In this document: piece by piece, positions 1 to 64,000 of the stretch
Numbering within the stretch: the first letter of the stretch is position 1
Layout of the letters: every line of letters begins with the position of its first letter
Notes under the pieces: model-generated
The model's database searches: none
What the model was told of the DNA's origin: nothing
Seen by the model: only the letters and a program-made list of their open reading frames with translations
Source of the DNA: an uncultured Ignavibacteria bacterium
GTDB lineage: Bacteria > Bacteroidota > Ignavibacteria > SZUA-365
Direction of reading: 5' to 3'
Assembly (NCBI GenBank): GCA_913061095.1
Contig: CAJXVM010000007.1
Location: 62,001 to 126,000, forward strand
DNA: 64,000 nucleotides
Program-made: the position numbers and the translations under genes

Positions 1-297
1 CTTCGAGCCATCGGGCATGGTGTAAATCTTTACAACGCGTACGACAGTTCCCTTTGTATAGAGATCCGCGGTGTGCGGAGAATCGACTGACGAGTCTCGC
101 TGCGTGAGTACGAGCACCGGACGCTGGGCCTGATGTGCTTCCTCGATCAGGCGCACTGAACTCGGACGTCCGACGAAAAGCGGCATGATCTGGCCGGGAA
201 AAAAAACAATATTGCGCAGAGGCAGAATGGGGACGTTCACCTGCCCGGTCTCCCGTGTCATCTGCGAACCCTGCTGTGCCTGATCGTTTTCCTGCAT
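1..297 (-). CDS. lon: Lon protease N-terminus (partial, runs off the left edge)
   Basis: Manual reverse-strand translation from ATG at 297: MQENDQAQQGSQMTRETGQVNVPILPLRNIVFFPGQIMPLFVGRPSSVRLIEEAHQAQRPVLVLTQRD..., typical Lon substrate-binding domain. Absent from the ORF track because it is truncated. Confidence 0.88.
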   Translation of the reverse strand, partial: MQENDQAQQGSQMTRETGQVNVPILPLRNIVFFPGQIMPLFVGRPSSVRLIEEAHQAQRPVLVLTQRDSSVDSPHTADLYTKGTVVRVVKIYTMPDGSK

Positions 298-523
298 GAT
301 TTCCTCTCTTGTTCCGTATTCCGAGTGTTTCCTCGCCCCCGCTGACGAGTCTGCTTCTGCACTGCCCGATCATTCATTTGAACTTGCAGTCCGGGTAATG
401 TACTTTTACAAGAACCATGCCACGCACCGGTTCGATCCCGAAAACTCCGATTCCTGCAACATTGGCATTCATGCCTGCCAGAATGACTGCCATTTTGGCA
501 TTCTTCATTCAATTTTCTGCCAT

Positions 524-979
524 ATGAAATTCAAATGCACATTCATTCAGGCCTATCTTTTTCGGCATTCGCGGGATGGGGATATTGAGTACCTGCTTCT
601 CCGCAGGGCAAAGGATGAAATCCTGTATCCCGGAATGTGGCAGATGATCACCGGACGCATCGAAGGCGAGGAGACCGCCGTCGACTGTGCGCGACGCGAA
701 ATACTCGAGGAAACGGGCATCGAATGTCCGTCGCTCGTGGTTGTGCCTTACGTCGCCTCTTTTTACTTTGCCCCGGATGACTCCATTCATCATGTCCCCG
801 TATTTGCGGCGGAAGTCACCGGCGAGGCCGCGATCCGTCTCTCGGACGAGCATGACGACCACGCATGGCTGCCTTTCGACGAGGCGTGGAAGCAGCTTGT
901 ATTTCCCGGTCACCGCGAGGGACTGCGCATCCTGCGCGATTACCTTATTGAAGACGCACGGGCGCGCGAAATGTTCTGA
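524..979 (+). CDS. NUDIX hydrolase
   Basis: Nudix box-like GRIEGEETAVDCARREILEETGIE; probable start is the internal ATG at 524 of ORF 296-979. Confidence 0.85.
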   Translation: MKFKCTFIQAYLFRHSRDGDIEYLLLRRAKDEILYPGMWQMITGRIEGEETAVDCARREILEETGIECPSLVVVPYVASFYFAPDDSIHHVPVFAAEVTGEAAIRLSDEHDDHAWLPFDEAWKQLVFPGHREGLRILRDYLIEDARAREMF

Positions 980-1039
980 TCACTCTGATCTATCGCCTGC
1001 CGCAACGCGCATATTCCATCCACCCCGGAGGTTACGCAT

Positions 1040-1807
1040 ATGAAATCGCTGCTGCCGCTTCTTTCCCGCAACGCCGCCATCCTGCTTCCCGTACTGCTGC
1101 TGGCGCTGCAGGCCTGCGAATTTTCCACCGCGAACATCGAACGCGCCGTAATGGCGCGCAGCGTGAATGACAAGTCTGAGCCGCTCGAGGAAACGTCAAC
1201 CTTTCACGGTTCGGAACCCCTTCTGCATTGCTCGGTTCTCATGGCGAACACGCCGGCGGATACGCCCGTCAAGGCGGTGTGGTACCAGAAAACGGAGGAG
1301 GGGAAAGTCATCCTCGATTCCAGCAAAATCACGATGGATGGCGATGGCTGGATCGACTTTACGCTCACCCTGTCGAACAGTATGTTGCCTTACGGTGAAT
1401 ACGCCGTGGATCTCTCCATTGGCAGCACGTTCGCCCAGACGGTCCCCTTCACCATTGAACCGATGTATCCAGACAGCCCTGTTCGGGAGGCCGTCGTTGC
1501 GCGCGCGATCTCCGAGTCCTCTTTCCCGACCGAGCCGACATGGGTATTCGACGCCGGGACGACCACGGTCTATGCGCCGATTTATGTCGCCGGACAGGAC
1601 GCCGGCACTGTGTTCGCGGCGAAGTGGTATGTGCACGACGCCACGGGAGACCGTACCGAAATCGATACGTATGAACTGCCGTTCGACGAGAAAGGCTGGA
1701 TCGGTTTCCAGCTCAATCTCCCGGACGGGCTTGCTCCCGGCCGCTACTCGGTGGACATCCTCGTCGACGATATGGTGGAACACACACTGGAATTCCGGGC
1801 GGAATAA
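1040..1807 (+). CDS. Putative lipoprotein with two tandem repeat domains
   Basis: Signal peptide and lipobox-like LLALQAC; two similar halves (see findings). Confidence 0.6.
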   Translation: MKSLLPLLSRNAAILLPVLLLALQACEFSTANIERAVMARSVNDKSEPLEETSTFHGSEPLLHCSVLMANTPADTPVKAVWYQKTEEGKVILDSSKITMDGDGWIDFTLTLSNSMLPYGEYAVDLSIGSTFAQTVPFTIEPMYPDSPVREAVVARAISESSFPTEPTWVFDAGTTTVYAPIYVAGQDAGTVFAAKWYVHDATGDRTEIDTYELPFDEKGWIGFQLNLPDGLAPGRYSVDILVDDMVEHTLEFRAE

Positions 1808-1830
1808 AACCCCCTTCCCCATCGTCCGTC

Positions 1831-1868
1831 ATCCCGTCCCCGCCGCACGAACGGGGACGGGATTTTTC
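1831..1868 (+). terminator. Rho-independent terminator
   Basis: ATCCCGTCCCC / GGGGACGGGAT 11-bp stem followed by TTTTC. Confidence 0.75.
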
Positions 1869-1899
1869 TTTCTCCCGTAACTGAAATTACATCAATGGT

Positions 1900-1926
1900 T
1901 TAGCACTCCGGGTCATTGAGTGCTAC
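1900..1926 (+). promoter_or_regulatory. CIRCE operator (HrcA binding site)
   Basis: TTAGCACTC-N9-GAGTGCTAC; matches CIRCE consensus TTAGCACTC-N9-GAGTGCTAA with one mismatch; immediately upstream of hrcA. Confidence 0.93.
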
Positions 1927-2016
1927 CTTGATTTCCATGCGGGGAGGTTGTATTTTCGTTTCGATGCAAGTGTGAATGCACCGTGCTGTGCTGCGCGGCA
2001 TCACATACATGCGAAA

Positions 2017-3066
2017 ATGTCCATGGATATTCCAAACTCTGACATACACGATCTGAGCGAGCGGGAACAACAGGTCCTGCTTTCCATCATTCAGCAACAT
2101 GTGCTGACGGCTTCTCCCGTCGGTTCGCGAACGCTTTCGAAAAGCATGGAGCTGAAGCTGAGTCCCGCATCCATTCGCAATGTCATGGCGGATCTCGAGG
2201 AACGGGGCCTGATCGGTCATCCGCACACGTCGGCGGGACGAGTGCCGACGGATCTCGGCTACCGGTATTACGTGGACTCCATCATGGAACAGATTTCCCT
2301 GCCGGAGAATGAGCGCCGTCTGATCGAGCAGCGTTTCGAGGCGTCGCTCAACGCGGCCCTGCAGGAGCTGATCCGCAATAGTTCACATATCCTGAGCCAG
2401 ATTACGCATCAGCTCGCCATCGTCTCGGCGCCTTCTCTCGAAAAAGGCGTGCTGCAACGACTCGAACTCGTGCAGGTCGCCAGCGACAAAATCATGGTGA
2501 TCCTCTCGATCCGGTCGGGAATTGTGCGCTCCATCATCCTGCACCTCAGAAATACTATCGTGCGTCGGGAGGATCTGGAGAGTATTTCCTCCCTTCTCAA
2601 CGAACAGCTGGCCGGACTGACGCTGCAGGAAATTCGGGAGACCTTCGCCGACCGCATCCGTGATGCTGGGCATATCGAGGATGGGATCATCCGCCTGTTC
2701 ATCGAGTCCAGCGACCGTGTGTTTTCGGAGCGGCTCGATCCCGATGCGCTGTGCATCGACGGGATCAACGCCATGACGCGGCAGCCGGAGTTCGGCGATC
2801 CCGAGCGCCTGCGCAACATCATCGATCTTATCGAGAATCAGCAGGTCATCGTGCATGTGCTGGATTCGCTCAGCGGCGGACAGGCGGTGACCATACGCAT
2901 CGGTGACGAAATCCAGGATGAAAAGCTCAGCGATTACAGCATCATCGCGGCCCCGTATCGCGTCGGACAGCTGAACGGTACTGTCAGCATCGTCGGTCCC
3001 AAGCGGATGAATTATCCGCGCATGATCGCCATTGTCGATTATCTTTCAAAGCTCATCTCGCAGTGA
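2017..3066 (+). CDS. hrcA: Heat-inducible transcriptional repressor HrcA
   Basis: LSEREQQVLLSIIQQHVLTASPVGSRTLSK...SPASIRNVMADLEERGLIGHPHTSAGRVPTDLGYRYYVD; ORF starts at 1948 but probable start is 2017 or 2023. Confidence 0.95.
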   Translation: MSMDIPNSDIHDLSEREQQVLLSIIQQHVLTASPVGSRTLSKSMELKLSPASIRNVMADLEERGLIGHPHTSAGRVPTDLGYRYYVDSIMEQISLPENERRLIEQRFEASLNAALQELIRNSSHILSQITHQLAIVSAPSLEKGVLQRLELVQVASDKIMVILSIRSGIVRSIILHLRNTIVRREDLESISSLLNEQLAGLTLQEIRETFADRIRDAGHIEDGIIRLFIESSDRVFSERLDPDALCIDGINAMTRQPEFGDPERLRNIIDLIENQQVIVHVLDSLSGGQAVTIRIGDEIQDEKLSDYSIIAAPYRVGQLNGTVSIVGPKRMNYPRMIAIVDYLSKLISQ

Positions 3067-3108
3067 GCGAAATGAATTCGGATACAACAGCATAGAACAG
3101 GAGAATGC

Positions 3109-3672
3109 ATGTCTGACAAGGACCCCAACATGGAAGAGCAGGAACGCCCGCAGCCCGAGGCCGCCGCGGAAGATGCGGATGCCGGGGAGCTGAGTGAAAC
3201 CGAGGCTCTTCGCGTTGAAGTGGCCCAGCTCAAGGATCAGCTGCTCCGCAAAATTGCGGAATTTGAGAATTTCCGTCGCCGGACGCGCGAGGAAAAGGAT
3301 ACCCTGCTGAAATTCGGCGCGGAAAACATTATCCTCGATCTGCTCCCCGTCATTGACGATTTCGAGCGATCCCTCGCGTACGGGAAGGAACATCCGGATT
3401 TCGACTCCTTCTACAAGGGCGTCGAAATCATCTACGGAAAACTTCTGCGCGCGCTCGAGAACCGCGGCCTTGAGCCCCTTGAAGTCGTCGGGAAACCTTT
3501 CGACGTCGAATATCATGACGCACTGATGCAGGTGCCGAGCGATGCGCACGAACCGGGCATCGTCATCGACGAAGTCGAAAAGGGATACAAGCTGCACGAC
3601 AAGGTGATTCGCCACGCAAAGGTCACGGTCGCGCGGGATTCCGATGGAGAGGGAACAGGGAACGGCTCATGA
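3109..3672 (+). CDS. grpE: Nucleotide exchange factor GrpE
   Basis: [17 protein letters not shown]...[12 protein letters not shown]...; between hrcA and dnaJ. Confidence 0.94.
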
Positions 3673-4829
3673 AAAAAGATTATTATGAGGTCCTCGGCGT
3701 CGAACGTTCCGCAGACGGGACGACAATCAAGTCAGCATACCGAAAACTCGCGCTGAAGTACCACCCCGACCGCAATCCCGGAGACAAGGACGCGGAAGAA
3801 AAATTCAAGGAAGCCGCCGAGGCTTACGAGGTGCTCAGCAACGACGAAAAGCGCCAGCGATATGACCGCTTTGGCCATGACGGACTGCGCGGCCAGGCCG
3901 GCGGACCGGGCTTTACCGACATCAATGATATTTTCAGCCATTTCAGCGATATCTTCGGCGGTGGTTTCGGCGGGAGTATTTTTGAAGAAGTCTTCGGCGG
4001 CGGCGGGCGTTCGCGTTCCCGTGGCCGGCGCCAGGGCGTTCCCGGCTCCGATCTGAAAATCCAGCTGCCGCTCACCCTCGAGGAAATCGCCACCGGCGTC
4101 GAGAAAACCCTGAAAGTCAAACGCCAGTCCGAATGCGAACGCTGTTCCGGGACAGGGGCGAAGGAAGGCACTTCCCTCGAGGAATGCCCCGTCTGCCACG
4201 GCAGCGGTGAACTGCAGCAGGTATCGCGTTCACTGTTTGGCCAGTTCGTCAATATCGTGCCCTGCTCCAACTGCGGAGGCGAGGGACGTGTGGTCAAGGA
4301 ACCCTGCCCTGACTGTCACGGTGACGGACGCCTCCCCGGCGAAAAAACGATCAAGGTAAAGGTGCCTCCCGGTGTCAGCGACGGCAACTATATCCCGCTT
4401 CGCGGCCAGGGGAATGCGGGGCGCAAGGGCGGGCCGGCGGGAGATCTCGCTGTCTACATCCGCGAAAAGGAGCATGACGAATTCGAGCGGCAGGACGACG
4501 ACGTTCTGTACAATCTGGTCATCAGCTTTGCCGATGCGGCGCTCGGAACCGAGGTGGAAGTCCCCACGCTTGGCGGACGCGCGAAACTGCGTATCGACGC
4601 CGGCACCCCCGCCGGACAGATCCTCCGCATGCGCGACAAGGGCATTCCCCATCTCAACAGCAGCGGTCGTGGAGATCAGCTGGTGCGAGTCCATGTGTAT
4701 GTGCCGCGCAAGCTTTCCTCCGAGGAGCGCGCGCTTCTCGCGAACATGAACGAGATGGGTGGTTTTCGCCCGAAAGACAAGGAGGAAAAGAAAAGCTTTT
4801 TCAGCCGTATCTTCGACTCTTTCTCCTGA
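3669..4829 (+). CDS. dnaJ: Chaperone DnaJ
   Basis: [39 protein letters not shown] region, four CxxCxGxG motifs. Confidence 0.97.
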
Positions 4830-4908
4830 CGGGCGCGGTCTGTATCACTTTTATAACTCGCAGGCCTTTCCTATTTTGCATCTGATGTGAACTGAGGCAG
4901 TATCCTCA

Positions 4909-5373
4909 ATGTGGAAACGCATCCTTGCTACAGCGCACCGTTTTGGATTCACGCGCAACGAAACGCTCGTTCTGCTGTTCCTGGTCGCTGTTATTTCGGT
5001 GGGAAGCCTGATATCAGAATGGCGCCCGGCTGATGCCCGGGGTGCCGTGGATATACGCGCGTCCTATCGCGCATCGGATTCCATTTTTGCGCAGCGGTCC
5101 CGGCAAGCACTGACGGAAGCGCGCGACGCTTCGGAATCAGAACCGCGTCCCGCAAGCCCTGCCGGGGACTCCCGTGGCGAAATGGTGAATCTGAACACCG
5201 CATCAGCAGCGCAGCTGATGTCGCTTCCCGGTATCGGGCCGGTCACGGCTGAAAGGATTCTGGACTATCGTCAGACGTACGGACCGTTCCAAACCGTCGA
5301 AGACCTGGTAAAGGTCAAATCCATCGGCGAGAAAAAACTGCAGCGCATCCGTCAATTCATTACCGTCGAATAA
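4909..5373 (+). CDS. ComEA-like helix-hairpin-helix protein
   Basis: N-terminal TM segment; VNLNTASAAQLMSLPGIGPVTAERILDYRQTYGPFQTVEDLVKVKSIGEKKLQRIRQFI. Confidence 0.85.
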   Translation: MWKRILATAHRFGFTRNETLVLLFLVAVISVGSLISEWRPADARGAVDIRASYRASDSIFAQRSRQALTEARDASESEPRPASPAGDSRGEMVNLNTASAAQLMSLPGIGPVTAERILDYRQTYGPFQTVEDLVKVKSIGEKKLQRIRQFITVE

Positions 5374-5412
5374 AACGCAGGCTGTCCTGCATACTATCTT
5401 TCGGAGGCATTC

Positions 5413-5883
5413 ATGGCACACAAACAGCCGATTGGAATTGTTGACATCATCCTTATTGTCGTGATCCTCGGGCTGACCTATGTTCTCTTCAGAGTAATCA
5501 ACGATCCGGGGCAGCGGCTCGCCTGGGAGGAAGACATGAAGTGGGAATCCCGCGCGCGCATGTCGGCCCTGCGCACAGCCCAGGTGGAATATTTCAACTA
5601 CAAGCGCACGTACACCCCGAACGTCGATTCGCTCTTTACCGTCCTCCGCGACAGTATGCCGCAGGACCGCTTCGACAGTCTCTTCACGGAGTCGCAGCTG
5701 TATCTGACTGATTTCTCCATCGACTCCGTGCGACATGCACCGAAATCGCTCACACCGTATGATATCGCGGTGGATGACACTTCTGCCGTTCCGCGTTACC
5801 GCATTGAGGATCCGGACGGCTTCGGCTACATCAGTTCCCTCTCCGATCCGGATGAACACAACAAGGCATCCTGGGAGCAATAG
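5413..5883 (+). CDS. Hypothetical membrane-anchored protein
   Basis: 156 aa, one N-terminal TM helix, in a codirectional cluster. Confidence 0.55.
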   Translation: MAHKQPIGIVDIILIVVILGLTYVLFRVINDPGQRLAWEEDMKWESRARMSALRTAQVEYFNYKRTYTPNVDSLFTVLRDSMPQDRFDSLFTESQLYLTDFSIDSVRHAPKSLTPYDIAVDDTSAVPRYRIEDPDGFGYISSLSDPDEHNKASWEQ

Positions 5884-5910
5884 CGGCACCGCTGCCGCAG
5901 GCGGCAGCTG

Positions 5911-6837
5911 ATGAGCGTCTCCCATCATATCGGCCTCGAGATCGCAGAACGTTCATTTCGTTTTGTCGAAATCCAGCAGCAGGATCGTCAGATGACGATC
6001 CTGCGTGCTGATGTGTTGGAGACACAGCACGACTACGCTTCCCCGCTCCTGTACGACCTGCCGTTCGATCGCGATCTCGCCCGCAGTTTCATCGCAGACC
6101 TGGCCGCGGTCTACCATCGTCATACCGTTTACGCCGGAAGTCTTTCGATCGTTCTTCCGGCGTTGCTGCCGGTCGTATGCACGGTACCGGTCGACAGGGC
6201 ACTGACCGCTGACGCACGGCGCGAACAGTACGAATGGGAATGCCGCACGCTTGGCGCTTTTCCGGAGGATCTTCCGCTTCATATTCTGTCACACGATCTC
6301 GCACCGCTTCAGAACGCCGTGCAGGTGCTGCTGGTCGCCCTCCCGGATCCGCTCGTCCGCTTCCTGACATCGACATGCGAGCATCTGACACTCGAACTGC
6401 TTTCCATCGATATCGATCAGTTTGTCATGGAACATGCTGTCCGCCGGCTCTACCCTCACGAGACAGAAAGAAATTACGCGGTCATCGGGCTGCATACCGC
6501 CCATTGCTCCGCCGGCCAGTATTCCGGAGCGGATTACCACGGTTGTCGCATGACGTCAATCAGCTACCGGCAGCATTATCCCGCACAGGCGGTGCGTCTG
6601 CTGGAAAGTCTCCCCGTCCGCACGGGAGGCAGCACACTGAACCAGGTGTTCCTGTTCGGCGAAGCCGCGGAACATCACACGGTGGATGCCGTCGAAGAAA
6701 TCCTTCAGACTCCGACCATCCGCACGGTGCCACTCGCAGACACCATCATCCCCGATGCGGTGCAGGAGTCATTCACGCACAACAATGAACGGATGTTCGA
6801 GACAGCCGCCGCCGCGGCGATGCTTGGGCTGCCATGA
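5911..6837 (+). CDS. Hypothetical protein, possible PilM/actin-like fold
   Basis: N-terminal IGLEIAERSFRFVEIQ resembles the actin-like phosphate-1 region of PilM; 3' end overlaps rsmD start (ATGA). Confidence 0.5.
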   Translation: MSVSHHIGLEIAERSFRFVEIQQQDRQMTILRADVLETQHDYASPLLYDLPFDRDLARSFIADLAAVYHRHTVYAGSLSIVLPALLPVVCTVPVDRALTADARREQYEWECRTLGAFPEDLPLHILSHDLAPLQNAVQVLLVALPDPLVRFLTSTCEHLTLELLSIDIDQFVMEHAVRRLYPHETERNYAVIGLHTAHCSAGQYSGADYHGCRMTSISYRQHYPAQAVRLLESLPVRTGGSTLNQVFLFGEAAEHHTVDAVEEILQTPTIRTVPLADTIIPDAVQESFTHNNERMFETAAAAAMLGLP

Positions 6838-7391
6838 GAATCATTGCCGGAGACATGAAGGGACGCACACTGCATGTGCCCCGTCGGGCATCGTTCCGCC
6901 CAACGACCGACCGTGTGAAAGAAGCACTGTTCAATATTCTGAACAGCATGATCGTGTGGGATCAGTGCCATGTCTGCGACCTGTTTGCCGGCAGCGGGAA
7001 CCTCGGTCTCGAGGCTCTCAGCAGAGGTGCGGCTTCCGCGGTATTCGTGGAGCAGAACCGCGAACACTGCTCGGTGCTGCAGCAAAATATCAGCCGTCTT
7101 GGAGTGGCGGATCGAACACAGGTGCGATCCATGCGTGCAGAGCAGTTCTGGTCGAGCGCATCTTCAGCATATGACCTCGTCTGCGCGGATCCTCCCTATG
7201 ATTATGAGAATTACGAGACGCTGCTTTCAGGCTGTGCACGCCTTGTAAAGCCGGATGGTATCCTGACCGTGGAGCATGCCGCACACACGCAGTTGCCGGA
7301 GACGGAACACCTCGTCTCACGCGACCGTCGCATCTACGGCACAACAGCGGTTTCCATTTTTCGATTTCAAGCCGGAGAAAATCCCTCATGA
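6834..7391 (+). CDS. rsmD: 16S rRNA (guanine966-N2)-methyltransferase RsmD
   Basis: MRIIAGDMKGRTL...RPTTDRVKEALFNIL...DLFAGSGNLGLEALSRGA...DPPYDY. Confidence 0.93.
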   Translation: MRIIAGDMKGRTLHVPRRASFRPTTDRVKEALFNILNSMIVWDQCHVCDLFAGSGNLGLEALSRGAASAVFVEQNREHCSVLQQNISRLGVADRTQVRSMRAEQFWSSASSAYDLVCADPPYDYENYETLLSGCARLVKPDGILTVEHAAHTQLPETEHLVSRDRRIYGTTAVSIFRFQAGENPS

Positions 7392-7885
7392 GAATCGCGG
7401 TATACCCCGGGTCATTTGATCCCATTACGTATGGGCATATCGATGTCCTCGAGCGCGCAATCGATATTTTTGACAGTGTCATCGTGACCGTAGCGCGGAA
7501 TTCATCGAAGCAGCCGCTCTTCGACACGGAGACACGTGTTGAACTCATCCGTGGCGCCATCAGCCACCTGTCGAATATCGAAGTCGACACATTCGAAGGT
7601 CTGATCGTGGATTACGCGGATCGCCGAAACGCCATTGCTCTGGTCCGCGGTCTGCGGGCGGTCTCGGATTTCGAATACGAGTTTCAGATGGCGCTGATGA
7701 ATCGCAAACTCGCGCAGAATATCGCGACGGTGTTTCTGATGCCGCATGAGCGCTTCACATACCTGAACTCTTCGATCGTCCGCGAACTCGCACGGCACCG
7801 CACCGATGTCTCGGATTTCGTTCCTGAAAATGTCCGTGAAGCACTTGTCCGGCACTTCGGTGAAACGAAACCGGGACACGCGTAA
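7388..7885 (+). CDS. coaD: Pantetheine-phosphate adenylyltransferase
   Basis: MRIAVYPGSFDPITYGHIDVLERA...LVRGLRAVSDFEYEFQMALMNR. Confidence 0.96.
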   Translation: MRIAVYPGSFDPITYGHIDVLERAIDIFDSVIVTVARNSSKQPLFDTETRVELIRGAISHLSNIEVDTFEGLIVDYADRRNAIALVRGLRAVSDFEYEFQMALMNRKLAQNIATVFLMPHERFTYLNSSIVRELARHRTDVSDFVPENVREALVRHFGETKPGHA

Positions 7886-7950
7886 ACGCATCTTACAATT
7901 TCACTGTTTTTCTTTTTTTCGATACTTGTCTTTCATCCGAGGTTCAGTCC

Positions 7951-8277
7951 ATGCCCACATATGATTACGCCTGCAAGGAATGCGAACATCGCTTTGAAGC
8001 ATTTCAGTCGATGACTGATCCGGTGCTTACAACCTGTCCGAAATGCGAGCAGGAAACATTGCAGCGCCTGATTGGTGCAGGAGCCGGACTTGTGTTCAAG
8101 GGATCCGGGTACTACCTGACCGACTATAAAAAATCTTCTGTTCCCGCAGCAGAGAACGGGAACGGGACACATGCGAAAACCAAGGACACACCCGCGAACG
8201 GCACCGGATCCTCTCCGTCAGCAACGGCATCCGACACAACGTCTGCGAAAAAATCGAGCGGAAACGAAACCGCGTAA
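7951..8277 (+). CDS. FmdB-family zinc ribbon protein
   Basis: MPTYDYACKECEHRFEAFQSMTDPVLTTCPKCEQETLQRLIGAGAGLVFKGSGYYLTDY. Confidence 0.88.
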   Translation: MPTYDYACKECEHRFEAFQSMTDPVLTTCPKCEQETLQRLIGAGAGLVFKGSGYYLTDYKKSSVPAAENGNGTHAKTKDTPANGTGSSPSATASDTTSAKKSSGNETA

Positions 8278-8331
8278 CATCCCTCATGACGGCAGTTTGA
8301 TATCGCCGTATGAATATATCCCCACTGGAAG

Positions 8332-8356
8332 GCAGCGCGGCATGCGCTGCTTTTTT
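8332..8356 (+). terminator. Rho-independent terminator
   Basis: GCAGCGC-GGCAT-GCGCTGC hairpin followed by TTTTTT. Confidence 0.75.
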
Positions 8357-9360
8357 CATGCGGGAAGGAGCTCGCGAGCTGCCGCGATGACCGCGGTGGG
8401 AGACAGGTCGCGCATGCACTCGAAGGTTTGTATGGGACAGGCATTCCCGCCGTGTATGGCACAGGGCTTGCAGCTGAGCCCTTCGCGCTGAACAATACGA
8501 TACGGAATGCCATAGGGAGTGAATCCGAATTCCGGCACGGTGGCGCCGAAGATCTCGACAACAGGTGTCCCCATCGCGGAAGCCATATGCACCGGTGCGC
8601 TGTCATTGCTGATCAGCAGGGAGGCGCCACCGATCAACGCGGCGGAAGCGGTCAGGGACAGTTTCCCCGCGGTGTTGACCGCGGGCACACCGGCGATCGC
8701 GGCAATGCGCGCGCAGCGTTCGCTGTCTTCCGGTCCGCCAACGAAAACGATATCCCAGCGGTCAGCGAGCACTTTTGCGGTCTCGGCAAAGCCCTCCTCC
8801 GTCCAGCGCTTTGTTGCCCACACCGATCCCGGCGCAATACAGACATACTGCCGACCGCCTCGTTCCCCGAGCACGTCCACTGCCGCAGCATAGTCCTGTT
8901 CCGCCGGATGCAGTGACGGAGTGGCCTCATATTCCGGCTCAAAGCCCACGGCTTCGAGCAGGCGCAGATTGCGCACGACTTCATGCGCCGCGGGATCGTA
9001 CGGAACACGATGTGTGTACAGGGCTGAGCCCGTCGCACGGTCGAATGCCACGCGAACGGGAGCGCGCGTCGACCGCGCAAGGATGGCACTGCGCAGAGAG
9101 CGATGCGGTGACAGACACAGATCGTAGTGCCCGTTGCGCAGCGTGCGCATCAGTGCCGGCAGACCGGGATCCCTTCCTCTCTTGTCATACATGATGGTGC
9201 GGCGCACTGCGGGGAGGCCATCCATCAGCGATGCTGTCGTGGGGATACAGAGCACATCGATCCCGGCATCCGGGAAACAGCGCGCAGTTTCCGTGACCAG
9301 CGGCGTTGTCAGGATGAGATCGCCGGCAAACGCGGTTTGAATGATCAGTATGTCACGCAT
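8356..9360 (-). CDS. Glycosyltransferase family 9 (heptosyltransferase-like)
   Basis: MRDILIIQTAFAGDLILTTPLVTETARCFPDAGIDVLC...VCIAPGSVWATKRW...LLISNDSAPVHMASAMGTPVVEIFGAT; start trimmed to internal Met. Confidence 0.87.
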   Translation of the reverse strand: MRDILIIQTAFAGDLILTTPLVTETARCFPDAGIDVLCIPTTASLMDGLPAVRRTIMYDKRGRDPGLPALMRTLRNGHYDLCLSPHRSLRSAILARSTRAPVRVAFDRATGSALYTHRVPYDPAAHEVVRNLRLLEAVGFEPEYEATPSLHPAEQDYAAAVDVLGERGGRQYVCIAPGSVWATKRWTEEGFAETAKVLADRWDIVFVGGPEDSERCARIAAIAGVPAVNTAGKLSLTASAALIGGASLLISNDSAPVHMASAMGTPVVEIFGATVPEFGFTPYGIPYRIVQREGLSCKPCAIHGGNACPIQTFECMRDLSPTAVIAAARELLPA

Positions 9361-10267
9361 CGGCAGGATCCTCGATGAGCACGCTTTCCGAATGCGGGGC
9401 GTGCTTCCAACGCTTGTGCTGCCAGAGCCACTGACCGGGATGGGCGGCGACCTGCCGCTCGAGCGCCCGCACATGCCGTCGCGTCAGCTCGCGAATACGT
9501 TCTTCCTCCTCCACCCCGAGATCCCGGGTCGAGATTTCTTCCAGTTCGACGTCGTAATTCCCATCGGACGCGCGGACGGCAAATCCTATCACAACCGGCG
9601 CACCGGTGCGCAGGGCGAATGCAGCTGGTCCTTCGTATGTGGCCGCGTACCGGCCGAACAGGCGAACGTAATATGCGCCGCTCGGTCCGCTTTGATCGGC
9701 AATCATCCCGATGATGCCGCGGGATCTCAGCGTCCGGATGATTTCCCGGATCGATATTCCCATCGGGACGACGCGGCTGCCCCACATCGTCCGCCATGAT
9801 TCCACCAGTTCATCCACGGCAGGATTATGCAGCGGATGGACAATTGTCGTGACAGAAAATCCAAGAAGGCGGGGGACGCCGATGTTCAGCCATTCCCAGT
9901 TCCCGAAATGCCCCGACATCAAAACCAGTCCGCTGCCCCGGCGACGGGCATTCTCCAGTACGTCCGGGTTGCGGATACGCAGGATGTGCTGCAGCAGCTC
10001 ATCATTGAGACGCGGCGTCCACATCAGTTCGAAAATGGTGGTGACCAGATTGACATAGCTCTCCCGCGCGATCCTGATGATCTCACCTTCCTGCAGATCA
10101 GGAAACGCGCGCCGCAGCTGCAGGAGGGTCAGCTTCTTCCGAATGGGGATGACATAGTAGGCGAGCATCGCGAAACCGCGAGCCATGACACGGACCACAC
10201 CAAGCGGCAGCAGTTGCAGCATGCGTGCGATCCCGGCGAAAAGCATGTATTCGATGGTCGTTTTCAC
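9353..10267 (-). CDS. LpxL/HtrB-like lysophospholipid acyltransferase
   Basis: GLVLMSGHFGNWEWLNIG acyltransferase motif; overlaps the next gene in the same strand. Confidence 0.88.
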   Translation of the reverse strand: MKTTIEYMLFAGIARMLQLLPLGVVRVMARGFAMLAYYVIPIRKKLTLLQLRRAFPDLQEGEIIRIARESYVNLVTTIFELMWTPRLNDELLQHILRIRNPDVLENARRRGSGLVLMSGHFGNWEWLNIGVPRLLGFSVTTIVHPLHNPAVDELVESWRTMWGSRVVPMGISIREIIRTLRSRGIIGMIADQSGPSGAYYVRLFGRYAATYEGPAAFALRTGAPVVIGFAVRASDGNYDVELEEISTRDLGVEEEERIRELTRRHVRALERQVAAHPGQWLWQHKRWKHAPHSESVLIEDPADA

Positions 10268-10279
10268 GCGGTCGAAGCG

Positions 10280-11644
10280 CTAGTAAGTCCCGGCGGTGCG
10301 CTCCCAGTCGGGATTGTACACTTCATTGCGCTTGGTGGAATGCACCAGTTCATAGCTGTTGAATCCGCCGCGATCGACAAAGATGAATTCCACGCCGCTC
10401 TCGATGTAGTCATAGCGCCAGATCTCGTGCGGCTTCATATCGCTCTCACTGGAACGGCGATCGACGTAGTCGGGTGGTCCGTAGAGGATATACACCCGCC
10501 CCCGATCAGATCGCCAGCCTTCACGGAACGACGAACGGAACTGTTCATTCGTAACTGCGATGCGCTGCTGATATTCTTCGTAGAATTCATTGCGCGGCGT
10601 GTTGACGTCGGGATCACGGTCGCGCCAGAATTTCGTCATGAATTTCCTCTTGGGTTCCGACCCTTCGAGCGAATCCCAGATATTCTTCTCGTCGCTCGTT
10701 GCGATATATTTGGCCATCGCAAACTGATCGTCCAGCTCCGCTTCACCCATGGAGCTGAATTCCGCGGCGATCAGGTCGGCAATCGATGCCGCCACGGTGG
10801 TATCCATCGGGATGTCGGGATTGAAGACATAAAATGCCTTGCTCTGCGTGGCGGAGAATGTCCCCGTCGTGTCTCCATACGTGAGAATCAGCGTATAGAC
10901 ACCGGTCGGCAGCGGTCCCAGGTTCAATGACCCGACTTCCACACGTGAATCCATTTTACCCCTGCGCTCATGCCCTTTGCTGACCATTGTCTTCCCGTAC
11001 GAGCTGACAATCTCGCTCTTCACGACAAACATCTCGTCCTTGGCATGATAGAGCTCTGAGTAGTAGAGGAGATTCGGAAGCTGCTTCCCGTAGAGCAGCG
11101 TAGGATTCGGGACGACTTCAAGTGTATTCTTGTAGAAAATATTGGAGGCATCCTCATCGGTTCGCTTGATAGAGGATGCGAGTTCGATGTCGCTGAATAC
11201 CGTCGAACGAGTCGAAAAATCGCGCACTTCGAACATGACCTCCACACTGTCGCTGACGGCGGGACGCGCTTCATCCCGTGAGATGACGGCAAATTTGTAC
11301 CGCCCCGGTTCAAGGAGAAAATGTACGCGCCCGATAAGGGTTTTGTTGGTGAGTCCGACCGTGTCCTTCACGGAAACCGGTACGCGCCAGGTTTTCAGGA
11401 TAGGATCCTGCTCATCATCCTCCCGCCGGATGATCGTGTGAATGACAGCAGCGGCGGTAAACCGGTCTGCCTGTTGTTCGTACGCGAGCCCGGTACGCGG
11501 AAGGGAGTAGTACAGTTCAACGAAACTGTTGTCTTTGTCATAGCGGAATGATGCAAGATCAATGCTCATCCGCAGGTCGGGTTCCTGTCCATTCGCAATG
11601 ATCGGCAGGAACAGCAGGCAGGCGAGGATGAAGCGATGTACCAT
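10280..11644 (-). CDS. GWxTD domain-containing protein
   Basis: FWRDRDPDVNTPRNEFYEEYQQRIAVTNEQF...EGWRSDRGRVYILYGPPD; signal peptide after internal Met. Confidence 0.87.
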   Translation of the reverse strand: MVHRFILACLLFLPIIANGQEPDLRMSIDLASFRYDKDNSFVELYYSLPRTGLAYEQQADRFTAAAVIHTIIRREDDEQDPILKTWRVPVSVKDTVGLTNKTLIGRVHFLLEPGRYKFAVISRDEARPAVSDSVEVMFEVRDFSTRSTVFSDIELASSIKRTDEDASNIFYKNTLEVVPNPTLLYGKQLPNLLYYSELYHAKDEMFVVKSEIVSSYGKTMVSKGHERRGKMDSRVEVGSLNLGPLPTGVYTLILTYGDTTGTFSATQSKAFYVFNPDIPMDTTVAASIADLIAAEFSSMGEAELDDQFAMAKYIATSDEKNIWDSLEGSEPKRKFMTKFWRDRDPDVNTPRNEFYEEYQQRIAVTNEQFRSSFREGWRSDRGRVYILYGPPDYVDRRSSESDMKPHEIWRYDYIESGVEFIFVDRGGFNSYELVHSTKRNEVYNPDWERTAGTY

Positions 11645-11749
11645 GAGCAAATCCTGATTTCTGGACAATATGCCTGTGCCGGCACTGTCATATAAAGTAG
11701 TAAAGCGGCGAAAGAATACAATGCGATTCTTCGTCACCCCATCAACATG

Positions 11750-11775
11750 AAGGGCTCCGCAAATGCGGAGCCCTT
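11750..11775 (-). terminator. Intergenic hairpin, possible terminator
   Basis: AAGGGCTCCGC-AAAT-GCGGAGCCCTT perfect 11-bp stem downstream of a minus-strand gene; no clear U-tract. Confidence 0.45.
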
Positions 11776-11797
11776 CGGTCAGACATCGTTCTGAGCC

Positions 11798-12847
11798 TCA
11801 GAAGCCCAGTCCGACGGTAATCACATGATTGCCGTCGAAGGTTTTCATGTTCCGGTAGGCATAGTCTACGATGATGGCAAGGTCACCGGCATCGAAATTC
11901 ACGCCGGCACCGAATGCCGCATCATATTCATATGCGCTCTCCCCTGCGAAGTCTTCCGTGTCACCACCTGGAAGATTGTAGGAACCACGCAGGAAGAAGA
12001 AATTGCGGAACCCGTATTCCAGTCCGACACGGTACTGGTCCGCAAGGAAGTTGTTGTTTTCAAAGGCGCCGGACACCGTGAGATTATGCAGATCCTGGAA
12101 ACTCTTCGTGTAGGCCATCCCGAGCTCCAGAGAGGTCGGCATGCTGAAGCCGGCAGCCTCGATCCGCAGGAGCTGCGGATCACGCTTGCTGTCGAGCTCG
12201 TCGACGCGGCGCGTCAGACCGGCACCCTCGTACTGCATATTGCCTCCGAGATGACGGAGGGTCACGCCAAGCGAGAGACCGCGCAGCCCGGCGAGGCCCT
12301 GGTACTGCACACCGATGTCGAATGCAGTATTCGAGGCCGAAACACGGTACTGATCCTCACTGATGAGATATGCAGACACACCGGCACGGATGCGATCGGT
12401 GAGAGCACGGGAGTATGTCAGACCAAGGGCAATGAAGTTCGGTGACCACGTCGCCCCGGTTCCGTCAGGATTGCGTTCGTCGGTGAGTTCGATGTCACCG
12501 AACGAGAGGGATTTCACAGAGAAGGCCAGATACCCGAAGCCCGAGAACTGTGCTCCGACAGCCGCATAATCCACACCGATATCGCCGAATGACTGTGTGT
12601 GCGAGAACATGGCTTCCGCCGTATGCTTGCTCGCCGCCAGACCTGCGGGATTGTAGTAGATCGCATTGAGCCCTGAAATCCCGGCGCTGTAGGCACTTCC
12701 GAGCGCGATGCCCTGGGCGCCCACCGGGACCAGCAGCTGATCAGCACCAGCTGTCCCTGAGCGACCGCCACCCTGGGCCATCGCAGCGGAGCCCAGCACA
12801 ACGAGCGCCATCGCGAATGCCAAGATAGATGAAAGCGTAGTACGCAT
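11798..12847 (-). CDS. PorV/PorQ family outer-membrane protein
   Basis: Signal peptide, then GADQLLVPVGAQGIALGSAYSAGISGLNAIYYNPAGLA, typical of the PorV/PorQ family. Confidence 0.87.
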   Translation of the reverse strand: MRTTLSSILAFAMALVVLGSAAMAQGGGRSGTAGADQLLVPVGAQGIALGSAYSAGISGLNAIYYNPAGLAASKHTAEAMFSHTQSFGDIGVDYAAVGAQFSGFGYLAFSVKSLSFGDIELTDERNPDGTGATWSPNFIALGLTYSRALTDRIRAGVSAYLISEDQYRVSASNTAFDIGVQYQGLAGLRGLSLGVTLRHLGGNMQYEGAGLTRRVDELDSKRDPQLLRIEAAGFSMPTSLELGMAYTKSFQDLHNLTVSGAFENNNFLADQYRVGLEYGFRNFFFLRGSYNLPGGDTEDFAGESAYEYDAAFGAGVNFDAGDLAIIVDYAYRNMKTFDGNHVITVGLGF

Positions 12848-12919
12848 AATATATCTCCTTAATGATGTACCTGATTCACAACTGTTGTTCATCGTCATCG
12901 TTCAGCAGACAGCATCACA

Positions 12920-15900
12920 TCAGATGCGATCGAGATACTGCGCCTCAGTGACCACACCGAGCTTGAGTACCTTCTCCGTGTCGAGATCAGGCAGTTCGAT
13001 GTGGATGATGTACATCCCGCTGGCGACAGGGAGCCCGTTGTCGTTCTGGAGATCCCAGGTGGCGAGCTGTGTGTTGTCATTCTTCTCGAAGGAGCGGACC
13101 AGCGTACCCGACACCGAGTAGATGCGGAAGTTGGCACGCGGCGGAAGATGATTGAACGTCACAAATCGCTGATACTTGTTCAGCTCCTGCTCGTTCGATC
13201 CGAGATACGGGTTGGGGAAGACCTGGATGTCGGTGATGTCTTCCGCCGCGACCGCATCGGAATATGTCGCCTCGGTTGTTGTGAATGTGAATACATCATT
13301 GTCCTTGAAGGGGACATTCGGAATGACGGTGATTGTGTATCCGTCATCCCACGGATACTTGACCGGACCTTCTGCAATGTTGAGCGGCCACCATGCATAG
13401 ACAATCGGAATCGCATTCGAGATGGCCGCGTTGTAGAAGGAAAATTCCGGACCGGTGTAACTGGAATTCGGAGTTTCGCTGTAGGGTTCGTTAACGACGA
13501 AGAAATATTCGCGATCACCGGGATTGCCGGTCGGTGCGAACGTGGCGTCCTGAGCGGCACCCTCGCGCTGCTCCACGAGCATCCACGACAGCTGCTTCTC
13601 ATTATTCGGATCGGTAACATCCCAGACAGAAACGGGCGAATCGGAGTATGAACCGAACCCGTAGTTGACGTTGACCGTATCGTCGGACTGGTTGCGGAGA
13701 TACACATAGCCCTTCGACGTATTGTTGCGATCGAAGCGGATCTCCACAATCTGGTTCACTTCATACGGCATGATACTGCTTCCGAAGAAGTCCCACCCGA
13801 CAAGGAAGAACCCGGCGTATGCATCATACACCTGTGGTCCACCGGTGTGAGTGATGTCGAGGATCTCCGCGCCGGTCTGATAAATGCCGTTACCGATAAT
13901 ACCGACCTGGAATCCGTCCATGATGTAGCCGGCCTGAAGACCGCCGTACACCTCGGAATTGGTCACCAGCTGCTCGTTGTCATCGATATCTCTGAGATTC
14001 CAGCCGAAGTAGTCGAACTCCAGCGGATCGCCGTGGAAATCGACAGTCCGCTTCCCGAGGGATGCAAAGGTCACTTCATAGTTGTGACCGGTCAGCGCGT
14101 TGGGGTCGATGACCTTGACCTGCACCTCACCGGTGGCGATACCGGAAGTATGCATGACCTGGAGCATCTCGCCGACCTCGGCGCCGGCACGATAGCCGGG
14201 ATCGAGGGTCTTGGGACGCAGTTCGATGATCACAGGTGTCGACTCCAGCTGGCGCGGTGTCGCTTCCGGATCGGGATTGTATGAATAGGCGGTCACCGCA
14301 AAATAATACGGCTGATTGTTGACCAGCGGGCGATCGGTGATCGCGTCATTCTTCAGTTCGATCAGACGTTCGATGCCAGAGTCGGTCCCGAACTGCACCG
14401 GCAGCGTCACGACCGCACCGGTCTTCGGATCGATGACTTCGTCGAAAATCGTCGCCACGTTGTCGATCACGTCAAATGTGGCGATGCGCACCGCGTCGTC
14501 GATGGTCGAACTCGACGAAGGGAACTGATAAACATTGTATCCCTGGAACGCGAAGCCCTCATCTTCGAAGCTCTCTGTCCGGTTGACTCCTTCGAAATCA
14601 CCCCATGTCAGGATGATGGTGTTATCCTGCAGCGAAGATACCACCTGCGGTGACGGGGGCGCCTGTGGGAGGTCGAAGTTGTTGTCGAAGGCCAGCTGTG
14701 CAAAGCGATCGTAGTAGCGCAGCACCTGCAGGCTGGAAATGCGGTCGGAACCGCGGCCGACGATGCGGGAGACCACCACTTCCTGCGTGTTGATTTCTCC
14801 GTTTTCCAGGTCCGTGCTGCTGTTGAGCGTGAACGGTCCCGTGGTCATCAGGAAACGCCGGTCATCGGGTGCATTGACGATACCGTCGATCCAGCCGGTC
14901 TTCGTAACGGGGTCACCCGCGAGCGTGACGGCCACTTCCTGACCCGTTGTAGGATCCACGAACGGCTGGCCGTCATACAGCTTCGACTGCAGGTAATTGT
15001 ACATCTGTATCGCGCCTTCCGCGGTACCGAGGTCGGGATCCGCATAGACGGCGTCCGAGTTGATATAGAAAGCGAAGGAGGAGACCTCGAGGTTCTTCCA
15101 CCCTTCGAGCGTGCCAAAGTTGTAGATGGCCTCGTCACCTTCCTCACCGGGGACCACCGGTCCCTGGAAGAAGTCGTATCCGGCCGCGGGCGGAATGCCG
15201 TACACGTCGTCCTGGGCGAGACCGTTGTAGACGTATCCCAGCGAGAGCGTCGTGTCGATACCGACGAGATCATCACCGGCATCGCCGAGATCGGGATCCG
15301 ACCACTGTGCGAAATAGGCTTCCTCGAGGTCCTGTCCGCCCTTGTTGATGACGGTGTACTTGGTGAACACCATGTTGCCGAGCGGACCGGTCTGATTGTA
15401 GCCCCAGACGAGTGTCTGAACCTCTACTCCGATCGGGGAGGTACCGTACAGATTACTTGTCCGTGCCGGATCAAGATCGTTCGAGACAAACCAGAGCACC
15501 TCATCACCGATCAGGAACGGCGTATCGACGTTCTCATCTCCATCGAGATAGTTATCGAAATTCGGATTGTAGGTACCGGAGTTGTCATTGTCGTAGTACG
15601 GGGCGCCAAACTCATCGGGCCACTCCATGAAGTCGGTACGCAGACGTTCCTGCTCTGCGGTTGTCAGGAGCTCGAATGCCGCACGGGTGGCTTTCCGGAC
15701 CTTGAAAATCCGATGCCGGGGATCGTTCGGATCTGCTGTGCCGTCAGGCTTGATGTTCCCGGCCTGAAGGCCCTGACTGTATGTTGATCCGCCGATGCGA
15801 ATCTCACCCTGGATCTTTCCGCCCCAGACGAGCCCATCCTGGAAAATCGCATATTTCGCGCTTCCGGTCGGCCACTCGAGGCCGGAACCATCCGTCTGCG

Positions 15901-16093
15901 GGTTATGCGAGGTGGATCCGTTGTTGGAAATCCACATCAGGATGTTGTTGATCGAGATAAAATCATAGACATCGTTATCCGACGTCTTTTGGATTCTGCC
16001 TTTGTCCTTGCCGCCTTCATGCTCTCCAGCCTGCATCATGCCGGCACAACAGAGCAGAGCGAGCGACAGGAACAGCCTTCCAATCAAGTTCAT
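12920..16093 (-). CDS. Large secreted protein with C-terminal T9SS-like sorting domain
   Basis: Signal peptide; C-terminal IQVFPNPYLG...FRIYSVSGTLVRSFEKND...WDLQNDNGLPVASGMYIIHIE. Confidence 0.78.
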   Translation of the reverse strand: MNLIGRLFLSLALLCCAGMMQAGEHEGGKDKGRIQKTSDNDVYDFISINNILMWISNNGSTSHNPQTDGSGLEWPTGSAKYAIFQDGLVWGGKIQGEIRIGGSTYSQGLQAGNIKPDGTADPNDPRHRIFKVRKATRAAFELLTTAEQERLRTDFMEWPDEFGAPYYDNDNSGTYNPNFDNYLDGDENVDTPFLIGDEVLWFVSNDLDPARTSNLYGTSPIGVEVQTLVWGYNQTGPLGNMVFTKYTVINKGGQDLEEAYFAQWSDPDLGDAGDDLVGIDTTLSLGYVYNGLAQDDVYGIPPAAGYDFFQGPVVPGEEGDEAIYNFGTLEGWKNLEVSSFAFYINSDAVYADPDLGTAEGAIQMYNYLQSKLYDGQPFVDPTTGQEVAVTLAGDPVTKTGWIDGIVNAPDDRRFLMTTGPFTLNSSTDLENGEINTQEVVVSRIVGRGSDRISSLQVLRYYDRFAQLAFDNNFDLPQAPPSPQVVSSLQDNTIILTWGDFEGVNRTESFEDEGFAFQGYNVYQFPSSSSTIDDAVRIATFDVIDNVATIFDEVIDPKTGAVVTLPVQFGTDSGIERLIELKNDAITDRPLVNNQPYYFAVTAYSYNPDPEATPRQLESTPVIIELRPKTLDPGYRAGAEVGEMLQVMHTSGIATGEVQVKVIDPNALTGHNYEVTFASLGKRTVDFHGDPLEFDYFGWNLRDIDDNEQLVTNSEVYGGLQAGYIMDGFQVGIIGNGIYQTGAEILDITHTGGPQVYDAYAGFFLVGWDFFGSSIMPYEVNQIVEIRFDRNNTSKGYVYLRNQSDDTVNVNYGFGSYSDSPVSVWDVTDPNNEKQLSWMLVEQREGAAQDATFAPTGNPGDREYFFVVNEPYSETPNSSYTGPEFSFYNAAISNAIPIVYAWWPLNIAEGPVKYPWDDGYTITVIPNVPFKDNDVFTFTTTEATYSDAVAAEDITDIQVFPNPYLGSNEQELNKYQRFVTFNHLPPRANFRIYSVSGTLVRSFEKNDNTQLATWDLQNDNGLPVASGMYIIHIELPDLDTEKVLKLGVVTEAQYLDRI

Positions 16094-16152
16094 GCTCAGT
16101 CTCCTTGTATTACTTCTACGAAAATTCATGGAAATCATGCCTGCCAGAGAAA

Positions 16153-19100
16153 CTAGAAGTTCAACCGCAGACCGAGACGCACCTGCCGCGGAGGACCATA
16201 CAGGTTCGCATTCATCAGAACGGTCTGATAGTAGTAGTCTCTGTACAGATCAGCAAACACATTGCCAAATTCCTGGTAGGTTTGCAGCTGCTGTTTTCCT
16301 GCGATCGTGGAGAGATATCCGTCGTCGCTGGCGCTGCCAGACTGCATGAAGACGTCCTCCACATTTTTCGTGTCGAGCAGGTTGATCACCCAGATGTAGA
16401 AGTTGACATCGAGACCGGCGATGGAAACAGTTTTGTCAAGGCGCGCATCAAGCTGGAACATCCATGGTGTGCGCGACTCGTTGAGCACTTCCACCGGCTG
16501 ACGGCGATTCTCGTAACTGTTCTCATCCACGCGGGTATAGGGATGTCCGCTATTGAACTTGAACAGAATATTCAGTCCAAGACGCTCGAGTGGGTGCATG
16601 CCACCAAGCATCGGACCGTCATCGCGACCGAACCGGTAATCGATATTGATCGTGCCACGATGCGTCTGATCGAAATCAAGCGCGGTGGTGTATTTCGGCA
16701 GAAACGGTGTTTCCGTCGGGGAAAGCCAAATGGCGCGGAAGGCGGTCGACGGAGCCGAACCTGTTCCTCTCGCATCCGAGTAGGTGTAGTCGACGGAAGC
16801 CTGAACGCGTTCGACTCGCCGCAGATTGATCTTGAGCGAAACTCCCGAGGTCGTCGCAAAATCGCCGTTCGTCCACACGTAGTACGCGAGATGCTGCGCA
16901 CCGGAAGCGGCAAGAATCTGCTGCTGCTGAATCTGGTCGCGAATATCCTTGTAGAACGCGCCGATGTCGAATGCGAGGTTATCCCCGATCTGCTGGCGGA
17001 AACCAAAGTCGTACTGAATGGTAGTTTCGGGTCTGACACCAAAGCCGACCGGATTCTGGATCGCGTATCCACCACGAATGTTATCGGCGGCAAGGGCGTT
17101 GCCCAGGTACACGTCACGCAGACGGGACTGCTGAACAAACTTTCCGTACTGGGCGTAAAAAACGGTTTGATCGGTCACCGGGAAGGAGAAACCGATACGG
17201 GGACTGAAGGTAGAGCTGATCTCCACATCCTTCAGATTGCTGGGATCCTGAAGAATCATCCCCTCGTCGTCGAACTGGACATTGTTCGGATTGACGAATT
17301 CCTTGGTGTCCGTATCAATGTAATCCCAGCGAAGACCGAGATTGATCACGAGATCCTCAAGCTCGATCTTGTCAAGGGCGTAGACAGACGCAAAGACCGG
17401 GTTCTTCGGACCGTTCGGCCCGTCGTCGAGTGAGGCGCCCCACTGATCATAACCGAAGTAATTGGTTCGGGAGTTCACCGCCTGCTGAGTGGGCGTGGCA
17501 TCCGGATTCGCCCGGGAGAAGCTTTTCAGTGTGAATGCAGCAATGTCGAACTGCCGGATATCATACTGCGACGCCTCACCACCAACCTTGATCTCATGGG
17601 TTCGACCAATCTGATGGACAAAATTCAGCTTGGCACTGATCGAAGAGTAGCGGTCCTTCTGATATGCATAACCACGGGCAGGTGAACCGTAGACTTCATA
17701 CTGGTCGCCGAACAGCTGAATCGGGAGGGGGGCAACGCCATCACCACGAAAATCATAGCCCAGGGCGGAGTTCGCAATGGAGTCGCCATAGGCGAAGATG
17801 TCATGCTGATGCTCCGCGTCCATCGCCAGGTTGAAATTCCCGAAGTAATTGATGAACAGTTCATAGAACGTATTCTGGCTGAGCAGATGCGTAAGTTTCA
17901 GGTTCGCGCTCCAGTCCTCGTTCTCGATGCTGAGCGAGCGATGCTGATTCCCGTAGGTGATTGTTCCGACCGGGTCGTACTCCCATTGATTGGTCGCTTC
18001 ATTGAACGATGCCGTGCGTCCAACCTGATAGCCGCGCTGGATTGGTCCGTCGGACGGGACCGGATTCACCGTTCCGACGGTGTAATCCCCGTCTCGACCG
18101 GCAGAATATCCGTACGTACCGCCGATGCGGATATTGATGGGATTCAGGTCGATCGTCATGTTCCCGTTGATGGCGTAGGCCTCAACGGCGTTGTTGTAAA
18201 TGAGTCCACCCGGATAGGTGTAATCAATCTTCCGTGCACTCGAACCGAGGCGCGGATCGAAAATACCTACCTTCTCCTGCTCTTCAGGGGCAAGTAATGC
18301 GTGCGCATCCGTGGCCCTGAGCAGCATATCATAATCATCCGCAAGTGTCATAGGATTGCGATATGTGGCCGGCGTGCGAGAGAATGTATTCTGTCCCGCA
18401 ACGAAGAAACGGACCGGACCGTAAATGGGACCGCCGGCGGTGAGGACATACTGGCTGTAGCCATAATTGTACGAACCGAGAAAATTCTCATCTCCCGGAT
18501 CGTTCCAGCTGTCGGTAATCGCCTCGAATCCGAACTGCAGTTTCCGACTGCCCGTCCGCGTGGTGGTCATGATCAGTCCGCCGTTGGCGCCGCCAAACTC
18601 AGCGGAATATCCACCGGCCTGAAAATTGATCTCCTTGATGGCGTTGTTGATCACCGTAAGCGAGCGACCACCGTACACGGGATCATTTGCGTTCACGCCG
18701 TCAACGACATAGGCGGTTGCATCCCCGCGGCTGCCGCGAACATAGATTTCACCGTCCTGGCTGACAATACCGGCCTGGAGTGCAACGATTCCGTCCACAC
18801 CGCGCACAGGAAGATTCTCAATCTGTTCCTGTGTGACCGTTGACTTGTTGTTCGTCACGTTCTTGTCGACCAGCGGTTTTTCCGCGATGATTTCCACCTC
18901 GCCGACCTTGAAGGCCTCGCTGGGAAGCTGGAAATCCACCGTCCTGGTCTCGTTGGACTTGATAAGCACGTCACGGATCGTTATCTGCTGGTAGCCGATA
19001 TAGCTGGCGACAAGCGTCACCTCACCGATCGGCACGTTCAGAATGACGTACTCCCCGTTGATATTCGTGGCCGCGCCGCGATCCGTCCCCTCAATGACGA

Positions 19101-19227
19101 CGTTCGCGCCGATCAGCGGCTCACCTGTCTCGCGGTCCGTGACCTTTCCGGCGATCTTACCTGTCTGTGCCATGACAGCAACCGGAAAGAGCATGCAGAG
19201 GACCGCAATCAGTATCCGTTTATGCAT
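16153..19227 (-). CDS. TonB-dependent receptor with carboxypeptidase-like regulatory domain
   Basis: GKIAGKVTDRETGEPLIGANVVIEGTDRGAATNINGEYVILNVPIGEVTLVASYIGYQ; plug domain VRGVDGIVALQAGIVSQDGEIYVRGSRGDATAYVVDGV; barrel to C-terminal LRLNF. Confidence 0.95.
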   Translation of the reverse strand: MHKRILIAVLCMLFPVAVMAQTGKIAGKVTDRETGEPLIGANVVIEGTDRGAATNINGEYVILNVPIGEVTLVASYIGYQQITIRDVLIKSNETRTVDFQLPSEAFKVGEVEIIAEKPLVDKNVTNNKSTVTQEQIENLPVRGVDGIVALQAGIVSQDGEIYVRGSRGDATAYVVDGVNANDPVYGGRSLTVINNAIKEINFQAGGYSAEFGGANGGLIMTTTRTGSRKLQFGFEAITDSWNDPGDENFLGSYNYGYSQYVLTAGGPIYGPVRFFVAGQNTFSRTPATYRNPMTLADDYDMLLRATDAHALLAPEEQEKVGIFDPRLGSSARKIDYTYPGGLIYNNAVEAYAINGNMTIDLNPINIRIGGTYGYSAGRDGDYTVGTVNPVPSDGPIQRGYQVGRTASFNEATNQWEYDPVGTITYGNQHRSLSIENEDWSANLKLTHLLSQNTFYELFINYFGNFNLAMDAEHQHDIFAYGDSIANSALGYDFRGDGVAPLPIQLFGDQYEVYGSPARGYAYQKDRYSSISAKLNFVHQIGRTHEIKVGGEASQYDIRQFDIAAFTLKSFSRANPDATPTQQAVNSRTNYFGYDQWGASLDDGPNGPKNPVFASVYALDKIELEDLVINLGLRWDYIDTDTKEFVNPNNVQFDDEGMILQDPSNLKDVEISSTFSPRIGFSFPVTDQTVFYAQYGKFVQQSRLRDVYLGNALAADNIRGGYAIQNPVGFGVRPETTIQYDFGFRQQIGDNLAFDIGAFYKDIRDQIQQQQILAASGAQHLAYYVWTNGDFATTSGVSLKINLRRVERVQASVDYTYSDARGTGSAPSTAFRAIWLSPTETPFLPKYTTALDFDQTHRGTINIDYRFGRDDGPMLGGMHPLERLGLNILFKFNSGHPYTRVDENSYENRRQPVEVLNESRTPWMFQLDARLDKTVSIAGLDVNFYIWVINLLDTKNVEDVFMQSGSASDDGYLSTIAGKQQLQTYQEFGNVFADLYRDYYYQTVLMNANLYGPPRQVRLGLRLNF

Positions 19228-19353
19228 AATATCCTCCTTCAGAACTTGAGAAATCGTTGCTTACTCGTTCATCCTCCTGAAGCTCCGCTGCAATTGGGAC
19301 AGTCCTTCCATTGTTCCACCAATCCTGCCCCGAGCGGAAACACTGATCATTGA

Positions 19354-20088
19354 TCAGGGAGTGTCGTCCGTAAGGCGTAGAACATCAAGCTCCTCCTGTT
19401 CACCCGTGCCGACGATGATGAAGGAGTAGCGGAAGCCTGCCTGGAAATCGTAATCAAACTGCGAAGCGGTGATCACGGTGCCGCCCTCACGGCTGATAAA
19501 ACAGGTCGCGCTCTGCGCCGGGATGATTTCATAGGCGGACAGCCATCCCGCGGGGACAGGGTCGACGAGCGACTCGAAATTGTTCCCCTCGACACTTTTC
19601 GCGATGCCGTAATCAATACCGTCGAAATTCAGGTTGATCACCTTGAGCGCCGCTTCGGAGCTGTCTGCGAGCGGCGTCGTCTCATCGGCGTACGTAAAGC
19701 GCTCCTGCGTGCTCATCAGTTCGATGTCATCGACATTCTGGAAGAATGCCATCGTGATCTTGGTCAGCGAACGGACACTCACGAGACGCCGGAATACCGA
19801 CTGCGACGTGTCTGCGCCCGCGGGCACCACACGAAGGAACCTGTTTCCGGAATTGATGGTCAGGTAGTCGGAATTGTCCTTGTAGCTGACACCACTGAGC
19901 ACCTTTTCATCGTCCACCCAGATATCGACGGCGGGTGCGTCAGATACCGCATGGACGAATCGGACCTCCGAGATAATACGGTCCAGAACTGGCGGGTTGG
20001 GTTCATCGATGCATCCGTTGAACATCGCTCCTGATGCCAGAAGCACGATAACCAGCAACCCTGCTTTGCGTAGCAGCTTTTGTTGCAT
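19354..20088 (-). CDS. DUF4397-like lipoprotein
   Basis: Lipobox MFNGC; VRFVHAVSDAPAVDIWVDDEKVLSGVSYKDNSDYLTINSGNRFLRVVPAG. Confidence 0.82.
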   Translation of the reverse strand: MQQKLLRKAGLLVIVLLASGAMFNGCIDEPNPPVLDRIISEVRFVHAVSDAPAVDIWVDDEKVLSGVSYKDNSDYLTINSGNRFLRVVPAGADTSQSVFRRLVSVRSLTKITMAFFQNVDDIELMSTQERFTYADETTPLADSSEAALKVINLNFDGIDYGIAKSVEGNNFESLVDPVPAGWLSAYEIIPAQSATCFISREGGTVITASQFDYDFQAGFRYSFIIVGTGEQEELDVLRLTDDTP

Positions 20089-20535
20089 AGGTCCTCCTGT
20101 AAAGGTTGAGTAATGCATGAAGAAAGATCTGTCTATCCGATCTGTTATCTGCGAACGGGGAATTACAGCGCAATCGCGCTGCGTTCCGAATACGATCTAT
20201 GGGCAATCTGTGGAATACGCGGGCTCAAGTATGATTCACCACGAAAGATGGTGAGAAGAGGCGTGTGTCAATCAGTACGGGAAAACATACGATTGAAGCG
20301 CAAAAAAAGCAACCTCGATCTCATTCACAAGCGCTTTCAGTAGCTCCCGTCCGGATGTGCCGGAGTCTGCTTGAACTGCCGATCTCCCGGCGGCCACGGC
20401 AACGCCCCAATATATGACATTTTTCTCTCGAATCACGATCTCCACGGCGAATTTGAAGAAAAAATATCCCGCCATTTTCTCTGCGGAAACACTTGACATT
20501 CCCTTCCCTGAAACATATTTTTATTATCTCCATAT

Positions 20536-20607
20536 TCCTCGGTAGCTCAATGGTAGAGCATGCGGCTGTTAACCGCAGGGTTGCAAGTTCGAGTCTTGCC
20601 CGGGGAG
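20536..20607 (+). tRNA. tRNA-Asn (anticodon GTT)
   Basis: Acceptor TCCTCGG/CCGGGGA, D arm TAGCTCAATGGTAGAGCA, anticodon loop CTGTTAA, T arm GTTCGAGTC; 3' CCA not encoded. Confidence 0.95.
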
Positions 20608-20712
20608 CACACAGAAACAGGGCGAAGGAACGCCCATCAGCATGTTTGAAGCCCCTTCGGTCGGCCCGTTGGGGCTTTCCCGTATGTGATATCAACAACA
20701 CACGAACGCCGC

Positions 20713-21594
20713 ATGACAGAGTATCATCCAGCAGACTGGGTACCGCAATCCCTGTTTCCGTTTGAAAATCGCTTCGTCGAGCTGGACGGACACCGTATCC
20801 ATTACGTCGACGAAGGCACGGGCCCTGTGCTCCTGCTGCTGCATGGCAATCCGACCTGGTCGTTCCTCTATCGCGATATCATTCTCCGGCTTCGAAACAG
20901 CTTCCGATGCATCGCGCCTGATTACCCCGGCTTCGGACTCTCACATCCTGCCCCGGGATACGATTTCCTGCCATCGAGCCACGCCCGCATCATAGAGACT
21001 TTCGCCGATAGCCTCGCTCTCGACAATGTCACGATCATGATGCAGGACTGGGGCGGCCCGATCGGACTTCGCTTCGCGGGGAAGCACCCGGGCAGGGTTG
21101 CCGGCCTGGTGATCGGTAATACCTGGGGCTGGCCGATCGACGGCGATCCGCATTTCGAGCGTTTTTCCAGCCTGATGGGCGGCCGGGTCGGGCGCGTCTT
21201 CATCCGTCGCTTCAATGCCTTTGTCAATGTGATGATTCCGATGAACGTCAAACGACACCGCGTTCCATCCGAGGTCATGAAGGCGTATCGCAATCCCTTC
21301 CCCACACCGGATTCGCGTGAGCCGACCTGGATCTTTCCGCGGGAAATCCGCGGAAGCTCGGCATTTCTTGCCCAGGTTGAGGCCGGCCTCGGCAGCCTCA
21401 CCGGGAAACCCGCCCTGATTGTCTGGGGTGACCGGGATATCGCATTCAAAGAAAAGGAGCGGCAACATTTCGAAGAAATCTTCAAAGCACACAACACCGT
21501 CATTCTTCATGGCGCGGGTCATTATATTCAGGAAGATGCTCCGGATGAGATTGCCGCAGCGATTACATCATGGTGGAAGGAGAAGATGACATGA
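20713..21594 (+). CDS. Alpha/beta hydrolase, haloalkane dehalogenase-like
   Basis: LLLHGNPTWSFLYRDII, VTIMMQDWGGPIGLRFA nucleophile elbow, VILHGAGHYIQED catalytic His region. Confidence 0.82.
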   Translation: MTEYHPADWVPQSLFPFENRFVELDGHRIHYVDEGTGPVLLLLHGNPTWSFLYRDIILRLRNSFRCIAPDYPGFGLSHPAPGYDFLPSSHARIIETFADSLALDNVTIMMQDWGGPIGLRFAGKHPGRVAGLVIGNTWGWPIDGDPHFERFSSLMGGRVGRVFIRRFNAFVNVMIPMNVKRHRVPSEVMKAYRNPFPTPDSREPTWIFPREIRGSSAFLAQVEAGLGSLTGKPALIVWGDRDIAFKEKERQHFEEIFKAHNTVILHGAGHYIQEDAPDEIAAAITSWWKEKMT

Positions 21595-22235
21595 TATTTC
21601 ACGCAGTCGAAGCAGGTCCCGTCGATACGATGGGCTACGTCGTCGCGGACGAACGGTCACGGGAAGCGCTCATCATCGATGTTCCTCTCGAATCCCGCGA
21701 TGCACTGCTCGCTCTCGTACGTGATCATGACCTGCGCGTCGTGCAGATTATCCTCACGCACGGACATTTCGATCATGTCGGCGATGTGCGCGCGCTGTCG
21801 GATGCGCTGCAGTCTCCGGTGGCCGTTGGCAGGGAAGATGGGTCGATGGTCGAACAGCCCGGCAGCATTCTCCCAGGCTTCGGGCTGCAGATTGAGGGTG
21901 TCACCCCGGGTGTCCGACTTGAAGACGGGGATATCATCGCCTGCGGAGATCTTCATTTCCAGGTCATCCATGCACCGGGACATACACCCGGGCATATTGT
22001 CCTTCATGAAGGCAGAGAACACATTCTTTTCGCCGGTGACGTGCTCTTTCACAGCAGTATCGGACGCACGGATCTGCCAGGTGGCGACTACGATACGCTC
22101 ATGCGAAGTATCGTGGAACGGCTGCTGACCCTTCCCGATGAGACGGTCGTGTATCCCGGACACGGCCCCTCGACGACCATCGGCTTCGAGCGCATGCATA
22201 ATCCGTTCATCCTGGAATATCTCGAGCATTTCTAG
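21591..22235 (+). CDS. MBL-fold (glyoxalase II-like) metallohydrolase
   Basis: ILTHGHFDHVGDV...VIHAPGHTPGHIVLH...LFAGDVLFHSSIGRTDLPGGD; start overlaps the upstream stop (ATGA). Confidence 0.93.
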   Translation: MIFHAVEAGPVDTMGYVVADERSREALIIDVPLESRDALLALVRDHDLRVVQIILTHGHFDHVGDVRALSDALQSPVAVGREDGSMVEQPGSILPGFGLQIEGVTPGVRLEDGDIIACGDLHFQVIHAPGHTPGHIVLHEGREHILFAGDVLFHSSIGRTDLPGGDYDTLMRSIVERLLTLPDETVVYPGHGPSTTIGFERMHNPFILEYLEHF

Positions 22236-22289
22236 ACCGGGAGCGACATGCTCCGCTTGCCGGCACGACGGTTCGAGGGCACGGCGGTC

Positions 22290-22320
22290 TTTGCCTGCTG
22301 TCGAAACTTTTGTATATTTG
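22290..22320 (+). promoter_or_regulatory. Bacteroidota-type promoter for tRNA-Arg
   Basis: TTTG-N19-TATATTTG, matching the -33 TTTG / -7 TAnnTTTG consensus, about 60 nt upstream of the tRNA. Confidence 0.6.
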
Positions 22321-22380
22321 AACTTGCATCTTTTGCGGGCGGCCCTGCATGAAAGCTCCCGCAATTCGCTGAACAATCAT

Positions 22381-22457
<77 letters not shown>

Positions 22458-22495
22458 GACATGTTTCACGACATCGTGTAAGCCGGAGATCATCT

Positions 22496-23188
22496 GTGTT
22501 AACCGCCAAGAAAAAAATTTCCACTCGCGATGCCATTCCGACATCGAAAAGCGCCGATTTTCTGTATCGTGCACAGGAATGGTTCACGTCCAACTCGAAA
22601 ATCGTGGGCGGTGTCGCCCTCGGCATTGCAGCCCTTGTCATCATCGGCTATCTGTATTCTTCAGGCCAGGCTGCCGACGATATCGCCGCCAATCGTGAGC
22701 TGCGCAGAGTGCAGGAATTCTACCAGCAGCAGCAGTACAAGATCGCGATCGCCGGTGATCCCGCACAGGGTATCATGGGGCTGGAGGAAATCACGGAAAA
22801 GTACAGCGGTACGCCGACTGCCGAGATCGCAATGATCTATCTCGGCAATGCCTACCTCTACTCCGGCGATCTGGAAAAGGCCATGGCGACATTTGAAGAT
22901 GCCTCGCCAGGTACGGAAATGCTCGAAGCCGCAGCGCTTGCGGGACAGGCCGCGGTGCTCGAAGCCCGCGAGCAGTACGCGGACGCAGCCGAACTGTTCG
23001 AGCGGGCCGCGCGTACGTTTGACAACGAAGTGCTGAAGAACGAACGCATGCTCGCCGCCGGGCGCGACTACGCACTTGCCGGTGATATGGAACGTGCCCG
23101 CGAGATGCTCGAAGCAGTCAGCGAAAGCAAGAATCAGCAGTACAAGCAGGATGCCGATCAGCTGATGGCGCAGTTCGGGCTCAACTGA
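22496..23188 (+). CDS. Membrane-anchored TPR protein (YfgM/BamD-like)
   Basis: GTG start; N-terminal TM helix (VGGVALGIAALVIIGYLYSSG); helical TPR-like repeats IAMIYLGNAYLYSGDLEKAMATFEDA. Confidence 0.78.
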   Translation: MLTAKKKISTRDAIPTSKSADFLYRAQEWFTSNSKIVGGVALGIAALVIIGYLYSSGQAADDIAANRELRRVQEFYQQQQYKIAIAGDPAQGIMGLEEITEKYSGTPTAEIAMIYLGNAYLYSGDLEKAMATFEDASPGTEMLEAAALAGQAAVLEAREQYADAAELFERAARTFDNEVLKNERMLAAGRDYALAGDMERAREMLEAVSESKNQQYKQDADQLMAQFGLN

Positions 23189-23215
23189 TTTCCGCCGGAA
23201 GAAACGGCGATAGAG

Positions 23216-23245
23216 CCCCGTCCCTCTCCAGGGGACGGGGTTTTT
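23216..23245 (+). terminator. Rho-independent terminator
   Basis: CCCCGTCCC-TCTCCAG-GGGACGGGG followed by TTTTT. Confidence 0.85.
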
Positions 23246-23429
23246 GTTTCCCCTCTCCCTCCCCCTTTCCCACACTGTCCACTTTTTGACACAGTATCGC
23301 GCTCGATGGTGCACGCGGATGAAGACGTCGTCTGTCAGAACCTGCGCGTATACCGTGAATTTCGGCTCCGTCAATTCTGGCATTGGATTTGCATGCTTCA
23401 GAGCAGCACACAGTTATGGAGCTGAGAAA

Positions 23430-24251
23430 ATGAAACATCGTTCACTGTTCATCCTCTTCCCGCTATTCATCATCCTTCTCCTCACCGGCTGTCACGACGA
23501 TTGTGAAGATATCGTCTACATCGACGATGTCCCGCCCCTGCCGCCGGTGGGGATCCTTTCCGTATCACTGGATAATGCCGTGGAACTGCAGTGGTATGAA
23601 AACCAGGAACCCGATCTCGCCGGCTACAATGTCTATGTGAGCGACCGCTACAACGGGACGTACGAATTCATCGGCACATCGCGCACGGCGACCTTCCTCG
23701 ACCGCGGCGCCACCAACGGTGTGACCAACTACTACGCCGTCACCGCCTATGACGTCAACGGGAATGAAAGCGACCTCAGCCGGGATGTCGCCTACGACAC
23801 GCCGCGTCCTGAAGGACGGGGCGTGGCACTCTCAGACCGCTTCCTCAATCCCGGACGCTCCGGATACGATTTTTCCGAGTACGCCGTGCTGCATTTCGAC
23901 ACCGATTTCACCGATCTGTTTTTCGAGATCACCGACACCGGCATCCCCCTTCTTGTCGTGTGGGATGACTCCGAAATCCAGGACATGGGCTATACCAGCA
24001 GTATCGACGAGATCTCCAGCGCGCCCGCTGACGGATGGAATCCGACCGGTGACGCGATGGCCGTCCGCGGACATACATTCGTCATCCGCACGTTCGACAA
24101 TCACTATGCGAAGGTGCGCGTCATCGACGTCACCGCCGGCGGCGTCGTCTTCGACTGGGCCTACCAGGTGGCACAGGGCAATCCCGAGCTCGTGGCGGGA
24201 CGCGGCAATACGCTGAGCAAGCGCAGCCGCACCGGCGCGCGGCGGCACTGA
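23430..24251 (+). CDS. Lipoprotein with fibronectin type III-like domain
   Basis: Start at internal ATG; lipobox ILLLTGC; AVELQWYENQEPDLAGYNVYVSDRYNGTYEFIGTS FnIII-like. Confidence 0.72.
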   Translation: MKHRSLFILFPLFIILLLTGCHDDCEDIVYIDDVPPLPPVGILSVSLDNAVELQWYENQEPDLAGYNVYVSDRYNGTYEFIGTSRTATFLDRGATNGVTNYYAVTAYDVNGNESDLSRDVAYDTPRPEGRGVALSDRFLNPGRSGYDFSEYAVLHFDTDFTDLFFEITDTGIPLLVVWDDSEIQDMGYTSSIDEISSAPADGWNPTGDAMAVRGHTFVIRTFDNHYAKVRVIDVTAGGVVFDWAYQVAQGNPELVAGRGNTLSKRSRTGARRH

Positions 24252-24306
24252 TACGCACGACAACACACAATTTCCCATCACCCGAAATCCGAAACGGAGG
24301 CAGGTC

Positions 24307-25863
24307 ATGAAACGCTTACTGATTATCCTCGCTGTCTGCCTGGCACTGATGCCGCTGCTCAAATCCAATGCCTGGGGCGCTCCCGTCTCCGATATCGGAC
24401 CGGTCGTGCATCGCGATCACAACCTCAGCGTCGATCTCTGGACCGACCGGATGCAGGACGAAGTCTACGGCATCGGCGACCAGATGGAGGTCTACTTTCG
24501 CGCAAACAGTGACTGCTATGTCACCATATACAGCATCGACACCGACGGCAACGTCGACATACTCTTCCCACAGTATCCCGATGACGGCTACGTCTTCGGA
24601 GGGATGACGTATCGGCTGCCGGATTATTATGACGCGATGGACCTCCGGCTGCGCGGTCCCCGCGGCGTCGGGTATCTCCATGCGGCCGCCTCGCGGCGTC
24701 CGAATGCCTTTCGCCTCGGGGTGTACCGCGGGCGCTACCATCTCGATGTTGCACCGATCGCGGGAGATCCGTTTCTCGCCATCAACAGCATCAACACGCG
24801 CCTGATCGGCGGCAGTCATCTTCATGCGGTTGCGACAGTTTCCTTCTTTGTGGGCAGCCGCGTGTGGTACCCCCGCTACATGTGCTATGACTGCCATGGA
24901 CGCACCGTTCATTTCGATCCGTACCGTGATGCATGCGCGCGCTACAGCGTACGCCTGACGCGGCAGTATGATTACTGGTGGGGTTATAACTACTATCCGG
25001 CATCCGCGCGATTTTCCTACGTCGGTCCCTTCTGGCGATTCGAACTGCGGACGATACCAGCCTACCGTCACCGACGGATCCGCTACATCGACTGCGCGTT
25101 CGGTTTCGGCAACTATTATCCCGTGCGCCCGATCACGCGTCCGGTACGGCATGTCGTCTACCGTCCCACCCACACCAGAGCGCTGTATACACGGAATTTC
25201 AGGCCGGTCACATATCGGGATACGCGTATCCGTCGCAGTGGGACCATCCGTGCCGGCAGCACCGCGACCGGTGGATCACGCGGCTCGATTTCACGCAGCA
25301 GCGAACGCAGCATCGACCGAAGCAGGTCGAGCACCGGCGGTACAAGCGGCGTCAGCCGAAGCAGGTCGAGCACCGGCGGCACGAGCAGCATCGACCGGAG
25401 CAGGTCGCGCAACGGCACCACAAGCGGCGTCAGCCGGAGCCGGTCGAGCACCGGCAGCTCCAGTTCTGTCGGCACCCGCGGACGCACCGGCAGCACCTCC
25501 GGTTACTCGAGGTCGGCAGGCGATTCACGTTCACGCGGACTTTCCCGGACGCAGCCGTCGGCCTCCCCTGACAGAACTTCAACGCGCAGCAGCCGGAGCA
25601 CACCGGCACTGCGATCCTCATCGCCTTCATCGAGCCCGAACCGATCCAGGAGCGTGACGCCATCCTCCTCATCCTCCCGGTCGCGGCCAACGACACGGTC
25701 CACTTCCCCATCCTCCCGCCGCGGCAGTTCCGTCTCCCGGGATCGGTCGGGCAGCGATGACCGGCGCATGAGCATCGGCGGCCGTTCCGGCGGAGACCGC
25801 TCCCGCGCAACCCGTTCCGGCGAGAGCAGATCATCCGCCGGGGGACGCACGCGCTCCCGATGA
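24307..25863 (+). CDS. DUF4384-like domain protein with Ser/Arg-rich repetitive C-terminus
   Basis: DEVYGIGDQMEVYFRANSDCYVTIYSIDTDGNVDILFPQ; C-terminal low-complexity SRSSTGGTSGVSRSRSSTGGTSS. Confidence 0.7.
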   Translation: MKRLLIILAVCLALMPLLKSNAWGAPVSDIGPVVHRDHNLSVDLWTDRMQDEVYGIGDQMEVYFRANSDCYVTIYSIDTDGNVDILFPQYPDDGYVFGGMTYRLPDYYDAMDLRLRGPRGVGYLHAAASRRPNAFRLGVYRGRYHLDVAPIAGDPFLAINSINTRLIGGSHLHAVATVSFFVGSRVWYPRYMCYDCHGRTVHFDPYRDACARYSVRLTRQYDYWWGYNYYPASARFSYVGPFWRFELRTIPAYRHRRIRYIDCAFGFGNYYPVRPITRPVRHVVYRPTHTRALYTRNFRPVTYRDTRIRRSGTIRAGSTATGGSRGSISRSSERSIDRSRSSTGGTSGVSRSRSSTGGTSSIDRSRSRNGTTSGVSRSRSSTGSSSSVGTRGRTGSTSGYSRSAGDSRSRGLSRTQPSASPDRTSTRSSRSTPALRSSSPSSSPNRSRSVTPSSSSSRSRPTTRSTSPSSRRGSSVSRDRSGSDDRRMSIGGRSGGDRSRATRSGESRSSAGGRTRSR

Positions 25864-26555
25864 GTGTGTGGACACGCCGAGCCCAGACGATTCATCACCG
25901 AGGCACCCGGTTGCTTTCCGGGTGCTTTCAAATTATGTTCGTACACATGCTGATTCCAGAACACACCGGCACCCTGTCCGCCGCCGCGCGGCCTGCCACG
26001 GACCGCGTCGCTGCATCAGATCCGCGACCGCCGCTGCGAAATATCCGTGCCGGCACATCCCGTGCGCACCCGCTGCTGGTCAGCCTCCTCATCGTCACCC
26101 TGCTTCTGCCAGTCACCGTGTCCGGAACGGACGCTGCTCCGGGCGCGATCTCCGGAAACAGGGCGCCGGCGGCGGTCTCACAGACCGGGGACGAACAGGA
26201 ATCCGAACGCGATGCGCGCGAGCTGCTTCTGAACGCGAAGGATGCGCTTTCCTCCGGCAATATCCGCTATCTCCGGGCACGGCTGGGCGGGAAGGTGTAC
26301 CTGAATCTCTTCACCGGAATCAACGGCTACTACAGTGCCGAACAGGCGTACCTGATTCTTGAATCGTTTTTCTCCACGTATACGCCGATCAGTTTTTCAT
26401 TCAGCAGCCGGAATTTCTCCATACGCAACCCGTACGGCTTCGGACCTCTCACCTACGAACGGCGGGGACGACGCGGCAGCGCGGAGATATTCATCAGCCT
26501 CGCACAGGTCGGCAACCGCTGGGTGATCAATCAGATTACCGTGGCGACACGCTGA
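25860..26555 (+). CDS. DUF4783-like protein (real start may be downstream)
   Basis: LLNAKDALSSGNIRYLRARLGGKVYLNLFTGINGYYSAEQAYLILESFFSTYTPISFSF...WVINQITV. Confidence 0.68.
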   Translation: MSVWTRRAQTIHHRGTRLLSGCFQIMFVHMLIPEHTGTLSAAARPATDRVAASDPRPPLRNIRAGTSRAHPLLVSLLIVTLLLPVTVSGTDAAPGAISGNRAPAAVSQTGDEQESERDARELLLNAKDALSSGNIRYLRARLGGKVYLNLFTGINGYYSAEQAYLILESFFSTYTPISFSFSSRNFSIRNPYGFGPLTYERRGRRGSAEIFISLAQVGNRWVINQITVATR

Positions 26556-26576
26556 TCGGCGTCCGGGTCTGATACC

Positions 26577-29500
26577 ATGGACGACCGTGTGACATGGCTG
26601 AGGCGCGAGCAGCGCTGGATGTATGTAACGGCGATGCTGCTGTTACTGCTCTCGCTGGTATTCGCCGGCAGGGAGTATTTTCTCCGTCATGTCAATCAGA
26701 ACTGGGAGAATCTGAACGCGGAAGTCAACCGCGGGCAGGCAGAGCTTATCGAACGCCGGTTGCAGGATCTTCTCCGGGCACTCGAGGAACAGAGCGCCGC
26801 GCTGCACGCTGAACGCCCGGAGGATCTCTACGGCGGGGAAGACGATCCCCGCCGCCGGGCGGATGCCGCACGACGTCTGAAGGAAACCGTCCCGAGCCAG
26901 CGCTGGTCGTTCGAACTTCGGGATCCCGCCGGCAGGCTTCGCGCCTTCAGCGGAGAACCCATGACAGCCGCCCCGCGCCGGTCCGATCATTCCCCCGGCA
27001 CATCACCATCCGCATTCACCGTCATCCAGCGCCTGCCCTACGTGTTCCTGACACACACGTCTGCCATTGTCAGCGGCACCGGCGATACACTCGGATCCCT
27101 GCGCGTCGGGACACCGCTCAGTACAACGGTTCCCATCAACCGCCGATTCATCGCGGAAGAAGGATCCATCGGGGACCTGGGACGCGAACTCGACCTGGAT
27201 CTCAGTTTCCACAGAGATGCGCGCACCGCGGGCCGCAGCCTCATGCTGCTGCCGTTTTCCGCAGCAGACGACACGCTCGGCTGGGTGACATTCCACACCG
27301 CAGATCGTGAAACCTATCTGCAGCAGATCATCCTGCAATTCGACCGCGTGATCGGCGTGCTGCTGATGGCTGTCTTCCTCGTGGTCTCTGTTCCCGTTTT
27401 CCGGATCTATTTCAATCTGCATCCCCTGACAGCGGCCCTGTGCATCGCCGTGCACATATGGCTGATCCGCTATCTGCTGCTGTTTCTTGACGTCGGGACG
27501 AATCTCCTCCCCGGCCCGCTGAGCGATCCCGCCTGGTTCGCCTCCACGTTCGGAGGGGGTATCACAAGCTCCCCGGGAGAACTCCTGTTCTCTCTGCTCG
27601 CGCTCGTTCTGACCATGATGTTCGTCTACCGGGTCATCCTCGGCGATCGCGGCCGCGATGTACGTCTCCTCGTGGCGCTGCTGATCTTTGTCGCGGTGTT
27701 CGCCCTCCTGCCCTTCGTGCTGAGGGGATACACCGCCTCGCTGCGCAGTTTCGTGATCGATTCGACATTCAACTACGACGACATCGCCGGCTTCCTCGAG
27801 CGCCCGATGTTTCTTCTCATGATCGCGAACGCGTTCCTGCTGTCGCTCGCACTGGGATTCGGACTGCTCGGCATGTACCTGCTGGCCAAGAAAGCGGTAT
27901 CCGCCATCGCTCCTCCCCGCCTGCGCCTGCCGCTGCTGGCGGGGGGCGTACTCCTGGGCATCGTCCTCCTTCTCGCGACAACCCACGCGCTGCTCCTTCC
28001 GCTGTGGACATACATCCTGATCGGGATGCTCTTCTGCGTTCCGCTGGTCGTTCGGGTCCCGCCGATTCACGGGTGGTCTGAATCCCTCGTCGCTCCGTTC
28101 GCCGTCACGACCGTCGTCGGTTCGGTGCTGACCATCGCTCTGTTCGGGCATTTCATGGAAGTCAAACGCAGCAGCGAAATCGAAGCAATCGCCATCGATC
28201 TCTCCCGGCCGGTGGACGGCTGGTCACAGGTACTGATGGAACAGACGCTGCAATACGTCTCGCGCAGCAGAATCGACGAACTGCCCGGCGGCAATGATCG
28301 TGATGGTCCTGACTATGAGGCGGCATTCCGCATCTGGGCGGGCTCGCCGCTGAGCCGCCGTCAGAACAACTCCGCCATTCTCCTGCTCGACTCCAGCCGC
28401 ACACTCGTCTCGCGATTCGCCGTCGGCAACGATCCCTTCCTTCTTTCGGTGCAGACCCTGTCTTCCACGATCGAAAGCACCGAGGGCATCGTGCAATCCA
28501 CCTACCGCTGGCAGGAGACACGCGGGCGCCGTTACCTTCGCGCCTACACCGACATTCCGACCGGCCGCCTTGGCACACTGACCGCGGTGGTGGTGCTCGA
28601 AGCGCTCGATCCCATGCAGATGACCCGCCAGTCCATCGATCTTCTCCGCAACACCGCATCGAATGTCAGCCTGGCACCGGAAGACAACTTCATCATCAGC
28701 CGTTTTCGCGACGGACGCGTGATCCAGACCACCGACCGCCGTCTGGAACGCAGCATCCGCCTGCCGCAGAAGGTCCGCGCGTCATTCGCGGGCGGACGGC
28801 AGACGGCCTGGAGCACACTCCCTGTCGAGGGTGACTCGCTCGATAGCTACTTCATGGCCGTCTCGGATCCGCACACCGAAGTGCTATCCATCACGCGCGG
28901 GAAATCCGTCCTGATTCTGTCGATTTATCGCGGACTCCGCATCGCCATGCTGTACCTGCTGTTCAGCAGTCTCATCCTCGTCGCCGTTGCCCTGCTCACC
29001 GGCCGTTTCCGCCGGCTGTCGCGGCTCACCTTCGCACGGAAACTGCAGCTCGCTCTGCTCGCCGTCGCGGCAATCCCGCTGCTGCTGATCTGGATCACCG
29101 GACGGGATTTTGTCCGTGACACCACCCGCCGGGAGATTGAGCAGCAGGTTGTCGAGGATCTGGACGTCCTGCGCGCGAACCTGCTCGAACGCCTGCCCGA
29201 CAGCGTGTCGGTTACCGCCCTGCCGGCTTTCGTCAGCGACCAGATCTGCCAGGAAATCCGCATCCGCTCGGGACGCGACATCAATGTGTACAGCGGGCCC
29301 GAGCTGACGGCGACGAGCAAGCCTGAACTCTACAAAGTCGGGCTGCTCAGCAATCGTCTGAACCCGCAGGCATACGTGAACATCGTTCTGCTCGGCCGCG
29401 ACGTTCATTTCGCGGCGGAACAGATCGCGGATTTCTCCTATTACGTCGGCTATCGTGCGCTGCGCGATCCCGACGGCCTGCTTTCAGCGGTGATCTCGAC

Positions 29501-30458
29501 CCCGACACTTTTTCAGCGGGGACAGATGGAAAGCGGATACGTGCGTGCCTCCGCCACGATTTTCCTCTGGATCACGATCATGGCGCTGCTTGTGTTCGCG
29601 GTGAGCAGCACGCTGGCCCGGCAGATCTCGCGTCCCCTCAAGGAGCTGCTGCGCGCCACGCGGGATATCACCGCGGGGGATCTCAACCGGCGCGTGCAGG
29701 TGCACGGTTCGGCGGAGATCGTGGATCTGATGGATTCCTTCAACACGATGACCACGCGTCTGCGCCAGAGCCAGGAGGAACTCGCCGCCGCCGAGCGTGA
29801 ACTTGCATGGAAGGAAATGGCCAAACAGGTCGCGCATGAGATCCGCAATCCCCTGACACCCATGAAGCTGGCCGTGCAGCATCTCCAGCGCGCATGGCAC
29901 GACGGCGCGGCCCAGCTCGGGGATATCATCGACAAGGTCACACGGACACTGGTGGATCAGATCGAAAGCCTCTCGCGCATCAGCGACGAGTTCTCGCGCT
30001 TCGCGCGGATGCCGAGACGTTCGACATCGGCGGTGGATGTCGCCGCGACGCTCACCGAGTCAGTCGCCCTCTTCCACAGTCACGACGAGATCATCTTCGA
30101 GACGCAGATCGACAACAATCTCCCTTCCGTACTCACGGATCGCGAGGAGCTCGCCCGCGCCTTCACGAACATCCTTCGGAACGCGGTTCAGGCCATGCCG
30201 GAGGGTGGCCGCGTGCAGGTGAAAGCCGAACGCAGCCGGAATACGATTCTCATCACCGTCGCTGACAGTGGCAGCGGTATTCCCCCGGAGCTGCTTTCGC
30301 GGATTTTCGAACCGAATTTTTCCACAAAAACCGAGGGCATGGGCCTCGGGCTCGCCATCGTCAAGAAAATCATCGACGATGCGGGCGGAAGCATCGCCAT
30401 CGACAGTACACCCGGCGAAGGAACGACCGTACGCATCAGCCTGCCCGGCGCCGAGTGA
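26577..30458 (+). CDS. Large multi-TM sensor histidine kinase (NtrY-like C-terminus)
   Basis: HAMP region RQISRPLKELLRATRDITAGDLNRRVQV; H-box VAHEIRNPLTPMKLAVQHLQRA; ATPase SGSGIPPELLSRIFEPNFSTKTEGMGLGLAIVKKIIDDAGG. Confidence 0.94.
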   Translation: MDDRVTWLRREQRWMYVTAMLLLLLSLVFAGREYFLRHVNQNWENLNAEVNRGQAELIERRLQDLLRALEEQSAALHAERPEDLYGGEDDPRRRADAARRLKETVPSQRWSFELRDPAGRLRAFSGEPMTAAPRRSDHSPGTSPSAFTVIQRLPYVFLTHTSAIVSGTGDTLGSLRVGTPLSTTVPINRRFIAEEGSIGDLGRELDLDLSFHRDARTAGRSLMLLPFSAADDTLGWVTFHTADRETYLQQIILQFDRVIGVLLMAVFLVVSVPVFRIYFNLHPLTAALCIAVHIWLIRYLLLFLDVGTNLLPGPLSDPAWFASTFGGGITSSPGELLFSLLALVLTMMFVYRVILGDRGRDVRLLVALLIFVAVFALLPFVLRGYTASLRSFVIDSTFNYDDIAGFLERPMFLLMIANAFLLSLALGFGLLGMYLLAKKAVSAIAPPRLRLPLLAGGVLLGIVLLLATTHALLLPLWTYILIGMLFCVPLVVRVPPIHGWSESLVAPFAVTTVVGSVLTIALFGHFMEVKRSSEIEAIAIDLSRPVDGWSQVLMEQTLQYVSRSRIDELPGGNDRDGPDYEAAFRIWAGSPLSRRQNNSAILLLDSSRTLVSRFAVGNDPFLLSVQTLSSTIESTEGIVQSTYRWQETRGRRYLRAYTDIPTGRLGTLTAVVVLEALDPMQMTRQSIDLLRNTASNVSLAPEDNFIISRFRDGRVIQTTDRRLERSIRLPQKVRASFAGGRQTAWSTLPVEGDSLDSYFMAVSDPHTEVLSITRGKSVLILSIYRGLRIAMLYLLFSSLILVAVALLTGRFRRLSRLTFARKLQLALLAVAAIPLLLIWITGRDFVRDTTRREIEQQVVEDLDVLRANLLERLPDSVSVTALPAFVSDQICQEIRIRSGRDINVYSGPELTATSKPELYKVGLLSNRLNPQAYVNIVLLGRDVHFAAEQIADFSYYVGYRALRDPDGLLSAVISTPTLFQRGQMESGYVRASATIFLWITIMALLVFAVSSTLARQISRPLKELLRATRDITAGDLNRRVQVHGSAEIVDLMDSFNTMTTRLRQSQEELAAAERELAWKEMAKQVAHEIRNPLTPMKLAVQHLQRAWHDGAAQLGDIIDKVTRTLVDQIESLSRISDEFSRFARMPRRSTSAVDVAATLTESVALFHSHDEIIFETQIDNNLPSVLTDREELARAFTNILRNAVQAMPEGGRVQVKAERSRNTILITVADSGSGIPPELLSRIFEPNFSTKTEGMGLGLAIVKKIIDDAGGSIAIDSTPGEGTTVRISLPGAE

Positions 30459-30535
30459 TCGGGATCCGGGAGTTCCGCCTTGCTTCTCAGCGCCTCCGTC
30501 GCTAATTTTCCTAATTGAAACCAGAGACGTTGTCC

Positions 30536-32080
30536 ATGTCATTTCTCGTTACCGCAAGAAAATACCGGCCCTCCACCTTCCAGGAAGTTGTCGCTCAGGG
30601 ACATGTCGTCAACACCCTTCTCAATTCAATCACCCTTGACCGGATCGCGCATGCCTATCTGTTCACGGGTCCCCGTGGTGTCGGCAAGACCACGACGGCG
30701 CGAATTTTTGCCAAAGCGCTGAACTGTCCGAACGCGGAAAAGGGTGAGCCCTGCAATACCTGCGACACCTGCGTGGAGATTTCCCAGGGACGAAGCATGG
30801 ACGTTATCGAAATTGACGGTGCGTCGAACAACAGCGTCGACCAGATTCGCGCCATCCGCGATGCGGTGCGCTATACGCCGACGCGTGACAAGTATAAAAT
30901 GTACATCATCGATGAGATCCACATGCTGTCGAAGAGCGCCTTCAACGCGCTGCTGAAGACTCTCGAGGAACCGCCGGCACATGCGATCTTCATCTTCGCC
31001 ACCACGGAACCGCACAAGCTGCTTCCCACCGTGATCTCACGCTGCCAGCGGTATGATTTCCGGCGCATTGCGACGGATGACATTGTCGAACAGCTCAGGC
31101 ACATCTGCACAGCGGAAGAAATCGAGGCCGAGGATGCGGCGCTGTTCGCCATCGCTCGCCGTGGTGACGGCTCCATGCGCGATGCCGAAAGTATTTTTGA
31201 CCAGGTCGTCGCATTCAGCGGCACATCCCTGACGTACGATGACGTCCGCCAGGTGCTGCATTTCGTCGATCAGGATACATTTTTTCACCTGACAGATCTG
31301 ATCGTCACGAACAACAGCAGCGGGGGATTCGCCCTTGCCGAACAGGTCGTGATGAGCGGGTACGATATTCAGGATTTTCTGCAGGGTCTCGAGGAACATT
31401 TCCGCAATATGCTCGTGGTACGGTCCACGGGCGATGTGCGACTGATCGAGGCCCCGGCTGATGTGCGTGAGCGCTACATGCAGCTCGCCGAGCACTTCAG
31501 CGAAGGCGATCTTCTGCGTCTGCTGAAGATTACCGCCCAGGCCATGCAGGCCGTGCGCTACAGTCCGCAGCCTCGTCTCAAGTTCGAGGTCGCGCTGATT
31601 GACATGATCAAGATGGACAGTACCATCGAGATCAGCACCCTGCTCTCAAACCTCGGCTCGGGCGGATCTCCGCAGATCCTGCACGCAGGCGGCACGGATG
31701 GCGCGGGCAATGCCGCATCCAACCGTTCAGCCGCATCCGCTGGCACCGCCTCCGGCGCTGCCGCCTCCGGTGCTGCCGCATCCGGTACCGCCCCGGACAG
31801 GCGCGGGAATTCCCGTTCGGCCGACGCATCCGACGCGTCGGATGCCACCGAGCCCCTGCGCAGGGCCGAGAAGCGCTTCAAACAGGCGCTGCACTCCGCC
31901 TCGCTCTCCGCGGTCGCTCCGTACGGTCCTCCGCCACCGTCGCCGGAACCGCCGCAGCAGTCCCTTGGACGGGAACAGGCCGACACGCAGAACAATACGG
32001 ATGCCCCCGTGGCGTCGCCTCCTCCTATCGTACAGATGCTCATCAATGACCTCGGTGCCGTCCTCATCAAGGGATCATAA
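30536..32080 (+). CDS. dnaX: DNA polymerase III subunit gamma/tau
   Basis: LVTARKYRPSTFQEVVAQGHVVNTLLNSI...AYLFTGPRGVGKTTTARIFAKALNC...IIDEIHMLSKSAFNALLKTLEEPPAHAIFIFATTEPHKLLPTVISRCQRYDF. Confidence 0.96.
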   Translation: MSFLVTARKYRPSTFQEVVAQGHVVNTLLNSITLDRIAHAYLFTGPRGVGKTTTARIFAKALNCPNAEKGEPCNTCDTCVEISQGRSMDVIEIDGASNNSVDQIRAIRDAVRYTPTRDKYKMYIIDEIHMLSKSAFNALLKTLEEPPAHAIFIFATTEPHKLLPTVISRCQRYDFRRIATDDIVEQLRHICTAEEIEAEDAALFAIARRGDGSMRDAESIFDQVVAFSGTSLTYDDVRQVLHFVDQDTFFHLTDLIVTNNSSGGFALAEQVVMSGYDIQDFLQGLEEHFRNMLVVRSTGDVRLIEAPADVRERYMQLAEHFSEGDLLRLLKITAQAMQAVRYSPQPRLKFEVALIDMIKMDSTIEISTLLSNLGSGGSPQILHAGGTDGAGNAASNRSAASAGTASGAAASGAAASGTAPDRRGNSRSADASDASDATEPLRRAEKRFKQALHSASLSAVAPYGPPPPSPEPPQQSLGREQADTQNNTDAPVASPPPIVQMLINDLGAVLIKGS

Positions 32081-32151
32081 GACACACGGCCCGGCCGAAG
32101 GCTCCGCTCTTCCAGAGCAACTGAATCTGCATTTTCACAAGAGATTATCAC

Positions 32152-34686
32152 ATGTTCATCAGCAGTATTTCCGGTGCGGTCACCGACCTCACCCCGAACA
32201 ACCAGACCCGCTTCCAGTGCACGGTCACCCTTTCCGTCCCACAGGAAGAATTCACGGCAATCGAACCCGGACGCCTGATCGCGGCGGAAAACGTCTACCA
32301 CGCTGCACGTTCCAAGCGCTACACGATTCTGCAGATCGTGGACGTGTTCCCAACCCCGGATGAGCAGAAGACAGCGAAGAAAACCCACATTTCGCTGCGC
32401 TGCACCGCCACGCCGATCGGCCAGGAGCTGCGCTACAAAAACGCCCGCACCGGACCGGAGATCTACAGTGAAGACACCTTCCCCGCCTACGACGGGAAGA
32501 TCGAGGTGCTCGATGACGACATGACCCGTGCCGTCATCCATCACATCGCGCCGGAAAGCCGCCTGCAGGAAAACGGCTCACGCATCGACATCGGTCATTA
32601 CCGCAGTAATCCCGAGGTCAATGTCGGACTCGACGCGGTCACACTGCTGCGCGGCAACGCCGCTGTACTCAGTGCCCGCCCGCGGGCCCGCACGACGATC
32701 GTCAATACGCTCATCCAGTCACTGCTTCAGGATACTGAACATCCGGTGCATATCGTCTACTGCGATGTCAACAACCTCGGCACGCTCTCCCTCGCCCCGC
32801 TCATCTCGAACTTTGAGCGCGCGGGCATTCTCGGACTGAACGACAAATTCATTCCGTCGAGCGTGTTCAATTCCATGCGCAATCCGGGCGACCGCTCGGC
32901 GCACAAGCGCGCCGTGCTGGATTACCTCGACATGATGATCCTGCCCTCCGTGCTCGAACAGCGCCGCCATGACTTCAGCTATGCCATCTCCAGCTGGCTG
33001 CGCGATCACCGCATCGCGATCTTCCGGCCGCATGAGCAGAAGGTGGACGAGTTCATCAATGAAATCCGTGTCGATATTCTCGACGGCGTCGAGGAGGATG
33101 CGGAGGAATACATATCCGAGCTCATGCAGGGCATCGCCGAGACCTACCGCGGGGAGCGCTTTACCGAGAAAAACACGCGCGACATGCTCGACATGGTCGA
33201 TGAATTCAGCCAGGAATCGAAAAGTCATTCCGCGCGGCGGACGCTCTACGATCTCAAGGCGGAAATCGAGTCCGTGTACGAAACCTACTCGAAAGACATC
33301 CCCGCCGCGGCGCGAAAATCCATCCCGGACATCGTCTCCCAGCTCAACGACGACAGCAGTTCCAGTCTGCTCGTCGTGCAGGGCCAGAAGACCACCGATA
33401 TTCTGCGATTCATCGGCACACTTTCGCAGACCCTGATCGAGGAACGTCTCAAGCGCCTGAAAATTCGCGTACCCGTCCTGTTCATCTTCAACAACGTCGA
33501 CGACTACGTGGGACGCAACGGTGCGGCAACACGCGAGCCCGGCTCCGACCGGTTCAACGACACCATTCAGACGCTGCTGACAAACGGACGGCGACACGGA
33601 CTCGGATTCTGTCTGACACTGGAAAACGCGGTGTCTCTCGATCGCATGCTCGCCAGCCGTGTCCAGAACTACTTTATCGGCCCGATTACGTTCGTCAACG
33701 AGCCCGCCCGCATTGCCGATCTGCTGAACCTCTCCGAGGAGCTGCTGCATCCGGCCGTGCGCTACGAGGATGGAGATTTCCTCTTCACCTCCGCTGAATC
33801 GCCCTATCACCGCCGCGTTCCGCTGCCGGTGGTGGCGCAGAAGAACAGCGAAGTAATCCATCAGTTCCTCGATGAACTCCGTGTCGAGCAGGAACGACGA
33901 CGCCAGGAATACATGGCGCAGGAGGAAGAGCGGCGCAAGCGTCAGGAGGAAGAACGCAAGCGCCAGGAGGAGGAACGCAAGCGTCAGGAGGAAGAGCGGA
34001 AGCGTCAGGAGGAGGAACGCAAGCGCCAGGAGGATGAGCGCAAGAAGGAAGAGGCGGCCAAAGCGGAATCCCCCGATGATGCGGATGAGCAGGGAGAGGA
34101 TACGGCCGAGGAAAGCAGGGAAAAGGAAAAACCGACGACGCGCACGCGCAGAAAGCGCGGGGGACGCCGCTCGAAGTCCACTTCGAAAGATACTGCCGAG
34201 GCGAAGGACGTCAGCGAGAAAGACACACCGGAAGAATCCTCCGGGAAGGCTGATGACGCATCTGACGGGAACGCGGAACATGTCGAGGCACAGGGTGTGG
34301 ACGATGCCAAAAAGGAGCAGGAAGAGAAGGATACCAAGAAACCCGCCGCACGCAAGACCTCCCGTGGCCGCCGTGGGGGCCGGGGACGCAAATCCCCCGC
34401 GAAGTCGGACAACAGCTCGACTGATGATTCCGGCAAGAACGATCCCCAGCAGGGAACGGCATCCGCCGGCAAAGATGATGCGGAATCCGGCCTGAAGATC
34501 GAGGAATTCGATCCGAATGCTGGAAAGAGCAATTCAGACAAGGACAAAAAAGACGATGACGGCAATCCGCCCGCAAATGCCAAAGCCGCGGACACAGATC
34601 CGGAAAAGAAGCCCCGCCGCTCAACTCGACGCCGCAGCACCCGTTCGAAAAAATCCTCATCGACGAAAAAGAAAGGAGAGGAATAG
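32152..34686 (+). CDS. HerA-like protein with degenerate Walker motifs and charged C-terminal tail
   Basis: HAS-barrel-like N-terminus; IGHYRSNPEVNVGLDAVTLLRGNAAVLSARPRARTTIVNTLIQSLLQ aligns with the HerA pre-P-loop/P-loop region; VPVLFIFNNVDDYVG at the Walker B position; then RQEEERK repeats and a Lys/Arg-rich tail. Confidence 0.6.
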   Translation: MFISSISGAVTDLTPNNQTRFQCTVTLSVPQEEFTAIEPGRLIAAENVYHAARSKRYTILQIVDVFPTPDEQKTAKKTHISLRCTATPIGQELRYKNARTGPEIYSEDTFPAYDGKIEVLDDDMTRAVIHHIAPESRLQENGSRIDIGHYRSNPEVNVGLDAVTLLRGNAAVLSARPRARTTIVNTLIQSLLQDTEHPVHIVYCDVNNLGTLSLAPLISNFERAGILGLNDKFIPSSVFNSMRNPGDRSAHKRAVLDYLDMMILPSVLEQRRHDFSYAISSWLRDHRIAIFRPHEQKVDEFINEIRVDILDGVEEDAEEYISELMQGIAETYRGERFTEKNTRDMLDMVDEFSQESKSHSARRTLYDLKAEIESVYETYSKDIPAAARKSIPDIVSQLNDDSSSSLLVVQGQKTTDILRFIGTLSQTLIEERLKRLKIRVPVLFIFNNVDDYVGRNGAATREPGSDRFNDTIQTLLTNGRRHGLGFCLTLENAVSLDRMLASRVQNYFIGPITFVNEPARIADLLNLSEELLHPAVRYEDGDFLFTSAESPYHRRVPLPVVAQKNSEVIHQFLDELRVEQERRRQEYMAQEEERRKRQEEERKRQEEERKRQEEERKRQEEERKRQEDERKKEEAAKAESPDDADEQGEDTAEESREKEKPTTRTRRKRGGRRSKSTSKDTAEAKDVSEKDTPEESSGKADDASDGNAEHVEAQGVDDAKKEQEEKDTKKPAARKTSRGRRGGRGRKSPAKSDNSSTDDSGKNDPQQGTASAGKDDAESGLKIEEFDPNAGKSNSDKDKKDDDGNPPANAKAADTDPEKKPRRSTRRRSTRSKKSSSTKKKGEE

Positions 34687-34689
34687 CGC

Positions 34690-35475
34690 ATGCGTCTTGT
34701 TTCGTGGAATGTCAACGGCATTCGCGCCATCGCAAAGAAGAATTTTTTCGACTATCTCGAGGACGAATCCCCTGACATTCTCTGCCTGCAGGAGACCAAG
34801 GCGCACGAGGATCAGCTTGACGAAACCCTGCTGACGCCGCCGGGATACTTCACGCACTGGCATTCCGGCGAGCGCCGGGGGTACAGCAGTGTGGCGACGT
34901 TTTCGAAAAAGCGTCCGACCGCGGTGCGCAGGGGAACGGACATCATTCCGATGGACACCGAGGGACGCGTGCTTCGCACGGATTTCCCGCAGTTCGCGCT
35001 GTACAATATTTACTTCCCAAACGGGGGACGGGGCGAGGAGCGTCTGCGTTTCAAATTGGATTTCTACGACCAGATCCTCGAACACTTCGAGGAGGAGCGC
35101 AAAAAGGAGCTCCCGCTGATCATCTGCGGCGACGTCAACACCGCCCATCACGAAATCGATCTCAAGAACCCGAAGCAGAACGAGAAGACCTCCGGGTTCA
35201 TGCCCATCGAGCGCGCCTGGCTCGACCGCATCACCGATCTGGGATACATCGACACGTTCCGCCATTTCCATCCCGATGCGGCGGATCAGTATTCCTGGTG
35301 GGACATGCGCACGCGGGCGCGCGATCGCAACGCCGGCTGGCGCATCGATTACTTCATCGTCACCCCCGACCTGATCGATTACTGCAGGGACGCCTCCATC
35401 CAGATGGATGTCATGGGATCGGATCACGCACCCGTCATCCTCGATCTCAAGCGCACCCTCCCGAAACGGATGTAA
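34690..35475 (+). CDS. xth: Exodeoxyribonuclease III
   Basis: MRLVSWNVNGIRAIAKK...DILCLQETKAHEDQLD...ICGDVNTAHHEIDL...WRIDYFIVTPDL...GSDHAPVILDL. Confidence 0.95.
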   Translation: MRLVSWNVNGIRAIAKKNFFDYLEDESPDILCLQETKAHEDQLDETLLTPPGYFTHWHSGERRGYSSVATFSKKRPTAVRRGTDIIPMDTEGRVLRTDFPQFALYNIYFPNGGRGEERLRFKLDFYDQILEHFEEERKKELPLIICGDVNTAHHEIDLKNPKQNEKTSGFMPIERAWLDRITDLGYIDTFRHFHPDAADQYSWWDMRTRARDRNAGWRIDYFIVTPDLIDYCRDASIQMDVMGSDHAPVILDLKRTLPKRM

Positions 35476-35507
35476 CTGCCGGTTTCGATGAATCCAGCGA
35501 ACCGGGA

Positions 35508-35580
35508 CAGGGCCGAGCCAATGGCTCGGCCCTGCTGATTATGGCGGGTTCCGGAACCAGGCCGAGCCGCTGGCTCGGCC
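35508..35580. repeat. Two tandem GGCCGAGCC/GGCTCGGCC palindromic elements
   Basis: 35508-35534 CAGGGCCGAGCCA-A-TGGCTCGGCCCTG (13-bp stem) and 35560-35580 GGCCGAGCC-GCT-GGCTCGGCC (9-bp stem). Confidence 0.88.
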
Positions 35581-35592
35581 CTACAGTCGATC

Positions 35593-38388
35593 CTATTCGA
35601 TTCTCGTTACGCCGGGGAAACGCATGAGATTGCGGGCGGGCGAGGAATGGATCTCCTCCCGCGCACGCACGCGTACCGTTCCCGGACTCAGAATCTTCAC
35701 GAAATATCCTTTCCCCGCGACAAACATGCCGTCGGCGGGATACAGATACCCGTATACGGGATCGAATTCATAGGGATTGGTGAACATGCCTGACGGAGCT
35801 TCAACGACTTCGGATACCGGGCAGGGACCGCTTGGCATGCCAAAGAGGTTCCAGCCGGTTTCATCAGCGCCGTATGTGACGACAATGTCGCGAATCATGA
35901 CGCCGTCGAGCACGACGCTGTCGCGTTTCGCGAATTTGATCCAGTACGCCGTCGCGCCCTTCACCGATGAGCGCATGACATACCCGGAATCCGAATCCCA
36001 GGCATAGGCCGGCGGAATCGCATCCGGAAACAACGTCTGCAGGTCGTTCTCGTCGGGATCCAGCGGAATGGACACCAGGTTCCATCCCTCGTGATAGCGG
36101 AACATCAGGCTGCGTCGGCGCAGCGTCAGCGTGAAATCCGCACCGATCTCGAAATTGTTGAGCGGACGAAAAGCCCTCTGCGCGGGATCGCTGCGGTAAT
36201 AGTAGCTCGCGGGCATGATGTCGTAATCGCCCGAAGGTAGATACTCGAGCGCGTACTTCCCGTCCTGTCCGCTTTCTGCGGTAACCTCCGCCTCGCCGAA
36301 GGAACGCACGGGAATCCAGCCGACAGGCGCACCCGTCGGATCACGCAGCGTACCCGAGACGGAATACACCCGCTGAGCCGTGATCGTCAGTTCCACCGGA
36401 ATTTTCATCCCGGCATTTTCGGCGTTGCCACCCATGGTGATCTCCGCCCGGTACATGCCCTCCGTCATGGCGGTCGAAGTGATCTGTACCTCGACGGTAT
36501 CGATATTCGCCGTGCCGGCTCGCGGAGTGACCGTGAGCCAGTTGGCGCTGCCCACATCGGCCGTCCACGAGAGCAGACCCCCACCCGCGTTGCGGAGAAA
36601 GAGAAGCTGCGGGGGTGGAAGCGGCGCATTGCGCGAGAGTGTCAGGGCAATCGACGCCGGGCGGACATCGAGAACGGGCTTCGGCTCGCGGATGCCGACT
36701 TTCGTTGCGCGATCCTCGAGCCCGGTGCTCGTGGGCGTACGCACACGGACATGGGCATCTCCGGTTTCGGGAGCGGTGACATTCCATTTTACACTGCCTG
36801 TGGATGCATCGCCGGCATTGTACAGCGTCTCAGTCCACGTGGAGCCGCCGTCCCGTGATAGATCAACCGTGACATAGTGCAGTCCCTGCGCATTCCAGGT
36901 GATATCGACGGTTTCACCGATCGTCCATTGATCCCCGCTCTTGGGAGCCGTCAGTGTCAGGGACGGCTCGGAAGGCAGGTCCTCGGAACGATAGAAATAG
37001 AACTGCGAAAAGCCGTAGTAGTTCGAGCCGTGGTTGTAGGAACCCGAGGCATCGAGCACATCCCCGTCGAAATGGTAGTTGCCCGCGAGGCCGGTGGATC
37101 CGCCGGAGATTTCACGCCGGTAGTTGTCGGCGATGGCGAGATCACTGCGCGCGGTGTTCCAGATACGCAGTTCGTCCATCATGCCATGATACCCGTAAAG
37201 GGTGTTGGCCGATGGTGAGGACGAGGAGGCGCCGAGGACAATCGGAGCGTTGTTCGACGGCCCCTCCGTGGTGTAGTTTTTCTGTCCCCGCGGCAGTCCG
37301 TTGATGAATATGGTGGCCGTGTATTTCCCGCTTCTTCCGGAGAATCGCACGGCAACATGCGACCATTTGCCGATCGAAACAGCGGCAGCGCTCTCGAACC
37401 AGTCCTGCGTGTCGCCGTTCGGAATGTACCGGATGCGGTTGTTCGTCTTGTTGATGCCGATCCACACCGGATACTGCGGAGCGATTGCCACGGTCTTGCA
37501 GAACAGCGTCTGGAACTGTGAATGGCCCCCGGAGGTGGAGGGCTTGATCCAGCATTCGATCGTGTAGTTGCTGCGCAGTTCGAGATCCTTGCTGTAGGGA
37601 ATCAGGAAATGATCGACCGACTGCATGGGCGTGGACATATTCCGGAACCAGATGCCGATGCGCGAATAAAACGGCGGATCCGGTGTCGCGGCGTACGTAA
37701 CGGTGCCGACGGGGCTTCCGTTGTTGCCGCCCACGGGATCGCTTCCGTTCCCGTTCAGTCTCCAGCAGGCAAGGAGCTGTCTGCCGTAGAGACCGCCCGC
37801 GACCGCGTGAGGGATTTTGTAGAGATCGCCCTCAGCGGATGAAAAATCGATGAGGCCCCTCCATATGCGGACTTCGTCAAGCAGACCGCGCCAGTAATCC
37901 GTTGCGCTGGCGCCGGACCTGTCGGCACCGATGCGCAGGTCACTCTTTGCATATCCGATCCAGGTCTGCGGGGCGCTGACGCTCCGGTCAAGCGCGCCGT
38001 TGATGTAGAAGCGAACGACCTGCGTTTCCGGATAATAATGCACGCCGATGTGCGTCCAGACATTGGCACTGATCGTCGATTTGCTCTCGAAGGCGTCCTT
38101 GGGATTGAGAAGGAACCGCACTCTTCCGCTGCTGTTGAGCCCGAACCAGTATCCGCTGCTCCTGTCGTTCCCGATGACTGCCATGTTCGTGCCGATGGAT
38201 GTTGGGCGCACCCAGGCATCCATGGCCACGATACCGGCAGAAGAAAGCCCCTCATTCAGATTGTCACTGTACGGCACGGAGATATACCCCGTACCGGAGA
38301 GCCGCAGGGAACTGTTGACACCGCTGTACTGGGCGGCGAGGGAGCACGGGAGCAGCAGCAGAACGATGATGACTGTAATGCGTGGCAT
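35593..38388 (-). CDS. Secreted protein with two LamG/concanavalin-like domains
   Basis: Signal peptide; AGIVAMDAWVRPTSIGTNMAVIGND... and NYTIECWIKPSTSGGHSQFQTLFCK... LamG-like repeats; C-terminal GWNLVSIPLDP module. Confidence 0.8.
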   Translation of the reverse strand: MPRITVIIVLLLLPCSLAAQYSGVNSSLRLSGTGYISVPYSDNLNEGLSSAGIVAMDAWVRPTSIGTNMAVIGNDRSSGYWFGLNSSGRVRFLLNPKDAFESKSTISANVWTHIGVHYYPETQVVRFYINGALDRSVSAPQTWIGYAKSDLRIGADRSGASATDYWRGLLDEVRIWRGLIDFSSAEGDLYKIPHAVAGGLYGRQLLACWRLNGNGSDPVGGNNGSPVGTVTYAATPDPPFYSRIGIWFRNMSTPMQSVDHFLIPYSKDLELRSNYTIECWIKPSTSGGHSQFQTLFCKTVAIAPQYPVWIGINKTNNRIRYIPNGDTQDWFESAAAVSIGKWSHVAVRFSGRSGKYTATIFINGLPRGQKNYTTEGPSNNAPIVLGASSSSPSANTLYGYHGMMDELRIWNTARSDLAIADNYRREISGGSTGLAGNYHFDGDVLDASGSYNHGSNYYGFSQFYFYRSEDLPSEPSLTLTAPKSGDQWTIGETVDITWNAQGLHYVTVDLSRDGGSTWTETLYNAGDASTGSVKWNVTAPETGDAHVRVRTPTSTGLEDRATKVGIREPKPVLDVRPASIALTLSRNAPLPPPQLLFLRNAGGGLLSWTADVGSANWLTVTPRAGTANIDTVEVQITSTAMTEGMYRAEITMGGNAENAGMKIPVELTITAQRVYSVSGTLRDPTGAPVGWIPVRSFGEAEVTAESGQDGKYALEYLPSGDYDIMPASYYYRSDPAQRAFRPLNNFEIGADFTLTLRRRSLMFRYHEGWNLVSIPLDPDENDLQTLFPDAIPPAYAWDSDSGYVMRSSVKGATAYWIKFAKRDSVVLDGVMIRDIVVTYGADETGWNLFGMPSGPCPVSEVVEAPSGMFTNPYEFDPVYGYLYPADGMFVAGKGYFVKILSPGTVRVRAREEIHSSPARNLMRFPGVTRIE

Positions 38389-38459
38389 GACGTGATCCAT
38401 GTTTGTGTGATTGAAGTGCCGTCCCGCCGCGGGGACGGGACGGCCTGAAGGGATACTGG

Positions 38460-39551
38460 TTATTTCAGCAGCACGAGACTGCGGGTCTGCGTGCGGTCGG
38501 CGCAGTCGAGCCGACAGGAATAAAGCCCGGGCGGGAGTCCGGCCGCATGGAAACGCACGTGCTGCGCATCACTGACGGCTTTCAGCTGACCGGTCAGGTC
38601 AGCCACCAGCCGGCCAAGTGCATCATAAATGCGCAGTGTTGCGTCGCTGTTCGCGGCGGCGCCGAGCTGCAGATGAATCGCAGTCTCCTCCGAGAACGGA
38701 TTGGGATAGTTGCCAAGCAGCCGCGGTGATGCAGGTGTCGCTGTCGGATCGACACCCACCGCGAGGGACAGCATCACCGGGATATCCAGCTGGGCGGGAT
38801 AGACCGGCGAGCGCAAACGAATGACTGCCTCGTAATCATCGTTGGGCATGTCGGTGTTCACGACCGCGACGGTCAGCGTGGCATCGCCGGAACCGGAACC
38901 CGGCGATACGTCAAGCCACGACGCATCACACGTCGCCGTCCACGCTGCGACGGGATCGTTCTTCGTCACCAGCTGAATGTCGGCTGACGGCGAATCGTAA
39001 CGATTCTCGATATCAAACGTGAGTTGGGGCGGCGTGGCGACGAATTCGAGCGGCATGTAATTGAATGTCACGCGCACGATCGCCTGTCCCTGTGTGATCT
39101 GACTTTCCCATTCACTCTCCCCCGCCTGGTCTACGCCGTCGATGCTCATCGCGGTGATGCGCCCTTCGTACGGAGCGACCCACGTGATGAGAATGGCATC
39201 ACTGCCCTCTCCCGCCTGCCAGGCGATGGTATACGTGATGGTGAACGCCTCGGTCGTGCTCTCCGGCGCACGGTAATCGCGCAGGCCGCCGAGTCCGAGC
39301 TGGGATGCGCCGGGTGTGCTGATTACCCGGGCATCGAAGATTTCGTTCGGTGGTGTCGGCGGGAGCTCGTATTCATCGAGCGCCTGGTCGAGACCGGACG
39401 TGGCGCCTTCACGGACGCCGAGTATGAGCATGGTTTCGCGGTCGTTCTGATTCGACACCCAGAGGCCGATCTCCGCACCGCGGTATTCCTGGGCGTTGAG
39501 CGCTGCGGCGGCACAGAGCAGCAGCAGCATGCTGATGGTGATGGTTTTCAT
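38460..39551 (-). CDS. T9SS type A sorting domain-containing protein
   Basis: C-terminal LLGNYPNPFSEETAIHLQL...LRIYDALGRLVADL...GLPPGLYSCRLDCADRTQTRSLVLLK. Confidence 0.87.
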   Translation of the reverse strand: MKTITISMLLLLCAAAALNAQEYRGAEIGLWVSNQNDRETMLILGVREGATSGLDQALDEYELPPTPPNEIFDARVISTPGASQLGLGGLRDYRAPESTTEAFTITYTIAWQAGEGSDAILITWVAPYEGRITAMSIDGVDQAGESEWESQITQGQAIVRVTFNYMPLEFVATPPQLTFDIENRYDSPSADIQLVTKNDPVAAWTATCDASWLDVSPGSGSGDATLTVAVVNTDMPNDDYEAVIRLRSPVYPAQLDIPVMLSLAVGVDPTATPASPRLLGNYPNPFSEETAIHLQLGAAANSDATLRIYDALGRLVADLTGQLKAVSDAQHVRFHAAGLPPGLYSCRLDCADRTQTRSLVLLK

Positions 39552-39561
39552 GGCCGCCTCC

Positions 39562-42500
39562 TTACCTGACGATGGTGCAACGACGTGTCAGAACCTTTCC
39601 GCCCGATTCGAGGCGGATCATGTACAGACCGGAGGGCAGGGCGGCACCCTGCTCATCGATCGTTCTCCAGGTTACCGCGTAACTGCCCGGACGCCGCGTC
39701 GCGTCGACAAGCGCACTGACGCGCCTGCCGAGCAGATCGAACACCTGCAGCAGCACCGGACCCTCCCGGTCGACACTGTACTGCAGGACAGTCTGTTCAC
39801 CGCTGCGCACCGGATTCGGGTAGTTCTGCTCCAGCGCGAAGCGCGGCGTGTGCGGTTCGGAGACTTCGTAGCGCAGAAGGAAGCTGCGCGTACCGCTGAT
39901 ATCGACCTCGAACACGGATGCCTGTCCGGTTCGGAACTCGTAGAGCAGCGCACCGTTCTCGTCGAGCAGCTGCACGGAACGCAGCAGCTCGGACCGCGGC
40001 TTGAGGGCCAGCCGGACGCTGCCACGGTGCTGAATGCGCAGGGTGTTGTCGCCCGGACTGAAGAACAGCGTCCCCTCTCCACTGCGTGCGTCAAAGAGCC
40101 CGCCCGGAGGAAGCACCGGCAGTGACAGGATATCGAGTTCACCGGTTTCGAGCGGCCGCGAAGCGAGACGCAGGATCTGTCCGCCGCTACTGCCTGGCAT
40201 GACGCTCAGCGTGGCAACGGTCGTGATCCCCGCCATGGCTTTCTCGTAGGTCGTCGCATCTCCGCCGCGGGGACTGCTTCCAGCGAATGAAAGCGATGCG
40301 TTCGGATCCAGCCGCACCCAGTACCCTTCGCCGGGATCGACGCTGGTCGGAATGACGTACCCGAGGGAGGGATCCCAGCCGAAGATGGAATGCATGCACC
40401 CTGCGGGATTCTGCCCGATGGCACTCACCGCCACCGGATGCGAAATACTGCCAATCATATTCCAGCCATACCCGTAGGGCTCTCCGAGACCGCTGAGATT
40501 ATTCAGCGTGTTGCTGGTCACCTCGTTGCCGACGAACAGCGTCGACGGCGTGGCCGTCTTCAGCCAGTAGCCAACGCCGAAGTCCATCTCGGTAACCCCT
40601 TCATACGACCCGTGCGTGATGTTGAAGCGGTACAGTCTCGTGAGGGGATCGGGATAGAGCGATGACATGATGCCGCTGACCATCTTCACCGGCAGGGAGA
40701 CCATCTCCCAGTCACCCGAATTGCGCCGCGTGAAGCGGAACATGTCCTCGTTCGGATCCGGGATGTAATCCGGGATGTCGATCGTCGTAGTGTCCGGGAT
40801 CTTGGTCGGGTCGTCCTCGTCCGGGATGACGATGATCTCGCGCTCCGGATCGTCGTTTTCCTCGTCCGGGCATATGCGCAGCATGAATGTGGAATCGAGC
40901 TGCGTGATGCGCGAGACGCGCGCCGGGACGAAGGCTCCCTCGCCATTCTTCTCGTAGATCTTCAGACGGAAGGGATTGTAATACGGGAGCGCCGCCCCTG
41001 TTTTCTTGTGCTTGATGAGCACTTCGAGGTTCACGCAGGGGAATTCATCCGGATCGACACGCTCGGTCGTGATGTCAACCTCCGGCTCCTCGGTCGGCGG
41101 CGGACACTCCGGCTCCTTCACGTCGACATAGAAGATGTACGTGCCCTCATCGGAGAGTTCGTAACTCGATGTCGTGTGCATGTCGAGATCCACCGACAGT
41201 GCGGGGATGCGCAGCCGCATCGTGAACGACGACGACAGCGGCGGCGTGGACCATTGCAGGCGCAGAGGCGCGGCCGCCGAAGCGAACTGCAGGCTGCCGA
41301 TGTACGTATGCTGCTGCTTGATGCCACGGATATCCGTCGGACTGCCCTGCGAGGCCTTGATATTGGTCCAGCGCGCATCGAACGTCAGGGGCGGAGGAAT
41401 GGGGGGAAGGTCCGTCTCACCCGTACCCGCGTCGATGCTGTCACTCGCACCGCCCTGCATGCCGTATTCCAGGCGTGTGCTGCCCTGCAGCGCATTGGTC
41501 ACGGAGATGATATGCGACCACTGCGGCATGGGCTCCGGTATGCAGGGTTTCGGGCGATAGACCGCGATCAGTCGCTTATGCTTCCACATCACGACCGGCA
41601 GGGGATTGGTTGCCGCGCTGGTGTCGCCAACCCATCTGATGAATTCATGGAACTCGGCTGGCTTTGCCTCCGCCATTGTCGTGCTGCCAACAGCATGAGT
41701 CGTGTGAACGTATAGTGGAGGATTCCAGCAATTGGGATTCAGAACAACCAGTCCGACTTCGTCGTTCGGAAGCTCGTTGGTCTCGGGGATCACTACATGC
41801 TCACCCGGCGGCGTATTCGGCGTAATGCCGATGGGCAGAGGATTCTGTGCGCCGGAGAATGTCTCTCCGACAAAACGCACGAATGTCTGGTCCGGAGGAG
41901 GAATGTAAAGCAGGTTGAAGTTCGCGCCCGTCTTCGGATCGAATCCCGGTCGGGTCGGAATCACCAGCTCCGGCGGCGGGAAGGGCTCCATGATCACGAG
42001 GCCGGGATACGGCTTCGGTATGGTCACGCGCACGCAATTGGCGCAGATTCCCACGAGGGTCGGATAGATCTGCGCCCGCGAGATCGCTATGGAATATTCA
42101 CCGTACCCGAAATGTCCGCTGAAGCGGTCGACAAGATCGTACATTCCGGAAATGTTGCGGATTTCCGCGTCCACCTTGATGATGTACTCGCCGTCCTCGG
42201 GCAGGCTCATGACCCACCCGCCGAGTGTCGTGCTGTAGTATGCAGGATGTTCAGTGGTAGTTCCCGCCCGGCGCCAGCTCATCTTCGGTTTGAAATGCGA
42301 TCCATCCTTCACTTTCAGCAGCATCTGCACCTTTGTGCCGAACAGGACGGACGAGGAACTGAGTCCGATGACGGTGATGCGGTAATGATCCGCCTTGGGA
42401 CGGCGCCAGCTGAATTCGCCGGAGGCACCGGCAATCGTCACGGCACCGTGCACCGTGTAAGGATCGATACCCGGTCCCATCGAGGGAAGCGTTTTCGGCG

Positions 42501-44619
42501 AGGATGCCGTGTTCACCTCATTGGCGTCATAGCAGTACACCGTGTCGGCAGGACTCGCCGGGCGCGTGCGGATGCTCGCCACGACGGATGGATTGCCTTC
42601 GAGTGTATTGTAGACGCCACGAATGCGGAAACGGTATTCACGGTTGGGCTGGATATCCTCGTTCCCACCCGTGCCGGGCACCGAGTGAATCCGCGCCCCG
42701 GTCCACTCGTTCCGATTGACGACGTTGGGATGATTAAGGACAATATGCGACGGTGTCACTTCCACCCAGCTCGACCCGCGCTGATACTCGATCTTCGTCT
42801 GCGTATGCGTCATGTCGTAATTCGAGCGCCAGCGCAATGCCACGCAGGGATCCGGTGACATCGTGTGGTTGTACTCGGAAAGCCAGGCGGTCAGTGTCGT
42901 GTTGCTGGTCTGATAATCCGGCGGATTCGCTGTGTAATGCGCCACGACATCCACGATGGGATTGCTCCAGGAGGAGTACAGTGCCGAGGACGGCAGTTCC
43001 GTTCCGTAATGGTAAAGATCCGCGGAATGACCGTCTTTGTACTTCACTTCCCAGTGGCTGAAATAGTATGTCGTGCCGCCGTAGTGGCGGGTCAGGTACA
43101 CGGTGACACGCATGCAGTAGTCATGCGCCACGGGAACATAAATCGGCTCATAGAATGGCCATGTTCCCCCATCGCAGTTATGCAGATGCATGGGGAAGTC
43201 CTGCGGCGTCGTGCGGAAGCGGCGCAGCGGAACTCGCTGCGAAACGGGAATCAATCCGGTATGCACCGGCGTCGCAAGGCTCGTACCACCGGTATAATTC
43301 CCTTTCATGATCCCGTCGAAACCGTGCATTCGGTAGCCCGGGTGACCGGGCGCCGGCTGGTAGCGCTGACAGTTCCAGTTCGGCTGGCCACGGTATGTAT
43401 CGTCACACTGGCTCTGCTTTTTCAGGTATTCGTCCGGGCAGCCGAAAATGTGACCGATTTCGTGAGCAATGACATTGCGATACGGGTTCGCGAGCGGATC
43501 AGGGACGGCCTGCCAGTAACGGTTATCCAGCGCATAATACAAGCCATCCCGGTCGCCTCCGCTCTGCCACCAGACCGCATGCGGCCAGATGCCCTCTTCC
43601 GGAGTGCCCTTGTAGGCAATGAATCCGCAGAAGGCTTCGTTGCCGCCGTAATGATTTCGGACGTAACTGTTGTATGCACGTACCCAGAGCACGTGATCAC
43701 CGATTCCCCAGCTGAGGGGGAATGGCTCGTCGAATACACGGTCGAGAACCGTCGGGATGAAATTCTCTTCCTTGATTACGGTCGGTTCGCCGCTGACCTG
43801 GCACGCCGAATTCCACGGGCTGAAAATATGCCAGTGATGGATCATCGTGCGGCCGTACTTGGAGGCTTCCGACGTCCAGAACGTCATCGCCTGGGAGCAC
43901 AGCGTCCGATAGTCGTTGTAGACGCTCGTCGGCCAGTCCCATGACCCGGTGCCGCTGCGGCTTTCCACGAAAAACGTGCTGTGATGCACGTGTCCGTAAG
44001 CCTTGGTGGCATGACCGAGCAGTTCATCCTCACTGCCCCCCGGTCCTTCCGGCTCGGGGGCGTTCACGACGATCACCGGGCCGTCATTCGGCAGCACGTC
44101 GCGCAGTGATTCGTATTTCAGTTCCGCTTCCTCCATCGCCTGACGGCGTTCCTCGGTCATGGGCATATGCGCCCATTCCAGGAAATTCCGAACCGCCTCG
44201 TCGGCCTCCGTCAGCTCACGCTTGGAAAGAAGCTGGCGATTGTCGAGGTCGGCGACGGTATAGGATACCGCCTCCACGCCGAAATCGCGTCCGGCGGCGG
44301 AGATCCGTGCCGAGAGCACTTCCTCCCGCGCATCGGGCGGCACCCAGGCGAGTATGCGTCCGGGCGAGGATATGATGGAAACAAGCGCGCCGCGCTCGGT
44401 CAGCGCGTCGGCGAGTGCGCGCGCTTCAGCATCCGTGTGGCAATCGCTCTCCACGACGGCCAGGTGCTGATAGTGCGCTTCGACCCCGGCCGACACGATG
44501 TCGGGCGGGACGTAGCGAGGCGTGGGCACCATCTCCTGTGCCTGCAGCTGAACGGAAAACAGGAGCATTCCGCTCAGGCCCAGAAACAGCAGCGCCCGAA
44601 TCGTTCGAAAAGCGTTCAT
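39562..44619 (-). CDS. Giant secreted zinc metalloprotease-like protein with T9SS sorting domain
   Basis: Zinc motif VIAHEIGHIFGCPDEY (HExxHxxGxxD); C-terminal LEQNYPNPVRSGEQTVLQYSVDREGPVLLQVFDLLGRRV...LPSGLYMIRLESGGKVLTRRCTIVR. Confidence 0.85.
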   Translation of the reverse strand: MNAFRTIRALLFLGLSGMLLFSVQLQAQEMVPTPRYVPPDIVSAGVEAHYQHLAVVESDCHTDAEARALADALTERGALVSIISSPGRILAWVPPDAREEVLSARISAAGRDFGVEAVSYTVADLDNRQLLSKRELTEADEAVRNFLEWAHMPMTEERRQAMEEAELKYESLRDVLPNDGPVIVVNAPEPEGPGGSEDELLGHATKAYGHVHHSTFFVESRSGTGSWDWPTSVYNDYRTLCSQAMTFWTSEASKYGRTMIHHWHIFSPWNSACQVSGEPTVIKEENFIPTVLDRVFDEPFPLSWGIGDHVLWVRAYNSYVRNHYGGNEAFCGFIAYKGTPEEGIWPHAVWWQSGGDRDGLYYALDNRYWQAVPDPLANPYRNVIAHEIGHIFGCPDEYLKKQSQCDDTYRGQPNWNCQRYQPAPGHPGYRMHGFDGIMKGNYTGGTSLATPVHTGLIPVSQRVPLRRFRTTPQDFPMHLHNCDGGTWPFYEPIYVPVAHDYCMRVTVYLTRHYGGTTYYFSHWEVKYKDGHSADLYHYGTELPSSALYSSWSNPIVDVVAHYTANPPDYQTSNTTLTAWLSEYNHTMSPDPCVALRWRSNYDMTHTQTKIEYQRGSSWVEVTPSHIVLNHPNVVNRNEWTGARIHSVPGTGGNEDIQPNREYRFRIRGVYNTLEGNPSVVASIRTRPASPADTVYCYDANEVNTASSPKTLPSMGPGIDPYTVHGAVTIAGASGEFSWRRPKADHYRITVIGLSSSSVLFGTKVQMLLKVKDGSHFKPKMSWRRAGTTTEHPAYYSTTLGGWVMSLPEDGEYIIKVDAEIRNISGMYDLVDRFSGHFGYGEYSIAISRAQIYPTLVGICANCVRVTIPKPYPGLVIMEPFPPPELVIPTRPGFDPKTGANFNLLYIPPPDQTFVRFVGETFSGAQNPLPIGITPNTPPGEHVVIPETNELPNDEVGLVVLNPNCWNPPLYVHTTHAVGSTTMAEAKPAEFHEFIRWVGDTSAATNPLPVVMWKHKRLIAVYRPKPCIPEPMPQWSHIISVTNALQGSTRLEYGMQGGASDSIDAGTGETDLPPIPPPLTFDARWTNIKASQGSPTDIRGIKQQHTYIGSLQFASAAAPLRLQWSTPPLSSSFTMRLRIPALSVDLDMHTTSSYELSDEGTYIFYVDVKEPECPPPTEEPEVDITTERVDPDEFPCVNLEVLIKHKKTGAALPYYNPFRLKIYEKNGEGAFVPARVSRITQLDSTFMLRICPDEENDDPEREIIVIPDEDDPTKIPDTTTIDIPDYIPDPNEDMFRFTRRNSGDWEMVSLPVKMVSGIMSSLYPDPLTRLYRFNITHGSYEGVTEMDFGVGYWLKTATPSTLFVGNEVTSNTLNNLSGLGEPYGYGWNMIGSISHPVAVSAIGQNPAGCMHSIFGWDPSLGYVIPTSVDPGEGYWVRLDPNASLSFAGSSPRGGDATTYEKAMAGITTVATLSVMPGSSGGQILRLASRPLETGELDILSLPVLPPGGLFDARSGEGTLFFSPGDNTLRIQHRGSVRLALKPRSELLRSVQLLDENGALLYEFRTGQASVFEVDISGTRSFLLRYEVSEPHTPRFALEQNYPNPVRSGEQTVLQYSVDREGPVLLQVFDLLGRRVSALVDATRRPGSYAVTWRTIDEQGAALPSGLYMIRLESGGKVLTRRCTIVR

Positions 44620-44952
44620 GGCAGCATCCTCTGCGTTGATAGAAGAGTATGGTAAGTTCAGCTCTTTGAGGAACTGGTTCGACTCGTTATCGCGTCATGC
44701 TGCGTCCGCGCAAAGTACGCGGACATTCTCCCGAACGACTGTGCGGTTGCTCCCTGCGGTCGCAGCGCGTTGGGGATAATGCTGTCAGGTATTGTTGAAT
44801 AGTTCAGATATATCAAATTTTCCAGACGAAGTCAAGTCCCGCTTTGCGTCACCTGCAGACAACGCTCACAAAGGGAAGGATCACAGCCGGATTCGCATTT
44901 CCGCCGCGGTTTGCTGATATTTTGGTTTCCACGACACCAACGGCAGAGATCC

Positions 44953-47652
44953 ATGGAGCGCTTCTTTATCATCGACGGAATGGCCATCGCCTACCGCGCC
45001 TATTTCGCCTTTATCAACCGTCCCCTGATCAATTCAAAAGGCATGAACACCAGCGCCGTCTTCGGCTTCGTCAACACGCTGGAGAAAATCCTCTCCGACG
45101 AGAAACCGGACCACGTCGCCGTCGCCTTCGATACCGCCGAGCCCACCTTCCGGCACGAACGCTACGCGGAATACAAGGCCACGCGCGAAAAAATGCCCGA
45201 TGACATGGTCGAGCAGCTCCCGTACCTGAAAGACATCGTCAAGGCCTACAATATCCCACTGCTCGAACTGCCCGGCTGGGAGGCCGACGACATCATCGGC
45301 ACGCTGGCCCGGCGCGCGGAATCGGAGGATCTCGAATGCTATCTCGTCACGCCCGACAAGGATTTCATGCAGCTGGTCACCGAGCGCGTGAAAATGTACA
45401 GGCCGGGCAAGCGCAGCGACCAGTACGAGATCGTCGACATCGAAGGCGTGCGCGAAAAGTTCGGCGTGACGCCGGAACAGGTGGTGGAAGTGCTCGGACT
45501 GATGGGCGACAGCTCCGACAACATTCCGGGCGTCAGGGGCATCGGCGAGAAAACCGCCATTCCCCTGATACAGGAATACGGCTCGATCACCGCGCTGTAC
45601 GAACATCTCGACGACATTGCGAAAAAGGGCGTGCGCACGAAACTCGAGGATCAGCGCGACGAAGCCTTCCTCTCGCGCGACCTGGTCGTCATCGACACCG
45701 CGGCGCCCGTGGACGTCGATCCACAGGATCTGCGCTTTGCGGAAAAGGACCGCGAGACGCTGCGCTCCATTTTCGAAGAACTCGAAATGCGCAGCTTCAT
45801 TGAAAAGCTCGAGGAGGAATCCGGCGACGGCAGCACCGGCTCTTCCACCGGCATGAAGGATATCGAATCCGAGCAGCACGAATACGTCACGGTCACCACG
45901 GCCGCGGAGCTCGACGCCATGGTGCAGGAGATCGCCGCCGAGATGGAATTCTGCTTCGACACAGAGACCAGCGGACGCCATCCGCTGCATTCCGAGCTGG
46001 TGGGGATGTCCTTCGCCGTGCGTCCCCGGCACGCCTGGTACGTTCCCGCCAATGGCACACTTGCGCGCGACGACATCGTCGAAGCCGTGCGTCCCCTCTT
46101 CAGCGGCGACGCCGTGCTCATCGGACAGAACCTGAAATTCGACCTGCTCGTCCTTCGCCGCCTCGGCATCGCATGCGACCTCCCGCTCTACGACACCCTG
46201 CTCGCGGCATACATCCTGCGTCCCGAAGGTGACCACAACATGGACGCCCTGGCGATGCAGTACCTCAACTACCGTCCCGTGCCGATTTCCACCCTCATCG
46301 GCAAGGGACGCAAGCAGCTGTCGATGGCCGACATCCCGGTCGAGCAGGTGGCGCCCTACGCCGCGGAGGATGCCGACATCACACTGCAGCTCGCCGGCGT
46401 GCTGCGCAAGGAAATCGCGAACACCGGGCAGGCGAAACTGCTCGCGGAGATGGAATTCCCTCTCGTGCATGTGCTCACGGAAATGGAATTCACCGGCGTG
46501 CGCATCGACACCGGCATCCTCGAGGAGATTTCGCTGGATCTCGAAAAGCAGATCGACCGCATCACCACGGAAATCCACACGCTTGCCGGCGGGGAGTTCA
46601 ACATCAAATCCACCAAGCAGCTCGGCGAAGTGCTCTTCGAGCGGCTGGAGCTGCCGGCGCGCAAGAAAACCAAGACCGGATACTCCACCGACGTCTCCGT
46701 GCTGGAATCCCTCGTCGGCATCCACCCTATCATCGAGCACATCCTGCTCTACCGGCAGCTCACCAAGCTGAAATCCACCTATGTCGATGCGCTGCCGAGG
46801 CTCATCCATCCCGAAACCGGGCGTGTCCACACCTCCTACAACCAGGCCGTGGCCGCGACCGGACGCCTCAGCTCCACCGATCCCAACCTGCAGAACATTC
46901 CCATCCGCACCGAGGCGGGCCGGGAGATCCGGCGGGCCTTCGTGCCGTCCGATGAAGGACGCGTGCTGCTCTCGGCCGACTACTCGCAGATCGAGCTGCG
47001 CCTGGCGGCGGAGATTTCGGGCGACGAGGGACTGCTGGAGGCGTTCGCGTCGGGAGAGGACATCCACACGAGCACGGCGGTGCGACTGTTCGAGATTTCG
47101 GCCGATGAAGTCACCTCCGAACAGCGGCGGCGCGCGAAGACCACGAACTTCGGTATTCTGTACGGCATCAGCGCCTTCGGACTGGCGCAGCGCCTGGGCA
47201 TCGAGAACAACGACGCGAAGGAGCTGATCGACATCTACTTCGAGAAATACCCGCGCATCAACCGCTACATCGCCGACACCATTGCGTTCTGCAAGGAGCA
47301 TGGCTACGTGGAGACCCTGCTCGGGCGGCGGCGCTACATTCCCGACATCCGCAGCAAGAACCGCAACGTGCGGATGTTCGCCGAGCGCACCGCCATCAAC
47401 GCGCCCATCCAGGGCAGCGCGGCCGACATGATCAAGATCGCGATGATCCGCATTCACCGGGAGCTGCGCGAGCGCGGCTTCGCGGCAAAGATGATCATGC
47501 AGGTGCATGACGAGCTGATTTTCGACGTGCCCGAGGCGGAGGCGGACGAGCTGCACGCGCTGGTGGTCGACCGCATGCGCACGGCGATGGACCTGCGCGT
47601 GCCCATCGACGTCGAGACCGGCACCGGACGCACCTGGCTGGAGGCGCACTAA
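44953..47652 (+). CDS. polA: DNA polymerase I
   Basis: 5'-3' exonuclease domain MERFFIIDGMAIAYRAYFAF; 3'-5' exo motif FCFDTETSG; polymerase DYSQIELRLAAEISGDEGLLEAF, RRRAKTTNFGILYGISAFGLAQRL, MIMQVHDELIFDVPE. Confidence 0.98.
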   Translation: MERFFIIDGMAIAYRAYFAFINRPLINSKGMNTSAVFGFVNTLEKILSDEKPDHVAVAFDTAEPTFRHERYAEYKATREKMPDDMVEQLPYLKDIVKAYNIPLLELPGWEADDIIGTLARRAESEDLECYLVTPDKDFMQLVTERVKMYRPGKRSDQYEIVDIEGVREKFGVTPEQVVEVLGLMGDSSDNIPGVRGIGEKTAIPLIQEYGSITALYEHLDDIAKKGVRTKLEDQRDEAFLSRDLVVIDTAAPVDVDPQDLRFAEKDRETLRSIFEELEMRSFIEKLEEESGDGSTGSSTGMKDIESEQHEYVTVTTAAELDAMVQEIAAEMEFCFDTETSGRHPLHSELVGMSFAVRPRHAWYVPANGTLARDDIVEAVRPLFSGDAVLIGQNLKFDLLVLRRLGIACDLPLYDTLLAAYILRPEGDHNMDALAMQYLNYRPVPISTLIGKGRKQLSMADIPVEQVAPYAAEDADITLQLAGVLRKEIANTGQAKLLAEMEFPLVHVLTEMEFTGVRIDTGILEEISLDLEKQIDRITTEIHTLAGGEFNIKSTKQLGEVLFERLELPARKKTKTGYSTDVSVLESLVGIHPIIEHILLYRQLTKLKSTYVDALPRLIHPETGRVHTSYNQAVAATGRLSSTDPNLQNIPIRTEAGREIRRAFVPSDEGRVLLSADYSQIELRLAAEISGDEGLLEAFASGEDIHTSTAVRLFEISADEVTSEQRRRAKTTNFGILYGISAFGLAQRLGIENNDAKELIDIYFEKYPRINRYIADTIAFCKEHGYVETLLGRRRYIPDIRSKNRNVRMFAERTAINAPIQGSAADMIKIAMIRIHRELRERGFAAKMIMQVHDELIFDVPEAEADELHALVVDRMRTAMDLRVPIDVETGTGRTWLEAH

Positions 47653-48333
47653 TGACGCCCCGGCAGCAGCTTCTGCTGATCATCGGACTGCTCGTGCTCT
47701 CGATCCTGTTCTGGAGCTCGCCGGTGCTGTATCCGGTGAAGCTGTTCGTGGTGCTGCTGCACGAGCTGAGTCACGCGCTGGCGGCACTGCTCACCGGCGG
47801 ATCGGTCGAGCGCATTACCATCGACAGCCGCATCGGCGGCATGGCGGTCACCCGCGGGGGATGGTTGTGGGTGGTGGTATCGAGCGGCTACCTGGGCAGC
47901 ATGCTGCTCGGCGGCGCGATCTTCCTGCTGTCGCTGCGTGCCCGGATGAGCGTGATGCTCGCCGCCGTCACCGGCGTGATCGTGCTGCTGGTGACCCTCC
48001 TTTTTGTCCGCAACAGCTTCGGGGTTATTTTTGGAATCGTGTTCGGCGGCGCGCTGCTGGCCGCGGCGCGCTGGCTGTCCGAACGCTGGCTGCGCGTGCG
48101 GCGCCATGAGCTGTCTCTACGCGCTGGTCGATGTCAAGCAGGATCTCGTCACGCTCGAAGACCGCGTCACCGACGCCAGCATCTTCGCCGGCATGACCGG
48201 CATTCCCGCCATCGTCTGGGGCGTGCTCTGGAGCGTGCTGGCCCTGGCCGTATTCATCCTCATCATGCGCACCGCGTGGCGGATGTCGGCAGGTCGTGAA
48301 ACGGCGCGCGTCCGGCCCCCGACCCGGTCCTGA
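47652..48333 (+). pseudogene. M50-family (M50B-like) metallopeptidase split by an apparent frameshift
   Basis: VVLLHELSHALAALLTGGSVERITI in frame of 47652; conserved C-terminal part MSCLYALVDVKQDLV...SIFAGMTGIPAIVWGVLWSVLALAVF continues in the +1 frame (ORF 48004-48333); the original frame becomes Arg/His-rich noise. Confidence 0.68.
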
Positions 48334-48351
48334 TCGCGGCCCCCGTCCCCT

Positions 48352-48438
48352 GTAGGGGCGAGATTCATCTCGCCCGGGGCGTCGCGTCCGCCGCCGCACG
48401 GATGACACGGATTCGGGCGGGATGAATCCCGCCCCTAC
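48352..48438. repeat. Inverted pair of REP-like palindromic elements
   Basis: GTAGGGGCGAGATTCATCTCGCCC (48352-48375) and GGGCGGGATGAATCCCGCCCCTAC (48415-48438), inverted copies differing by paired stem substitutions. Confidence 0.82.
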
Positions 48439-48459
48439 GATTGCACGGATTGCACGGAT

Positions 48460-48518
48460 GGGTCAGAAAAATGACCGACGAGTACAATTTTCTGATCCAC
48501 GAGTCATTTTTCTGACCC
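48460..48518. repeat. 16-bp perfect inverted repeat
   Basis: GGGTCAGAAAAATGAC (48460-48475) ... GTCATTTTTCTGACCC (48503-48518). Confidence 0.88.
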
Positions 48519-48573
48519 GCCAGTCACCACGCGCCGTAACTCATTCATTTCCCTCATTTTAGCATCCCCGATT

Positions 48574-49998
48574 ATGTCCCGAACAATGACACTCCGATTC
48601 GCGCCCAGTCCGACGGGCTACCTGCATGTCGGCGGCGCGCGCACCGCCATTTTCAACTGGCTGTTTGCCCGCAGCGCGGGCGGACGCTTCCTTCTGCGCA
48701 TCGAAGACACCGACCGGGAGCGGTCGAGCGATGCAATGACACGCGAGATCCTGGGCGGACTGACCTGGCTCGGCGTGGACTGGGACGGCGAGCCGGTGAT
48801 ACAGTCCGCCCGCATCGAACGCCACCGCGAGGAATGCCTCCGTCTCGAAGCGGAAGGCCGCGCATACCGCTGCTACTGCACGCAGGAGGAGCTGGAGGCC
48901 AAGCGCGAGAAGGCCGAGTCCGCCGGCGGCGCCTTTCTCTACGACCGCACCTGCCGGCATCTCACCGCCGAGCAGCGGCAGGCGCTGGATGCCGAGGGGC
49001 GATCCCATGTGCTCCGATTTGCCGTCCCCGACGGCCGTACGGTGTTCAACGACATCGTGCATGACGAGACATCCTTCAGCAACGAGGAAATTGACGACTT
49101 CGTCATCCTGCGCTCCGACGGCACGCCCACGTACATGATGGCCGTCGTGGTCGACGACCACGACATGGAGGTCACGCACGTCCTTCGCGGCGACGACCAT
49201 CTCTCCAACACGCCCAAGCAGGTCATGCTCTACCGCGCGCTCGGCTACGAAATGCCGCAGTTCGGCCACCTGCCGCTGATTCTCGGCGCCGACAAAAAGC
49301 GGCTCTCGAAGCGGCACGGCGCCACGTCCGTCGGGGAGTTCCAGCAGCGCGGCTACCTGCCCGAGGCGATGTTCAACTTCCTCGCCCTGCTGGGATGGTC
49401 GCCCGGGGATGACCGCGAAATCCTTTCGCGCGACGAACTGGTGGACACCTTCGACATCGTGCGCGTGCTGAAGAAAAGCTCGGTATTCGACGAAGAAAAG
49501 CTCGACTGGATGAACGGTCAGCATATCCGGCTGCTGGATGACGAGGACCTGTTCCGCCGCATCCTGCGGCATCGTCCCGATGACCTCGCGGACATCCCCG
49601 AAGACGACATCCGCCGCATCGTGCCGCTGATGAAGGAGCGCATGGAGCGGCTGCCGGATTTCTTCGCGAACGGACGCTACTTCTACACCGATCCGGAGGA
49701 ATACGACGAGAATGGCGTGGCGAAGCGCTGGAAGGCGGGCACCGGTGCGCTGCTGCGTGGGCTGCTGCCGCGGCTCGAGGAGTGCGACTTCAGCGCCGCG
49801 ACGCTTGAGGAGGTCATCCGTGGGGCGGCCGAGGATGCCGGCGTCGGCGCGGGCAAACTCATTCATCCCATCCGCCTCGCGCTCACCGGCACGACGGCCT
49901 CGCCGAGTCTCTTCGACATGATGGAGGTGCTCGGACGCGATGTATGCCTGCGCCGCCTCCGCGCGGCCCTCGAGCGCATTTCCGAACCGGAGGGATAA
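48574..49998 (+). CDS. gltX: Glutamate--tRNA ligase
   Basis: LRFAPSPTGYLHVGGARTAIFNWLFARSAGGRFLLRIEDTDRERS...DKKRLSKRHGATSV. Confidence 0.97.
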   Translation: MSRTMTLRFAPSPTGYLHVGGARTAIFNWLFARSAGGRFLLRIEDTDRERSSDAMTREILGGLTWLGVDWDGEPVIQSARIERHREECLRLEAEGRAYRCYCTQEELEAKREKAESAGGAFLYDRTCRHLTAEQRQALDAEGRSHVLRFAVPDGRTVFNDIVHDETSFSNEEIDDFVILRSDGTPTYMMAVVVDDHDMEVTHVLRGDDHLSNTPKQVMLYRALGYEMPQFGHLPLILGADKKRLSKRHGATSVGEFQQRGYLPEAMFNFLALLGWSPGDDREILSRDELVDTFDIVRVLKKSSVFDEEKLDWMNGQHIRLLDDEDLFRRILRHRPDDLADIPEDDIRRIVPLMKERMERLPDFFANGRYFYTDPEEYDENGVAKRWKAGTGALLRGLLPRLEECDFSAATLEEVIRGAAEDAGVGAGKLIHPIRLALTGTTASPSLFDMMEVLGRDVCLRRLRAALERISEPEG

Positions 49999-50055
49999 CG
50001 GGATTTGCACCGACCGCCGGTTGTGGAAATGACCTGAATGGCGTAGTTTGAAAAG

Positions 50056-50424
50056 ATGGAAAAGAAGCACTTCATACGGTTGCAGAACGCCGTTTTTTAC
50101 GGATATCACGGGAATTTTCACGAGGAGCGCCACCTCGGCGGACGCTTCCACATCGACGTGGAGCTGGAGACGGATTTCGAGGAGGCCGCGAAGGTTGACA
50201 GCCTGGAAAAGACGGTCAATTACGAAGACGTCTACAACCTCATCCAGGACCTGGTCACCAAGGAGTCGTTCAAACTCATCGAGACCGTGGCGCGGCGCAT
50301 CGCCGAGCGCATCCTCGAGCAGTTCCCGGAAGTGAACGGCGTGGCCGTGCGCGTGCGCAAGCCCGGCGTGCCCATCAAGGGTGTCATCGACTACGTGGAG
50401 GTGGAAGTCGATGAGCGCCGCTGA
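50056..50424 (+). CDS. folB: Dihydroneopterin aldolase
   Basis: RLQNAVFYGYHGNFHEERHLGGRFHIDVELETD...TVNYEDVYNLIQDLV. Confidence 0.93.
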   Translation: MEKKHFIRLQNAVFYGYHGNFHEERHLGGRFHIDVELETDFEEAAKVDSLEKTVNYEDVYNLIQDLVTKESFKLIETVARRIAERILEQFPEVNGVAVRVRKPGVPIKGVIDYVEVEVDERR

Positions 50425-51049
50425 CACGCAGTCCGTCGCCATCCCCCCGCGTATCGCGCAGGGCGAAACGGTGTATCTCGGACTGGGATCCAACATTGGC
50501 AACCGCGCCCATGCGATGCAGGAGGCGTTGGACCGCATCGCGCTGCTGCCCGATACCGACGTGCTGCGCACCTCCAGCGTCTACGAGAGCGAACCCTGGG
50601 GCGACTCCGCACAGGGGCAGTTTTTCAACGCCGTCGCGGAGATCCGCACGGCGCTGGAGCCCGCCGCGCTGCTGCGGGCATTGAAGGATATCGAGCGCGA
50701 CATTGGTCGCGTACCGACGCGGCGGTACGGTCCCCGGCTGATCGATATCGACATCCTGCTTTACGGCGAGCGTGTCGTGCACGATGAACGACTGGAGATT
50801 CCGCATCCCGGACTGACTGAGCGGCAGTTCGTGCTGCTGCCGCTGCAGGAGCTCGCCGGTACGGAGATGCATCCCGTCCTCCACGCGTCCATCGCCGCGC
50901 TCACCGAGAGCGCGCCCGACAGCGGACGCATCTGGCCGACGAACGCGCGCCTCGAGCCGTCCGCCACGGCCGCCAGGAGCGCACGCCGCGCATCCCGGCG
51001 CAGAAAAGGCGCGCTCCGCCGCGACCGCCGCAGCATCCGCCGCCGCTGA
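50411..51049 (+). CDS. folK: 2-amino-4-hydroxy-6-hydroxymethyldihydropteridine diphosphokinase
   Basis: VYLGLGSNIGNRAHAMQEAL...SSVYESEPWG...FFNAVAEIRT...RYGPRLIDIDILLYG...IPHPGLTERQFVLLPLQELA; overlaps folB. Confidence 0.96.
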   Translation: MSAADTQSVAIPPRIAQGETVYLGLGSNIGNRAHAMQEALDRIALLPDTDVLRTSSVYESEPWGDSAQGQFFNAVAEIRTALEPAALLRALKDIERDIGRVPTRRYGPRLIDIDILLYGERVVHDERLEIPHPGLTERQFVLLPLQELAGTEMHPVLHASIAALTESAPDSGRIWPTNARLEPSATAARSARRASRRRKGALRRDRRSIRRR

Positions 51050-51116
51050 ACGGCGGCATCCCGCTGAAAGCGGAGATCCCGCTGAATGCGGCAGCATCCC
51101 GCGAAGCGGGCATCCG
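51041..51116. repeat. Cluster of four short tandem hairpins
   Basis: CCGCCGCTGAACGGCGG, CCGCTGAAAGCGG, CCGCTGAATGCGG, CCCGCGAAGCGGG separated by (A)GCATC/AGATC-type linkers. Confidence 0.75.
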
Positions 51117-51150
51117 CACGGTAACCGCCACGAGAACCGACACAGGTGCA

Positions 51151-51810
51151 ATGCAGAAAGACATCCGCTACATCGCCATCGAGGGAGTGATCGGGGCCGG
51201 CAAGACCAGCCTGGCCCGCCTGCTGCACGAGCGGCTGGGCGGACAGCTGGTGCTCGAGCGCTTCGAGGAGAATCCCTTTCTCGAACGCTTCTACCAGCAC
51301 CCCGAGCGCTACGCGTTTCAGACACAGCTGTTCTTTTTGCTCACGCGCTTCAAACAGCTGCAGACGCTCTCGCAGCAGGAGCTGTTCGCGGATTTTCTGA
51401 TCACGGATTACATTTTCGAGAAAGACAAGATTTTCGCGCATCTCAACCTGCAGGACGACGAGTTGCATCTCTACGACATGCTCGCGGCGAACATGGAGAA
51501 AAGCCTCGCCAAGCCGGATCTCATCGTATATCTGCAGTCGAGCGTGGAGCGGCTGATGGCCAATATCCGCCTGCGTGGGCGGGATTTCGAGCGCGCCATG
51601 TCGCGGAAGTACATCTCCGACCTTAATGACGCATACAATTATTTCTTCTTCCGCTATAAGTCCTCGCCGCTGCTCATCGTCAACGCGACGGAGATCGATT
51701 TCGTCAAGCACGAGGATCATCTCGACGAGCTGATCCGGGAAATCCTCAAGCCCGACCACGTCGCCACCGAATACTACACACCCATGTCACGACTGCCACG
51801 GGATTCCTGA
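51151..51810 (+). CDS. Deoxynucleoside kinase
   Basis: YIAIEGVIGAGKTSLARLLHERLGG...ERFEENPFLERFYQHPERYAFQTQLFFLLTRFKQL. Confidence 0.94.
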   Translation: MQKDIRYIAIEGVIGAGKTSLARLLHERLGGQLVLERFEENPFLERFYQHPERYAFQTQLFFLLTRFKQLQTLSQQELFADFLITDYIFEKDKIFAHLNLQDDELHLYDMLAANMEKSLAKPDLIVYLQSSVERLMANIRLRGRDFERAMSRKYISDLNDAYNYFFFRYKSSPLLIVNATEIDFVKHEDHLDELIREILKPDHVATEYYTPMSRLPRDS

Positions 51811-52004
51811 TGCTGTTCCGTATCATATTCATCGCCGTCATCGGCTGGTTTGTTTTCCGCCTGTTTCGCATGCTGACCGGCGCCTCGCGTGGCCGTCAGC
51901 GTCCGCGCAATCCCTTCGAATCCACCCGCCGCCGCAAAAATTTCGACGGCAAGGCCGTGGACGCCGATTTCGAGGAACTCGACGACGAAAGGGACGAGAA
52001 GTGA
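51810..52004 (+). CDS. Small membrane protein (DUF4834-like)
   Basis: 64 aa with one N-terminal TM helix and a basic/acidic tail; start overlaps the upstream stop (TGATG). Confidence 0.6.
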   Translation: MLFRIIFIAVIGWFVFRLFRMLTGASRGRQRPRNPFESTRRRKNFDGKAVDADFEELDDERDEK

Positions 52005-52020
52005 GCGGGAAAGGCACGGC

Positions 52021-53157
52021 ATGAAATTCCTGGAAAAATCCTTCAAGCGCCTGCTGTTCGGATTCTTCCGCCTTTTCGTGCATGCACGGACGGTAACCAC
52101 CGTACCGCGCAATTCCGTGCACAATGTTCTCGTCATCCGGCAGCACAATCAGCTCGGCGACATGCTCTGCGCCGTGCCGCTGCTGCGTGCCCTGCGCGCG
52201 ACGTATCCTGACGCGCACATCGCCCTGCTGGCGCGTCCGCTGAACAGCGAGATCCTGCGCGGGGCGCCTTTCCTCGACGAGATCATCGTGTACGACAAGA
52301 AGAAATTCGTGCGCTCGCCCTTCACCGTGTGGCGTTTCGGCCGCGCGCTGAAGCGACGGCGCTTCGATCTCGCGATGACGCCCAGTACGGTGTCGATGTC
52401 CGTCACCAGCGACGTACTGACCTGGTTTTCCGGGGCGAAGCGGCGCATCGGTCCGGCCGCGCTGAACGGCAAAAAGAACCTTACCGCGTATTTCTACAAC
52501 GTGGCGGTGAATCTCGACTGGCGACGCGATCCCACGCGGCATCAGACGCAGCGTAATCTCGACATCGCATCCATTCTCGTGCTCGACCCGGTATCGCCCG
52601 AGCTGGAGATCGGACTCAGTGATGAGGAGATACGCCAGGGCCGCGAGCGCATCACCGCGAAGAGCGGCGGGCGGGATATCGTGATCGGTTTTCATCCCGG
52701 CGCGGCGAAGATTCCCAACCGCTGGGATGCGCTGCGCTTTGCGGAGATCGCAAACCGCTGCGCGGAGATATACGGCGCGTTCATCGTGATCACGGCTGGT
52801 CCCGACGACGATGAGCCGCTGCACGAGATGACGCTGAACATGCCCAACGCCTGCCTTGTCATGCACAACGAACCCATCCGTGAGGTAGCCGCGGTGATCA
52901 GCAACTGTGATCTGTACGTGACGAATGACACCGGCATGATGCATGTGTCCGCCGGCGTCGGCACGCCGACGCTGAGTCTGTTCGGTCCGACCGATCCGCT
53001 GCAGTGGGCGCCGCCGGGCGATCAGCACCGTTTCATCCTCGGGCAGGGCAACAGCGTAGAGGCCATTTCCGCCGACAAGGTCTGGCATGTACTCACCGAG
53101 ATGCTGCGGCGGCAGCATGTGCGGATGAAGGAATCCGTCGCCGAGGAGAAGGAATAG
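52021..53157 (+). CDS. Glycosyltransferase family 9 protein
   Basis: VLVIRQHNQLGDMLCAVPLLRALRATYPDAHIALLARPLN...IGFHPGAAKIPNRW...DLYVTNDTGMMHVSAGVGTPTLSLFGPTDPLQWAP. Confidence 0.9.
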   Translation: MKFLEKSFKRLLFGFFRLFVHARTVTTVPRNSVHNVLVIRQHNQLGDMLCAVPLLRALRATYPDAHIALLARPLNSEILRGAPFLDEIIVYDKKKFVRSPFTVWRFGRALKRRRFDLAMTPSTVSMSVTSDVLTWFSGAKRRIGPAALNGKKNLTAYFYNVAVNLDWRRDPTRHQTQRNLDIASILVLDPVSPELEIGLSDEEIRQGRERITAKSGGRDIVIGFHPGAAKIPNRWDALRFAEIANRCAEIYGAFIVITAGPDDDEPLHEMTLNMPNACLVMHNEPIREVAAVISNCDLYVTNDTGMMHVSAGVGTPTLSLFGPTDPLQWAPPGDQHRFILGQGNSVEAISADKVWHVLTEMLRRQHVRMKESVAEEKE

Positions 53158-53161
53158 CGCC

Positions 53162-54718
53162 ATGCCGAACCGCATCCGCCGCCTTGCGGCCATCGATCTC
53201 GGGACGAACTCCTTTCACCTCGTCATCGCCGACGTGAGGAGCAACGGGAAATTTAACGTGCTCGGCAAGGACAAGGAGGTCGTGCGTCTCGGCGAGGGCG
53301 TGACCGACATGAAGCATCTCGGCGACGAGGCGATGGAGCGCGCGCTGGAGACGCTGCGGCGCTTCAAGCTTCTCGCGCACTCCCACGACGCGCGCATCCG
53401 CGCCATCGCCACCAGCGCCGTGCGCGAGGCGAACAACCGGCAGGTCTTTGTCGACCGCGTGCGGGAGGAACTGGACATCGACATCGAAGTTGTCAGCGGC
53501 TTCGAGGAGGCGCGGCTGATCTATCTCGGCGTCATGCAGGCGCTTCCGGTGTACCAGCAGAAACTGCTGCTCGTGGACATCGGCGGCGGCAGCACCGAGT
53601 TCCTCATCGGCGAGCAGGGTGGCGTGCAGTACGCCAACAGCCTCAAGCTCGGGGCCGTGCGCCTCACCCGGCGCTTTTTCAGCGGATCGTCACTGAAGGG
53701 GAAGCATGTCGAGCAGTGCCGCGCCTGGCTGTCCGGCGCGCTGCATCCCATCGTGCGCGCCATGCGCGGACGCAGTGTGGAGACCGTAGTCGGTTCCTCC
53801 GGCACGATACTCAACACCGCGGCGATGATACTCGCCGCGAAGGGCGAGACCTTCAACGAGGATGCGGGCAACGTGACTTTCACGCGGAAGGAACTCGGGC
53901 GCGTGGTCGATGCGGTACTTTCGGCAAAGACGGCGGAGAAGCGCCGGCAGATTCCGGGCATGGATCCCGCGCGGGCGGACATCATCGTGGCCGGCGTGCT
54001 CATTCTCGAGCAGATTTTCGAGCAGCTGCGCATCGAGCGCATGACGACGAGTAAATACGCGCTGCGCGAGGGCATCCTGCTCGACACGATACAGAAAATC
54101 ATCGGAGAGGAGCGGTCGGTCGATCACCTCACTGACATCCGCAAGGCCAGCATCTACCATCTCGCCGAATCCTGTCATTACGAGCCGCGGCATGCCGCCA
54201 CGGTGCGCAAGTACGCGCTGGCGCTGTTCGATCAGCTGCACGGGCTGCACGGGCTCGGCAACACCGAACGCGAGTATCTCGAGGCCGCGGCCGTGCTGCA
54301 CGACATCGGCTATCACATCGCGCATTCGCAGCATCACAAGCACAGCTACTACCTCATCCGGCACAGCGAGCTGCTCGGCTTCACCGACCGGGAGATCGAG
54401 ATCATCTCCAACGTGGCGCGCTATCACCGGAAGAGCCATCCGAAGCAGAAGCATGACGGCTATCCGAAGCTCGGTGAGAAGGATCGCCTGCGCGTTCGCA
54501 AGCTCGCTGCCATCCTGCGCATCGCCGACGGACTCGACCGCCGCCACCGCGACATTTTCGCCAGCCTGCACTGCGAGGACGCAGACGGCAGCCTGCGCAT
54601 CCAGCTCGGGCTCAAGCGCGAAGCCGACACCAGCATCGAGCTCTGGGGCGCCGAGCGCCGCAAAGAGCTGTTCGAGGAGGTGTACGGGAGAGTGGTGGAA
54701 TTAGAGGTCGAGAAGTAG
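53162..54718 (+). CDS. Ppx/GppA phosphatase family protein
   Basis: RLAAIDLGTNSFHLVIADV...RAIATSAVREANNRQVFVDRV...LLLVDIGGGSTEFLIGE; C-terminal HD-type region AAAVLHDIGYHIAHSQHHKHSYYLI. Confidence 0.94.
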   Translation: MPNRIRRLAAIDLGTNSFHLVIADVRSNGKFNVLGKDKEVVRLGEGVTDMKHLGDEAMERALETLRRFKLLAHSHDARIRAIATSAVREANNRQVFVDRVREELDIDIEVVSGFEEARLIYLGVMQALPVYQQKLLLVDIGGGSTEFLIGEQGGVQYANSLKLGAVRLTRRFFSGSSLKGKHVEQCRAWLSGALHPIVRAMRGRSVETVVGSSGTILNTAAMILAAKGETFNEDAGNVTFTRKELGRVVDAVLSAKTAEKRRQIPGMDPARADIIVAGVLILEQIFEQLRIERMTTSKYALREGILLDTIQKIIGEERSVDHLTDIRKASIYHLAESCHYEPRHAATVRKYALALFDQLHGLHGLGNTEREYLEAAAVLHDIGYHIAHSQHHKHSYYLIRHSELLGFTDREIEIISNVARYHRKSHPKQKHDGYPKLGEKDRLRVRKLAAILRIADGLDRRHRDIFASLHCEDADGSLRIQLGLKREADTSIELWGAERRKELFEEVYGRVVELEVEK

Positions 54719-54750
54719 GCAGGGGGTTTTTACATCCCCCCTGCAAATTT
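54719..54750 (+). terminator. Possible terminator hairpin downstream of ppx/gppA
   Basis: GCAGGGGG ... CCCCCTGC followed by AAATTTTC. Confidence 0.5.
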
Positions 54751-54798
54751 TCGTATCTTGTATGATTGCATGTCGAACAGCAATCACACGGCGCACTC

Positions 54799-56301
54799 AT
54801 GGTAGACGTCTACATCGAAGATCTCGCGCAGCATGTCGGTTCGGAAGTCACGCTCAAGGGCTGGCTTTACAACAAGCGCGAGGGCGGAAAAATCCTGTTT
54901 CTCATCCTGCGCGACGGCACGGGGCTGTGCCAGTGTGTGCTGTCCGCGGACAGCGTGTCCGAAGCGGACTGGGAGAGCGCCCATACGCTCACGCAGGAAT
55001 CCTCCTTCACGGTCACGGGCGCCGTGCGCGCCGACGAGCGCGCGCCGGGCGGCTATGAAATGGACGTGCGCACGCTTTCGGTGGTCCATGTCGCCGAGGA
55101 ATACCCGATCACGCCGAAGGAGCACAGCATCGATTTCCTCGCGCCGCGGCGCCACCTGTGGATCCGATCCCGCCGGCAGGCGGCCATCCTGCGGATCCGG
55201 CACAGCATCATCCGCGCCATCCGCAATTTCTTCGACGATCGCGGTTTCGTGCTGTTCGACGCTCCCATCCTCACTCCGAACGCCGTCGAGGGGACGTCCA
55301 CCCTCTTCGAGACCGAGTACTTCGACCTGGGCAAGGCGTATCTCACGCAGTCCGGCCAGCTCTACGGCGAAGCGGGCGCGATGGCGCTGGGCAAGATTTA
55401 CGTGTTCGGTCCGACCTTCCGCGCCGAGGCCTCGAAGACGCGCCGCCACCTGACCGAGTTCTGGATGGTGGAGCCGGAAATGGCCTGGTTCGATCTCGAT
55501 GACGACATGACGCTCGCCGAGGAGTTCATTTCGCACATCGTGCAGACGGTGCTGAAGGAACGCAAGCATGAACTCGCCGAACTCGAACGCGACACCGCGG
55601 CGCTTGAGAACATCCTCCCGCCCTTCCCGCGCGTCTCCTACGACGAGGCGGTGGAGATGCTGCACAGTGAGAAGACAGGCGAAATGGTGGACGAACGCAT
55701 CGCGGCGGCGGAGAAGGAGCGCGAGGAGCTCACCGCCGAGCTGGAGGAGGGAAAGAAGAATTACAACCAGATGAAGGAATGGAAGCGCAAGAAGTTCGAC
55801 GCGCGGGAGATCCAGATCCGCGTACGCCTCGACGAGATCGAAGAGCTGCTGCGCAACCTGCCGAAGTGGAAGGAAAGCGCAAAGAATTTCGAGCACGGCG
55901 CCGACCTCGGCGGCAGCGACGAGACCGTGCTGACCTGGTATTTCGACCGTCCGGTGATCGTGCACCGCTATCCCGCGGCCGTGAAGGCGTTTTACATGAA
56001 GCGGGATCCGGAGGATGAAACAAAGGCGCTGGCGATGGACGTGCTTGCGCCGGAGGGCTACGGGGAGATCATCGGCGGCAGTCAGCGCGAGGACAATCTC
56101 GACTACCTGCTCGAGCGCATCCGCGAGCACGACCTGCCGCAGGAGGTGTTCGAGTGGTTCCTCGACCTGCGCCGCTACGGCAGCGTGCCGCATTCCGGCT
56201 TCGGCCTCGGCGTGGAGCGCACCGTCGCGTGGATCTGCGGCATCGATCACGTGCGCGAGACCATCCCCTTCCCACGGATGATTCATCGGAATTCGCCGTA
56301 G
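54799..56301 (+). CDS. asnS: Asparagine--tRNA ligase with an internal insertion
   Basis: OB fold [29 protein letters not shown]; class II motifs [65 protein letters not shown]. Start placed at MVDVYIED; the ORF opens at 54766. Confidence 0.93.
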
Positions 56302-56451
56302 GGGATTCTTCTGCGGACCCGAGACAGGACAGTGCACCGCGTCTCAACGCAGGTGTCCGCGACGGATGTCCCTGAGGGACCTCGGCAGATATGCAGCGCC
56401 CGCCACGTCCGTTTGACACGGATCCGGCGGGCGTTCTCGTTGCCTGAAATC

Positions 56452-57384
56452 CTACGCGGATTCGAGGGTGAGCACGGTGATTTCGGGGGGACAGTTGATG
56501 CGGACGGGGATGCCGACGGTGCCGATGCCGCGGGTGACGTAGAGCTGGGTGCCGTCGAGGCGGTAGAGTCCCTCGATGTAGCCGGAGATCAGCGCGGCGG
56601 GCGTGATGACGGTGTCGAACACGCGCGCGATGACAATCTGTCCGCCATGCGTGTGGCCGCTGACCATGAGATCCACCCCCCACTCGGATGCTTCCTCCAG
56701 GTAATACGGTTTATGACAGAGCACGACATTCGGGATGCGCGCGTCGAGTCCATCGACGGCAGAGCGGAACAGGTTGTCAAAGGGATGGCCTGAACGCACG
56801 TCATCAAGTCCGATCAGCGCCAGCGGCGCGCCGTCGACGTCGAGTACGATGTGCTCGTTGCGCAGCATGCGAACACCGGCGTGCCCGAGTTCCTTCGAGA
56901 CGTAATCCGCGTCGGCGAAATAGTCATGGTTGCCCGTGCTGCCGTACACGCCGTAAGGCGCTTCGAGTTTCTGCAATGCGTCGGCGACGGCTTCGACCTC
57001 CTCGTTGCGGTTCTGGATGAAATCTCCGGGCAGCACAATGGCGTCGGGCTTCAGCTTGTTCATCCGGGTGACGTAGGGATCGATATCCTTCTTATCCATA
57101 TACGGCCCGGAATGAATATCCGAGATCATCGCGATGCGGAATCCCTCCACCCGCTTCGGGAGATTGTTGATGCGCACGGTCTTGTGCACGACTTCGAAAT
57201 CATCATCCCGGCTGACCTTCCCGACCATCGGTCCGCTGAGCGAAATAATCGTCAATCCGGACACGCCCTTGCGCATGAAATCGCGGCGGCCATGGTCTAC
57301 CTGTCCCGATTCAGAACGCGGCGCATCTCCAGCGGGAGCTGCATTCTTTTCTGGTTGTGCCTGTGGGCGATCCCCGTTTGACAT
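56452..57384 (-). CDS. Metallophosphoesterase with Tat-like signal (YkuE-like)
   Basis: RRDFMRKGVSGLTI; FRIAMISDIHSGPYMDKKDID...VLPGDFIQNRNEE...GSTGNHDYFAD...LMVSGHTHGGQIVI. Confidence 0.91.
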   Translation of the reverse strand: MSNGDRPQAQPEKNAAPAGDAPRSESGQVDHGRRDFMRKGVSGLTIISLSGPMVGKVSRDDDFEVVHKTVRINNLPKRVEGFRIAMISDIHSGPYMDKKDIDPYVTRMNKLKPDAIVLPGDFIQNRNEEVEAVADALQKLEAPYGVYGSTGNHDYFADADYVSKELGHAGVRMLRNEHIVLDVDGAPLALIGLDDVRSGHPFDNLFRSAVDGLDARIPNVVLCHKPYYLEEASEWGVDLMVSGHTHGGQIVIARVFDTVITPAALISGYIEGLYRLDGTQLYVTRGIGTVGIPVRINCPPEITVLTLESA

Positions 57385-57514
57385 CTATGACAATCCTTCT
57401 GTTATCCTGCAAAAACGGGCATCCAGAGATGCCCGTACTGCAAATAAAAACACGAAAATTGTGCTGTGAGTGCCCTGGATCGGGATTCGGCAGGGGCAAT
57501 CCCGCATCCCCATC

Positions 57515-58252
57515 TCAGAAGCGGACGCTGACGCCGAGCGCGATGTTCATCATGTCCGTCTCGGACTGCTTCGCATAGCGCTCCTCAAGAATCGGTGCGC
57601 CGTTGGGAGCCGCGGTGATGGAATCCTCATTGAAATATTTGGCTTCGCCGCCGTAAAGGTAGCGGACACGGCCATTGATGAACACTTCCACACCGCGTCC
57701 CGGCTCGTCTGTTTCACCGCGGTAGACGCGGAACATCACGCCCGCGCCGGCGCCGTAGCTGAAGGCGATGTCGTCGAGATTGACCGATCCGGCGATGTCA
57801 CTGTCTTCGAAGCGCTCGTCCTCCACCTTTGATTCGGTCCACAGGTAATGAAAGCCCACGAGGCCCTCGAAATACGGGCGAAACATGCCATCCTGCGGCT
57901 GGAAGCGGAGGAAGAGATGTCCGAGCGCGATGTTGTTGGAGGTGGTCAGATCGACGTTCACCAGCTGCACGGTGCTGGAGAAGGGCACATTGAAGGTGCG
58001 GCTGCCGTAGGTTGCGAAGCCGCCGGAGATGCCGGCCACGACGGGCAGCTTCGGGATCACATAGCCGAGGTCGAGCGAAAGTCCGAACCCCGCGTCATTC
58101 GAGTTTTCCTTGAACTCGTTCTGCGGGAGGGCGATGAGAAAATCGAGTCCGCCCTGGAATTGTCCGATCCTGTATTCCTGCGCGGAGGAGCGGACGGGGA
58201 TGAGCATCATCATCACAAGGATGCCGAGGGAAAGTGTCTTCATTGTATTCAT
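57515..58252 (-). CDS. Outer-membrane beta-barrel protein
   Basis: Signal peptide, alternating beta-strand pattern, C-terminal MNIALGVSVRF. Confidence 0.72.
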   Translation of the reverse strand: MNTMKTLSLGILVMMMLIPVRSSAQEYRIGQFQGGLDFLIALPQNEFKENSNDAGFGLSLDLGYVIPKLPVVAGISGGFATYGSRTFNVPFSSTVQLVNVDLTTSNNIALGHLFLRFQPQDGMFRPYFEGLVGFHYLWTESKVEDERFEDSDIAGSVNLDDIAFSYGAGAGVMFRVYRGETDEPGRGVEVFINGRVRYLYGGEAKYFNEDSITAAPNGAPILEERYAKQSETDMMNIALGVSVRF

Positions 58253-58448
58253 GGATCATGCCGAATATATGATGGATAAAAACCGGTCAGAATGAATCAT
58301 CACAGGGAAACGGGATTCGAAATCGGCAGTATTGACAGTGGAATGTCGATTTCCATTGCTTCTGTTTGATTTTGCAGGCATCTTACCGGATGCAGTGCAA
58401 TATACTGCACACTGATTGACGTTTCGAAATTGTGTATCCGGAGTTTCC

Positions 58449-61043
58449 ATGTCTCGAGTGTTCCGATCTCCCGCTGCCGTACTCACGGCCCTGTATACGG
58501 GCAGCATCGCCCTTTTGTTTCTGTTGAATCCGCGTCCGGCATTTTTTAATGCGCCGCCGGAATTCGGCGTCGACGAAGCCAAACCGTTCCGGGAATCTGT
58601 CGAAATGCTGCGCTATCATTACGAACAGCGCGCGTACGGCAATCCCGGCGTGAACATCGACCAGCGGCTCTGGGATGCGTGGCAGGATGTGGCGCAGTCC
58701 CCGCAGAGCGCGCTGCTGAAGCCGTTCTCCACCGCTGCGACGTGGAAGTCCGAGGGACCGACAAACATCGGCGGGCGCATGCGCGCGGTGGCGTTTCATC
58801 CCGTGGAGACAAACACGATTTACGCCGGCGGCGCCTCGGGCGGTGTGTGGCGCAGCACCGATCTCGGCGAGAGCTGGACGCCCCTCACCGACGACCAGCC
58901 GCGCATGACGGTCGGTGCACTGGCGATCGACGAGAACAATCCCTCGACGATTTTCGCCGGCACGGGCGAGCCGGTGGCGCAGTACTATCCGCGCTACAGC
59001 GGCGCACCTACCTATGACGGTGTCGGCGTGCTGCGCAGCGATGACGGCGGTGACAACTGGGAGCTGCTTCCCTGGCCGGCCACCAGCAGCGCGGTGCACC
59101 GCATCGCCCTGCATCCCGAATCCTCCGATACGCTCCTGGTTGCGACGACCAATAAACTCTACAAGAGCACCGATGGCGGACAGAACTGGAGCAGCACGCT
59201 CAGCGGTGTGATCACTGACGTGCTGTACAAGCCCGACGACCCTTCCACGGTGTATGCCGCGGTGGGCAATGACTTCGGCAGCAGTTCGAACGGCGTGTAC
59301 GTCTCCCATGCCGGAGGCGGATCCTGGACCTGGGAGAAACTCGAGACGAATTTCGCGCCGGGCGACTCGCTGGGACGCATCGTGCTGAGTATCCCCAAGT
59401 CCGATCCCGACCGGATTTATGCAGGCGCGGCACTCAGCCGCCGGCGCATGCCCGAAGGCGACATTGATTTCAAGGGCGTGTTCATCTCCTACGACGCGGG
59501 ACAGACATGGGAACGCAAACAGACAGCCATCAACAACGGTTTCACCCGCGGACAGGCCTTCTACGATCTCTGCATCGCCACCTCGCCGACCGATCCGGAT
59601 TTCGTGATGATGGGCGGCATCGACCTGTACCGCAGCACCAACGGCGGCGACGGCTTCTCAAAGCTGACGCGCTGGGAGCTGCGCACGATCGACCCGGACA
59701 ATCCCGCCTACGTGCATGCCGATCAGCATCACCTTGCGTTCAAGCCCGACGATCCCTCCGTGATCGTGTCCGCGAACGACGGCGGCATTTTCATCAGTAC
59801 AACCTCCGGCAGCGGGTGGAAGGACAAGTCCGAAGGACTCGTCACAACGCAGTTCTACAGCATCACATACGCGCCGTCGAACAGCGATCTGCTCTACGGC
59901 GGCACGCAGGACAACAGCAACATGCGGCAGGCCTCGCCGGGACTGACAAACTGGTCGTATGTCGGCGGCGGTGACGGAGGACGCATCGCCGTGGATCCGG
60001 ACAACAGCAGCCTGATGTATTTCACGATCAACACGACGCCGTACCGCACCTTCGACGGCACCAGCCTGCAGAGGGTGGGGAACGGCTTGAGCGGATATCG
60101 CGTCAACTGGGTGCGCCCCCTCCTGCTGGATCCCAGCGGCGAGCGTCTGTACACCGGCAGTCATTACATGCATCGTCTCAGTCCCGCCAAGGACGCCGGG
60201 TCGTGGCTGACCATCAGCCAGAGCGCCCTGACGAACACCTCGGTGGTGACCGATCTCGCCATGCCGCCGGAGAATCCGCGCTACATGTATGCCACGACCG
60301 GCGACGGCAAGGTGTATTACTGCTTCAACGTGCTGGCACTCGATCCGGAATGGATCAACATGAGTGAAGGCCTGCCGAATCGCTGGATTACGGACATCAA
60401 CATCCTTCCCGGCACCTGGAACACGGTGTACATTTCCATGTCCGGGTACGGGACGGGACATGCGTTCAAGACCACCGACGGCGGGGAATCCTGGGAGGAC
60501 ATCAGCGGTGATCTGCCGGACATTCCGGCCAACGCCATCATCCCCGATCCGGATGACCCCAATACGATTTTCCTTGCGACGGATGTCAACGTGTGGTACA
60601 CGACCAACGGCGGCGAGAACTGGAAGCAGTTCGGCAACGGACTGCCGAACGTCGTGTGCTATGACATGAAGCTGACGCCGGAGAACAAGCTGGTCGTCGG
60701 TACCTACGGCCGCGGCATCTGGACGGTCGACGCCGTGACATCCGTCGGTGAGCCCGAAGCGGCGCCTTCCGGTATCGCACTCGCCGCAAATTATCCGAAT
60801 CCCTTCGGCAGCGGTGCCGCGTCATCCACGACATTGCGCTATTCGCTCGATCGCGCCGATGACGTGCAGCTGCAGGTGTACGACGCCTCCGGCCGCATGA
60901 TCGCAACGCTGGTCGAGGGGCGCCGCGAGGCAGGATCGCACACGGCCGCGTTCGCGGCATCGAACCTGCCTGCGGGCACGTACTTTGCCGTCCTCCGCGC
61001 GGGGAGCCAGACCCTGACGAGAAAGATGGTGCTGATGCGCTGA
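58449..61043 (+). CDS. Secreted BNR/Asp-box (sortilin/sialidase-like) repeat protein with T9SS sorting domain
   Basis: GGVWRSTDLGESWTPL, LRSDDGGDNWELL, KLYKSTDGGQNWSS, KTTDGGESWEDI repeats; C-terminal LAANYPNPFGSGAASSTTLRYSL...LPAGTYFAVLRAGSQTLTRKMVLMR. Confidence 0.91.
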   Translation: MSRVFRSPAAVLTALYTGSIALLFLLNPRPAFFNAPPEFGVDEAKPFRESVEMLRYHYEQRAYGNPGVNIDQRLWDAWQDVAQSPQSALLKPFSTAATWKSEGPTNIGGRMRAVAFHPVETNTIYAGGASGGVWRSTDLGESWTPLTDDQPRMTVGALAIDENNPSTIFAGTGEPVAQYYPRYSGAPTYDGVGVLRSDDGGDNWELLPWPATSSAVHRIALHPESSDTLLVATTNKLYKSTDGGQNWSSTLSGVITDVLYKPDDPSTVYAAVGNDFGSSSNGVYVSHAGGGSWTWEKLETNFAPGDSLGRIVLSIPKSDPDRIYAGAALSRRRMPEGDIDFKGVFISYDAGQTWERKQTAINNGFTRGQAFYDLCIATSPTDPDFVMMGGIDLYRSTNGGDGFSKLTRWELRTIDPDNPAYVHADQHHLAFKPDDPSVIVSANDGGIFISTTSGSGWKDKSEGLVTTQFYSITYAPSNSDLLYGGTQDNSNMRQASPGLTNWSYVGGGDGGRIAVDPDNSSLMYFTINTTPYRTFDGTSLQRVGNGLSGYRVNWVRPLLLDPSGERLYTGSHYMHRLSPAKDAGSWLTISQSALTNTSVVTDLAMPPENPRYMYATTGDGKVYYCFNVLALDPEWINMSEGLPNRWITDINILPGTWNTVYISMSGYGTGHAFKTTDGGESWEDISGDLPDIPANAIIPDPDDPNTIFLATDVNVWYTTNGGENWKQFGNGLPNVVCYDMKLTPENKLVVGTYGRGIWTVDAVTSVGEPEAAPSGIALAANYPNPFGSGAASSTTLRYSLDRADDVQLQVYDASGRMIATLVEGRREAGSHTAAFAASNLPAGTYFAVLRAGSQTLTRKMVLMR

Positions 61044-61053
61044 CGCGTCCCGC

Positions 61054-61115
61054 CCCCACGCTTACGCGTGTGCACCCCACGCTCACGCGTGTGCACCCCA
61101 CGCTCACGCGTGGGG
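61054..61115. repeat. Three tandem 21-bp palindrome-containing repeats
   Basis: CCCCACGCTTACGCGTGTGCA, CCCCACGCTCACGCGTGTGCA, CCCCACGCTCACGCGTGGGG. Confidence 0.88.
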
Positions 61116-61128
61116 TTACCCTCAAGAG

Positions 61129-61157
61129 AATAGCCCGCCGTCAAGCGGCGGGCTATT
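61129..61157. terminator. Bidirectional terminator between convergent genes
   Basis: AATAGCCCGCCG-TCAAG-CGGCGGGCTATT, 12-bp stem. Confidence 0.75.
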
Positions 61158-63318
61158 TATTTCTGTCCTCCTTCTTCATGCTCAGGGAGATGCGTTTGAG
61201 CTGCTCGTTGACCTCGAGGACGCGCACGGAGACGATCTGGCCGACTTTGACGACTTCCTTGGGGTCGCGGACGAAGCGGTTGGCGAGCTGGGAGATGTGC
61301 ACGAGTCCGTCCTGATGCACACCGATGTCGACGAAGGCGCCGAAGTTTGCGACATTCGTGACGACGCCCTCCAGCACCATCCCCGGCTTCAGATCCGCGA
61401 TCTCGCTTACTCCCTCCCTGAATTCCGCATAGCGGAAACTGTCGCGCGGATCGCGGCCCGGCTTCTCGAGTTCGCGCAGGATATCCCGAAGCGTGGGTTC
61501 GCCGACGTCGCCGGTGACATAGCGGCGGATGTCGATATCCTTCACCTTCGCGGCGATCTCGCCGATGCGGTCGAGCGACAGATCGAGGTCGCGCGCGATG
61601 GTTTCCACCACATGATAGCTCTCGGGATGCACGGCCGTGCTGTCGAGCGGCTGCTCGCCCCCGCGGATGCGCAGGAAGCCGGCGGCCTGCTCGAAGCCCT
61701 TCGGACCGAAGCGCGGCACGTCGAGCAGCTGGGCGCGGCTGCGGAAGGCGCCGTGCTCGTCGCGGTACTGCACGATGTTTTTCGCGACCGTGGACGTAAT
61801 GCCGGCGACGTATGAGAGCAGCTGCTTCGAGGCGGTGTTGACGTCCACGCCGACGTGATTGACACAGCTCTCCACGGTTTCGTCGAGCTTTTTCCGCAGC
61901 AGGCGCTGATCGACGTCGTGCTGATACTGTCCGACGCCGATGGATTTCGGATCGATTTTCACCAGCTCGGCGAGCGGATCCATCAGGCGCCGGCCGATGC
62001 TGACCGCCCCGCGCACGGTGAGATCCAGATCGGGAAATTCCTCGATCGCCACGTCGCTGGCGGAATAAATCGATGCACCGGATTCGTTGACCATGACCTT
62101 CACCGGGCGCGGATCCATCTCGCGGATCACCTCGGCGACGAAGGTGTCGGTTTCGCGTCCCGCCGTGCCGTTACCGATGGCGATGAGTTCGACGCCATGC
62201 CGCGTGATCATGTCGCGCAGCACCCCGACTGCTTCGATGCGTTTCTGTTCGCCGGTGTGCGGAAACACCGCGCGGTATTCGAGGAATTTCCCCGTGCGGT
62301 CGATGGCCACGACCTTGCAGCCAGTACGGAAGCCGGGATCGACACCCAGTGTCGGCTTCATGCCCGCGGGCGCGGAGAGCAGGAGTTCGCGCAGGTTGAC
62401 CTCGAAGGTCTGTATGGACGCCATATCTGCTTCGAGCTTTTTCTCGTAGCGCACTTCACCGATGAGCGTGTGCTTCATGAGCCGGTCGAATGCATCGGCG
62501 ATCATGGCATGGTAGAAGTCGCGCACCTCCCGCGCGCCGCTGTGCGACACGCGCTGTTCGATCCACGCGAGCAGCGCATCCCGCTCGAACTCGAGATCGA
62601 AGGACAGGATTCCTTCCGCCTCCCCGCGCCGCAGGGCGAGCATGTTGTGCGGCGCGATGTCGCGCACGGGCACGGAGAAGTCGCGGTACATCTCAAATTT
62701 CGTCGTTCCCTCGGGATGGTCGTCCTTGATGCGCGAGCGGAATACACCGTTGCGCACGAATTCGCCGCGGACGTGCGCGCGCAGTTCGGCCTTTTCCGAG
62801 ATTTCCTCGGCGAGGATGTCGGATGCACCCGCCAGTGCCTCTTCCGCGGTTGCGACGCCCTTCTCTTCGTCGACGAATGCGGAGGCCTGCGCAGAGAGAT
62901 CCGCCGCGGTTGTTTCCGGCGAATTGCATGCGCGGATGATGTCCGCCAGCGGCTCGAGTCCTTTCTCCCGCGCCACCGTCGCACGCGTGCGCTTTTTCGG
63001 TTTGTACGGCAGATAGAGATCCTCGAGCTCGGTTTTCCGCATGCACTGCTCGATGGCCGTGCGGAGCTCATCCGTCAGCTTGCCCTGTTCCTCGATGGAG
63101 CTGAGGATCGTCTGCCTGCGTTCCTCGAGCTCGGTCAGGTAGGTGTAGCGCTCGACCAGGTCACGGAGCCGGATTTCGTCGAGTTCGCCCGTGCGTTCCT
63201 TGCGGTAGCGCGCGATGAATGGGATGGTACCTCCCTCCTCCAGCAGAGCCAGCGTGTTGGTCACCTGCCACGGCTGAAGGGAGAATTCGTCTGTGAGGAT
63301 TTCGGGGATGTTGATCAT
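61153..63318 (-). CDS. tex: Tex family RNA-binding transcription accessory protein
   Basis: TLGVDPGFRTGCKVVAIDRTGKFLEYRAVFPH...VGQYQHDVDQRLLRKKLDETVESCVNHVGVDVNTAS; C-terminal S1 domain GMVLEGVVTNVANFGAFVDIGVHQDGLVHISQL. Confidence 0.97.
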   Translation of the reverse strand: MINIPEILTDEFSLQPWQVTNTLALLEEGGTIPFIARYRKERTGELDEIRLRDLVERYTYLTELEERRQTILSSIEEQGKLTDELRTAIEQCMRKTELEDLYLPYKPKKRTRATVAREKGLEPLADIIRACNSPETTAADLSAQASAFVDEEKGVATAEEALAGASDILAEEISEKAELRAHVRGEFVRNGVFRSRIKDDHPEGTTKFEMYRDFSVPVRDIAPHNMLALRRGEAEGILSFDLEFERDALLAWIEQRVSHSGAREVRDFYHAMIADAFDRLMKHTLIGEVRYEKKLEADMASIQTFEVNLRELLLSAPAGMKPTLGVDPGFRTGCKVVAIDRTGKFLEYRAVFPHTGEQKRIEAVGVLRDMITRHGVELIAIGNGTAGRETDTFVAEVIREMDPRPVKVMVNESGASIYSASDVAIEEFPDLDLTVRGAVSIGRRLMDPLAELVKIDPKSIGVGQYQHDVDQRLLRKKLDETVESCVNHVGVDVNTASKQLLSYVAGITSTVAKNIVQYRDEHGAFRSRAQLLDVPRFGPKGFEQAAGFLRIRGGEQPLDSTAVHPESYHVVETIARDLDLSLDRIGEIAAKVKDIDIRRYVTGDVGEPTLRDILRELEKPGRDPRDSFRYAEFREGVSEIADLKPGMVLEGVVTNVANFGAFVDIGVHQDGLVHISQLANRFVRDPKEVVKVGQIVSVRVLEVNEQLKRISLSMKKEDRNK

Positions 63319-63324
63319 GTACTT

Positions 63325-63729
63325 CTACAGCGAATCCGGCCAGGAGTCGATTTCGCGCAGCTTCTGCTCGGACATGTGGAGGGTGATGTGTGAGTGGATT
63401 TCGCGAATGCGGTCTTTCGGGGATTTGCGCACGTTGAGGATGATGCATCCGTCATCGTCTCCCGGGAAATCCTCGACGAGCTGCAGACTGCGGGTGTGAA
63501 TGAAAAGGCGGCGGCGGAACCAGCCGATTTTCAGCTCGAAGGACTCGATATCCGCGTAGGGGATGAATACCTCTTTGACGCGGGATTTGAGCACACCGAA
63601 CACCGCATCCTTTACGCGAAATTCGAGGCGCAGGCCTTCCTCGCCCACGTGCAGGCGGCCGTGCCCTTCCGCGAGTCCGTGATAGATCTCGGGAAGACGG
63701 AATGGAATGCTCATGGAGGTTCCGTTCAT
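63325..63729 (-). CDS. Hypothetical protein, PH-domain-like
   Basis: 134-aa ORF, codirectional with and 6 nt from tex; beta-rich pattern LHVGEEGLRLEFRVKDAVFG...VKEVFIPYADIESFELKIGWFRRRLFIHT. Confidence 0.6.
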   Translation of the reverse strand: MNGTSMSIPFRLPEIYHGLAEGHGRLHVGEEGLRLEFRVKDAVFGVLKSRVKEVFIPYADIESFELKIGWFRRRLFIHTRSLQLVEDFPGDDDGCIILNVRKSPKDRIREIHSHITLHMSEQKLREIDSWPDSL

Positions 63730-63845
63730 ACCGCAAGATACGGTCTGCGCGGAAAAGAATCATTTCTCGCGTATGACATCTGCGCGCAAATCCGTACTTT
63801 TTTCTCAGCCATCATATCCATGGACATCGCAATCCCCGGCACGGC

Positions 63846-64000
63846 ATGGAACGCTATCTCACTCTCATCCTCGAAAACCCCATTCTCGGTGTCATCATCG
63901 TCAGCCTGCTGGCGTCGCTGGTTTTCACCATCTTCAAGAAGCTCTTCAAGTTCGCCGTGGGGATCGGCATCATCATCATCGCGCTCGCGATCGTGCTGCA
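63846..64000 (+). CDS. Small hydrophobic membrane protein (partial, runs off the right edge)
   Basis: Open frame from ATG at 63846: MERYLTLILENPILGVIIVSLLASLVFTIFKKLFKFAVGIGIIIIALAIVL; truncated, absent from the ORF track. Confidence 0.5.
   Translation, partial: MERYLTLILENPILGVIIVSLLASLVFTIFKKLFKFAVGIGIIIIALAIVL

Follow-up and report, generated by a model that had tools for sequence, protein, structure and literature searches.

HerA relatives of published function burn ATP, moving DNA into a nuclease or a defence effector; TdpA is part of a defence system, and a precedent for the retention of degenerate ATPase domains is found in EccC/EssC of type VII secretion, members of the FtsK/HerA superfamily. 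The catalytic site of HerA has been dissected by mutation: the substitutions K154R, E356Q, and R381K leave an ATPase activity which is very low or undetectable (PMC4351679), K154A also impairs the binding of dsDNA in Sso HerA (PMC5715905), and a double mutation of Walker B abolishes the ATPase of D. radiodurans HerA (PMC9960219); the role of D176, the Asp closing strand 2, has been described as well (PMC4351679), and K363 is a lysine of the pore contacting the DNA (PMC5715905).

The gene described here lies in a window of 64,000 nucleotides (the whole stretch of DNA analysed; see Table 1) and codes for a protein which is related to HerA and yet lacks both motifs defining the active family; it is hereafter called pseudo-HerA. 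No description of a catalytically dead, stand-alone HerA was found in the literature searched, the coverage of which was incomplete. If true, a stand-alone and vertically inherited HerA devoid of catalysis, with a new and fixed sequence in place of the catalytic site, would mean that the ring itself can be the useful part, and that an entire bacterial order possesses an unrecognised component of its replication/repair machinery; a fuel-burning site that has been replaced and then kept almost constant by evolution suggests that a motor has been converted into an immobile scaffold. The idea of a pseudo-ATPase is directly testable, because the substitutions correspond to published inactivating mutations of HerA.

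Table 1. Features of the pseudo-HerA locus and of related loci (window positions unless another locus is named)
Feature	Position	Strand	Remarks
dnaX	30536..32080	+	directly upstream; Pfam DnaX domains; adjoins the pseudo-HerA gene in 14/14 genomes
pseudo-HerA gene	32152..34686	+	844 aa; open frame, HerA profile match, orthologs
HAS-barrel-like N-terminal domain	32152..32556	+	approximately residues 1-135; AlphaFold2 and Foldseek
replaced Walker A, SARPRART	32671..32694	+	residues 174-181; R180 aligned with the catalytic Lys (hhalign register)
D205, retained Asp closing strand 2	32764..32766	+	invariant; HerA D176 position (hhalign register)
replaced Walker B, PVLFIFNNVDD	33472..33504	+	residues 441-451; N447-N448 aligned with HerA E355-E356
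R455	33514..33516	+	position of the pore lysine K363 of Sso HerA; invariant
GRRHGLGF	33586..33609	+	residues 479-486; R480 aligned with the trans arginine R381; gapless with HerA GRKFGVGL
charged E/R/K repeat helix	33901..34059	+	probable single alpha-helix; 21-nt repeat, KRQEEER
low-complexity, hydrophobic-poor tail	34060..34683	+	three Arg-rich patches and one short motif, LKIEEFDPNAGK
xth, exonuclease III family	34690..35475	+	downstream; Pfam Exo_endo_phos; synteny
carboxymuconolactone decarboxylase-family gene	L067 9091-9660 (reverse-complement coordinates); L069 6181-6750
SIR2-HerA pair of the host genome	L001 958-3804 (G000:C30, about 40.9-43.8 kb)		PADLOC

Genomic Context and Distribution

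The frame of pseudo-HerA runs uninterrupted through its 844 codons; the gaps given in the initial annotation, 71 nt from the dnaX stop and 3 nt to xth, agree with the coordinates, and the neighbours are identified via Pfam. Scans for promoters and terminators over positions 30300-35700, which are weak predictors, returned no terminator on the + strand between the three genes. In a search of the window's own genome, xth was the single match and no second copy was found. Shortly 5' of dnaX is the gene of a 1293-aa sensor histidine kinase (26577-30458), whose pairing with dnaX is retained in several relatives.

Within one order, 14 of the 16 genomes carry the pseudo-HerA gene; it was detected nowhere else in the class (a sample of 197 genomes) nor, except for the window's own genome, in a sample of 396 genomes of the phylum. 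The two remaining members of the order, with a completeness of 88% and 74%, are also devoid of an assembled dnaX, so that pseudo-HerA is present wherever a dnaX region of the order was assembled and examined. The gap between dnaX and pseudo-HerA measures 48-78 nt in all 14 genomes, and xth is the next gene downstream in most of them; one genome has a gap of 198 nt at this place, and in another the contig ends before xth. In two genomes of one family, a carboxymuconolactone decarboxylase-family gene (189 aa) is found between pseudo-HerA and xth. Of the dnaX-xth synteny, whose conservation the initial annotation proposed to check, the dnaX side thus stood in every genome carrying the gene, while the xth side proved weaker, given the gene intervening in one family and the 198-nt gap. 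In 16 outgroup genomes, over short flanks only, dnaX is followed by neither a HerA-like gene nor xth; NurA, detected by the same search in 7 of 14 control genomes, was found in none of the 16 genomes of the order. The dnaX-pseudo-HerA-xth cluster is vertically inherited.

Kinship with HerA

Pfam and NCBIfam gave no usable match for the window protein, the best PHROG match (1.1e-4), over the helical insert, is to a family without assigned function, the PDB, queried by sequence with the profile and with a single ortholog, returned nothing, and no relatives were found in viral contigs. The PADLOC HerA model, on the other side, matches residues 78-543 (E=3.5e-9), and the models of this family match 12 of the 14 orthologs, with a best E of 1.3e-15. 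When the profile of the 14 orthologs was compared by hhalign with 12 HerA proteins from related genomes, 387 collinear columns were aligned with a probability of 90.6% (P=1.3e-6) and a score of 58.6, to be set against at most 30.2 in 60 profiles with shuffled columns and 27.5 after reversal of the profile; FtsK (a four-sequence alignment) and DUF853 reached a probability of 0.2% each. The support is uneven, in that a group of four HerA proteins including the SIR2-associated HerA of the same genome (L001) yields 96.2% (2.3e-9) and eight closely related HerA proteins alone only 4.4%.

Structural predictions point in the same direction. The AlphaFold2 model of the N-terminal domain (pLDDT 80.8, pTM 0.76) retrieved HerA proteins as its top Foldseek matches (best E 7.7e-4; TM 0.45-0.53 of the query). 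The model of residues 1-589, built from only 8 close sequences, is for that reason poor (pLDDT 52, with TM values to its matches of about 0.25); in a fold search over 350,542 chains, HerA and TdpA structures come top, HerA structures being retrieved first, and this ranking is supportive of the kinship, though short of proof. The HerA-type layout with a HAS-barrel N-terminus, as initially proposed, is therefore borne out by PADLOC, hhalign, and AlphaFold2/Foldseek, and the FtsK profile fails as an alternative: the protein is of the HerA lineage, composed of a HAS-barrel and a RecA-like core, with a kinship well beyond chance.

The Replaced Walker Motifs

The initial annotation, which regarded both nucleotide motifs as degenerate, had located them exactly (for LFIFNNVDD, residues 443-451, positions 33478-33504), and the orthologs bear it out. 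The Walker A position reads SA[RK]PRART in 14/14 orthologs, with codon changes that are synonymous only, except at R/K176, and the Walker B position reads LFIFNNxD[DE] in all of them, D450 and D/E451 being conserved throughout; the canonical GxxGxGK[ST] and hhhh[DE]E of HerA are both missing in every ortholog, and no Walker A pattern is found anywhere else in any of the 14 sequences. In the hhalign register, R180 aligns with the catalytic K154 of HerA and all three glycines of the P-loop are gone. At the Walker B site the alignment with Sso HerA is gapless, PIIAVIEEAHVFLSK (349-363) facing PVLFIFNNVDDYVGR (441-455), so that PVLFIFNN and the following residues match PIIAVIEEAH of Sso HerA without gaps; the initial comparison is to be refined here, since the Walker B of the nearest HerA ends in EE, the two residues that have become NN. 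An alternative P-loop, with the QGQK stretch (residues 410-413) among the candidates, was considered and rejected, since the protein has no sequence of the Walker A type and this stretch falls on the strand LDVSGLP of HerA.

Other elements of the site are retained. The residues R178, A179, R180, T181, D205, N447, N448, D450, and R480 are invariant among the orthologs, as is the whole of G479-G483, which includes R480, the equivalent of the arginine finger; R455 follows N448 by seven residues, just as K363 follows E356 in Sso HerA, and for the second lysine of the pore, K420, the alignment register shows no conserved counterpart.

The published K154R mutant reproduces the natural state of pseudo-HerA, and the position of E356 is occupied by Asn. 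Because the K154R, E356Q, R381K, and Walker B mutants of HerA are ATPase-dead, the loss of ATP hydrolysis is a well-founded inference with good support; as to the "non-hydrolysing scaffold" of the initial annotation, the argument is strong for its first word, the scaffold being a more conjectural proposal.

Selection on the Core and on the Motifs

The dN/dS of the core, relative to the window gene, ranges between 0.06 and 0.29 among the orthologs, values which are rough since dS is near saturation. Although identity falls to 53%, the motif codons of the 14 orthologs vary almost only synonymously. The best conserved 8-residue window of the core is PVLFIFNN (8/8 invariant), followed, among non-overlapping windows, by GRRHGLGF, LDMMILPS, and SARPRART (7/8); three of these four correspond to the Walker B, arginine-finger, and Walker A sites of HerA. 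Neither decay nor a sequencing error can have produced such motifs, because they are invariant, their codons are nearly synonymous, and their sites are among the best conserved windows. None of the 14 orthologs displays intact motifs, the observation that would have spoken against the initial proposal, and the intact frame, taken there as an argument against simple decay, is accompanied by low dN/dS and by intact frames in the orthologs. The motif replacements have become fixed, and no part of the protein is more strongly constrained.

The C-Terminal Helix and Tail

Past residue 580 a charged helix begins, followed by a tail of about 170-250 residues in the 13 full-length orthologs compared. 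The tandem repeat of the window gene (33934-34044) has a 21-nt unit, and a charged repeat is seen in most orthologs; the copy number and the repeat unit of the KRQEEER helix vary among them, the charged helix being probably of variable length. The Arg-rich patches of the tail are TRTRRKRGGRR, TSRGRRGGRGRK, and RRSTRRRSTRS, and a short motif, LxIEEFDPNAGK, occurs in 9 of the 13 full-length orthologs, where it may possibly serve for docking. The C-terminus would be typical of a flexible, nucleic-acid-binding tether bearing a docking motif.

A Proposed Role and Its Alternatives

The reading that we favour, with moderate confidence, is that a HerA translocase was captured beside dnaX and is now a pseudo-ATPase ring or scaffold, equipped with an Arg-rich tail, in replication or repair. 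The capture of this DNA translocase would probably have occurred at the base of the order; catalysis would then have been lost, while the fold, the arginine finger, and the basic residue of the pore loop were kept. The subunits may still form a ring, in which the old active site would have become a rigid interface, R480 and the SARPRART loop of one subunit meeting N447/N448 of its neighbour; R455 of the pore loop and the Arg-rich tail could hold DNA or RNA, and the face of the HAS-barrel, where NurA docks in HerA, could dock another partner. The old site might today be an immobile contact between subunits, or else have acquired a new binding function. That the subunits form a ring, that they bind DNA, and that they have partners is in each case less certain than the loss of hydrolysis, and a partnership with the DnaX clamp loader or with the Xth nuclease is what the gene order, by itself, suggests. 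Some caution is due: K154A impairs dsDNA binding in Sso HerA (PMC5715905), so that DNA binding may have suffered when the site was lost, the pore lysine K420 lacks a conserved counterpart, and the model of residues 1-589 is poor. A bolder version, in which the domesticated HerA is a core replication/repair factor of one bacterial order, the dead site a new binding site (for a ligand, nucleic acid, or the adjacent subunit) and by now the best preserved part of the protein, and the whole a static ring which encircles DNA and is linked to the clamp loader, appears to us tentative and on balance doubtful.

Conservation of the kind expected of an active site would be explained just as well by a pocket which has gone on binding a ligand. 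It is conceivable, if rather unlikely, that the site has ceased to accept ATP in the usual manner and that the arginines of SARPRART and the two Asn residues bind a nucleotide second messenger, phosphate, or the backbone of DNA or RNA, making the protein a ligand-controlled switch; that the old active site is more constrained than any other part of pseudo-HerA, and more than a mere leftover needs, speaks in favour of this, but the subunit interfaces of the fold share the same site and would give equal constraint. A role on the RNA side, with a HerA-derived scaffold whose RGG-like, Arg-rich tail binds RNA and for which the dnaX neighbourhood is incidental, we hold to be unlikely. Such Arg-rich, charged, hydrophobic-poor tails resemble RNA-binding tails, and that of pseudo-HerA combines RGRRGGRGRK-like and TRTRRKRGGRR patches with an extended charged helix and a hydrophobic content of about 4%; the relatives of HerA, however, act on DNA, and the neighbouring genes are those of DNA replication and repair.

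That the protein is still an active ATPase with unusual motifs, Arg replacing the P-loop Lys and D450 and D/E451 replacing the Walker B acids, is very improbable: both acidic residues are indeed conserved in all orthologs, and the arginine finger and the Asp of strand 2 are kept, but the P-loop has lost its Lys together with three glycines and no other Walker A exists, each of K154R, E356Q, and R381K on its own abolishes the ATPase of HerA (PMC4351679), and D450 aligns with the His of EEAH, two residues past the catalytic Glu. Hardly any credence can be given to an inert passenger or a decaying gene in the dnaX operon, as the degenerate look of the motifs by eye might suggest, in view of the dN/dS values, the invariant motifs, and the frames intact in all orthologs; in the most distant family, moreover, pseudo-HerA evolves about as slowly as xth (53% versus 52% identity).

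Comparison with Known Systems

The best profile match of pseudo-HerA is the defence HerA of the SIR2-HerA (Nezha-type) system (96.2% for the four-protein group containing L001; PDB 8wiv, 8j4u), with which it has in common the HAS-barrel, the P-loop region, and the linker motif preceding it. The defence protein has intact GSTGSGKS and EEAH, stands beside a SIR2 gene, and is sporadic, whereas pseudo-HerA has neither motif and belongs to the dnaX cluster, its neighbours being dnaX and xth, with no SIR2 gene beside it. An intact defence-type SIR2-HerA pair is present in the same genome (PADLOC, HerA E=7.8e-155, SIR2 E=6.8e-108).

With the end-resection complex HerA-NurA (Sulfolobus, 4d2i; Deinococcus, 7wrx), pseudo-HerA shares the domain layout, R480, D205, and R455 occupying the positions of R381, of the strand-2 Asp, and of the pore-loop K363, respectively; it differs in the replacement of K154 by Arg and of E355-E356 by Asn-Asn, in the loss of the glycines, in the absence of NurA, and in the addition of a long C-terminal tail. 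TdpA of TdpAB (PDB 8wfd), the second-best fold match of the pseudo-HerA model, was solved with an ATP analogue bound and has therefore kept nucleotide binding; this and its place in a defence system set it apart from pseudo-HerA. Finally, the degenerate domains of EccC/EssC are arranged in tandem within a larger, active secretion protein, whereas pseudo-HerA is a stand-alone protein of the HerA type.
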